A stretch of 54,330 bases of DNA from Chromera velia (taxonomy: Eukaryota; Sar; Chromeraceae). Below are positions 1 to 54,330 of this stretch, one piece after another (position 1 is the first letter of the stretch; each line of letters opens with the position of its first letter). Below the pieces are notes generated by a model. It did no database searches and had not been told where the DNA came from. It worked only from the letters and a program-made list of their open reading frames with translations. The position numbers and the translations under genes are program-made. The stretch is from positions 1 to 54,330 of the forward strand of contig JAHBMJ010000188.1 of the NCBI GenBank assembly GCA_018398765.1. The letters are read 5' to 3'.

Positions 1-37
1 CCCCCCCCCCCCCCCCCTCTCTTTCGCACGCACACAC

Positions 38-87
<50 letters not shown>

Positions 88-117
88 TCACACACACACA
101 CATACACACACAAACCA
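1..117. repeat. Poly-C then (CA)n microsatellite
   Basis: A run of C is followed by about 90 bases of nearly pure CA dinucleotides. On the minus strand this is a GT tract lying just after the predicted splice donor of the minus-strand exon at 120-321, so it is most likely intron sequence. The poly-C edge may be an assembly end. Confidence 0.95.
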
Positions 118-119
118 AC

Positions 120-321
120 CTAATGGATTGTTGGTCCAGAAGACAGGCTTGTGGTCTATCACCGTGGAGGCCTCCGAAAAGACGCCGAGCACCTTGCCGA
201 CCTCCAACGAGGCACTGTCAAAGTCGCACCAGTCCTGCATTTTCTCTTTCAGTACGTCCCAAGCAGACTCGGGAACGAAGGCAATCGGAGGCGCAGGCTC
301 CGAGGAGCACGGGGTAGACAT
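120..321 (-). CDS. First exon of an unrecognised gene (partial)
   Basis: An ATG at 321 opens 67 codons on the minus strand, and the frame reaches a donor-like G|GTTGG at 120/119 before running into the GT microsatellite. The product begins MSTPCSSEPAPPIAFVPES and contains AWDVLKEKMQDWCDFDS and KPVFWTNNPLG. It has no signal peptide or membrane segment. I do not recognise the family. The rest of the gene lies beyond position 1. It faces VPS2 head to head across 830 bp, so the two may share a promoter region. Being an open frame with a balanced amino-acid composition and a good donor, it is probably a real exon, but homology was not tested. Confidence 0.5.
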
Positions 322-1151
322 CTTCCTTTTTTGTGCAAGAAATCCACGCCTGGCCAAGTTTTCAATTTCAGAGGACGAATCTCCACGCCTACAAATCCAC
401 TGGCAGCTCTTTGAATGGGGGTAGACGCGAGAATTCGATCCTTGGTTGGAGAGAAAACGAAATTTTGATGATTTTCGTTCAGCGTCAGAATGTTTTCACA
501 GTCCGACGAGACGAGTGCGTGAAAAGACGAGATGAGACGAGACGAGACGAGACGAAGGCAGAAGGGAGAGTGAAAAGAGACAGGTGGGGGGCAAGAATAT
601 ATAGGCAACGTGAGGGTCAAGAAGGAAACAGCGGAAAGATTCAAAGTGACCGACAGTGCCAGTAGATGGACCAGTGCGTCTTTGCAGTTTGCAATAAAAG
701 CTGTTTTCACATGGAGCTGGAACAGATAAGGTCGGATCAATCACTTCAGCCTTCAGGCCGCGTATATACGTACGAATGCATGCGTGCATGCGAAAAAGGT
801 CAGACGTTTTGGGGGCCACGGCTCGGAGTGTGCGCGTGGAGGAGGCATACCGTGGCCCTGGTGAGAGATCTGCGCCTCAAGAATCGCCAGCGTGTGATTC
901 GCCCGGCCCTCCGCCTTCCCGATTCCGCGATGTGTTAGCGATCATATTCGGTCTGCTTGACAGAGGCGATCAGCTCATGGGCAGCGCGACCTCCGGCCAC
1001 AGACAGCTTGGTTGACCTTTTCGTACTTCCTCCCAGCAGTACGGTGTCGAAAGTTTCATCCGAGTTTTGATCTGCAAAGTGCCGCTGCATTGGTCTTGGT
1101 TTTGGGCGCCCACTTCTTCTGTAGCTCCAAGTACAAGACCAGACCTTCGAG
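322..1151. other. Divergent intergenic region before VPS2
   Basis: No supported gene. It holds a short GAGAC tandem stretch near 523-555 and should contain the 5' UTRs and promoters of the minus-strand exon (start 321) and VPS2 (start 1152). No recognisable core promoter motif was assigned. Confidence 0.6.
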
Positions 1152-3573
1152 ATGGGTGCTGAATCTTCAAAGACCCTCAATGGTTGGTGTAGCAGCAGAA
1201 GGATGGATAGTCAGAAGAACTTCCGTTGGGATAGAGTGTCACTCTTGCCTCTCTGGATTACTTGATTGCAGAACAATTGAGGGAGAACAAGCGCGTGATC
1301 AATCGCGCCATTCGTGACCTCGACAGATCACGAAATGAGTTGGAGAACTCAGAAAAGAAACTGGTGGATGACATCAGAAAAGCGGCTCAGAAGAATCAGC
1401 TGGTCGGTCCGAGAAGGTCTTTGGAGGAGACGGGATGAATGACGTTCTCGCTGTTCAAGTTACTTCTTCTGTTTGTGCTCAGAGTGTGCTCTTGCCCCGT
1501 TTGCTCTCCTCATCTCTGTACAACTCCCTACCTTCGCTCGTGTTGCCTCTGTTCATGTCGGCAGATCGCCGTGGCATGCGTCACAAAGAGAACACAGTCT
1601 GTTGGTCCTTATCTAATCAATTAAGTCTTTGAAATGCTTTCTTTCTGTGCGTGTCTTCGATTCTGCAGAGCTCAGTGAAGATCATGGCGAAGGATCTAGT
1701 GAGGACACGAAAGAACAAACAGAAATTCTACGAAATGAGAAGCCAGCTCCAGGCAGTCAACCTAAGGCTGCAGACGATCAAGTCCACCCAGGCCATGAGC
1801 GAGTCTCTGAAGGGGGTCGGGAAGGTCATGAAGAAGATGAACAAACAGATGAACCTGCCGGCTATGACCAAAATCATGCAAGTCAGTTTAGCGAAGATTC
1901 TTGTGCAGCCGAGAATTCGATGTAAAGAGACACTGTTTCCTGTCCTTTGTTTCGATTCCGTTTTGCCTGTCTTTGTCTTTTCGCCCTCACGTGATAGGGC
2001 TTTTAGGGGAGTGCATCATTTGTTCGTCTAGGATTGAACCGAAAACCAGCTGTGTGACCCTGGAGCTGTGGTTGAGTTGCTTGCCTTGCTCTTCTCGGTG
2101 CACCGCCCTGCGCAACAGGGGTCCTGGTCTTTCGACCCATGGTCTTTTTTTCTGAGCCGCTGAACGGCAGACAAACTCCATTCCTTCTTGCGTGTTGGCG
2201 TCTTTTGCTGTCCTTTTGTTTGCAGGATTTTATGAAGGAAAACGAAAAGATGGGATTGACCGAGGAGATGATGGGCGATGCCATCGATGACGCATTCGAT
2301 GAAGCTGTACGTTGGTCTTTCAGTTCTTTTTTCTTTTGTTCTCTCTCTCCCTCCTATGTGTGGCTTGTCTCCTCCCTTTTTTTAAATATTGTCTATCTTA
2401 CGTTTCTTATGTGCCCTCGGATTTCCCACTCCTCGCTTGCCAACCTGCCTCTTACGCTCACGAATCTCCTTTGAATGGCTCCGTCACTGCCTCCCCCCAA
2501 CACAAACAGCAACACCTGTACCCACCTCCTGAGCCGGACCTCGGCACCCCGACGCTCTCTTCCCCCCACCGCGTGTGCGCGCACGCTGCTTACATAGGCC
2601 CCTGGGTTACTGAAGTGGTCTCTGTATCCCTTTCCTGCTGGCGATTTTCGAGGGCGTTCCACTTTGTGTCTCTTTCTTTCGCCTCCCGAGGACTCCGGGC
2701 GCCTCGTGAGATTGACTCCGCATCGGAATCATCTATCTGTATTGAGTCGATTGATCGCATGAATCTCTGTTCTGCTTCTTGTCCTTCTGCCTAAAATAGG
2801 ATGCCGAGGAGGAGGAGGAGAAGGTGGTCTCTCAAGTCCTGGACGAAATCGGAGTGGATCTGGGAGCGATGGTGAGTCGGCAAGCTAGGGGGACCTCTTG
2901 CTTCTTTAATTTCTGTTTCTACATTCAGTCTTTCACGTGCTGTGGAGGTATGGAGTGAGGGATGGAGGGGGGGGATACCTTGTTTGTGTTTTCTCTTCCC
3001 GTCTCATTGGATTGCACGGTCTTTTCTTTGCTTTACACTGTGCTTAAGGTGTGTTTTATGTTCTGATGCTTGGTTCTTGTCGCTGTCCTCCTTTGAAATG
3101 ATGTATGTCTCCGCTTGTGAGCGGACATGGGTCAGCTTTTTATTCGAAGGAATAAGCAGAGAAAGGAGACAAGCATACCACCTGATAGAAAGCTCTTCTT
3201 TCTCTCTCAATCTCTTCTCTCTTCTCTCTCTAGGCCCCCTTCTTCCTTCCTTCCCAAATTTCTTTCCTCTCATGCAATCTCTCTTCTCTTTGTCTCTGTC
3301 CTTTCCTCTCCTTCCCGTATCATTTCCCCTTCCCTTCTACCGGTGCAGCTGGCAACAGCACCAACTGGTGCGTTCGCAGCACAGCAAGCGCAGGCCGCAA
3401 AGCAACAAGCCCCCCAAGCAGTCGCAGCAGCGGAAGGAGGCGCCCCCCCTCCTGCGGCCCCACCCAGCGGAGGTGCGGGCCCCAGCCCGCCAGCTGCCGG
3501 ACCCGGCCCTGCTGCCGGGACGAGTGACTTGGAGAAGACCTTGGAGGAGCGTTTGAATAATCTCAAACGGTGA
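1152..3573 (+). CDS. VPS2: ESCRT-III subunit VPS2 (CHMP2)
   Basis: Six exons: 1152-1182, 1272-1402, 1669-1881, 2226-2306, 2800-2871, 3349-3573. All introns are GT-AG and phases close to give 250 residues. VPS2 is a core ESCRT-III filament subunit that acts with VPS24 and SNF7 in membrane scission (multivesicular bodies, cytokinesis) and recruits the VPS4 ATPase. Seen: the basic helical core RENKRVINRAIRDLDRSRNE, the family block IMAKDLVRTRKNKQKFYEMR, the conserved EEMMGDAIDDAFDE, VVSQVLDEIGVDL, and a C-terminal MIM1 motif DLEKTLEERLNNLKR that binds the VPS4 MIT domain. An Ala/Pro-rich linker (exon 6) precedes the MIM1. The start exon gives MGAESSKTLNEQL; Gly2 and Ser6 fit an N-myristoylation signal, which is unusual for VPS2 (typical of VPS20/CHMP6). 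The core block clearly matches VPS2 rather than VPS20, VPS24 or SNF7. Confidence 0.95.
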
Positions 3574-4536
3574 CGGGAATGAGTGAAAGTGATCGAGAGT
3601 AATCTGAAGCGTTGAGAGAAAGAAAGAAAGGAAGAAAGGAAGAACGATCGGCAGAAACAACGGTGCCTTGCATGTGGAGGGGGGGGGATTCGGCAAAAAA
3701 ATTACACTGACTGATGCATGCGTTCATCGTGCGTGGCTGTTCTCTCTCCGTGGAGTCGATCAAGTAGGTCGACAGGGAGAGAGGGCAACCTGGCACCGAT
3801 CCGGCCACTTCGCTTCTCTCGTCTTTGTATGGAAAGAGAGGGAAAGAGCGGGCTTGGGTTCTCTCAGACCTTTAGAGAATTCTTGGTGCTGCTTTCTACC
3901 AGCAGAACCGGATGCAGATCGAAGACTGGAAGATGAGTGGATTGAAGGGGTGAGGGTGAGGGCATGCATGATTAAGTGTGGGGTTTTTGGTGGAGGTTTC
4001 TGGACAGCAAGAGTCTGCCGCAGGACCTCGCTGCATGAGGGCATGCATGGATCGGGTTGCTGGATTGACTGCCTTGGGGTTGGTAGGGGGGAATTAAGAG
4101 AATGAAGGCAAATTTAAGGAGGGCAGTGAGGTCCAATGGATCAATTGCCTGGCTGTTAGGCTGCAACATGTTCCTTTCATTCAACATTGATTGCGTGCAT
4201 CGATCGTGCATGGAATTTGAGAGCCCCTAGGAGAGCCCATTGACAGGCATCAGAGGGGCTCTGATGGGAGGGGTCCGTGTACGCATACGTATTAATATAC
4301 AGTAGGTTTCTTGAGATAGATAGTTCTTCAACGGGCTGCAAAGCGGCAAAACTCCGCCAGAGCCTGGCCCAGAGGCCCGGTTTTACTACACAACAGGCAG
4401 CGTGACATACAGGCTAGACCAGATGCGCTGTCAGGATTATCAAAATTAAGCAGCGCGAAATTGGAGTCATGGCTCGGATTTACCGATTTCTTTGAGATTG
4501 ATACTTGCATGCCTTTGAACACTGCTACGTACGTAC
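3574..4536. other. 3' flank of VPS2, no gene seen
   Basis: Short open frames here have no recognisable features. The stretch contains several GCATGC-type words and a G-rich segment near 3680. It ends at the left arm of an inverted repeat pair (4537-4577), so its distal part may belong to a mobile element. Confidence 0.5.
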
Positions 4537-5214
4537 GGACGTGGGCGGGCGGGACATGAGGGGGGTCTTAATTAAACGGTAGGACCCCATACGAAGCTAA
4601 AAACGTGCAGTATGGCCTTATCTGGTGGCCCCAGAGGCCCGCGACCTACCAAAATGATCGTCACGACCCCAGCATTTCAAATCTGGCGAAATTTTGACCG
4701 CAACTTTCCGGAATTACCCTCAAAATCACCAAAATGTCTGAAAAAACCTCAGAAAGCTCACAGATGTCTGCAGAGGGCTAAGTTCGTTCCCTCTTGCCTA
4801 GTAACCATGTTTGATTTGATTTTGATTTGAGGTAGGGCTTAAGCTCAAATCAAATATCCAGTCAGGGAGGACCTAGTGTTTAAAGACCTATCAAATACGA
4901 TCAAATATTTGATTAATATGACTTTTAACCTCAAATATGAAGGTCCCGAAAAAACTTTTGTAAGTACCGATCCGTCACGCATGCTGATTCAAATAAAAAA
5001 TTTCAGAAAAAACCTAAATCTTGATGGTTTGCTCTCAAAAAAAAAACGTTTTGAGCTGCACTGAAATTGATGTTTCACTCCCTTTTACTTCATGCAGAGG
5101 TAAACCGATCAGCTGAACGTTTTCCCAAACAGCTGTGTTAACTTTTCTGATGCTGGAACATCTTTTACGGCCCCCTTTTTGAGCGTCTACAAACATTTTA
5201 CACCCCGTAAAGAC

Positions 5215-5664
5215 ATGTCACACAATCCGACAGGGTCGAACGGGAAGAAGGAGGCATTTGTTTTTAGAGCCGGATACGCAAAAAAAATATGGTCCGTACA
5301 AAAAGGGGCAAATGTGATTCAGTGTCAGGTGAAAATACAAGGAGCCAAGAGGGAAGGAGAAACTATTTGTGGCTGTAAGTATGCAGCAGCGGCAAGCAGT
5401 TCTTTTCAAACCCACCTCATCAATCAGCATGGCTTGACGATCACGTCTGACAAACATGTGCAGCTGCTCCAAGAAAGACAGGAGAAGCGGTTGGAGGGGG
5501 CGGGGGGGACGAAGCAGCCTGACGTGCGAACGTTTTTCCCCACCAAAGATGAAGCAGAAGCCGTGGTCATACCATATGCAGAGACGCATGAGAAGAGAAT
5601 CAAGTGCGATATGCTGACCACTGACTCAGCAGCTCCCACCACCGATCAATTCGATTCACATTGA
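5215..5664 (+). CDS. BED-type zinc finger fragment of a transposase
   Basis: The frame from ATG 5215 encodes about 149 residues beginning MSHNPTGSNGKKEAFVF. It contains VIQCQVKIQG, then a Cys-rich GETICGCKYAAAASSS, and then FQTHLINQHG, where the two His are spaced as in BED fingers found at the N termini of hAT-type transposases and related proteins. It also carries FFPTKDEAEAVV, a phrase like the linker seen after such fingers. No DDE/RNase H catalytic region follows; the frame stops at 5662-5664 and AT-rich sequence continues. A closely related copy of the finger region is at 54072-54330. It is probably a truncated transposase, not a host gene, though a domesticated finger cannot be excluded. 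Confidence 0.6.
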   Translation: MSHNPTGSNGKKEAFVFRAGYAKKIWSVQKGANVIQCQVKIQGAKREGETICGCKYAAAASSSFQTHLINQHGLTITSDKHVQLLQERQEKRLEGAGGTKQPDVRTFFPTKDEAEAVVIPYAETHEKRIKCDMLTTDSAAPTTDQFDSH

Positions 5665-5886
5665 AGAAACTGATCATGAAGAAGAGGAAAAGGAAGTGCC
5701 ATAAAGCTGAGTGATTGTCACCTCAATTTTGGTACGTGCTCTAACTTTATCGTATCAACAAAAAGTCATATGCAATTTTAAATCTATCAATTTTACGTTC
5801 TTAATCTCTATTAGTACTAGAGTGAATCTCAGTAACTAGTGTATATACACTGCCACGCAGGCACATTTTTTTTACGGAACTGATAA

Positions 5887-6041
5887 GTTATAATTTTATA
5901 TGTATTTTTTTAAATTTTTGAAACACACATCAGAAATGTTCTGATAACTATTATCATAAACTAATAATTTATAATTTTATATATATATTTTTTAAATTTT
6001 TGAAACACACATCAGAAATGTTCTGATAACTATTCTCATAA
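5887..6041. repeat. Two tandem subterminal repeats of about 75 bp
   Basis: Copy 1 (about 5887-5958) and copy 2 (about 5967-6041) share AAATTTTTGAAACACACATC followed by AGAAATGTTCTGATAACTATT. They lie near the right end of the BED element. Subterminal repeats of this kind often bind transposase; that role here is inference. Confidence 0.85.
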
Positions 6042-6187
6042 GAAAAATGATCAGAGTGATAGTAAGTCAGTAACTCAGTGAGGAGCCCTAAGAGGTTAAC
6101 CTCAAATCTTACCTCAAATATCAAATATTTGAGGTTGAAGCTCAAATCAAATCAAACCAAATCAAATAAAATCAAATTAAACATGGT

Positions 6188-7121
6188 CACTACTCTTGTC
6201 TTGCTTTCCTTCTTGTTGTCCAGAGCAGTATTGATAGTAAAAGTCATACCATTCCCCTCTTTTAAGACCAGACAGCTTGTGTCTGTGTCAGGGTAAAGTC
6301 TTGTTGCACCGCTGGTCTGCTTGGATGGGTTTGGTAGTTTATACTGCAAACAGTCAGGAATTGGCCCTTCTGGCCTCCTGAGCAACATTCCTTCTTTTCA
6401 CCAGGAGGCCCCGAAATCGATTCCCGACAATTTTGCCCAGTGCCTCTTATCAGTTGACATCCTTCCAGGGCAGTGGGATGGGTTGCTGGTATGTCTGCTG
6501 GTTGTGGGAAGGTGAAATTCTTTTGTATCTTTGTTATGGTGAAGTGACGTCTCTGGAGTATTGATCGACTTCCACTTCCCCGGGTAGGTCGTTCTGTCTT
6601 GCTCATTCCCTCTAGATATGATTGTATGCATGTTGGACAGTACCTCTGTGCGCTGGATGCAGGTTGGAGGCACTCAAGAAAGAGAAAGGTCTTCCGGCGA
6701 TTTCACATAGGCTGCTCCCTGGAGTGTATCTTTCTGTTCCTGGGCAGACTTATCACTTGAAGTCCACAGTGCACCAACCATTCGTTGTCTTCTGTTAAAA
6801 CTAAGTTACCTAGACCAGATGGAGTGTGTCGGTATGCATTTTATCATCATTGATGCATTGCAGCCCTTTATTCACTTCTGAGTCTAGGGAGGCCTCTTTG
6901 GCCTCTTCAGGTGTTAGAGCTCAGACGTCCATTCTTTGTACTCCCTGTATGTATTGGAGTCGTTTTTTCTGTACCAAGCAGCTAGAGAGAGTCTAGGGAG
7001 GCGAACTGATGTCTCCTAGGTGAGTTGGATGGGGTTCAGAAGCGGGAAGAAAGGAAGGCAGGGCTCTCTTCTCCTTTCCCTATACGAGGCCAAAATCGTA
7101 CAGTGTGGGCGGCGGGGTCTA
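6188..7121. other. Degraded sequence inside the inverted-repeat region
   Basis: No intact gene. The minus strand at about 6260-6673 has coding-like frames broken by frameshifts (one stretch includes DRTTYPGKWKSINTPETSLH), which suggests an old coding remnant of a mobile element. I could not assign it to a family. Confidence 0.4.
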
Positions 7122-7383
7122 GTTTGATTAGGACCCCCCTCATGTCCTGCCCGCCCACGTCCATGCGTACCCCGATACTGCCTAGTTACTGCCTACTAAC
7201 GTTACTGCAGGAAGTGGCTTCAAAACTATTATAGTGGTCTACTACTTGATTAAATTCAAGTAACTTACCGTGACTAATTAACTTTGGAAGTGACTGGGCC
7301 TTAAACTGGCCGAGCACACAATTAACTGACTAGTTAACTGATTAGCTAGCCGATTAGATGATTGAGTGATTATAATTAATTGA

Positions 7384-8412
7384 TTTACACAGTACGGTTA
7401 GGAGTTACTACCAGCTCCTTTTAGCTAGTAGCGAACAGGGATGGGAAATAGGTTATTAACCGAACCAAACCGACTTGGCTGTCAAAAAGCGTTTTAGTTC
7501 GGTTAACCTATCAGTTATATAAGCTTTTTATGTCTAGAGGTCGTTTTCTCACTAAATTTGAAACTTTTCACTGTAAAAACGTGATTTTTACAGGTATGAC
7601 ATACGGAAAACGACCAAAACATAATAAAAACTTAAAAACATTTTTAGTTCATATAATCACTTGTTTAATTATCAAATTGTGTTTATAGTCCACATACTAA
7701 GAAAGACATGATTTTTTATACCTTTTCAGCTAGCTTTTCAGTTGTTATAACAAAGTTTTTCAGTAATTTTTTGCTTGTTTGAAGTTAATTGTTTCTAGCT
7801 ATAATGTCGTTTTTATGAGCTCTTACCGGTTAACCCGGTTAACCGCCGGTTATGACCAGTTATCATAACTGGAGGGCTAATAACCTATAACATAACCTCA
7901 TAACCTATCTTTTTCCCTACCCTGGTAGCGAGTTACCGTCAGTTTGGTAACCATGAGATGGTAACCTGTGGACTTAAAGGCGTGTATCACTACCATGGTA
8001 GTTCAAGGGAAAACTCTAATAAAAACAGGTGCTAAACCTATTTTAAAGCCTGATCACTTAACTCATTAGCAGTTTAAAGCCCTGAAATGATGATAGTATC
8101 ATAATACTCAAATAATATAGGCTATACATAATGATATACTAGTTATAGTTCAATTATAAAATGATGAACATTGAGTTTTACTAGAAAAAACTTTCAATGA
8201 ATGCCTAAAATATGATTTTTACTAGTCTAAAATTAGTTTTGTAGATCAAGTTTGACTCTGAATGTGCCCAAATCTGCCTGTTTTTAGCTACTACCACTAC
8301 CATCAGAACAGTACTACCATAACCACAAAATTAGTAACCAGACGGCCTAACGGCCGCCTAGTAACCGTCCTAATCCGTCCTACTTTCGTTACTCATAACC
8401 GTACTGTGTAAA
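7384..8412. mobile_element. TIR element of 1.03 kb (hAT-like MITE)
   Basis: The left end (7384-7408) begins TTTACACAGTACGGTTA, and the reverse complement of the right end (8388-8412) begins identically; over 25 bases the ends match at 23. Flanking octamers are TTAATTGA (7376-7383) and CTGATTGA (8413-8420), six of eight identical, which fits a decayed 8-bp target duplication of the hAT superfamily. No transposase frame is present. A second small element (7436-7924) sits inside it; without that insertion this element is about 0.54 kb. Confidence 0.65.
7436..7924. mobile_element. hAT-type MITE of 489 bp with 8-bp target duplication
   Basis: The left end reads CAGGGATGGGAAATAGGTTA, and the reverse complement of the right end reads CAGGGTAGGGAAAAAGATAG followed by GTTAT. 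The flanking octamers are GTAGCGAA (7428-7435) and GTAGCGAG (7925-7932), seven of eight identical. CAGGG termini plus an 8-bp duplication are diagnostic of the hAT superfamily. The interior is AT-rich, with clustered GGTTA/TAACC words near the right end that can fold. It has no coding capacity and is inserted within the older element at 7384-8412. Confidence 0.85.
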
Positions 8413-9020
8413 CTGATTGACGGGGGACGGCTTGTACCGTTAAAGATTATTTTACTCTGCATGGGTCCTAAGTCCTTCAGTATTGAATCCTTCAGTGCCT
8501 TCACCCGCTAAGTCGATGTAGCGATATATAGGTATGAAACTGTTTTGCCACATTATTAAATTGCCATAATAATTGGGTCATAGACCTATCATCAGTAATT
8601 CATGACTCGATATGAAAAAGCTGAACTGTGAGTCTGTGATAAATGAATTAAAAAAAATATAACAAAATTAAGGGAACATCAACATCTCTGCATCGTTTTT
8701 TGTCTAATCTTGGCAATCCAGTTTTGAATCTTTATACTCCAATATGATGCAAAAAGAAATTAACGTCATTAAAGCAAGCGTTAAAGTAGGCCCATTCTCT
8801 CTAACATTCTCTCAACGCAATTTGGTAATAAATTGGTATCAATCAATCAATCAATCAATAAGTGACTTCCATGTCTAGTTCTAGGTCTAGTTTTATGTTA
8901 CTCAGATACAATTACTCTTAGTATTACATTAGACTCGGAATATGTTTAGAAAACATCCGAGTCCCCAAAGACTGGCCCGAAAGAAAAGGCATTTGCAAGA
9001 AATCGACTCGGAGTCAGCAT
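8413..9020. other. AT-rich intergenic DNA, no gene seen
   Basis: AT-rich sequence between the nested mobile elements and the 3' end of RIOK2. It contains a short AATC tandem run near 8841-8858. The last part should hold the RIOK2 3' UTR. Confidence 0.5.
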
Positions 9021-12000
9021 CTAAAATTCTCCTTTCAACGAGTCTCGAAGCTTCCTCGCGTCCCCTTTTTTCTTTCCGCTGTTTCCCTTTGACCTCGACT
9101 CCTTTTTCTTGACGGCAGCACGGGCCCGCTCGCGCACCTTCGAAGAGTCATACCTGAAGGCAAAGAAAGAGAACAAAACAAAACGGGAGCTAGAGAGATA
9201 GAGCCACAAATTCGGAGCATATGCAAGCCTGGGGCAGGACGGGGCTTACAGCTTGAGATCGAATGACGGGGCTTACAGCTTGAGATCGAATGAAACAACA
9301 ATCGATTAGCGGCTCCAGATAGCCAAGCGAACAGAGGCAGAGAGACCGGAGGCTATAGGCGGAAGAGGAAGGGTGTGTAGAAAGAGAGAAACAGAGAGAT
9401 AGATAGAAAGGGAGACAGAGGGAGAGGGGGAGAGAGAGAGGGAAGAGCAAGGATGCCGAGGAAGAAAAAAAGAAGTGAAAAAAAACACTACGTGCGCAGA
9501 AGTGCACGGAAGAAGAGCACACCGCAGGAGATCTCTATCCATCTGCAAACAGCCGAGAATCTTAAACCAAGGCCAACGAGAACGCACCCATTTCTGAACT
9601 GACTGACTTCTTGCCACTCGGACGCCAAATGTGTTCAATTTTGTCCTTTCGAGGACGAGGGGCCCTTTCTCCCTCTCCCCCTTCTCCTTCTTCTTCCTCT
9701 CCGTCCTCATCCTCATCTGACGATTCGTCTTCTCCCCGCCCCTCCTCTCCTTCCCCTTCCCCCTCTTCTGGTCGTAGAGAGGAGGACAGGCTAGGAACCT
9801 CACCCTCACGCTCTATAAACGGGTCTTCATCTTCACCATCCTCTTCTCCTTCCTCCTCCCCTCCCCCCTTCCCATCCTGGGCAGAGGAGGAGGAGGAGGA
9901 GGACGGACCGGGATCAGAAGAGCGCACGTCCGCAAACCCTGCAGAAGGTCCATCCTCCCCGTCGCCCCCTTCCGCCTCGCCCTCCTCCTCCTCCTCAATC
10001 GCCTCCCCTCCCTGCACATCGGTCGGACAAAGAACACGAAGGGGGGAAGAGAACCGGTGTATAACGACTGAAAGAAAAAGAAAAAGAAAAAAGGGCCCCA
10101 CGGCAACCCTCACGCAAAACAAAGGCCCTGCATGTGAGTCAGCTCTCTGGAGAGAGGCACTTTTTTCTTCCCCAACGTCGAGTGTACCCATGCAGGGAAA
10201 ATGATGGGAGGAACGGGGTGCACAGGAAGCATTGGCGTGAGACAGGACACGAAAGCAACCGAGAGAGGACACAGGGAAGGAGACGTTCGCTCCCCCCCTT
10301 TTGACATCTTTGAAGCGTAAAAGAGGAGGATTGTTCCATTTTCGCTCCAAGCCCTCCGTGCTCTAACGTTCATTTCATTGATAGAGAGCAGACCTTCTCT
10401 TCATCGTCGCACGTAACGGTTTCGCTCCCCCCCCCCCCCCCGCCCTGTCTCCCCCCCCCTGTTGCTCTCTGTTGGAAGTGCGGAAATAAATCCCACTTCA
10501 CTCGAGGCTTATTGACGTGAACAGACGAAAGAGCAACAAGTGTACGCACTCTACAAACACCATCCAACCAGCCTTCCTTCTTCCCCTTTTCATTCAAATG
10601 CTCACTTCATTCCCTGCCCCCTCACCTGTGCAGCAGTTTCTGTGTCTGCTGTGCCCTCCTCAGCCTGTGTCCTCCTCTCTTCCACCGCCTCAAGGAGCAA
10701 GAGGTTCTCGGCGGCACTCACACCCATGCGCTGGGCAAACTCCAGCGCTTGTGCATGTGCGGAGTTGCGAACGATTCTCTCCTTGTGCGCAGCGCTGCCA
10801 GTGGGGGGCGCTGCCTCCTTCTCGTTGACGATGTCTTTAAACCTGCATGGGGCACAAAAATGCGTTTATTAAATTGAGCTAGATGACGAAACGTTGCTTT
10901 CAAAGATCACTTATCATTCGTGCGTGGAGTCGGGGAAGGAACGGAAGTCAACGAAGTTCAAGGGCTGTCAGGGAGCAACAGAGAAACTCGAGGGTCGAGA
11001 CAGTCAGATTAGGGATGGAAAGATGGAAAATAAAAACAAGGAAAGAACATATGCGATGACTGGGAGGAAAAAAAAAACGCAAGCGACAAACCAGCTAGCT
11101 GTGGTACTGACTCACTTACTTGGGCACTTCCTCGACCTCGATTCCAAATTTCTTTGCGAACAGAGTCGCCACACAACGCACATCCCTGTCGAAATACATT
11201 TCGGCATTGGGATGGCTGACTGGCACGATCTGGGGGAAGTCTGCAGACAAAATTAAGAAAGGCGTCGAGGGAGCCATCAAAAGGAAGTTAACTTCCAGAG
11301 AAACTCGAGACTCTTGTGTATGGAGGCAGATGGTACTCATAGGGAAAATAGAGACGGAACGGAAGGCAGACTTTATCGCAAGAAAGGAAAGAGACAACTG
11401 ACAGACGGACGTACTGACCGATCAATGTCACTTCCTCGTCATCGCTGAGCATCAGGTTGAATTCATTGAAGTCCCCGTGAATCAACCCCGACTGCGCAAG
11501 TCTGATGATCAAATGCATCAATTTCTCCAGAACTTTGAAGGGACGCTCAAGGGATCGCACTTGAACTAGAGGGGTGGCATCAACAAAGCCCATCACAATG
11601 GCATGACGGTTCACGTCGACTGGCTCAGGCACGGGGAAACCGTTTTCCTTTAAAGCTCTCATGTATGCAAACTCTTTCAAAGCAGCGAGTCGCGCCAGAT
11701 ACATCCAGCTGGCGTTGCTTCTGTGCTGGAGGTAGTCTCTGTTGGTCTTTACAGACCGGAAGGAGACTCTTCCCAGTCGATGAAGCTTCAGGATCAAAAC
11801 GCGGCCTTCCTCGTCTTTGCAGAGATGGATATCTGACTCCTTCCCCACACCCATGCGAACCCCCACCCCTGATATCTTACCCCGATGCACCAACACTTTC
11901 AGCGCCAGGTAGTCATAACCTAGGTAGGTCAGTTTGTACCCGTCGTACTTCTTTCGGTCATGTGCAAGCAGCTTGTGTTTGAGAAGATTGGAAAGGATGG

Positions 12001-12148
12001 AATGGATCCCGTGCCTTCTCAAATTGGAAATCGACTCGATCAGCGGAGTCGGCACGTACTCGTGGTTCTTGTGACCCATCTCAACTGCTGTCAGAACACG
12101 AAAATCCGCTTTCGAGAGGTAACGGAAGACCTCCGCGTCCAACTTCAT
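9021..12148 (-). CDS. RIOK2: RIO2 atypical protein kinase
   Basis: Five exons, read from high to low coordinate: 12148-11419, 11240-11120, 10842-10626, 10011-9608, 9153-9021; phases close to give 534 residues. RIO2 binds pre-40S ribosomes in nucleus and cytoplasm and uses ATP binding and hydrolysis for final 18S rRNA maturation and release of assembly factors. Seen: an N-terminal winged-helix domain (about 1-84, with FRVLTAVEMGHKNHE), P-loop GVGKESDI near 101-107, ATP-binding Lys in LILKLHR (121), catalytic loop HGDFNEFN with Asp226, and the metal-binding Asp at 244 created across the exon 1/2 junction (TLI-DFPQ). SHPNAEMYFDRDV is a RIO2 signature. Exon 4 is a long acidic Glu/Asp/Ser segment and the last exon is a basic tail, as in other RIO2 proteins. 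Intron 4 contains a duplicated 27-base segment near 9239-9292. Confidence 0.96.
9239..9292. repeat. Tandem duplication of 27 bp in RIOK2 intron 4
   Basis: The unit GACGGGGCTTACAGCTTGAG followed by ATCGAAT occurs twice in a row with no change, which points to a recent local duplication. Confidence 0.9.
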
Positions 12149-13249
12149 CTTGTATTGACTTCAAAGGAGAAACCGGGATCGGAGACGGGATAGGAATTCA
12201 CAAAGTTAGGAGCCCAGTCAGCGATCAAATCAAACCGCCACTGAAACCTCACTCAAGCACTTTTCAGCTAAGCTTTTCATAACACGTTTCGGAACAACGA
12301 GTGCTAGCAGCTGTTCGCCAAGCTACAGATGCTGCTCCGCAGTCGGCAGAGAGAATGCATGGGATAACCGTGCACGAGAAGGGCGCAAAGCCGATTTTTG
12401 CACGTCTCGTATGTGACTCAAAGCCGATTTCAGTAAATTAAGCTCGATCCGCCTGGCGGCGCACCCTTCACCGCCCCCCCCGCGCGCCGTAGCGCGCCGC
12501 CACCCCAAAAATTTTTGATAGGCATGTTTTGATGATTGAGGTTTTTGTTATGCATGCCACGTCCCCGTGTATGAGAGGCGGATCTAGCCTAGTCTGTCAA
12601 AAGGTTCCGGTTCGTCCCGTCTGTTCTGGCATGTTTCACTGTGTTAACTGTGTTTTGATTAGTTTTGATGTGGAGACATGCACTACCCAGATAGGAGAAA
12701 CTAAGAAAAACTTCCATACCCCCTCGAACCTACTACTTAATACCTACTAATAAGTTTGTAAAACTATGTAAAACTCTTTTATCTCCGCATGTCTTCTTAG
12801 TAAATATATTTTCCCTTGATCATACATTTTTTTTTTTTTACAGTATAACTTATCAAATATTATCAAAGTATTACAAAGTATGTCAAAATTGTGAACGAGC
12901 ACCATCAGATCAGGCGCCTAGGGCCCCTCTTCTGAGAGTATCTGCATGGGGAGTTTAACATTAACTAACGTTAACTTAGCCTTACCTAGCCTTTAGTCTC
13001 ACTCTGCCGTAAATAGTACCTTTAAGTGCCTTGTTACATGACTATGGTAACCCACAGACTCGATCATTCATCGCTCTGTACTACTTTATAGTGCTAGTAA
13101 CAAAAAAATTTTTTTTCTCTACTTTTCATCAAATCAACATATAATCTTTTAAAAATGAAACACGTTTTAGAATAACTTAACTCAAGTTAAACTTGTACCA
13201 AGGAACTTAAAGAAAGCATACATACAGTGTGTATATATGTATTATGTGT

Positions 13250-13297
<48 letters not shown>

Positions 13298-13381
13298 ATG
13301 TGTGCATGTGTGCATGTGTGCATTTGTGCATGTGTGTGTGTGTATGTGTGTGTATGTGTGTGTGTGTGTTTGTATGTGTGT

Positions 13382-13424
<43 letters not shown>

Positions 13425-13431
13425 TATGTGT

Positions 13432-13484
<53 letters not shown>

Positions 13485-13778
13485 TGTGTGACATTGGCGT
13501 GATGGGAAAACCAACAGTATACTTTATACAACAAGAACTGCAGACTGCTTGTTACAAAGCCCTGTCAAGAGTACGGCCGGGGGGCTGGCGGGGGCATAAC
13601 AAGGAACAGTATCAGGAAGCATACTGAGTGACAGGCCATATGATATGAAAAAATGTAAAGACAATCAACTCTCAGCCTTAAAAGGGACAAATCGAACGGA
13701 ATTCTTCGAGAAAGGAAACATGATAAAAGAAAATCACAAAATGAATTCTAGTTTCTTCATTTATGAACCTCATCAAAT
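12149..13778. other. Intergenic region upstream of RIOK2
   Basis: About 12149-12520 should contain the RIOK2 promoter and 5' UTR. The rest is AT-rich with no supported gene. A 270-base GT microsatellite occupies 13222-13490. Open frames through that tract (Cys/Val or His/Thr repeats) are artefacts of the dinucleotide. Confidence 0.6.
13222..13490. repeat. (TG)n microsatellite
   Basis: About 270 bases of alternating TG interrupted by CATG, TATG and TTTG variants. Alternating purine-pyrimidine tracts of this length can adopt Z-DNA. Confidence 0.97.
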
Positions 13779-13878
13779 TAGAATATTGCTTTTGTATTGG
13801 GACACTGGATGCCTGCTAACCAGATTTTGAGATCTTCCTCCTCCTCCAAGTCTCCCGCGCATGCATTTTTGGAGTCAT

Positions 13879-15015
13879 TCACTGTAGATTCTCTACCCGA
13901 TTGTTTAAAGGATCCCCATCCATGTGGTCGACATGAAGGGTTCTTGCGTCGGCACCTCCAGCCACGAGAGCCTGCTTTTGCTCTTGCAGAAAGGCCTCGG
14001 CAACAAGTCGATGAACTCGAAAGTGCTTTCCTTTCACATGAGTGTACAGATATCCGCAGATCACAGATCCCGTACTGACTCTTCCATTTGAATCTCTCCG
14101 ACGTCCGTTGTTTGAGACCTCTATGCACGGAGTCAGGTCCAGATTCTCATACCTGGGTTCACGGATCGGTACAAGTCGACCGTTGTGGTCGTGGACAAAG
14201 TAAAGTCGCTTGAAATGCTCACCTTCCTGTAATTGCATCTTTCCTGGGTCAATTCTGATCTTCCAGCCCTTGATGTCTACCCCAGAAGGATTGCAGGAGA
14301 GGTGTGCCGATGATAACGAGCCGCGGCTGCCGGTACAAGTCTTCAAAAATCTTGCACAAGCAAGGAGACTGGTGAAGGTCTGTTCTTCCTCCGTAACTAG
14401 ATTTTTCGCAAAGACGGGGAAAGCATGTGAAGGCGTTCGGCGGGGTGTGTCGCGCGATGCTACCGTCTTTCCACTGTGCTCCTTTGGCGTCACCCATTGC
14501 AAATTCTCAACAGCATTGTTTTTCCTGTCCCCGTCCTTGTGGTTCACATGCAGGCACACATTAGGAAATTCTTTTGCTTTGTTCTCTCTCTCTTTTGACA
14601 AAAACGTCAGCGCGACAAGTCGGTGTACAGTGTGTGTGTTGTTTCTACCGAAGGCTCGTATGAATGCTCTGAAATAACCAGAATTCTTCTCCAGATTCCC
14701 CTTTCCTTCTGGACCGATAAGATGTCCGCGGCTATTCTAAATTTTTCCGCTTCGGGATACTTTCCACCCACACAATACACCGTTGAAGAGCGGAGGGATG
14801 TCCATAAATTCTTCTTCCTTACCCTCATGACTGCTCACAACTCCCTTGGTCCTCAGGCTGTTGTCGTTGAAGTGCCTGAGAGTCGAAAAATGGCGGTCCG
14901 AATGCCCACTTTGGAGCTGCAGCAAGCGATGTGGAGCTATGGACAAGAGAGGAGCCTGTAGCAGCGATTTGCTAGTCTGAAATAGACGGGCGACACGGGT
15001 TTGGCAACTGCGCAT
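13879..15015 (-). CDS. Two-module HNH nuclease with mitochondrial-type presequence
   Basis: Modelled as two exons, 15015-14823 and 14708-13879, joined by a 114-base GT-AG intron (donor GTAAGG, phase 1), giving 340 residues. Exon 1 encodes an Arg/Ser/Leu-rich leader with no acidic residue for about 37 positions (MRSCQTRVARLFQTSKSLLQ) and then DRHFSTL, typical of a mitochondrial presequence. Exon 2 carries a first HNH module (TVHRLVALTFL, HVNHKDGDRKNN near 118-129, ENLQWVTPKEH), then a stretch like the NUMOD1/IENR1 DNA-binding repeat of intron-encoded nucleases (FTSLLACARFLKT), then NUMOD4-like EVSNNGR, then a second module (FRVHRLVAEAFL, HVDHMDGDPLNNRVENLQ). The second module stops at TGA where the first has Trp; after the TGA the frame still reads MTPKMHAR, matching VTPKEH. 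The family cuts DNA and is found in homing elements of phages and organelles. The presence of a nuclear intron argues for a host-adapted gene. Whether it is active is unknown. Confidence 0.8.
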
Positions 15016-17366
15016 GCTTTTGGTATTGCTTGCCCCCGTGCACCCCCCCTCAAGTTGGTTCAGTGAAGGTTCAGACCGTTTTGTTCTGTCCGTCCAGCCG
15101 ATTATGTGTGGAGCGTCCGTGTGTATCAAAGCCACAAAAAATTGCGCTAGCCTAGCTGTGAAGAAGTCACTTAGAAGTGACGCAAAAACTTGCTATCACT
15201 GCTGTGTGTAGCCTGCTTCCTGGCCGGCATGCAGGCAGTCCCAGGCTTGGAGTGGCGCACCATGCATGCATGCATGCATGCAAGGATTGCAATCTGACGC
15301 AAGCAAGCTGCATGCAAGAAAAATGAGAACTTCACGATTGACGCACGCCGGCCAGCTGACCAGGTGCCGGGGGGACACAAAAAAATTCGCGTGTCCGATG
15401 GTATCGGATAAGGGGGGAGGGGGGGGGACCGCGATCGGAAGAATGTAAAAGAGTCCCTGATAAGTAAATTGAAAACTTTCGGAGCATCTATACTGTCATT
15501 CAAGAACCAATATTGAAGGTTCATAGACTCACACTCCCAATCAGAGGTCTCAAGTTTTGTGCCTTGAATTTTCTCTGTATAGGCGATGATCCTTCATTTT
15601 TTTATTTTTCTCCTGCCATACATTTTTTTTGACCGGCGAAGCCAGAAGGCTTCTGGACACACTTTTTGCGCCCCCCCCCCNNNNNNNNNCTCCACGGGAA
15701 AAGCTACAGAAACCCCCCTCCCCCAGGAAAAAAGCCCAGGGATGCAGCCTGTCGCTCTCCGGGGCCACTGATGCACGCGACGCGGGACCCCGGTTCATAC
15801 ACGCTTTTCTGGACCATTTGGGGTGGGATCTTTCCGGGGCCTTTTTTTGGTGAAAGACACTGTGTGCATAGGCTGGGGTATTTCTCTTTTATAAATGCTC
15901 CTCGCTTCGCTTTCCGGGCCACAATGTAACACGATCCTCTTTAGTCTCTCTCTGGTCCTGTGTCAGGCCAGTATGCATCTTGCCTAGGCATAGATCCTGT
16001 CCGTCTGTTACGTGCTGTCAGCGCAATGATGGCCTTGCCCCCCTCCCAGACTAAGCCATCGATCCTAGTTTATACCTTTTATGACAAACAAAAATTAATG
16101 TTTTTCATTCTCCGTGTGTTCGCATGGTCAACTCTGTCTATCTATAGATGAGCGTAGAGGTCTTCTTTCCCCTTCCCGGCTTCTTCTTCAGTGATGCCCG
16201 TGTCCAAATAAAAAAAATTGTTTCTCCTCAACATTTCTTTGTTAAACTTTTTTCATCACATCAATTTTCTCTCTCTCATACGCTTAACGGCTTTCGACTT
16301 CTTATTCATGTTTCTTCAATCTGATGTTACAAGGCTCTTCTTCTCTTTTTTATCTTTTACACGCATCACCTATAGAAATAGTCTTTTTCTTTCCTTCATT
16401 TCCCCTGCGAGTGCCCTGCTGGCTTTCCCCCTTCCTTTACTTTTTCTTCTCTGCAAGACATCAATGCAACGCGTACATGCATGCATACATGCAGTCGGCG
16501 CACATCGCGTGCCACTTCGTATGTTAGACTATATAGCAGCTGCTAGTAAGTAGCATGTAAGCTAAAGTTTCAATTCTGTGAAACGAAATCGTCCCTCTCA
16601 GCTTGCAGTCCAAGTCACACATGTTCCAGAATTTGTGTGAAGAACTTAAACCTGGACTTCAGGAACGATAACTGTAACCTCAGTCTGTAAGGGAATTGAC
16701 TTTTTTTTTTTTAGTTTGGCATTTTCTGTAGTCGTTTTTCTTATAGGTGTAAGTACAAGCCGTCCCCCGGTAGACTCGATGGTGGTGGACTTGAGGACTA
16801 CATCTGGAACACTGTGGACGTTTTGATCTGACGAAGACGGTCTCCGCCCAGCGCTGAAGGCGCCGGCGCGCTTTCTGCCTGCGTGCCGAAGGCGCACGGG
16901 CGGCTTTTACCAGAATTTGAATGCCAATAAATTAAAAGAGACTACTAAATGGAAAATAATACAAAAAAAATTATATTATACTATAGTATAATTTTATGAT
17001 TCTAACTATACTCCTATACATTGCTTTATCACTATCATGAGTAATGACGAGTAAAATCTATAATTAATTAAATGATAAATTTTGGTATGAACCTGGATTC
17101 GAACTAAAAATATTAAAATTACTATAAGAAAGCAATGCTAAGTTATGCGTCATGTACAAATATCAAAAATCTGGATTTGTTTAAACATACGACGTGTCAT
17201 ACGTCAAAAGAGGTTAACCATAGTTGACCGGCATAAAAAAAATAACTTTTCAATTACACTATGATTTTATAGTTATGACCTAGAAAACAACGCAATGGCC
17301 GGTGTTGGCCCTAGCGTTGGCCGCTGAGTGGCGTATTTCTTGACTTCAACTTGAAGGGAAGGATTC
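15016..17366. other. Intergenic region with assembly gap
   Basis: No supported gene. It contains a TGCATGCATGCA run near 15262-15282, a run of N at 15681-15689 flanked by poly-C/poly-G (an unresolved homopolymer), a T-rich stretch, and very AT-rich DNA at 16920-17290. A tRNA T-arm-like word on the minus strand near 17092-17104 could be a degraded SINE. The 5' end of the HNH gene lies at its left edge. Confidence 0.5.
15681..15689. other. Assembly gap (N run)
   Basis: Nine N between a poly-C tract and TCCACGGG. Open frames spanning it are not reliable. Confidence 0.99.
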
Positions 17367-20300
17367 TCACAACCAGCTTGGAATCTTTGTTATCTTTTCA
17401 GGAGGCCTCAACACTCCTCCCTCCTCCGGCTCGTCTTCCCCTTTCCACCCGAGAAGACTTCTTCTCCCCTTCGGCGGACTGCTGTCACTTTCTCCACCCA
17501 ATCGCTGCCCCACTCCCCCCGCGTTACTGTGCAAACCCCTTCTTGCCCGTTCTCCTGTCCGTATCGGCTCTGCAACCGACACTCCATAGTTAGAGACGGC
17601 ATCGGCATCGCCTCCCAGTCTGGCCACTTCGGGTAGGGAGGACCAGATCTGCATGCAAAAAGAAGGGGACAAACTTTTTATTTTTTCACCTTTTGTCCAA
17701 TTGTTTAAGGAAGCCACGAAAAATTGCCTCGAAGCTGCGGTGCTGCAACAAAACCGGAAGGTCAAATTTGGTAACTGAACGAAGCAACCAAAACTTTTTG
17801 AACGACCCTTATGCCAGAATGAAGAGAATGCGTTCTATCCTGAGACTACAGGTTTTCATTCGCGGTATTTCCATTTACCCGACCCTCCATCTCTCTCTCT
17901 TTGTCCATTCGCAGAAATGAATTTGGGGTCCGCCTCTGCTGTCCCTCCCGTCCATTCCGTTTGAGCCCGCCCACCTGCTGTGCTGCCCGTTTGGTGTGTT
18001 GCGGGAACATCCGGGGAACTCCCGGTTGAATGACCTCTGCCCCCACGCCTCTGATGTTGATGAAGTGGTCCAGAATCAGACAGGCAGCCTTGGCGTCAAC
18101 TCTCCTGTCTTCCCTCAGGTGTGCGTCTCCTCTCCTTCCCATCTGTCTCTTGGCCTCAGCCGTTGAGAAGTTCTCGTTGAAAAAGAACACGGAGGGGGGG
18201 CGGCCCCGCACACGAAGCATCAACTCGTCTTCAGCAGCGTCCCGCAAGGCCGCAGCGAAGTCCCTGCAATTTGTTTGTTGTGTTTGAAGGAGCAAGAGGA
18301 CGGGGACGTAAAAAGGGAAACGGGGAGATAAATACAAACACACCAACGTGGATACATCCATAGATAGAGAAATCGAAACTAAGGAGCAAGCGAACGAGAG
18401 AGGGAGAAAGAAAGAAAAAAATGCAAGCAAGAAAAGAAGAACTGAGGAAGAAAAGATGAAGAAGACACCGGGCTTCTTTCCCAGCCTCCGTTTGAAGCAG
18501 AAGAGGAAACAAAGTGACTCCGAACCATCATGACAAGATCACGACCGAGGAGAACAATTAATTAAGCACTCCTCCTTGAAATGGAAAGAAAAACCATAGT
18601 CAAACCGACCGAAACAGCATCGTGTGAAAGTCCAATTCTCCGAAGTGTTTCAGACTGCATGGCATCGTGCCAGAGAGAAGACAAAGAAGTGGTCGGATAG
18701 AACGCAGAGCACGGCACAGAGGCAAAACGGCAAGAAAAAGCAACCAAGGATGCTGGGAGGAAAGAAAGAAGAAAGCAGGGTCGGAGGGCAAAACACAACA
18801 GTTCCACTCCATCTGAATCTTCATGCGATAAGGCACGAAAAAAGGATTCCCCTTTTCGCATTGGTTCCATTTCTGTTCCCATTTCCCCCTCCCTTCTATT
18901 AAACATTCATCTAGGCCGACTCTACGTAGTGTTCCCCCCTCACCGAGAGAAGGAACGAAAGTACAAGCAGCGAAAGTACGGCAAGGAAGGGATTGTAGGA
19001 GACAAGCGCCAATGGATGAATCACTGCTCCACACTCAGTTACTCACTCTCCCACTCACTCTGGCCGTTTCTGAACCGGTTTCCCGACCACAAACGTGGAG
19101 ACTCGGTAGGTCTTTGCTGCATCGGGCGAGGAGTAAGTCGTTGGGGGGAGATGCTACACACAGAGAGAGGTTGTTGGTGCTGGTCTTTGTGATTCTTGTT
19201 CATTAAGGAGGGAAGAAAAAAAGAAGGGAGACGAGGAGGTGCGATCGAGGGACTGCAGAGTCGCTAGACAGGGAGGGAGGCTTCAGAGTGGACGGACGAA
19301 TAGGTGAAGCTGCGCCGCGAAACTAAAGAAAGGGGGGGAGAAAGGCAAGCGAAAAGGGAAGAGGAAACGAGACGGCACAAAGACCTTTGTTTCATGTTTT
19401 TTCTCATGTAGAAAGGTCGCGTTCGTCTGAAAGCGATGAAATAAAGATTGCCGCATGGCTCAAGATTTGATGGTATTGTAGAACATTTCGGAGAGTGCTA
19501 GACAGACGGACAGACGGGCACTAGAATAGATGCTGACTCACCGATTCGCACAATTTTGTCTGCTGTCTCCTCGGGGATCGAAGACGTCTCGATGACTCGC
19601 AGCGGTTCCGACCGACCATTACTGGAGATTAGAGACAGACCTGCATGCCAGGACCACCCGCTTGATGATGAATCACTGCGGTATTGGCCATACCACAAAA
19701 GCCCATCCAAACGAACCGAACTGAAACCAAAAAGCCGGCAGAGAAAGTGGAGGATCCACCTACCGGCATTCTCATCCCCTGCCGCCCCCCCCCCCACCCA
19801 CCCCCCTCCAGCAAAACCATGCAAGAGACACACTCATTTCGTGTTTTTTGTATAATTAGTTACTGGACGGAGGCGTTTAAGAAGGGGAGGCGGACAACTG
19901 TTCCACAAATCTCCAGGAAAGGTAGAAGGGAAACCAGAGGAAAGGAAGGGAAATCATGTCACCCTACAACAGAGACCGCGAAGGACTGGCAAGGAAAGCA
20001 TTCGCGAAATTCATTTCCTTGAAACCATTTAAAAACGCGTCTTCATTTAGAAATCGTTGCGCAAAAGAGATTCATTCCACTCGATTTCAATCCACCCACC
20101 AGTCTTCCAGAGTCCGTAGTCCACACCGATCATGTCCTCCACTCCTCTGTACCCCTCCCTCCCTACAAACACAAAGTCAGAGCCGTACTGAGATTCACCA
20201 CTCTCCTCTGCCGTCTCCTCTTCCTCCCCTCGAGTCGAACCAAGCCTGGACAGGCAGAGGGGAAGACGACAACTGCTGTCTGAGGACCTCACATGCAGCG

Positions 20301-20517
20301 AAGGGAACTTCGGCCCCTCACAACTGGCTGGAGACAGGCAAGTGGAAGGGGAACTAGTTTGCCGCCGGAGTGCTGCAAAAAAGGCAAAGACAAAAAGTCA
20401 TTCCAGTCAAGATTATAATGCAAAAAGAAGCTTGCGCTGCACTGTCTTTCCAGGCCGAGAGCATCGAAGAAGTGGCCTACCCAGGGCGCCAAGAAATAAG
20501 GCGATGGGGCCCGACAT
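17367..20517 (-). CDS. RuvX/YqgF-family nuclease, organelle-targeted
   Basis: Six exons from high to low: 20517-20481, 20372-20100, 19640-19542, 19116-19059, 18263-17879, 17648-17367; phases close to give 377 residues. Bacterial YqgF/RuvX (about 140 residues) has an RNase H fold and processes the 5' end of pre-16S rRNA. Seen: first strand MIGVDYG with Asp97, LISSNGRSEPLRVIE, TFVVGKP, then FFFNENFSTAEA where bacterial proteins have DERLSTVEA (Asp replaced by Asn185, Glu186 kept), and VDAKAACLILDHFI with Asp212. The leader MSGPIALFLGALALRRQTS has a hydrophobic core followed by Ser/Thr-rich sequence, so plastid routing through a bipartite leader is plausible. The C-terminal 150 residues are an extension without recognised domains. 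The first exon (37 bases) is chosen because its phase fits; it is the least certain part. Confidence 0.82.
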
Positions 20518-21501
20518 GCCGCAGAACGGACGGAAAGACTTGAGAGACGGAACTGCGGAGGATGGTGAGCTTCTTCGTGGACTCTCCCTCACTTTTGCGA
20601 AGAAGCACGATAAGTGCACAAGCCTTTCCGCAAGTGTTCACAGTGCCCAGGCTTGGTCGCTCCCAAAGGCTCCGGTCCGGTGGTCCTTCGTGGGCTTGCC
20701 AGATTGAAACGATTTTCTTGTTTGCCGTCTACGTCGAGGTACTACAATCTGGGAGCAGACTAGAACTCGAAGTACGCGGGCTTCATCGAACCATGAAGGC
20801 TCAGCAAACAACCTAATCACTCAAGCCCAGCAAAAGCTTCAGAGGCGACCGACACGATGTCACAATATGTCACAGTCTCGATAAGAGAAACAGCTCAAAG
20901 AGAATCTAAGTTCTTCGATTGAATTGAATTTTTGCCGTCTCCGTTGTGACCGTCGGCGTCGCGTCGGTGTTGCGTGGCCGTCATGCAGGTAATTGCAGGT
21001 ACGTTGGGGAGTGTTGTTGTACATGCAGGGCTTTTTTCCACACGAATTTCGCGAGCCCCCATGCAATTCAGAGATGACCGAATTGCATGGCCATGCCGCC
21101 CCCGAGGTAAAAGCCCCTTTCTTTTTCTTCGTTTCTCAACGACACGCCGAGGCGCCGCCAGAACACGATCTCGAGATTCTTGCAGCGGTCGATCACGACT
21201 TGCCAGTGACGTGTATATTGAGGTTTTGTCCATTCGGCCCTTCATTCGATGGTTTTGTTGCTCATGTGCGCGTCAACCAATTGTGAGGCAGGAGGACAGC
21301 GACCGAGTTGTTTCACCTGGGGGCGTCTCTCGGTCGAGCGAAAAGGCTTCACGTTTTGGTGACAGGGTGGGAATCTTGGCAGTCTCGTAGGCCTGACAGC
21401 CGTTTGCAAAGAGTCTCCGTATTTCAAGTCAGAGGCTCTTTCTGTTTCCTCACTTTATTGAAGAAAGAAAACTGCACAGTAAGGAGACTAATCCGGAGAC
21501 G
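20518..21501. other. Divergent promoter region, RuvX and plastid giant gene
   Basis: 984 bp between the start codons of the minus-strand YqgF-like gene and the plus-strand giant gene. No further gene is supported. Both neighbours carry plastid-type leaders, so a shared control region is conceivable, but no motif was recognised. Confidence 0.5.
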
Positions 21502-21912
21502 ATGCAGGTCTACGGCGTCTCCTTTTTATTTTTCATCGGGGTTTTCTGTCTCTCTTTGCTGAAGCATGTGGCTGCCTTCCTATTCGTCCCAAATAACATC
21601 CCCAGAGGACTCCAAACCAGACAGGCAATAAGGCGGGGTGGGAGGCAGACACAAAGGGGAACTCGGAATACTGGTTTGGAAGCAAAAACACAAGAGAAAG
21701 GGGATGTGACCGTGTTTGGGGTAAGTCGAAAAGCTCCCGTCTCCTTTTGTTGGGCTGGTCTTTCTTTTCTCCTCCAACCAGCTTTCTACCTCTTTTGTCA
21801 ACCTCCCTTTTCTGCTTATCCGCGGAGCTTCTGTCTATCCAGACTATCCTTGCATGTCAGTCTGCGGACATTCGTGGGTGTTGCTGTTCTTCTGTGCATG
21901 TGTTGGAGTGTG

Positions 21913-21950
<38 letters not shown>

Positions 21951-24900
21951 CCTCTTTCCCCTCTCTCTCTGTGTGTGTATGTGTGTGTTGCATGTGCATG
22001 CCCCCCCCCTGCAGGCTGACGACCTGAGGTCAGTGAATCTCCACGACATGGTCAGATGGCAGCGTTTTCTGGAGGAGCACAGGACGCAACTGAAGGCTCT
22101 CTACAGGGGCACAGAGAGGGGGGGCAGGAGGGGGACAGCCTCTTTTCCCCTCCTACTGGACGTCTCGGACGTGCATCCGATGTACGCAGACACAGGGAGA
22201 GAATACGGTGTGAGGCAGTATGTGTGCAGCGATGTGCAGAAACTGAAGACGGTGCAAAACAGACTCGGTCAGCACTCTCTGGAAGAAAGAAGGAGGTAAA
22301 CGCTTTTGCGAAACCATCCGTTCCCTGCGTCTTGCCTCTCCCCCCCCTACTTCAATCAAGCCCTGGAGCTTTTGGTCGCTCGCTGTTCGTGTCCCCTCCG
22401 TTTTTTGGTGGTGATGTGTGAGCGTGAAGACTGTTTTGAATGCGTGTATGGTGGTTTACTGTGTGGACTGATCGCCCACTGTGCTTTCCCCCCCCCCTCT
22501 CCCTTTCCCTTGCTGGTGCATGTGCGTATGCAGAATCTGAAGACAGCAGTGTGACGCTGATCACTGGCCTCCCTCGCATCCCTCTGGAGAGTGACCGTCC
22601 GGGTGTGCTCAATCAGGAGAAGGAGAGGGAGGCTCCAGAGGGAGAAAAGGGGTTGAGAGGCCCCGACGGGAAGTTTGTGCCCTCTGTTTACATTGCATTC
22701 GCCAGAGAACTGCAGAAGAATCACATTCAGGTCAGCGATTGAAAGAAGGAAAGTGACCAATCAGACGAAGTGACACCGAAGAAGCGAAGTACAATCAGAC
22801 GAAGTGACACCGAAGAAGCGAAGTACGAGTCGCATGACAGGAGTACAAAGATTCATTATCTACTTCTCCAGCCAACACGATGCTCTTCTCCCTCGTCTTT
22901 TTCCCTCGCGCTGTCTTGCTGCACTCAGACTATTGCTGTGGACTTGAACGGCCGCGCTGCCTTCGGAGGTAAGGCGGACAGAGGGAGGGCGAGAAGGGGT
23001 CCTGGAGAGAAGGTGTTCTGGGAGAGGGGGACGGAGCTTCTCGACGGGGCCCTGCAGGTTATCCAAAGCCAGGAAGAAGACCGAAAGGTTGGTGGGGGGG
23101 GGAGGTGCAGGAGGCAGTGAGAGAACAAAACAGGCCGCTAGGCAAACCACTCGTTCCGAAGATTTCTATAAGAAAAATGGAGGAATGGTTTGTGTGATGC
23201 TGGGCGCTTTCAGTCCATGTATATTGAGGGAGACAGCGGAGGGGACAGGGCAGCGGGAGAGAAGAAAAGAGCTGCGGCGCTTTCTCCTTTGCCTTTTGTG
23301 GCTGCCAGCATAAGCAATTTCCTTCATTCTTCATGATGTTTCTACTGTACGAATTCTTCATGCACGGCGACTTTGGGACCGTAGTATGCTTCTGCGTATT
23401 TTTGAAGGAGCGGCTGTGACACTGAAGGCACTGAACCAAAACTTGAAGTTTCAGGAAGGCCCCTGGAAGCACTGATTGCGTTCTTTCTTTTTCAATTTGC
23501 AGAAAAGACTTGCGGCTTCGAAGGTGCGCTCGGAGGAAGAGAAAGAAAGGGAAGAGGGCGGGGTCCTGGGGCAGGACATGATGGGAAACGATGAACCAGA
23601 CAACCTGGAGTCGCGGTTCAAGTACAAAAAGGTGTCCAAGGCAAGGGCGGCATTCCTTCAAAAGTCAGTATGTCAGACTGCGCAGACGGAACTCGTCGTT
23701 TTGAAAGAATCAAGAGAAGCGGTTGGACGTCATTGGCTTTTTTTTTGGCTCCCAACGCCTGCAGATCTGTCTTTGTTCTGCCTGTCAGGTTGTCCCTCCG
23801 TGTCTTCATCTATCCATTTTTTCTTTTATTCTTTTTCGTTCATTTGTGCATGTGAGCGTTTCTCTCTGTCCTTTGCCGTGTGTTCCTCTGCAGGCGATGG
23901 GAGGAGAGGCAGAAGAGGTTGGGTCGCCGTGCAGAGAAGGAAGCGAAGAGAGCGGCAGCCGCTGAAGGACAGGAGGAGATTGAGAAGAAAAAAGAGAAAC
24001 CAGGTGGGTGTGTAATTTGGTCAGCGTTGCACTCTGATCTCATTGTGTCGAGAAGACAAAGTTTGTCTGCATTGTGACGAAGGAAGAAGAACTGATCAGT
24101 CGGGCATCCAGTGACTCAAGTTGTGCTGGAAGGGAACAGATGCGCTCTTCCCCCTCCCCCCCCCCCCTATTTGGTGTGTGTGTGTGTGGTGTGTGTGCGT
24201 GTGTTCATGCTTCACCTTTTCCAACTTCTCGTCGCTCTTTTTTTCTTTCGTTTATGTCCTTCCAGCTTTTGAAGACTTCATCGGAGACGACGCGTCGACT
24301 GAGGGTGAGGGTGCCTCGGCGGGGAAGCGTTCTCTGTCTGTGCGCGTGTACCTGCCTTTCTGGGACTTTGACTCAGGTAGGTAGGGAGGTTTGGGGAGGG
24401 GAGGGTGGAGATTGGAGTTCTTTCCGATTTTGCATTTTGTTTGTTTTTGATTTTACGCCGGGAGACATTTTTTTGTTCCCTTCGTTTCGGTGGGATTCGT
24501 TTCAGGAAGTAGAGAGAAGAGCAAATGGTTGCACATGCGTTTGCTCATGGATGCAGGCCGTCCATCGTGTTTGCATGCGGTCGTGTATGTGTATGTGTAT
24601 GTGTATGTGTGTTGACGTGGGCGTTTCTGTGGACATGCATCATATGATGGGGGAATGGATTTGTTTCTGCATGTGTGCATGTGTGTATTCATATGTCTTG
24701 CATGCATGCAGAGCGGATCATCGACGCCCGCGCTCGAGCTCAGAAGGCAGCAGAGCGTCTCCTCTATCTGAGGAAAACGTTGAAGTTTGTTGAAGTGGGA
24801 GGGTTCTTCGGTCAGTTTTTGTGAAACAACAGTTCAAGTCTAGAAAGAATGTCAGGATCAATCAAAAGGGAGAAGCGTCTTTGTTCACCGAAGTTAGCTT

Positions 24901-26269
24901 TTGTGTGTGCTATTCTCTTACGCGGACTCTCTCTTTTCTCGTATCTTTCATGTCGCTGCGTGCCAATACGCAATCTGTTCATATTCACAGAGAACCTCCA
25001 TTCCTCTTGTTGCAGCTCGCACGCACAAGCAGGTGGAAGACCTGTTGCGGTGCAATCGGATTCTTGAGGAGATGCAAAGGGAATTCAGAGAGAGAAAAGA
25101 AAACGATGGAGGCCTCTTTGCACCTATTCGGGCAGTGGTCGACAGCACGACGTTTCTGGAGGCTGCGGTGCGACATCAGGTCCTGAGGGATCCTTCCGAA
25201 ATCCTCGAACTGGCGGTCAGTGAGTGAGCTTCTCGGCATGCTTTACTCCTTCCTGTCTTCGTTCCTTCTTCTGATGCCTGTGTCCGTCGTTCTTGTCTCC
25301 TGGCCGACTCTGATCGCTTCTTCGCTCCCTCCTCTTCCTTCCCCTTCCTTCCGTCTGATGCGAAATAAATGAAAGGGACGATCGTGTTTGGAAACAGCCA
25401 AGGGAAGCCACTCTATTCTGTGCCTGCCTGCCTGTCTGTTCGTCGTCCGTCCGTTCACTGATTGTCTTCCTTCTTGCCTTCCCGCCTTCGTCGAATGGAC
25501 GCAGGTTTCTGACCAAGTGCTCTGGTTGGCCTCCACAAGGCAGCTGCGGCTTGGACACAGCGACCACGCGGTGTCTCTTCCTCTGTTGGGCTCTGCAAGC
25601 GGGAAGGCGGAAGGCCTCCTGTCTCACGGGTGAGTTGATCTCTCTATCTGCCCGTGACTGGGTGAAGGGACCAGTCTAGTCAGTTAATGGAGATAGGTAC
25701 GCGTGCATTTGTCTCTCTCAGAATGGGAAAGGTTTTCTCCTCAGGGGTGGAAGAAGCCTGGGGGGGATTTACTGTAAAATGTTTGCATCCCTAGAAAGCA
25801 GGGGGGGCGGCATGGAGGAAAGAAGTGCAATGAAGTCAATGTCTCCGTTCTTCTGGACAGTTGCAGCTGCGTATGTGGTCTCGCTCTGTCTCTCATGAAA
25901 TCTTTCTTCCGCGCTCTCTCTCTGGACGGTCTTGGTCCTCTCTTGCAGGCTGTCAGATAGTGAGGAGGATGGCGAGGATGGCGGCGAGTCCATGGACATT
26001 GGGAGCCAGATGGAGAGGGCACGAGACCTGGAGGACCTAGACGAGGGAAAGAGAAGGGCTGCTCTACTGCAAGAAGAGAATTCATTCGTCGAGGAAGAAG
26101 ATACATCCAGCGGTCGGTCGGTCGGTCGGTCGGTTGTTTTCTTCCCCCCTTCCTTTCTTCCTTTCTTCCTTCCTTTCTTCCTTTCTTTCTTTCTTTCTTT
26201 TTTTCTTTCATTCGTTCATTCTTTCTTTCTTTCTTTCATTTTTTCATTCTTCCATTCTTTCATTCTTTC

Positions 26270-26301
<32 letters not shown>

Positions 26302-26391
26302 CTTCCTGCCTTCTTCCTTCCTGCCTTCCTTCCTTCATTTCTTTCTTTCTTTTTTTTTTTTTTTTCTTTCTTTCTTTCTTCCTTTTTTTTT

Positions 26392-26423
<32 letters not shown>

Positions 26424-26813
26424 TTTCTTTCCTTTCTTCCTGCCTTCTTCCTTCCTTCCTTCCTTCCTTCCATCATTTCTTTCTTTCTTCCTTTCCTTCC
26501 TGCCTTCCTTCCTTCCTTCATTTCTTTCTTTCTTCCTTTCCTTCCTGCCTTCTTCCTTCCTTCCTCTTTCCTTCCTTCCTCTTTCCTTCCTTCCTCTTTC
26601 CTTCCTTCCTCTTTCCTTCCTTCCTTTCTTCCTTCCCTCCTTCATTTCTTTCTTTCTTTCTTTCTTTCTTGCTTTCGTTATTCAGCGATTTGCTTGTGTG
26701 TTGGCTTGTTTATTTCTGTCTGTTTGGCTGTCTGTCTGTCTGCAAAGAAGGGCCGCAGGGTACGCTTAAGGCCTGGAGCTCTGGTACCCTTCCACGGAGA
26801 GAGCGCGCCAAAA

Positions 26814-26844
<31 letters not shown>

Positions 26845-29132
26845 CAGAAGAGAATGAAGAAGGAGAAAATGGGAAAGGAAAGACGATATACTCTGTCTGT
26901 CTGTCTGATTCTTTCCCCCTTTTATGTCTGGTGTGTTCATGAAGAGAAGGAGGGCCGGAAAAGAAGGAACTGCATGCATGGTCTTTCTGTTTGGGGTTTC
27001 ATGCATTTTGAGAACACGTGTATCGATGTCGATGTCTGCATTTCTGTTGTTTGCCTCTCAACAACGTGGGTGGATGGGGTTGGTGGCAAGGGAAAAACGA
27101 AAACATCAGGGAGAAATGAAAAAATAACGAACACTCTTGAGGGAACGAAAGTTTGCTGGGTCTATCAGCATCAGGGACAGAGCATTTATGTTCCAATTTC
27201 GGATTTTCCTTGTCTACCTTGTCTCTCCTGCGCTTCTTTGAGTACAAAGCGCTCCTTTGTGGCCATCTGCTTGCCTGCTTTATATTTTTTGTTCTTTCCC
27301 AAACGACGTGTTTGAATGATCGATACAACTTGCAGCGGTTGTGACTGAGGATGAAATTGTGTCGATGGGACTGAAGGAGGACGAGAGAGACGAGTTGGCG
27401 TTGTTGGAATTCAGAGGGGCTATCCGCAGAGACGAGGTGACGGGCAAACTGATTAATCCATACACAGGAGGTAAGTATCTTGTTTGTTTCTTTTCTGGTA
27501 TTTTCTTCCGTCTCCCTTTTCCCTCTTCACACCAGAATGGCCGGCCTGTCTCTTCCGCACCTGTATGTAAGGTTGTGAATCTGTGTGGCTGTCTGTATTT
27601 AGGTCGGTTGATTGGTTTTTTCACTTCTTCTCGGTCTCTGCTGAAAGTCTGGCATCTACCTGGCGGCTCTTCGTTTTGAAGTCACTCTGGTACCTGCAGT
27701 CTTTCCCTGTCAGTCTGCTTCCTGATGTTTGACTCTGTGAGTCAATCAGTAGACGCTGGAGGGACCATTTCTTTGTGTTTCTTTTTGTTGCGCTTCATAT
27801 CTATGTGTGATTCCTCAAAAGCACAATGGGCCCATCCGTCTGATTGACTCACTGACTGCAGAGAGTGTGGATTCTCTGAAGCCGCTCCTGGAGGAACTTG
27901 CTGATGCCAGATGGAGGAGGGAAGAGGCATTGCGGATGAAGCAGGAGGAAGAAGGTGGGTGTGTGGGTTGTGCCAGCCTCCCTGTCTGCCAGTTCGCCTT
28001 TCTGTTTGGGAAAGAATCGAACCAGAGCAGTATTATGTCGTTTTGTTCAGCTTTCTGTTATGTGTGTCGCTTCGTCACTTTTGTCCAACGGTCTCGAATG
28101 AGTGGAGAAAAGAAACAAAAATGTGAAAATGTAGACACGTGCATGAAGAAACACACGCACATCCCTTCTTTCTGTTTTCTTTACACCATCAATCTTTCCT
28201 CCTTCATTCATGGCTGTGTGTGAGGGAAATCAAATGTGTTTGAAGACCACTCGTTGTTCCCTAGCCATTTGCCGGGTTCCTGTCCTTTGCTCTCCCTGCT
28301 CATTGCATTTCAATGAAATTCAGTTCAAACAATCTTACTGGGATGCATGAATGCAGACCGAGCCCACCTGGAGGTTCTCGAGGGCACCCCGTGGGAAGGC
28401 CAATTCGATGCAATGGAATTGGCAGTCAGTCTTCTGCTGTTTTTTGGGTGAAGGGGCGCAGGGTTGTGGTTTGCAAGTTTTGATTGGCATATACATGCGA
28501 ATTGATCTGAAAGGGGGGGAGGAGGAATTGGGGAGAAGCGGCAAAAGTGACGGGGAGGAAGAGAGGGAGGAAGCGAAGTGGAAGTAAAAGGATGGAGAGG
28601 ACCCGCCACAATATGGTCTGACCTTCTGTCGGTTGGTTTGTCACAGATGGAAAGGCAAACAGCCTCTTCCATCCTTTGTGTTTGTTCTCTCCTGATTAGT
28701 CTCCACCTCTCCTTGGTTGATTGCAGGACTTTGAGATCATGTCCCTCCCCTTCAGAGAAATGTATGATCAAGTGGAGAAGGACAGAGACGGATATCCTGT
28801 CCATCACCTAAAACGAAGTCAGTCCACCATGGACTGGGAGTCTGTTCCTCTCTTTTTCTTTCAATTTGTGCACTTTTGACCTTTTTTGGTCCAATTTCAT
28901 CATGCAGCCTCTGTACGTTTTTGTAGCCGGGGGTTCTTTCTTTTACATCGCTCTCTGCCTGACTGTTCGTGAGAATGACTCTTCGTTTGGAGATTAAAAA
29001 GCAGACTTCTGACTCTCTGTACGTTTTTTGTTGTCGTCTTGCTACAGTACCAGGAGAGATTCAAGAGAAATGGACTGACAGTAAAGAGAGATTGTGATCA
29101 CATTGTTTTCTTCCTTTCTGTCTGTCTGTCTC

Positions 29133-29163
<31 letters not shown>

Positions 29164-32100
29164 TTCTTTCTTTCTTTCTTTCTTTCTTTTTCTCTCTCTT
29201 TCTACCCCATTCCAACCCTTCTCCCCCCTGCAGGACCGATTACTGAGCTCACTTCCTTTTTGGGATACTGCGCTGAGGTCTCTGTCGAACAGTACGGGCG
29301 GTTTCTGACGGTCAGTCGGGAAGAATGCAGGGTCGTTGTGTGTCTCGATTAGAAATTGAACAGATGAAAAGAAGTGCATTTATTCCTGAAGGAGAAAAGA
29401 GAGGGGTGCTCTTGCAGTGGGGGAGAGAGGGGAGAGCACAGTGGAGACCGGCGGCGGGCAGTCAGGAAAGCGAATGGCCAAAGAAGGCAGAATTTTCTTC
29501 TTCTTTTTGTGAAGGCTCAATCAAGCTCAAACTCAACAAGGGGGGGAAGGCAGCAGGCATTGCGAATTCAGTGGTGAATTTTCTTTCACCTGCTGTCTGG
29601 GAACCAACGATAGTTTCTGCTTGTTCTTCCCTGCCTCTTTCTCCCCTAGTATCTGCTTACTTACTGAGCAATCCGTCTATCTTGTGTTTTCTCTCTCGTA
29701 CATCTGATTTCTCTGTGCAGCGCAAAGCAGAACAACAACGAGAAGCTCTCTTCGAAAAGCAGGAGATGAGAGCGACCTCCTTCAAGGAATACGACAAAGT
29801 GATGAATAGACAGATCAGAGAACTGGACAAGGGAACTCAGCCACGCCCAATGTCCGGTCAGTGACTGGTCTACCTGTGGGTTGATTAGTTCAACCTGCCT
29901 GCCTGCATTTCTGAGCTTCCATTGAAGTTTCGTCCCATGGGGCGTGCCTGCCTCCCTCTGACTCATTTGCCTAACGCTCCAAGTGAGCTGGGAAAGAGTC
30001 CATCTAGTTGGCTTCTTTTCTTACTTTGCCTTCTCAGGCCGTACTGTTGTCTTCCCAGCCCAGTCACATCGTGTCTCGCTTGTTCTGCGTGTGTAAGTGT
30101 GTGTGAGAGAGAGAGGAGGAGAGAGAGATCACTTCCGTGATTCTTCCTGCAGATGAAGACTTTGAGGAGGCGATGCTCGAAGGTCTGTCCCGGGAGGCAA
30201 AGGAGGAGACTTCTAAGCTTGTTGAGAAAATTCGAACCCAGGGAGAGACCACATCAGACCCTCGCAAGCTCAGCGAATCATTTGAGGGGAAGGACAAACA
30301 GATGATTGAAGACATCCTGCCTCCCTCTTTGGATTTCGACCTGGACTCACAGCTAGCCTCGGGGGAAGAGGAGGATGAAGAGGAAGAAGAAGGGGGACAG
30401 TGGCAAGCAAAAGAAGCAACCTCGCAGACAGCTACAGTGCCAGTTTTAGAGCAACAGACAGGCACCAAGGACGTCCGCGTAGAAAAGGAGCAGTCTGTCT
30501 CTGCCTCTGCTCCTATCCGTGGAGGTGAAGCGGCAGGTGAAGAAGGAGAGGGACCTGAGGCGGAAGACGGTCGGGTAGACGTGGCGGCAGAGGGCGACCT
30601 CCGTGCCTCCCCCCCTCGATCCGGGGTGGCACAAGAAGGGGATGAGGTGAAGAGGGAGCACAGAAAGGAGGGAGGGATGGGGGAGAGGAGTGATACTCAG
30701 GTCTCCTCTTCTCCTGCTTCTCCGTCTCCTTCTCCGTACAGAGAGACAGATGAAGTTCGACTGATTACGCCTAGGGACTACTTGGAAGGTCGGAAGAGCA
30801 AGAGGGGGCCGAGTAAGGGCGTCTCTGTTGTGCCCGTCAAGGCACGTCATTTCGGAGCTGCTCTTCCAGGCACCGACCCTTTTGGGAAGGTCGGGAGGCA
30901 CACGTACCGGGTGATCCGGGTCGATGGGAAGGTGATGAAGGTGCGGGAGGATGGGGCACCCGGGGGGGGACAAGGGGGGGCATCGAAGGTCAAACCTGCC
31001 GAGGCTGTCGACGCTGAGGTGAGTTTGTACTTTGGTGTGAGAGCGTCTGTGTGTGTGCAGAGGGCGGTGGGGTATTTTTTTTCTTCTCACTTCGACCTTT
31101 CCCTCCTTGCCGCGTTGTTCCTTCCTCTCGTGTTCACCTTGCATGTCCCTGAGGATGACTTTCGGGGTTTGTTTCTCTCACGTCATGGACGCACGAAAGG
31201 CCGCACCCCCTTTTTCCTCTTGTTTGTCTGCCTGCCTGCCCGCAGGTGATTCGTGTTCTGAACGAGGCGGGTACCCTTGAGGAGATGCTGGTCGTCGACG
31301 GCGTTGTGCTGAGGCGGGTGACAGCAAAGGACCCAAACCGGGTCCAGCAGGTTGCTGTGGCACCTGAAGTTTTGAAGAAGGCGTTGGAGAGCGAGGAAGA
31401 GAGAACCAAGACCACGTTCGCCCTCCAGTCAGACAAGCAGGACCCCACAGCACCGAGACGCCTCGTGAAGCTTGAACAAACTCCGTGGGGAAATTCCAAT
31501 GCCGCCATTCCTTCCGCTCCCACGTTGACCTTCGCGTCATCAAATCCTGGAGGTTTGGCCTCTGATTCCGCTCTGGAGGAAGGTAGTTCTCAGACAATAG
31601 CGAAAATTCGAGCCCGATCCAATTTTGCAGTCTTTCAGCAGAGACTTCTTGCAAAAAGGGGAGCGAAGGACTCAGAGAGAGCAAAGTCGGCCCAGGCCCT
31701 CGTCAAGGAAGCCCTTTCGGATCGTCAAGAGCTGTTGGGAGCATTCGATGAATTTCCTGTTGACGACATCGGAGAGCTCCGCTTCGACATGACCGCTCTG
31801 AAGGGACGCACCCCTGCGGCACCGGCCTCTGAAAGGCTACCACAGAACAATCAGCAGCAGAAAATGAGTCAACAGCTAAATGACAGAATCTCAGCAGCAA
31901 GAAAAGACCCAGAGGGTGAGGTGTCTTTTTTGGTCCCCGGTAGTGCCACAGAGCTGTCCGCTCACGCCCGCCGGCAGAGGGTCTCAAGGCATAACAAGAA
32001 CCTGCTGCCGTTCGCCTCTCTACCGTCTTGGCAGGTCAGAGTGAAATGTGGATGAAGGAAAAGAGGACGTACGTCAATTTCGGCGCTTTGTTGCGGCCTC

Positions 32101-35100
32101 GCGTCTGTCTATTCGCCTGCCTCGTCTTCGCGTCTCTCTCGAGCCTGTTGTTTGTTGCTCTCTTTAAGATTGTCTGTCTGTCGAACAGTCCATCACTTTC
32201 TTTTCTTTTCTACCCGCCCACCACCGAGGACAGCAAGGCAGGAAAAAAAAAGAGAGAATTCCCCACACATTCAGATAAGAACTGCATGTATTCTTTTTCC
32301 TCGTTCTTCCCCGGCCCTGCCGTTTTATTCTCCCAAATCTCTGCGCAGCGCCCATCCAGTTCTCCAACTTGCACTCATTTCTTCATTCGTCACCCTGCTC
32401 ATGCACTCCATCTTCATGCATGACACCTCATTGACCTTTCATCCCCTCCCCTCCCTGCAGACTCTCGCACAGACCCGGTCCAGGGCCCGTTTGCATGCAT
32501 TGCCGCGACTCCAAGAGATGGAGACCGAGGCGGGGGAGAGAAGCCGAGAGGAGGTTGATGGTGCAGCATTGTTGAGGCATGCAGAAGGGGAGACAAAGGA
32601 AGACGCAGAAAAAGGAGACGAGGGAGCTGAGACAGCCCACAAGGCAAAGGAAAGCGAAAGAGAAGAGGAACGCAGGCCTCCCCGAGTGCGGGCGCAGGAA
32701 CGAAACGCGGCTAGGAGAAGAGGTCAGGGGTGGGGGGGGGCGGGGTGAGGGGGGATTGGTGAGTAGAATGAAGCTGTCTTTCTTCGTCACTTTGCACTCG
32801 TCTGCTTCGAATACCTCTCTGTGATCCTTCTTTCATCTGGTTGAGTCTCTCTTTTTTCTTCCTTTCGCTAGTTGCTCGTTGCTGCATTCACGTTCACTGC
32901 CTTTCTTCGTGCCTCTGCGTGCGGGTATGCGTATGTGCATGTGTATGGTGTGTGCGTGTGAGTGTGTGTGTGAGTGTGAGTAAGAGAGAGAGAGAGAGAA
33001 AGACGGAGAGAGACAGAAAGAGTGCATGTGTGTGTGTGATGTTTGCAGATGACCGACGAAGAGATCGACTGGCTGCTGCTGCTGCGGCCTCACGGAGGAG
33101 TCTGGAAGCGACGGGGGAGGAGGGGGAAGAGGGAGAGGGAGAGGGGGAGGAGGGTGACAAGAATTTAGTAACAGACGGATCTGACGGTCAGTCAAAGGAG
33201 GTACATTCCTGCCAACGCTTGTCGATCTTCTTGTCCTCTCACCAAATGTTCTTTTTCGTTTGACAGGAGAGCACAACCCTGTCTGAGAAGGAGGCGGCTG
33301 GAGACTTGCGTGTACCGACCGGTCAATGCTGAGATCGATGCAGAACTGAATGCCTGCCTCTCTTCTCTTTTTCGCTTTCCCTTCTCTCGCAGGGTTCATG
33401 ACTTTTGAGGAGATCCAGGCAGACCTCGAGAACTTTCTTGATCCTCATGGAGGACTCAGCGAAGAGGGGCGGCGGTATGGAGTGGAATGTGGGTTATTAT
33501 TCATTTGGCTCTTTCTCTTACTTTCCTTCTCTCTTTTGTTTGCTTAGTGAGGCGTTCAAGCGTACTGCAAAAAAGCCACAAACTTTGTCAGATAGTCATG
33601 ACGGCAGTCAGTTCATGGGTGGGAAAGATGTTCAGCCAAGTGGTTTACAAAAATCCTGAATGTCAAGGAAAGGAAGTCCGCTGACAAGAGGATCAAACAA
33701 TCTTCATGACTCTTTGGCTATCCCGGCTTTTCTGTACAACGAACGGTTCGTGAAGCCACGACACGGCGTTCTTTTCCGGGCAGAAGAAAACTTAATTTCT
33801 CTGTTTTCTTGAACACGTGGATCTGCTTGTTCTAGTTGGGATGTTCCATTTGAATAAAAGCTGATGGGCAGAGACGGAGAGTGAGGTTTCTTTTGTTTCT
33901 TTTTGCAACGCGCAAAGCTGTGTGGTCTCCTCCTTCTGAGACTGCTTGCAGACGACAGGGGACAACGGATAGAGAGTGCGGATGCAGCCCTTGAGGCTCT
34001 GGACGCAGTGCAGAGGAGACGGGCGTCGGCAGGAGAGTTCAAGTACAAGTATGAAGACGCAGAGGAGGGGGCGGAGAGCGATAGTCAGGGGGATCTGGCA
34101 GGAGAGGGGGGGAGACAGAGACAGAGACGAAGCATAGGAAGGGAAGAACAGGAGCAAGAAGATTCCCTGGAGGAGTCCGGTCGCTTCGCTGAAGAGGGGG
34201 AAGAAGATGAAGAAGAGTATGGGGAGGAGATGGAATATGAAAAAGACGGAGATGAAGAGGGGATGGAATATGAAGAAGACGGAGAAGAGTATGGGGAGGA
34301 GATGGAATATGAAGAAGACGGAAATGAAGAGGGGATGGAATATGAAGAAGGCGGACATGAAGAGGAGATGGAATATGAAGAAGACGGAGAAGAGTATGGG
34401 GAGGAGATGGAATATGAAGAAGACGGAGATGAAGAGGAGATGGAATATGAAGAAGACGGAGAAGAGTATGGGGAGGAGATGGAATATGAAGAAGACGGAA
34501 ATGAAGAGGGGATGGAATATGAAAAAGACGGAGATGGACAGGAGATGGAATATGAAGAGGATAAGGGTGAGGAGGAGGAGGAGGGGGAGGAGGACGAAGA
34601 GGAAGAGGGGTACTGCCAGACGTCGGAGGAAGAGGAGGACATCGATGCAGAGTACGAAGCGATGCTTGCGGGGGTTGACCCTGAAGTTCGTGAGCAGCTG
34701 CTGCAAGAGGATCCTGATGTAGTCAAACAGATTCTCCGAGCAGTCGACTGGGATAAACTTGACACGTTTCTTGAGGGGCTCACCCCAGAGCAACAGGAAG
34801 AGTTCTGGCAGGGTCCTGACGGGGGTGTGGACGGTGGTGGTTTTGAAGAATCAGAGGAAGAAGAGGAAAGGGAAAAGGACGAAGATCGCATTGTGAAATT
34901 TGCGGGAGATGCACCAAATGACAATGGTAAAGGAGATCAGGACCAGGTTGGAAATTCTTTGTGGCCTTACTCGGCTGCTGCCACGAGTGACACAGAGTTC
35001 GAGGAGGAGGAGGAAGATGTCGATTTGAGTTACCGTGCAAGTGCGGTGATGCTGGAGATGGACAGGAAACGGGAAGAGAGAAGAAACCGTTGGTGTGAGC

Positions 35101-35426
35101 TCGTGAGCCTGATGCCGGATCATGACCCTGAGGAGGTGGAGGATGGGGAAGGGGGGAGGGAGGAGGGGGAGAGCTTAAACGAAGAGTGGGGGGACGAGGA
35201 AATTGCAGAGGAGGGAGGTGAGGATTCTTCGGACGGTTTTCTGGCAGAGTCTGAACAGCTCGGCCTGCCAGATGAACGTGAAGCGTCTGAACTGGAAAGT
35301 TTAGAGGGGGCTGTTGGGGAAGGAGTACGGGGTGTATCACGTGGAAAAGATGAAGAAAGAAGAAAGTCAGACAGAGACGACCAGGAAGGGGAAGCGCTCG
35401 ATGAAAAAATTTTCGTTTTTGAATGA
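21502..35426 (+). CDS. Giant plastid-targeted protein, about 2045 residues, unknown family
   Basis: I assembled 25 exons: 21502-21720, 22015-22295, 22550-22730, 22929-23087, 23503-23663, 23894-24003, 24266-24376, 24712-24810, 25016-25215, 25505-25629, 25949-26112, 27336-27470, 27862-27954, 28357-28424, 28727-28817, 29048-29080, 29234-29310, 29721-29856, 30153-31018, 31246-32034, 32461-32722, 33049-33200, 33267-33321, 33393-33488, 33952-35426. Phases agree at every junction and the sum is 6138 bases. The N terminus is a signal peptide ([20 protein letters not shown], then KHVAA) followed by FLFVPNN and a basic stretch: a bipartite plastid leader with Phe at the likely cleavage site. The body is highly charged and mainly helical, with folded-looking parts ([63 protein letters not shown]) and a long acidic C-terminal exon with an EMEYEEDG repeat. 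No known domain was recognised. Exon 3 has a tandem acceptor (ACAGCAG), so its start may be 22547. Two adjacent genes cannot be fully excluded, but no internal stop or new leader was seen. Confidence 0.7.
21919..21996. repeat. (TC)n / (GT)n microsatellite in intron 1
   Basis: A TC run followed by a GT run lies just before the polypyrimidine tract and acceptor of exon 2 of the giant gene. Confidence 0.9.
22758..22825. repeat. Tandem duplication of 34 bp in intron 3
   Basis: The unit starting CAATCAGACGAAGTGACACC and ending AAGCGAAGTA occurs twice without mismatch in the third intron of the giant gene. Confidence 0.92.
26113..26690. repeat. GGTC array then long pyrimidine tetranucleotide tract
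   Basis: Intron 11 of the giant gene starts with five GGTC units directly at the donor, followed by over 500 bases of CTTT/CCTT tetranucleotides on the plus strand. Long Phe/Leu/Ser frames on the plus strand and Lys/Arg/Glu frames on the minus strand here are artefacts. Such a polypurine/polypyrimidine tract can form triplex (H-DNA). Confidence 0.95.
26747..26864 (+). repeat. Dispersed repeat, copy 1 (intron 11 of giant gene)
   Basis: A segment beginning GGGCCGCAGGGTACGCTTAA matches 50377-50474 nearly base for base through GGCCTGGAGCTCTGGTACCC, a CTTCCAC box, GAGCGCGC and an A/G-rich tail with CAGAAGAGAATGAA. The core contains inverted words AGGGTAC and GTACCCT that can form a hairpin. Both copies lie inside introns next to CTGT arrays. 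Confidence 0.85.
29112..29200. repeat. (CTGT)n and (CTTT)n microsatellite in intron 16
   Basis: A tetranucleotide array forms most of the pyrimidine tract before exon 17 of the giant gene. Confidence 0.92.
34200..34570 (+). repeat. In-frame acidic tandem repeat in the giant gene
   Basis: The last exon carries about a dozen EMEYEEDG-type units, with alternating spacers GEEYG, GDEE, GNEEG and GHEE. The DNA copies (GAGATGGAATATGAAGAAGA) are near-identical, so the array expanded recently and probably varies in length between strains. The protein segment is strongly acidic and predicted disordered. Confidence 0.93.
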
Positions 35427-36455
35427 AGTCTGGGATATATTGTTGCATGAAAGGCACCGAGTGTTGCTGAAAGGTTTATAAGTGATGTATTGTCATAATA
35501 TTCATCACTCAGGCTGGTAAGAGTCGTAACGCTAGTCGTAACGATAGAGTACAGTCCGAATCTGATGAATCACTGGCATATTGGCCTGCCAGGCTGCAGT
35601 CGTTTGTGTGTCAGAGCTGATCGATCCGATTCGATCGTAGACATCAATTCTGTTGTTACCAGTGTTGTACCTTAAAGTTTATTGATATACTGTATAAAAG
35701 TTTTAGTATCTTCATATAGTAACTATAGTTTTAGAACGGTACATAAAATTGATATCTCTTAATAGACTTTTATAAGCTACAGACTTAGAACTTACAGTCT
35801 GCTAAGGCTCTGTTGAAGTCTGCCCCAGTCAAGACTCAAGAAGCTAGGAGCTTAACAAGTTAAATTTAGTTAAATTTAATGGTCCAATATATAGGTCCAG
35901 TAAATGGTTCAAATTGCAAACTCTAGTGTAAACTGCATGATACAACAATGACCGTTACCGAGTGAGGCTCCGATGATCATTAAATTAACGATTATTTAAC
36001 AATCTGCCCAACTAGCTGCCCAAGACCACCTTGGATATCGTGACTTACCGAACTTGAACGCTAAACGCTTATTATCCTATGTTTAATATGCTATAGGCTG
36101 ATGGTAATAATGTATGATGATGTCAGTGATGATCGATTATTCCCTATATCTCCGAGTCTGTAACTGGTTGTACAGAGATCAAGTTATACTTATACATTGA
36201 CTAGTATATCGAAACCTAGTCAGAAGTTTAACTCAAACCCGTAAGTCAAAACCACACTTTAAGTGACACTTACACTTAAATTTTTGTATGAATTCCTTTG
36301 CATTACTGCTTTAAATTCCTCTCAATTATAGTTTCAATTCCTAGGTTTTTGCAGGATAATTACTAATTAATATACCGATAATGATATGACCGATCTCATG
36401 TTTTATAACATTGAACAAGTTGGAGAACAATTAGGTTGCCATTGAACTTGCCAAA
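35427..36455. other. Convergent AT-rich intergenic DNA
   Basis: Lies between the 3' ends of the plus-strand giant gene and the minus-strand CWC16 gene. No gene, repeat or RNA was recognised. Base composition changes sharply to AT-rich after about 35640. Confidence 0.55.
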
Positions 36456-38447
36456 TTAGCTTGTGTGCTTCAGCCTTGCTGCAAGGGCTTTCCCATTACT
36501 GCTGGCTCGCTGCTTGGCCTTCGCTTGGATCTCTTGCAGACGTTTTTGCACCTGGACTGCCGAGCTTGGCTTGGACCCCCCAAGCTTGGTCAACTGCGTG
36601 CCTGGGCGAATCCCCAACTGTCTGTACGCATCCCGAAGTTTCTCTGAGGCCTCCCTCGGCTTCTTGCTCGGGGGAGGGGCGACACTTCGTTCGTCCCCCC
36701 CATGCTGCGATGGCAGGAGGGGGTCCTGGGAAGTCATCGAAGTTCTCGAAGAGACGGAAAGCGAATCCGCCCCACGCTTTCTGCCCCTCCCCTCCTCATG
36801 CTCTTTCTCTATGTGTTTCCTCGCAGCCGACCCCCTCTGACTGGAACCAGCAGGAGAAGAAGGGAAAATGGAGGCTGAGGAAGAGGACAGGCCCTTTGCA
36901 ATCTTGCGAGTTGCTCTTTCTAACCGGTTGGGTCTCTGGAGAAATCGAACAGCTGAGGCCTCCTCTCGATCTTCCTGACTCTCCTCAACAAGCGGCACGG
37001 CAAAGTTTTTCGGTTTCCTTTCCTCCTCCTCTTTCTTCTGCAGTTCTTTTTTCTCTTTACGGAAAGCCTTCCTGAGGTAACTGTTGGCAGCATACGAGTC
37101 TGCCCTGTCTTCGTTGAACTCTATGAGGTCCTGCAGGGTCCCCCTGGAGGCGGCCAGTCTCTCCGCAGACTCCTGCTGCTTGTCCAGTTTGTACATTGGG
37201 TCGTTCTGCACACAATCAAAGGGCACACGACAAAGCAGGAAGGACAAACAGAGAAGAAATTAGTCAGGTCGTTCTTCACGCACAGAGAGAGAAACACCGA
37301 CAGAGTGACAGATTCTCAGATACATAGAGTCTTTTACTCACACACGCACACACGCCGTACGCGCCCGTACTTGGAGCCTCGGCGACTCACACCACTTCAT
37401 TAATCTTCCTGACTGTTCCGAACAACCCCACAAAAAGCGCTCTCTCGTCTTGCAGAATATGCATGGATGCGAGAAACTGTAATTCTCTGTTCAGATGGAC
37501 AAGTAAACAAACGCACAACTTAGATGCAAGAAGAGAGACCCAAAGGCTGAACTCTGAGACACGAGGCAGGGAGTGGGTGGGAGAAGGGATGGAACGGCAG
37601 CCAGCAAGTGCACGGAAGAAAAGGGCGATAATGAGGATCGAGGTGAGGCCACTCGCTCCATGGAACTTAAAAATCAAGAGAATAAAGAAGAGAGAAAGAT
37701 TTATCTGGTTGAGATGCACAGGCACTGAGCACACAAAGGGGACAGTCCGATGATTACCGCTGTACAAACGCATAGCAGACACGGACACGTTGCATGAATA
37801 GGAACTGTGGGTGACTAAGAAAATTGGGTCACACTGTCCGACCCTGATACCAGAAAGAGAAGGAGAAACACTATTCGCCCTGGGGCCTCGACTCGAACTG
37901 ATCTTTGGAGTGCTCATCTGGACACTCTCACAGCACGAGGATCAACCACTATAGGCAATCTTCAGTCAAACAAAGAGCCTGTGTGTGAACAAATGACTGC
38001 ACTGACCTTTCGCTTCTGAATCTCTTCAGGTTCCTGTATCTCGACTGTGCCCTCTTGGTCCTTGGCGTCCCACTCGGAGATCTTCTTCCTCAGTCCGGAG
38101 ATGCACAGGTACTCACAGGTCTTGGGGTCGGTCCGGATAACGAACCTCTGGGGGCACCTGTGGCACTTCATCGCAAACTCCCAGATTTTCGTGGTGAAGT
38201 AGTTCCCCACACACTTCTTGTCAGCATCAAAGCGCACGCCCTGATCGACGTAACACCCACAGCCCTTGCAGATGGTCTTGAAGGGCATCTCAAAGCGAAT
38301 GACGAGGATCCCCTCATGGATTCTCTTTGCGCGAATACCAAGAGGATGAGATCCGTGAAACTTGTCAAGCGACCCATGTTTCTTAGGGTTATACTCCGGA
38401 GGCATGAAGTAGCCATCCGCCCTGGAGGCTTTCAGAGAGAGTGCCAT
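36456..38447 (-). CDS. CCDC130: CWC16/CCDC130-type splicing factor (Yju2/Saf4 family)
   Basis: Two exons, 38447-38007 and 37205-36456, separated by an 801-base GT-AG intron in phase 0; 396 residues. The family acts in the spliceosome near the active site around the first step; CCDC94/Yju2 and CCDC130/Saf4 are the two branches. Seen: MPPEYNPKKHGSLDKFHGSH near the N terminus, EGILVIRFEMPF, then a four-Cys zinc site made of CKGC (60-63) and MKCHRC (95-98) with GVRFDADKKCVGNYFTT between, and DPKTCEYLCISGLRKK. The C-terminal half is charged and contains EFNEDRADSYAANSYLRKAFR, matching the conserved motif that precedes the coiled part, and then a Ser/Lys-rich tail. The continuous match across the exon junction supports the model. 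The spacing and the SLDKFHGSHPLG block fit CCDC130 better than CCDC94. Confidence 0.93.
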
Positions 38448-39137
38448 ATTTACAACTGTCTACAGCAGAGAGGAAGGAAGTCTGCTTGGGGGCCTCAAAG
38501 GCAACGAACGAACCAAGATCGCAATGCAAAGGATGTACTGGAGCAACAGTGTCTATCTATAAGTTCGTTTGTCCCGCCACCGTTGCTTAAGAAGCGGGGA
38601 GTGCAACCTTGAAAGATCCCAACGGATTCTGCACACACCTGCACCTGCAGCTAGAAGAGGAACCAATACAGAAGGATGCCTTGGTGATCAGAGATAGTCG
38701 CGTCTTTTGGAACCTGTTGGATGCATCATTGGAAGATGCTGGAAGATGCATTTCAGTGTGTCGACTGTAGTGTGCATGCTCGCACCCACTCTAAAGTGAT
38801 TTTGTGGGGCACTTTTTGAAATGTGTGACTTGTGAATTCCAGCGATGGCACAAAGCGAATTTTGAATTTCTTCCCCCAATTCGTGGGGACAAAAAGAATT
38901 TGAAGCGATGCGAAATTTTTCCGTGAACAAAGGTTCAAAATGCGCTGGGGCCCTTCACACTTGAATTGACATGCAGTCTGCCTGCAAGCTCCCCCTCTCT
39001 TAATCCCCTCTTTTGTCGTCTCTTCAGACAAGGCACAGGAACCCGCTTTGCACCCCTTCTCGGACATTTTGAGAAAGCCGTTGTTTTGTGTTTGTGAGAG
39101 TGGGTTGGGCTGACAGCGCGGGTTAACTGAAAACGAC
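38448..39137. other. Divergent intergenic region CWC16 / plastid protein
   Basis: 690 bp between two start codons in opposite directions. It should hold both promoters. No other gene was seen and no core motif was assigned. Confidence 0.55.
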
Positions 39138-39950
39138 ATGAAGAGGGCGGTTTTGGCCGCGGCCGTCGCGGCTGTCTGCTGCTCGGAAGTCTCTGGCTTC
39201 GTACAACAGCCCAGCAGACAGATGGCATCCTCCCTGAGACAGATGCGAAGGAGGCCAATCAGCAGCAACGCATTGAGAGAGGTTGAGGAGGAGGTGGTGC
39301 AGACAAAAGCCCCATCTCGATGCATCCCGGATCTGGTCAAGAAGGCAATGGCCCTTGCCCCTCTGGTCCTTGCCCCCAACTTCGCCCATGCTGCGGGAAT
39401 CTACTACACAGACCACCCTATCATGCTTCCCCCTGACCTCGCAGAAAGCATCCAGCCTAATCTTGAACCCTTCTTGAAGTGGGCTTACACAGGTCTGAAT
39501 ATTATTCCTGCCACCTTCCTCGTCACCGTGCCTATGTACCTTCTTGTCTGGTCCAGCCAGACCAAAGGGTACAACAGTCTCTTCGAGGAGACGAACAAGA
39601 TGGAGGCACCATTGAAGTTCGACGAGATTCAGGGAAGATGCGACGACTATCTTTCCTTTTCCGATATTCTCATCAACACCAAGAATGACCAGTATGCAGC
39701 AAAGCAGTCCCTGTTTGCACTGACTACCGATGCCCTTGAGCATGCGAACTTTGCAAAGTTCAACAACGAATTAGCATATGAATTCCCTAAGCTTCTGTTT
39801 AAGAAACAGGAGCAGTACCGTGAGGAGGAAGGGAAGTTCCTGAGCTTCTTCCCTGAGGAGGAAGAGGAGGGGCACGAGGAGCCGGAAGACCCCGGCTGGT
39901 CGTGGCAGCAGGGCAAGTTGGGGGGGAGAAGCGTTAGATTGGGTAGGTAG
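39138..39950 (+). CDS. Intronless plastid membrane protein, unknown family
   Basis: A single exon of 270 residues from ATG 39138 to TAG 39948-39950. The leader MKRAVLAAAVAAVCCSEVSG is a signal peptide and is followed by FVQQPSRQMASSLRQMRRR, a basic Ser-rich transit sequence starting with Phe: a classic bipartite complex-plastid leader. A second hydrophobic stretch ending in Ala (ALAPLVLAPNFAHAA, about 72-86) resembles a thylakoid-transfer signal. The mature part has one likely membrane span (GLNIIPATFLVTVPMYLLVW, about 119-138), a region with several aromatic residues, and an acidic tail ending in EEEEEGHEEPED and a basic GGRSVRLGR. It is the only intronless gene of the window and uses mostly C/G-ending codons, as highly expressed genes do. 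I suspect a thylakoid-associated subunit peculiar to this lineage; no family was recognised. Confidence 0.78.
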   Translation: MKRAVLAAAVAAVCCSEVSGFVQQPSRQMASSLRQMRRRPISSNALREVEEEVVQTKAPSRCIPDLVKKAMALAPLVLAPNFAHAAGIYYTDHPIMLPPDLAESIQPNLEPFLKWAYTGLNIIPATFLVTVPMYLLVWSSQTKGYNSLFEETNKMEAPLKFDEIQGRCDDYLSFSDILINTKNDQYAAKQSLFALTTDALEHANFAKFNNELAYEFPKLLFKKQEQYREEEGKFLSFFPEEEEEGHEEPEDPGWSWQQGKLGGRSVRLGR

Positions 39951-41004
39951 GCGCTTCGCCTGACAGAGGGAAGGGACCATTTTGGTTTCTTGTCTTTGGG
40001 TTTTGTTGCGGTGGGTCGGATTTCTCCCTTTTTTTCTGGGTGGAGAAAAGGGAAGAGACAGGCTCTCTCGGTTTGAAGGATGGAAGGAGGGGGGGGGAAT
40101 GATTTTTCGCCTCTTTCGACTCGACCACCGACCAAATGCATCGATCGACTCTGCTTGTACTTTTCTTTGTTCAACAACTGACTGCCGTGATCTGTTCCTC
40201 GATGAATGGACAGGTGGTCACTCGGCAGTGTCCTTCTTGATTCTTTCGATTTCGTCATCGGTCGGTTGGTCGGTCGGTGAGCACGCGTTGGTGGTTCCGC
40301 ACCACTGTCGCTTACCTGCCTGTCTGTCGATCTCTCTGGCTCGTTTTGGCAGAGAGGCAGAGAGCACGGGCCGTAGTCCATTTCCAAGAAAGAAAGAAAG
40401 CTAGATTGACCGAGCTTCTCCTTTAAAAAAGATGCACGAATGAATGAATGGATGGATGAATGGAGAAGCCGACGGGGCGATCTTTGAGGTTTGTTAAGAA
40501 GAAGGGAGGGAGGTCGAAGAATAGGGTGTAACAGCTGAACAGTTTTTCTCCTTCTCTTTTGTCTTCGTCGGTAGACTTTCTCTGCTGGGTGGACACCGAA
40601 AGAAAAAAGGATTGAGAAGAGCAAACGACGGTCTCCGGGTCTCAAGAGTGCCGATGTCCTTCCCCTTTTTCGGGGGACGCAGCTGTAGTTGGTTGACTGG
40701 AAGAATGCTCTGTCCAATTTGCGAAACGTTTGAAAGGAGACACTGGAAGGACGGGAGTGAATTTGACCTCCCTGCGACGGCCAACGCAATCCGGAGAGAG
40801 ACCACCGCAAGGCTTCATTGAATGAATGCTTGTGATAATAGTAAATGAATGCATTAATTCTGCTAGAATGCATTATGCAAGATGTGAGTCTTTCTACTAA
40901 CTTTATGTATAGTTTGTTAAAAAGTATAAGCATGTATAGCATAATTAAGAAGCACTGTTAGTTTGACTTTTTAATCTAGCTTTTAATACTAGTTTTAATA
41001 TTGG
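39951..41004. other. 3' flank of plastid protein gene, no gene seen
   Basis: The first 850 bases have mixed composition with GAATG/GGATG tandem words near 40437-40462; after 40830 the DNA becomes AT-rich and leads into the LINE region. Long minus-strand open frames here have no recognisable domain. Confidence 0.45.
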
Positions 41005-41195
41005 TTTATTCGATTAATTTGATTTTTAAATTATTTTAGAATTGTTTCTCTATTTTTCTAAACTGGTCTTTTAAGCAAACAAACTTCTAAATAAGCAAAA
41101 CAATTCTACTAGTAGATCATCATCATCATGATTTGATTGATTTGACTTGGGTTAAAGCCGGTGCGCCGCATGTAGATCTAGACTTCTGAGTGATC
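41005..41195 (+). repeat. 191-bp direct repeat, left copy
   Basis: Begins TTTATTCGATTAAT and includes ACTAGTAGATCATCATCATC and TTAAAGCCGGTGCGCCGC. Its partner is at 42071-42261. Confidence 0.92.
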
Positions 41196-41235
41196 GATAT
41201 GAGAGGCGTGCATCACTGGTTCTAGTGCCCCCTTT

Positions 41236-41966
41236 GTGTCCTCCACCAAACGTCTGGCTATGCCCCTTGAGAATTCTCTCCTTGAAGATACGAATGAGCC
41301 ACGCCAAGAAAAACAAAAAAAAAGGGGGAAATATAAACGGAAAGAGACGTGTCATAAGATTCAGACGAACCAATGGCTTGGAGAATGGGCTAGAAGACAG
41401 GAAGACAGCAGGAATAGAGACAGAATCTTCCATCCCCGTGCTGCCTTCACTGATTTCCAAAGAGAGAACCCTTCTAGACAGAAGCTCTCCATGCTCCTCC
41501 TAGCAGAAAGGAAATGGCGGTCATGTCCGTTAGACACAGGAAACGATCTGCACATGCGTACGCTGTCCCCTTGTCTTCTTAAATCCTCTGCGAACATCCG
41601 CCCTCTTCTGAGAGCAATGACGGGTAGTTATATGTGCAGCGGGGGGAGCTAGAGAAGACCTGCTCGGCTTGCTCTGGCAGAAAAGTTTATGATGAGATCC
41701 ACTTGCTCACGGAATGTGCGGACACAGAGAGGGAAAGGCAGAAGCTTGACGAAATTATCAGCAGAATAAAGGAGCGCGCACCCATTGAGAAACGGGTGGA
41801 AATTGCGCAATGGGTGGCTGCCTCTGCTAGTAGAGGAGTGGGGGAGAATGAAAAGAAAGTCCAAGAGATGATCGCTCTTATTTCATCATTCCAGCCTCTG
41901 GTGGGCATGAGGGCGGTTGGGGAGTGTATAGCTAAATTGGAGAGAGTTCGTGTTGACATGTGTTAA
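41236..41966 (+). pseudogene. C-terminal end of a LINE reverse-transcriptase ORF
   Basis: The first frame runs to a stop at 41650-41652 and ends with ANIRPLLRAMTGSYMCSGG; the reading then continues in another frame with LEKTCSACSGRKVYDEIHLL, TECADTERERQKLDEI. The order 'LLR..TG', then C-x2-C, then H-x4-C, followed by a charged helix is the typical C terminus of non-LTR retrotransposon polyproteins after the reverse transcriptase. The frame change and missing upstream polymerase show that the copy is dead. Confidence 0.7.
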
Positions 41967-42070
41967 TGGATCAATACGCTAGGGCAACAAACCAACATTG
42001 CATATCATACCCCGTGGTTGGCCAGAGCCTAAGTAGTGGCTCATCAGCTTTAACCGCCTCAATTCATTCG

Positions 42071-42261
42071 TTTATTCGATTAATATGATTTTTAAATTAT
42101 TTTAGAATTGTTTCTCTATTTTTCTAAGCTGGTCTTTGAAGTAAACAAACTTCTAAAAAAGCAAAACAATTCTACTAGTAGATCATCATCATCATGATTT
42201 GATTGATTTGACTTAGGTTAAAGCCGGTACGCCGCCTGTAGATCTAGACCTCTAAGTGATC
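42071..42261 (+). repeat. 191-bp direct repeat, right copy
   Basis: Same sequence as 41005-41195 with scattered substitutions, for example GCCGGTACGCCGCC for GCCGGTGCGCCGCA. It follows the LINE coding remnant by about 100 bases. Confidence 0.92.
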
Positions 42262-43244
42262 CATATATATAAGTCTAACTGGCACTAGCTAGAGCTAGCT
42301 AGAGCATCACTAGAGCTGGCAAGCCCTAGACAGGCTTGGGTCTATAAATATGAGTATGCATCTAGCTAGCTTTCAATCAATAATTATAATATAAACTATC
42401 AATCTAGCTCTGAATACATGCTGTCATGTATGTTACCAGTGCAGTAACTTACCACTTCAACAATGGCGTTATAGCCATCTAGACTGCCGTCAGTTTCCAA
42501 CTATACACCTTCATTTTCCAACTAGCTCGACTTGATTCCGAATTAGGATGTTTTCTAGGATGTTTTTGCCCCCCTTCGCCGTTTACGTGATTCTATGCAC
42601 TTTCCCATTCAAAAACGAAAAAAACTTTCCAATCAATTCTGCTTGTAGTGGGTCCCGCTATCGTAGGGCATGCAGAGAGGCTGTGAGGCTGCGTGGAGGA
42701 ACTCGAGGGCAGCTCGGGAAAACCAAAAGCGGGGGATTAAACCTGCATGCCATCACGGTACAAAAACATCCAGAAGACAGATAAGGAGGGAGAAGGAAAA
42801 AGTCGAGCTGCAAATTAGCCGTCAATTGTGAACAATGATTCCAGCTTTATTCCGTATCTGCACACATTCTGCCTTTTTTGGCGTTTTCTAACGGAGCCTC
42901 CTGCGATGGAAACGAAATTAAGTTTTCCTGATGTTGCGGTCTGAAGTGTTCATTACTGAGCATCCTCTAAATCAAGTCGCAACGAAAATTCAAAGGATAT
43001 CCTGTACCTCTTCTGCGCGCAATTTGGCATCGCTCCTCGCGCTCACCTGTGAAAGCGCTGAGATGCCCCCCTGTGTTCACAAGAGCAATCGCGAGATTCC
43101 GATTCCTGATGTGCAGGCAGGGAGGTCAAGAAAGAGAGAGAGAGAGGAGAAAGGGGGGGAGAGGGAAGGCGCAAAGAGGGTGGCTTGACTGCGGAGCGTG
43201 CGGTATGTGCGGGATGATATAGGCCGTCTCTGGAGCTGATGAAG
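42262..43244. other. Intergenic DNA, no gene seen
   Basis: AT-rich and CTAG-rich DNA up to about 42540, then more balanced sequence with short unsupported frames. The part near 43100-43240 should contain the 3' UTR of the minus-strand hydrolase gene. Confidence 0.45.
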
Positions 43245-43565
43245 TCATTTCATGCTGATAGATTTTTGATCCCTGGCAACCTGTCGCTGCATTGCTTCAT
43301 TGCTGCTTTTCTGCATCCCTCTGTGCGTTCCCTTCCCTCCTCTTCTCGTCTTTGCATCGTGATTGATTTTGAAGAAGTACTCACTCAATCCGCATGGCAC
43401 TTGAAAGAAAACTGTGGCTTCGTTGATGAAATTCACACCATGGCTGTCTCCGAAGACGCGCACACGCGAATTGTCTGACACAGTCCCCGAAAGTCTCCCA
43501 CAAACATAAAGACACACACACGCACAGACACACACACATGCACACGCACGCATTTACACACTTAC

Positions 43566-43611
<46 letters not shown>

Positions 43612-46600
43612 ACACACTCACGCACGCACACGTACCCAGAGACAGCCAGGAGGTCCAGTCCTGTGGACTCCACTAGGGGATCCTCTCTTGAGTGCAGAAG
43701 CAGAAGGGAAATGCCGCAGTCTCCTAGTAGCTCGGCAGATCTCCTGCCTCCCCACTCGCTTCCTGCACCTCCACTACCCATGCTGCCGCCCTTCCGTCTC
43801 CTCTCCCGCTCTGCTCGCCCACAGAGACAAACCAAATGGACCTCGTCCAAGTCCTCCGCACGGTCCAGGGGAAGTTGCCACTGACTTCGACCGTCCCACT
43901 TCTGACGCACGCCCCACAATGCACTTTCCGCCTCACCCCATCGCTGTGATTCTCTGAGAAATCCCCACAAGACCGAAGACCCTCCCCGGAATTTTCGCGG
44001 TTTCGGAGATGACTGCTCTCTAGCGTTTCGTTCTTCCCTCTCTGTCCTCTCCCTTTCTTTATGAGGAGCTTGGGCTTGGGAAGAAGTCGTGGAAACAGCG
44101 GCTCTGGGTTTGTCTCGTTGCGGCTCTGTGTGGCTGCCCCCTGGCGTTCCCGGCATGGTCGCTCTCTCCCTGTCTGGGGACGTGGAAGAAGGCCTCGAGA
44201 GAGACTCTCTATGCCAGGCTGGGGCAGGAGGATCACCAGCTGACGGGGGAGGGGATGGGTAGGTCTTTTCTTTTTCCTTGTCTTTTTCTGCTCTGTTCTG
44301 CGAAGACAGTGCAGCAACCGCTGGTGTCAATTTCTGTATCCTGAGGTCGGACGACTGGGAAGATCTCCCGTTTACACCTACGCCCCCTGCCATCCCATCG
44401 GATTGGAGAGGGGCTGAGGCTGAGAGGGCTGAAGCCCTCCGCGGTGATAGAGAGACGGGGGCGCCGTTTGCCTGAGCAGTGGGAGCAGGGGCGGCTGGCG
44501 GAGGGGGAATCGAAGACGGCGACTGCAACGGAGACAGAGGGGGGGCCTGACGTGTCCTTAGCATTTCCTCATTGTTGAGTGCCAGTTCTGCTGTCTGAGC
44601 TGCCATCCGAGACTCCCACCAGGCCCCAGCCCAAGCCCTCCCAGCTGGTGAAGAGCTGAGAGGCAGGCCGGTGGCAGCCAAGAGCGACGCAACGAACAAC
44701 GCGAGCTTGAGGCACAGTTGCAGAGCCTGAAAGAATCAAGCAAAGAAAAAAAGGCCGTTTGAAATTTCAGATGGGTCGCCAAACGGGAAAGCAAGCAGGA
44801 AAGCGAAGAAGAGAAAAGAAGGAAGCAGTCGGGGAGGGGGGAGGCAGCAGAAGAAATGCAAAATGGATCTCTCTCTGGCCGCTTTACGTCCACCCCTCTT
44901 TTTTTCTTTGGCTATTTATTCACTCTTTTCCATATTCATTTCTTATTTGATGTTTTGACTCCCCATCATTTCCTTTGGTGAAATTTGTTTCCTTCCAAGA
45001 CTTGATGTTCGATTTGCTCTACATTCCTTTTCTTGCAGTCTCCTCAACGTGTCCCGAACCGTCTAAGCAAACAAGCCGTTCATGGACTCAAAATACAGCA
45101 TGCAACAAGCACCGAAATGCAAGGCACTGCGTCAACAAGAGAAGACACGACAGGGGTCACACAGAGACCTGCACTGCCCTCCATCTCTCATGCATGCATG
45201 CATCTCCTTCCTGTCTTTCTTCCCCGGCATCTTCTGACCCTATTCCTTGCCTCCTGACCTGGAGCGCCAAGAATTTGAAGCCCCGTCTTGCGACACCCAG
45301 GAGATCCTTCAGGAATATGGCAGTCACCACACGACCCAAAAGGACACAAACGAACAAAACCACCCCGCGCACCCCACGTACACTGAAGACCTGACGGATT
45401 GATTTCGAAATTTCCCTCCAACCCCGCCAACACACACGTGATCCTCGGTCTACCCGTCGCCGAATAGAACCCAAACGCCCACCCATTGAATTCTCTCGCA
45501 ACTTCCGGACCTTTCTTTCTCTTTCAATACGATGCGCTTTTCTTTTCTTTGCAGCCTCTATGCAAATCTCTTCAAATGCTCTTTCCTCTAGTCCGTTGGG
45601 CCTCTTGCTCAGAGGCGCACACACAGAAACAGCAGCTGTAATCGGACCCTGCACCCCCCCACTCCTCTCTCTCTCTGAAAGACATGCAAGCAGACAGGTC
45701 CCCCCTCTCCCAAACCCCACAGCCACAAGTCTCTGCTCCGTAGGTTTACACAGTCTTCCTTTCTGCAAATGTTCAAGAGTCTTATTCAAGTCTGACGTCA
45801 GAGGGCAACTCACAGGAAACACCGGTCTCTCCTTTTCCTTCTCTTCAACCTCCTCCCTCACAACTGGAGCCCCATTTCTTCCATCCCCCCCTCCCTCTAC
45901 CGGCTGACTGGAACCTCCACTCCCATTCCCCCCCGCCCCCTGCGCTCCAACTGGGGGGCCCCGAGGAGCCTGCGCTTCCGACTCCGCAGGTTCCCCCGCC
46001 ATCCACACCCTCTCATTGGAAGTCCCCAAGTCCTCACCCCTGGCAGAACAACACCAACAGGGCAGCTGAGGACAAACAACAGGGGGACCTAACACGGGGG
46101 ACGTCAGGGGCGTTCCCGCACACCCCCGGCCGTTTAGCACCGCCACTGTGTGACCCCAGGAGACGGCCTCATGAGCGAAGGCCTTGACATGGGGCTCCTC
46201 AGATCCTAGAGGGGTGCCTGTTACGACTAGGACTACAGTGTTAGTGGGGGGCCGAAGAAATTTCTTCCTTTTCTTTTTGGATTTCTTCCCCCCGTTGCGC
46301 TTTTTGCCTTGAAACAAAGAAAAAAACAACCGGCTTTTGAAACACACACCCAAAATCCGCTTCAGTTTCTCGCGCAAACTATGAAGTAAGATTTTGCACT
46401 CTGCTAAAAGTCTTCTCATCGAAAATTCTTTTCCCCTTTTTTCATTCTTCTCGGTTGCATCTTTCCTTTCTGCCCCTTCCTCTTGACTGTCTTCTCGAAC
46501 AGACAGTCCTACACCTGCTGCCCCTCGCTCAGCTGAAGAGGAGGAAGAGGAGGAAGAAGAGGGAACTGCCACGTGTCTCTTTCGGATTTGGCTGGACGAC

Positions 46601-47199
46601 GATGAGGCCTCCTGGCTGTTCTGTTCGGTGCTGATGTTCTGTGGCTGCCTCGGGTCCTCCCCAACGTCGTGGGCGCTCTGATTGTCATCTCCTCCCCTCT
46701 CTCCGCCCCCCTCTTCCTCCTCCCCATTCTGCGCTGTCCCTTGAGCGTGATCGGGTGAAGGGGGAAAGGCCCAGTCGAGGGAAAATGTGGCCCCATCAGG
46801 CATTTCGATCAGCTCCCTCTCGTACTCTACTGGGTACAGCCTTTGCGCCAGACCCTCCACAGTACACAGCGCCCAATGCCACAAGGACTGGAGAAAACAG
46901 CTGTTCAGGTAGGGGGTCGGTCGGAACTGTCTTCTCGCGAATTCGCACCTGCAGAGAAACATTCAGAAATGTGAAAAGGAGAGAGAGGGGCTTCCGAGGA
47001 AACCGAGAAGAACTGTGCAAAGAAACGAGACGGCAAAGAGAATCCATGTAGACGGATAAGTGTGCACGGACCTTTGCAGCAGTTGGAAGACGTTCATACC
47101 AGAGAGGTATACGAGGACGCGAGACGAAAAAACAAGCTCCTCTATCACCGTGTAGATGAGCCACAGAGAGCCACCAATAACGATCAAGCTGCCAATCAT
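43245..47199 (-). CDS. YheT/EMB8-like alpha/beta-hydrolase lacking nucleophile Ser
   Basis: Four exons, 47199-47072, 46948-45259, 44726-43636, 43494-43245; phases close to give 1052 residues. The YheT/ABHD1-3/EMB8 family are membrane-anchored alpha/beta hydrolases, some acting on lipids. Seen: an N-terminal membrane span (MIGSLIVIGGSLWLIYTVIE), the family block RPTPYLNSCFLQSLWHWAL, YERELIEMPDGATFSLDWAF, TNTVVLVVTGTPLGSEEPHV, GHTVAVLNGRGCAGTPLTSP, then LVAVGFGRGGTCLLACL. Where the family has G-x-Ser-x-G-G, this protein has Gly456. The acid residue (LLLLHSREDPLVES) and a His (GDSHGVNF) are present. Acidic, Ser-rich and Pro-rich insertions of hundreds of residues separate the core blocks, and a second hydrophobic segment (VVLFVCVLLGRVVTAIFL) lies before the acid motif. 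It is probably a catalytically dead or altered hydrolase. Exon 4 is the least certain. Confidence 0.78.
43516..43632. repeat. (CA)n microsatellite in hydrolase intron 3
   Basis: CA/CG dinucleotide tract on the plus strand, lying directly after the donor of exon 3 on the minus strand. Confidence 0.93.
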
Positions 47200-48047
47200 T
47201 TTGTGGTCACACCCCGTTCAGGACACAAATTAAGAGACGGCATGCATCCGTTAATTGGCGCCCTGCACCACTGGGGGGAGAAGGCAAGGGTTGTTGCACT
47301 TCGACTGCACTGCTGCCGAGTCACTTCTCACGGAATCTGTCGATAAGATGCGTGAGAACAAAATTTCTCACGGTCAGTTCTCAGATCTTGTCACCATCTT
47401 GATGGAGTGACTGCCGCAGATCGAGATAATCAGAGATCCGATATGAGACGGTCGGGCAATGAGTCATCGTTGGGCATCGCGGTCGGGACATGTCGGGACA
47501 TGTTGGGTCCGCAAACTGACCATGCACTGTGCATGCACGGGGGCCGCGGCGGCTAAAGCAGCCGCGCCGGGGCATGCAGACAATTGCAGACATGTCAGAG
47601 TCAGACTGAAGAAGATCAGAACTAACCTTCTCTTCTCATTGAAGTTCTCAATTTCCTGCGTTTCGATTCACTTAGAACGCACTGCTCATACCCACAAGCT
47701 TTGGAAGCAGCGGTGCCCCTGCGTATGACAAAGCGATCCACTCCATTTGTGACTTTGGACATCGTATAGCCAGTCTGAAAAAAAGTTTATGTCAGAACCT
47801 CGGAAGCCGTCTCTGCCGTTTTGCTGGGTGTTCTCGCTTCCCTCTTGATTTTTCCTGGTACTCTTCTGTGGCTTCCCCCAGCTCTACTTGGCGAAGGGTC
47901 CCCGTATTGTCACGCTGCCACATACAGAGACAGAAACGCAGCCAGAGTGGGCCTGCGAGCCGAACCAGATCCATTCCTTCCTCAGATTACGAATCTAATT
48001 TCAGTCCGGTGCCGTCTCCCTCTCCGTCTACATATCCCCTGGCACTG
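47200..48047. other. Divergent intergenic region hydrolase / HhH gene
   Basis: 848 bp between opposite start codons. It includes a direct repeat TCGGGACATG twice (47483-47502), the palindromic TGCACTGTGCATGCA near 47523-47537, and a GC hairpin (GCGGCT at 47549-47554 with AGCCGC at 47560-47565). These may be regulatory sites; no factor can be named. The first exon of the plus-strand gene may begin farther upstream than modelled. Confidence 0.5.
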
Positions 48048-49500
48048 ATGACCCTGGAGGAATCAAAAAAGTGGACGGCCTTCCTGCGAGGGTACGACAA
48101 GACCCTTTTGACCGCAAAGAAAGACAAAAAGAAGTCAGAGGAACTGGCCGAACTGGATCGATGGTGAGTCTCCTGGCCTCATCTCTTTTTGTTCGCTCTT
48201 CTGTCTGGTCGGGACTGGGCTGGATTCACGTTTTGGTGCCGACCCTGTGTCCATTGCCGTTGGTCGGATCGCGCGGTTTTTTTTGTTTTACATCTGTAAT
48301 TTTATTCCGCGTGATTTCATACTGACTGGTCATCTGCTGGAAATTATTTTGACGGCCTCTTGCTATCCTCTATTCCGACATCTTCTGTATATGTGTCTTT
48401 TGCCTGCTTCCTTGTAACTTTATCTCATGATCCCATGCGTTTTTCGCCACATGCACTAGGACCGCTCTTTGAGGCAACAAATCCCTCTCTGTGTTTTTTG
48501 ATTCGATCACTTCCCTCTGACTGCCTGACCGACAGGTTTTCTGAAGTTCTGCCCGAGTCCATTTCCTCCAGAACTCCGCCCTCGATGAGTCAGTGGGTCG
48601 AACTGCCTCTGTTTGGGCCAGTTTTGTGAAGCCCTTTTCTTGTGCGCGTGTTTGCGTTTTGTCCTGCATTTTCCATTACTTCTCCTTCTCATGGTCTCTG
48701 GATTTTGTTACTTCTCACGTCCTTTCCGAGTTTTTTTGGAACGCTGGAGGATCGTCCTTTCTTTCTGCGGATTCTTTTTCTCGTCATGACTCGTCTGCTT
48801 TTTTTTCTTTTGGTACCGCCGTTTTTCGTCTGCCTCTACAATAGACACGTTTCTGGCGAGTAAACTAGTGCAAAGTTTAACGCGGGACGGCCAGAATCGA
48901 GCTTCAGGTCACGCGCATCTGTTCATAAAGGCGGTGTTGACTTTCCCGTCTTTAGAACTTATCCACTACTTCGCCTTGGTGTGCGCACCTGCACATTTCA
49001 TGTTGATTGTCCTTCCTTCCTTCCTTCCTTCCTTCCTTCCTTCCTTCCTTCCTTTTGTGGTCCGTCTATTTCATGCAGACAAGGACGAGCTCGTGAAGTT
49101 GATGGAGTGGAAACTTCAGCGGGGAAAATTCCGCCCGCTGATGAACAAACTGAAAGCGAACGGAGAGGATACTGTGCGCATGTGCACTACCGAAGCGTTC
49201 GGTATTCTGGAGTCCCTTCCGCTCTCTCTGCCTGGGGATTTGAGGGGAGGGGGAAAGAAAGGTGGAAAGGCGGTAGAGCTGTCGGACAAAGTGATTGCGT
49301 CTGTTGTGTCAAAGACGGTGAAAGCCCTAAAGGTACTCACGCAGATGAAGGCGGTGGGCCCGGCCACGGCATCTGCCATCGCCTGCGCATACCGTGCTGA
49401 CGTGATTCCTTTTTTTTCGGACGAGTTGGCGGCCACGGCGTGCAAGTCCACAAAACTGCAGTACAATTTGAAGGAGTACGAGGAAATTCAGGGTCGGTCG

Positions 49501-49537
<37 letters not shown>

Positions 49538-49538
49538 C

Positions 49539-49569
<31 letters not shown>

Positions 49570-49571
49570 CC

Positions 49572-49609
<38 letters not shown>

Positions 49610-49610
49610 C

Positions 49611-49641
<31 letters not shown>

Positions 49642-49715
49642 CCTGTCTGTCTGTCTGTCTGTCTGTGTGTCCATGAAGAAAAGAAGGGAGAAGAAGAAAC
49701 ATATAGTCTGTCTAC

Positions 49716-49746
<31 letters not shown>

Positions 49747-50018
49747 CCTGTCTGTCTGTCTGTCTGTCTGTCTACCTGTCTGTCTGTCTGTCTGTCTGGC
49801 TGGCTGTCTGGAGAGTGCATCGGAATGCTTCGGAAACCTCAACAAGGGGTGCGAGTTCAACTTGTGGCCAATATGATGGCAACGACGTGTGACGAAATCC
49901 TCCTGGTTATTTTCGAATAGCCTGTTATCTTTTCTCGTTTCCTCAAAGGAGGTATTTCCTTGCAGGTCCTTATACCTGTGAGCAGTCACACACACACACA
50001 CACACGCACAAGCACAAG

Positions 50019-50055
<37 letters not shown>

Positions 50056-50520
50056 ATGCCTACACGTGACACACACACACACACACACACACTCATGCCT
50101 ACACGCACACGCATTCTTTCCATCTGGACGGGCGGTCAAAAGAAGAGATCCAACAAGTAGAGAGGGATTTTGCTTCTGTTTGTGTCATCGACTGAAAAAG
50201 GGAACCCCAGAAGAAGAAATCAAAAATAAAGGGAACCCCAGAAGAAGAAAGTGGCGAATGCTGAAAACGAACTCCTTGTGGAAGCTCCCTATGCGAAAGG
50301 AAATGAAAAGAAACGAACTCGTTCAGATGGAAAGAATGTGGAAGTGCAAGAGGGCAACCCTGCACTGGGCAGTGAAGGGCCGCAGGGTACGACTCAAGGC
50401 CTGGAGCTCTGGTACCCTTCCACTGAGAGCGCGCAAAAAGAAAAGAAGAAAACAGAAGAGAATGAAAGGAAGGCTCTGTTTGTTCGTCTGTGTCTGTCTG
50501 TCTGTGTCTGCTTGTTTGTG

Positions 50521-50568
<48 letters not shown>

Positions 50569-51633
50569 AACAAGACAACACAGAGAAAAGTGAAGAAGGT
50601 CAGGGAAGAAAGGTCCGGAGCTGTAGAGACAGCTAGAGAAAAATTCTGATGGTGCATGGCGAAGGCATGGAGTGACAGTGTCCCCCGTCACCCAAATGAA
50701 TCGGAATCAGCTGATTCGATCTCTTCTTTTTCTTTCTTGTGGATACTCCCTTTGTGCTCCTTTCCGACCTTACGCCCAATTGTGTAGAATCGAACCACAA
50801 TTTTAGAACCTCGATCAGACAGATTCGGCCTTCAAAAGCAACGTTCTCACAGACGCCCGACAAAGCTGTTCAGAAAAAACAAAAAAGAGGAAAGAACGCA
50901 GAACGATAACTCAAAGAAGAGACGCATGCAGGGAACGAATGAAGAGTGAGACATCAGTCGATCGTCCTTCCTCTCTGACCAGGGAGGGAGTTGTGCATGA
51001 GGCTGTATGTCCATGCACCGTTGCATGCGTCACAGGGTCAATTTCGGTGTGCCTTCCTGTTTGCGTGTGTCTATCGGTGTACCTCATACTTGTTTATCCC
51101 TCTCTATTCATTTAACCATCTGTCTATCCATCCACTCATCCATCAGTGCGTCTGTCTCTGTACCAGTCCAGATGTTCATCTGTCTGTGTTCCTCTCAATC
51201 AATCTGCCGTCTGTCCGGAAGAAGATACATAGTCTGTCCGGTGTGTCTCCTTGCAGCTTTTGCGCTCCGTCTCTGCGGGCGGCTCCTCATGGCACCACCG
51301 GGAGCTGGAGATGCGGGTCCATCTACTGGCCCTTCTTCTTCTTCGTCTCCTTCCTCAGGGTTCCCGAGTGCATCCTGGGACTGCCGGGCTGTCGAGAGGG
51401 CGGTGTGGGTGAGTGTTCGAGCCTCCTCTGTGGGTGAAGACTGTGGCCCTGGTCCCTCAGTGAGAGGAGCAAGCGGTTCAGAGGCAACTCTCTCCTCTGG
51501 AGGGGCTGCAGGGAGGGGGAAGGGGAAAAAAAGGGGTTCGGAGGCCGTCTCGGGAGATGGGAGTGAGCCGTCGAAGTCCTTGAAGACGAAAGGGAAAGGG
51601 AAGGGTCCTGTCGTTGAGATCGATGACGACTAG
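48048..51633 (+). CDS. Conserved eukaryotic protein with helix-hairpin-helix motif
   Basis: Four exons: 48048-48163, 48536-48588, 49079-49492, 51257-51633; phases close to give 319 residues. The pattern Trp-x-x-Leu-Pro at exon 1/2 (ELDRWFSEVLPESISSR), then KDELVKLMEWKLQRGKFRPL, then LTQMKAVGPATASAIACAYR, VIPFFSDELAATA and LQYNLKEYEEIQ is one I associate with an uncharacterised family in fungi and protists, in which 'vKWKL.RGkFRP' and 'GvGPATAS..PFFSDE' are invariant. The GPATAS hairpin resembles the DNA-binding helix-hairpin-helix of base-excision glycosylases, but a catalytic Lys/Asp pair is not evident, so I give no function. The C-terminal exon adds a low-complexity Gly/Ser region, DCRAVERAVWVSVRASS, and a basic tail KTKGKGKGPVVEIDDD. 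The last intron (1.76 kb) is full of microsatellites. The ATG at 48048 is the most likely start, though the frame is open upstream. Confidence 0.75.
49008..49055. repeat. (TTCC)n microsatellite in intron 2
   Basis: About twelve TTCC units serving as pyrimidine tract upstream of the acceptor of exon 3 of the HhH gene. Confidence 0.93.
49489..49803. repeat. (CTGT)n arrays at the start of intron 3
   Basis: The donor of exon 3 is followed by GTCGGTCGGT and then by three CTGT blocks with regular CTAC interruptions, separated by a GAAGAAAAGAAGGGAG spacer. The Val/Cys/Leu/Ser frame through it is an artefact. Confidence 0.95.
49988..50110. repeat. (CA)n microsatellite, duplicated block
   Basis: CA runs with the interruption ACTCATGCCTACACG occurring twice (about 50052 and 50090), so a 40-base unit was duplicated inside the tract. 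Confidence 0.93.
50377..50474 (+). repeat. Dispersed repeat, copy 2 (intron 3 of HhH gene)
   Basis: Matches 26747-26864: GGGCCGCAGGGTACGACTCA, GGCCTGGAGCTCTGGTACCC, CTTCCACTGAGAGCGCGC and an A/G-rich tail ending CAGAAGAGAATGAA. A (TCTG)n array follows directly in both copies. Confidence 0.85.
50484..50570. repeat. (TCTG)n microsatellite after dispersed repeat
   Basis: Tetranucleotide array immediately downstream of the dispersed repeat, as at its copy near 26890. Confidence 0.92.
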
Positions 51634-52728
51634 GAAGACGAAGTTTCTGAATCACTGTCAATATCACAGAGATGGAGCATTGGCAGGAGCAAGATGGGAA
51701 GATCCAGACTGCTCATCTTGTTGACGGTGTTTATGCATGGAGAGGCCAGGCGGGCTGTCGCACATTTAAGCAGAAATACAGTTCCTAGAAAAAATCTTAC
51801 TTAATCAATTTTTATGATTCGTGCACTCTACTATTATATAGCTTTAGATTACACACAAGTTACTAGACAAGTTAGGTATAGCGTACGTACGCTCTTCCGT
51901 AGGCTCTTCCACTAAAACTTACAGTCATTTTATAAGGAATATTCAATTTATAATCAATATACAGATTGGCTCACGAGTGAAGTTAAAACAAAAAAAAATT
52001 CTCACCTAGATTCTCACATAATGACACATATTCAAAAAAATGCATTTTTGTCATGCCTTAGTGGCAGGCTATGTCCAGGGCCATCATCCGGGCCATACCA
52101 CATACAAAACCTAGTATAAAACTTGCATGCATAAAAATAAAACAAATGTAATATCATACTATGTATACGTATATTATATACACCGTCCACATAAGGGTTA
52201 CGATGGGGGTCTGTGAGGAAATTACGGATTACGATTTTTTCTGTTTAATACGGTTTTTCCGTAACTTGGCGCCAAAATTTTTTTTTACGCAAAAACCGTA
52301 TAATTCGGGCGTTGTAGGGCCAATATAGGGCCCCGGCATAGGAATCTCGTGCGGTTCTTCATGCATGCAGTGCATCTTGCATGCAATTCAAGGCGATAAA
52401 GAAGAATAATCATTCAATTATATGTATACACACATAAATGAATGATTGCATTCACTCTAAGACCGGTAAGCCAAAGGAGCGAACTAGAGAGCTAATTAAC
52501 CATTGTCAACTGATGAAGTGCGATTTTATTAAGCTGTTGTTAATCTTTTAACGCAGAAATCGCCGTGACTAGCACGCTGCACACATGCCTTCAGACAGAG
52601 AAAACGTGCTGGAAAGTTGAAACAGAGATAAACGGGAGAAGCATACTTGTATCTGCATGCCTGTGCCTGCCTGTTCGATCTTGTTTATAGCTGTGTATAT
52701 CAAGCTATTATCGTATATCAAGTAATGA
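51634..52728. other. 3' flank of HhH gene, AT-rich DNA
   Basis: No gene seen. AT-rich after 51780. Near 52190-52320 is a segment with repeated GTTACG/TTACGG and CCGTA words in opposite orientation that may be an end of an unidentified mobile element. Confidence 0.45.
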
Positions 52729-53165
52729 CTATGTTTGATTTGATTTGATTTGAGGTAGGGCTTAAGCTCAAATCAAATATCTAGTCAGGGAGGACTTAGT
52801 GTTTAAAGACCTATCAAATACGATCAAATATTTGATCAACATGACTTTCAACCTCAAATATGAAGGTCCCGAAAAAACTTTTGCAAGTACCGATCCGTCA
52901 CGCATACTGATTCAAATAAAAAATTTCAGAAAAAACCTAAATCTTGATGGTTTGCTCTAAAAAAAAAAACGTTTTGAGCTGCACTGAAATTGATGTTTCA
53001 CCCCCTTTTACTTCATGCAGAGGTAAACCGATCAGCTAAACGTTTTCCTGAACAGCTGTGTTAACTTTTCTGGTGCTGGAACATCTTTTACAGCCCCCTT
53101 TTTGAGCATCTGCAAACATTTTACACCCCGTAAAGACATGTCACACAATCCGACAGGGTCGAACA

Positions 53166-53226
53166 ACTGGGCCTCCCCCTCTTTCTCTCTTTCTCTCTTT
53201 CTTTCTCTCTCTCTCTCTCTCTCTCC

Positions 53227-53282
<56 letters not shown>

Positions 53283-53297
53283 ATATCTGTGTGTGTA

Positions 53298-53374
<77 letters not shown>

Positions 53375-53389
53375 ATATCTGTGTGTGTA

Positions 53390-53459
<70 letters not shown>

Positions 53460-54071
53460 GCAAACGCATACGACTATCCGATGGTTGGGATTTCAGAACA
53501 ATCTGACGTGCCTCCCCCCGTTGGCTCAACGGAACTGGGCTGATAAGTTGGTGAAGGTGCATGAGAAGCAGATTGTCGCCTACGAAACGGATCTATGGGT
53601 GAGGTACCCCGCTTTTGACTGATTCACCACCGGAGACATGCTGTATGACTGGGATATTTTGGATGTGAACCACGAGAGATTGCAGCATGCCCCTGACCCC
53701 GAGTGTCGAAAGGCTGCGACCACATTCCCTGTCGGTGTGGAGCAGTTCCAGAAAGGTAAGAGAAAAGGCAACGGGGGGGCTGCTGATAATGCTGGAGGGG
53801 GGGCCGCTCCTGCAGGGCCCGGCGGGAGGACCAATTTGAAACCAAAGGAGGCGGCCGCAGATGTAAATGCTGAGAAGGCTGGGGGGAAACTTCCCCCTCC
53901 TGAGAAAGTCATCACTCTGGGTGAGGAAGGCTACCGACCTCTCTATATTCACCTCTAACACAAGGGGCTTGTTGTCGGCCCTGGCGCGGCACAGAGGGTA
54001 GCCGAACTTACCAACTCTGGATACTTAGCTGCCCAGAAACAGGACGGTTCCAACACCAACAGCAATAGCAC
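53166..54071 (+). other. Foreign or extra segment inside BED element copy 2
   Basis: This stretch is absent from the element copy at 4804-6187. It consists of a (TC)n then (GT/AT)n microsatellite (53176-53458) and about 600 bases of G/C-richer sequence with a coding look. One frame reads NWADKLVKVHEKQIVAYETD, LWVRYPAFD, a TGA at 53620-53622, and continues FTTGDMLYDWDILDVNHERL, then a Gly/Ala/Lys-rich part ending PLYIHL. I do not recognise the product. It could be a captured host gene fragment or part of the full-length element that copy 1 has lost. Confidence 0.6.
53176..53458. repeat. (TC)n and (GT)n compound microsatellite
   Basis: The tract contains a duplicated block of about 102 bases (TATGTGTATGTATATCTGTG near 53273 and again near 53365), showing recent expansion. 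Confidence 0.95.
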
Positions 54072-54330
54072 GTGAAAATACAAGGAGCTGAGGGGGAAGG
54101 AGAAACTATTTGTGGCTGTGAGTATACAGCAGCGGCAACCAGTTCTTTTCAAACCCACCTCATCAATCAGTATGGCTTGACGATCACGTCTGACAAACAT
54201 ATGCAGCTGCTCCAAGAAAGACAGGAAAAGCGGTCGGAGGGGGCGGGGGGGACGAAGCAGCCTGACGTGTGAACGTTTTTCCCCACCAAAGATGAAGCAG
54301 AAGCCGTGGTCGCACCATATGCAGAGACGC
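54072..54330 (+). pseudogene. BED-finger coding remnant, second copy (partial)
   Basis: Encodes the counterpart of residues 40-120 of the 5215 ORF (FQTHLINQYGLTITSDKH), with the second zinc His changed to Tyr, and CGA changed to TGA at 54269-54271 (PDV then stop instead of PDVRTFF). The loss of a zinc ligand and the stop show decay. Confidence 0.8.

What the first reader, a model, noticed from the sequence alone, without database searches (positions are those of the whole stretch)
13879..15015. Nuclear, intron-bearing, mitochondrion-directed HNH protein with two homing-type modules
Seen: an Arg-rich, acid-free leader on its own exon, joined in phase to an exon with two HNH_3-like modules separated by NUMOD1/IENR1-like and NUMOD4-like stretches. 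Known: such modules occur mainly in intron-encoded or free-standing homing nucleases of phages, bacteria and organelles. Inference: a homing nuclease moved to the nucleus, gained an intron and a presequence, and may now act on mitochondrial DNA, either as a domesticated recombination/repair factor or as a nucleus-based selfish element.
Basis: partly seen in the sequence, partly recalled or inferred. Interest (0 to 1): 0.75.

Follow-up and report, generated by a model that had tools for sequence, protein, structure and literature searches.

The report
Broken copy of algal double-HNH nuclease
This stretch of an algal nuclear genome is a broken, intron-free copy of a gene family whose intact members encode proteins with two DNA-cutting HNH modules behind what looks like a mitochondrial address label; the proposed intron is not supported, while the family itself looks undescribed and worth study.

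Summary
The two HNH modules and the Arg-rich leader are real; the intron is not supported. The window lies in a Chromera velia-type nuclear genome with 26 loci of one double-HNH family. In 22 of 26, both HNH units lie in one open frame. The window copy aligns with them colinearly in a single frame from the ATG at 15015 to a stop at 13816-13818. The claimed end, TGA (13879-13881), is a second premature stop inside HNH module 2. This copy alone among 23 aligned also has Asn for Asp in module 1. Best reading: a young pseudogene; sequencing error cannot be excluded. The intact family is the interesting part: two I-HmuI-like units in one chain, acid-depleted Arg-rich leaders, purifying selection, a Vitrella homologue, and no paper found. 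Most likely they are mitochondrion-addressed DNA nicking or cutting enzymes, perhaps acting on the fragmented, recombining mtDNA. Location, expression and activity are untested.

The parts
13816..15015 (-). Whole broken gene in one frame: ATG at 15015, last matching codon ends at 13819, final TAG 13816-13818
   Evidence: tblastn and alignment with 22 other copies
14887..15015 (-). Leader, residues 1-43, Arg-rich, acid-free to residue 39, ending R-H-F before S-T (presequence-like)
   Evidence: cleavage place is inferred
14709..14822 (-).
14725..14808 (-). First NUMOD4-like stretch, interrupted by the TAG
   Evidence: alignment
14737..14739 (-). Premature in-frame stop TAG
14473..14628 (-). HNH_3 module 1
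   Evidence: E 5.1e-6
14542..14544 (-). Asn codon where the 22 other aligned copies have Asp, next to the first HNH His
   Evidence: aligned to Asp of I-HmuI
14248..14424 (-). NUMOD1/IENR1-like stretch between the modules
   Evidence: profile alignment to the C-terminal part of I-HmuI
14020..14127 (-). Second NUMOD4-like stretch
   Evidence: alignment; Pfam below cut-off in a paralogue
13855..13938 (-). HNH_3 module 2, with the TGA inside the match
   Evidence: E 3.2e-6, '1 TGA'
13879..13881 (-). Second premature in-frame stop TGA, before the last conserved His of module 2

Best explanation
The window holds a young pseudogene: an intron-free member of a nuclear double-HNH family of Chromera velia that has lost its reading frame to two stops. 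Shown: one frame, two premature stops, a changed Asp in module 1, and 22 of 26 family loci uninterrupted. Inferred: intact members are made in the cytosol, carried into mitochondria by the leader, which is removed near an FST motif, and then bind and nick or cut DNA with two I-HmuI-like units in one chain. I-HmuI-type enzymes nick one strand, so a tandem pair could make two nicks. Mitochondrial DNA is the most likely substrate, and a host role in its recombination or upkeep is more likely than selfish homing.
For: Colinear single-frame alignment with paralogues. Claimed intron: pS 0.44-0.52, pN 0.13-0.20 against four relatives. TAG where 22 of 22 other aligned copies have a sense codon, TGA where 22 of 22 have Trp, Asn where 22 of 22 have Asp. 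22 of 26 loci uninterrupted. Family kept by selection: dN/dS 0.125-0.350 in 11 intact pairs. I-HmuI match by profile (E 1.1e-15) and by fold (E 1.9e-7). Leaders of 20 copies: 18 acidic residues of 700, 73.9 expected from the rest of the proteins. Nicking by I-HmuI-type enzymes: PMC3428280 passages.
Against: The window copy shows no relaxed selection (dN/dS 0.33, 0.24, 0.29 to its three nearest relatives, as among those three) and no indel, as an intact gene with sequencing errors also would. No second near-identical copy exists in the assembly to check it (next best 71%). No localisation, expression or activity data; no trained targeting predictor was run. L013 lacks such a leader and L031, L032 show no start codon before it. 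My strict cleavage motif is in only 6 of 24 (2.2 expected).
Confidence: 0.7

Rival explanations
1. The gene is intact and the stops are assembly or sequencing errors, so the window copy is one more working family member.
For: No indel, dN/dS like intact copies, frame ends where relatives end.
Against: Two separate stops plus a unique change at an otherwise invariant Asp would all be errors, and no other one of the 22 uninterrupted loci shows any. One run of N lies outside, at 15681-15689.
Confidence: 0.13
2. One reading: the TAG is removed by splicing 14709-14822 and a shortened protein is made.
For: In-phase GTAAGG..CAG pair.
Against: It deletes a block with W and G in 23 of 23 aligned copies, 70 such pairs exist here and 64-115 in intact copies, and the product still ends at the TGA inside module 2.
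Confidence: 0.04
3. Stops are read through or recoded (TGA as Trp is known from the Chromera plastid, recalled), giving full-length protein.
For: TGA sits at a Trp column.
Against: TAG would need recoding too, and 22 of 26 loci of the family need none. The window also holds a RIO2 kinase exon, so it is nuclear.
Confidence: 0.02
4. For the family: a selfish element of the nucleus, where copies spread by homing or transposition.
For: 26 loci, homing-type modules, birth and decay (C2006 holds a broken 94% copy of part of L026).
Against: In an all-against-all comparison similarity is almost confined to the gene; exceptions are short repeats and a 1.5 kb upstream stretch shared by L020 and L025, found at three places in the genome. 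No Rfam match, group I introns included, in 8 sources. Leaders fit an organelle.
Confidence: 0.1

Closest known systems
I-HmuI (PDB 1u3e), nicking HNH homing endonuclease of phage SPO1
   Same: Each unit has the N-terminal stretch, HNH core and, in the first unit, the C-terminal IENR1-like part; profile E 1.1e-15, fold E 1.9e-7
   Different: Two units in one chain, nuclear gene, leader, many paralogues, no group I intron detected; third HNH position is His in 23 of 23 module-1 sequences, Asn in I-HmuI by the alignment
Free-standing and intron HNH/NUMOD4 endonucleases of phages and bacteria
   Same: PHROG HNH families match (phrog_59 E 1.2e-41 for L020)
Nuclear-encoded organelle proteins with homing-type domains, such as plant MSH1 or OTP51 (recalled, no call)
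   Same: Homing-type domain in a nuclear, organelle-targeted protein
   Different: Other nuclease folds, plants, few copies (recalled)

Membership tests
HNH_3 endonuclease domain (PF13392) | Pfam score above curated cut-off | tested here: met
   50.8 bits against 24.8 for the window piece; 58.6-68.1 for 4 paralogues
HNH_3 endonuclease domain (PF13392) | H-N-H residues kept in both modules | tested here: met
   Module 1: 23 of 23 at each of three positions; module 2: exceptions L029 (one) and L022 (two); in the window copy module 2 is cut by TGA before its last His
I-HmuI-like homing endonuclease | Sequence and fold relation over the full I-HmuI length | tested here: met
   Profile match to residues 7-170 of 174; Foldseek first hit, but rmsd 12.6 over 196 columns and target TM 0.47
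I-HmuI-like homing endonuclease | Encoded in a group I intron | tested here: not met
   No Rfam match at gathering score in the window and 7 of the other 25 loci
I-HmuI-like homing endonuclease | Site-specific nicking and mobility | not testable with these tools
   Needs biochemistry; no shared target-site flank seen
   Claimed intron is itself coding in relatives
Mitochondrial protein | Leader with the composition of a presequence | tested here: met
   18 acidic residues of 700 against 73.9 expected, 106 basic, 20 copies; amphipathic moment above the shuffled median in 18 of 20
Mitochondrial protein | Observed location in the organelle | not testable with these tools
   Needs tagging, import assay or proteomics

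The most novel reading that the evidence does not exclude
Chromera velia keeps a nuclear battery of some two dozen mitochondrion-addressed tandem nickases, each with its own DNA preference, that make paired nicks in mtDNA and so drive or manage the fragmentation and recombination of its linear mitochondrial genome; the window copy is one specificity recently lost.
Probability: 0.25. Interest if true: 0.75.

Novelty: new variant of a known kind. Interest (0 to 1): 0.42.

Why it matters
It removes a false gene model and shows how easily an in-phase GT..AG pair can hide a stop. The intact family, for which I found no paper (open-licence library only), is a concrete lead to nuclear HNH enzymes that may act on the fragmented, recombining mtDNA of chromerids, whose upkeep could then be tested gene by gene.

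Tried and rejected
Intron: rejected on alignment, pN/pS and the number of equally good splice pairs. Recoding: rejected, 22 of 26 loci need none. Shared flanks as a sign of homing or transposition: almost none beyond the gene, apart from short repeats and the L020/L025 stretch. Group I intron: no Rfam match in 8 sources. NCBIfam: no family for the window piece or L020. A strict leader motif proved weak (6 of 24 against 2.2 expected). For a looser motif (16 of 20) no chance level was computed. Ten of the 25 window frames of 220 aa or more were scanned with Pfam: 9 without match, one RIO2 exon. Relaxed selection in the window copy was looked for and not found.

Full report
What is there. On the minus strand an ATG at 15015 lies in a stop-to-stop frame (15192-14737) that ends at TAG 14737-14739; the very next codon, in the same frame, opens the 285-codon frame 14736-13879.

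Whose genome. The window is G000:C187 of an assembly of 177.8 Mb in 4040 contigs. Public proteins P0002, P0003 and P0005, labelled Chromera velia CCMP2878, are 100% identical to loci L011, L009 and L027 of this assembly. The published assembly has 193.66 Mb in 5953 scaffolds (PMC4501334, passages), so the held one may be partial. A RIO2 kinase exon at 11288-12160 fits a nuclear contig.

Why the intron is not supported. An own-genome search with paralogue L020 gives 28 matches, which I count as 26 loci; the other 25 were fetched. In 22 of 26 both HNH units lie in one open frame (C239 has its start hidden by N). The other four are the window (TAG and TGA), C2006 (fragment with a stop), C287:6506 (frame change, then a gap) and C1625 (cut by a gap). 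I aligned 23 of 26, leaving out the last three. The window copy runs colinearly with L020 from 15036 to 13822 at 61-62% identity. The claimed intron aligns to a block found in the other 22, with W and G in 23 of 23. Within it the window copy against L017, L020, L025 and L032 gives pS 0.44-0.52 and pN 0.13-0.20; three intact pairs give 0.54-0.65 and 0.17-0.22. Seventy in-phase GT..AG pairs of 60-300 bases bridge the TAG; eight intact paralogues, with no stop to bridge, have 64-115.

The copy is broken. TAG sits where the 22 others have Gln (15), Lys (4) or Arg (3); TGA sits where 22 of 22 have Trp, before the last His of module 2; module 1 has Asn where 22 of 22 have Asp. That Asn may be tolerated: environmental relatives P0007 and P0008 show Asn or His there. 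After the TGA the frame still matches for 20 codons and ends like its relatives. From the ATG only 92 codons can be read. dN/dS to L017, L020, L025 is 0.33, 0.24, 0.29, against 0.31, 0.35, 0.26 among those three; private one-base codon changes are 17 silent and 8 replacement (others 14/4, 21/5, 19/9). So breakage is recent or the stops are errors. No second near-identical copy exists to decide (next best 71%).

What the intact family is. All 23 aligned copies have two HNH units by a unit profile built from this family. The family profile matches I-HmuI (1u3e) over residues 7-170 of 174, E 1.1e-15; the window piece alone matches at E 3e-5. The model of P0001 (36-row alignment, pLDDT 80.2, pTM 0.63, residues 1-62 under 50) finds 1u3e first, E 1.9e-7, target TM 0.47, rmsd 12.6 over 196 columns; every other hit is at E 0.6 or worse, I-PpoI among them. 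I-HmuI-type enzymes are nicking enzymes (PMC3428280, passages). Eleven intact pairs have dN/dS 0.125-0.350; several have dS above 1, so the ratios are rough. In the comparison of the 26 stretches, reported matches lie almost wholly in the gene; exceptions are short repeats and a 1.5 kb stretch upstream of L020 and L025, 90% alike, at three places in the genome.

Leader. In 20 copies with a usable start (the window included; start codons chosen partly from the alignment), the first 35 residues hold 18 acidic residues of 700, 73.9 expected from the rest of the proteins (binomial P 6e-16), and 106 basic ones. The amphipathic moment exceeds the shuffled median in 18 of 20, never decisively. A loose motif (aromatic or Leu, then S, then S/T/A) occurs in 16 of 20 without a chance level; a strict one in 6 of 24 rows, 2.2 expected. 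Chromerid plastid proteins carry a signal peptide before the transit peptide, mitochondrial ones an amphiphilic helix (PMC6668581, passages), so mitochondria fit better, but no predictor was run. L013 has no such leader; L031 and L032 have no start before it.

Relatives. Vitrella protein P0006 has two modules and pairs with metagenome protein P0004 (98/98); both fall in one 26-row branch with the 24 Chromera rows (100/100). One origin of the Chromera rows is not shown: L013/L031 may split first, and the other 22 group at 86/78. The window joins L017, L020, L025 at 100/99. P0007, P0008 and P0046, on unnamed contigs of 2.0 Mb, 126 kb and 445 kb, also have two units; P0008 and P0046 carry HFST in front. 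Of 133 proteins returned by two searches (the second listed 120 of 180), 77 have one unit, 48 two and 8 three, so doubling as such is not unique.

How it most likely works. Inferred throughout: nuclear gene, import into mitochondria, leader removal, DNA binding by the NUMOD/IENR1-like parts, nicking by one or both HNH units. [quoted passage not shown] None of these steps is shown.

In print. Chromera with HNH: 0 papers. Nuclear-encoded HNH endonuclease with mitochondrial DNA and dinoflagellate: 0. HNH with NUMOD4, nuclear genome and mitochondria: 1, on polinton-like viruses (listing). Chromera velia with homing endonuclease: 2, on organellar introns and green-algal chloroplast genomes (listing). 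The genome paper's main text has 0 occurrences of HNH and 2 of endonuclease, one seen to be in a reference. The library holds open-licence papers only, and supplements were not searched.

Noticed in passing
11288-12160 (-): Exon of a RIO2 kinase (Rio2_N E 2.4e-34), next to the broken HNH gene.
   Followed up: no
13240-13490: Long GT/TG-rich microsatellite just downstream of the broken gene.
   Followed up: no
L020:340-1818 and L025:1-1467: 1.5 kb stretch 90% alike upstream of two paralogues whose genes are only about 71% alike; three places in the genome. Conversion, a repeat or a conserved gene could explain it.
   Followed up: partly
L033:2170-3049: Broken fragment 94% identical to part of L026: another decaying copy.
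   Followed up: partly
L032:2275-2407: Presequence-like stretch in frame but without a start codon; a real upstream exon or a lost start is possible.
   Followed up: no
26 loci of G000: Only 3 of 26 loci match a public protein returned by the searches (P0002, P0003, P0005); Chromera protein P0001 matches none of the 26 closely (best 59%), so the family is larger and mostly unannotated.
   Followed up: partly
L190: Contig filed as an Aliiroseovarius MAG with two frames of two HNH units each; could be foreign DNA in the bin.
   Followed up: no
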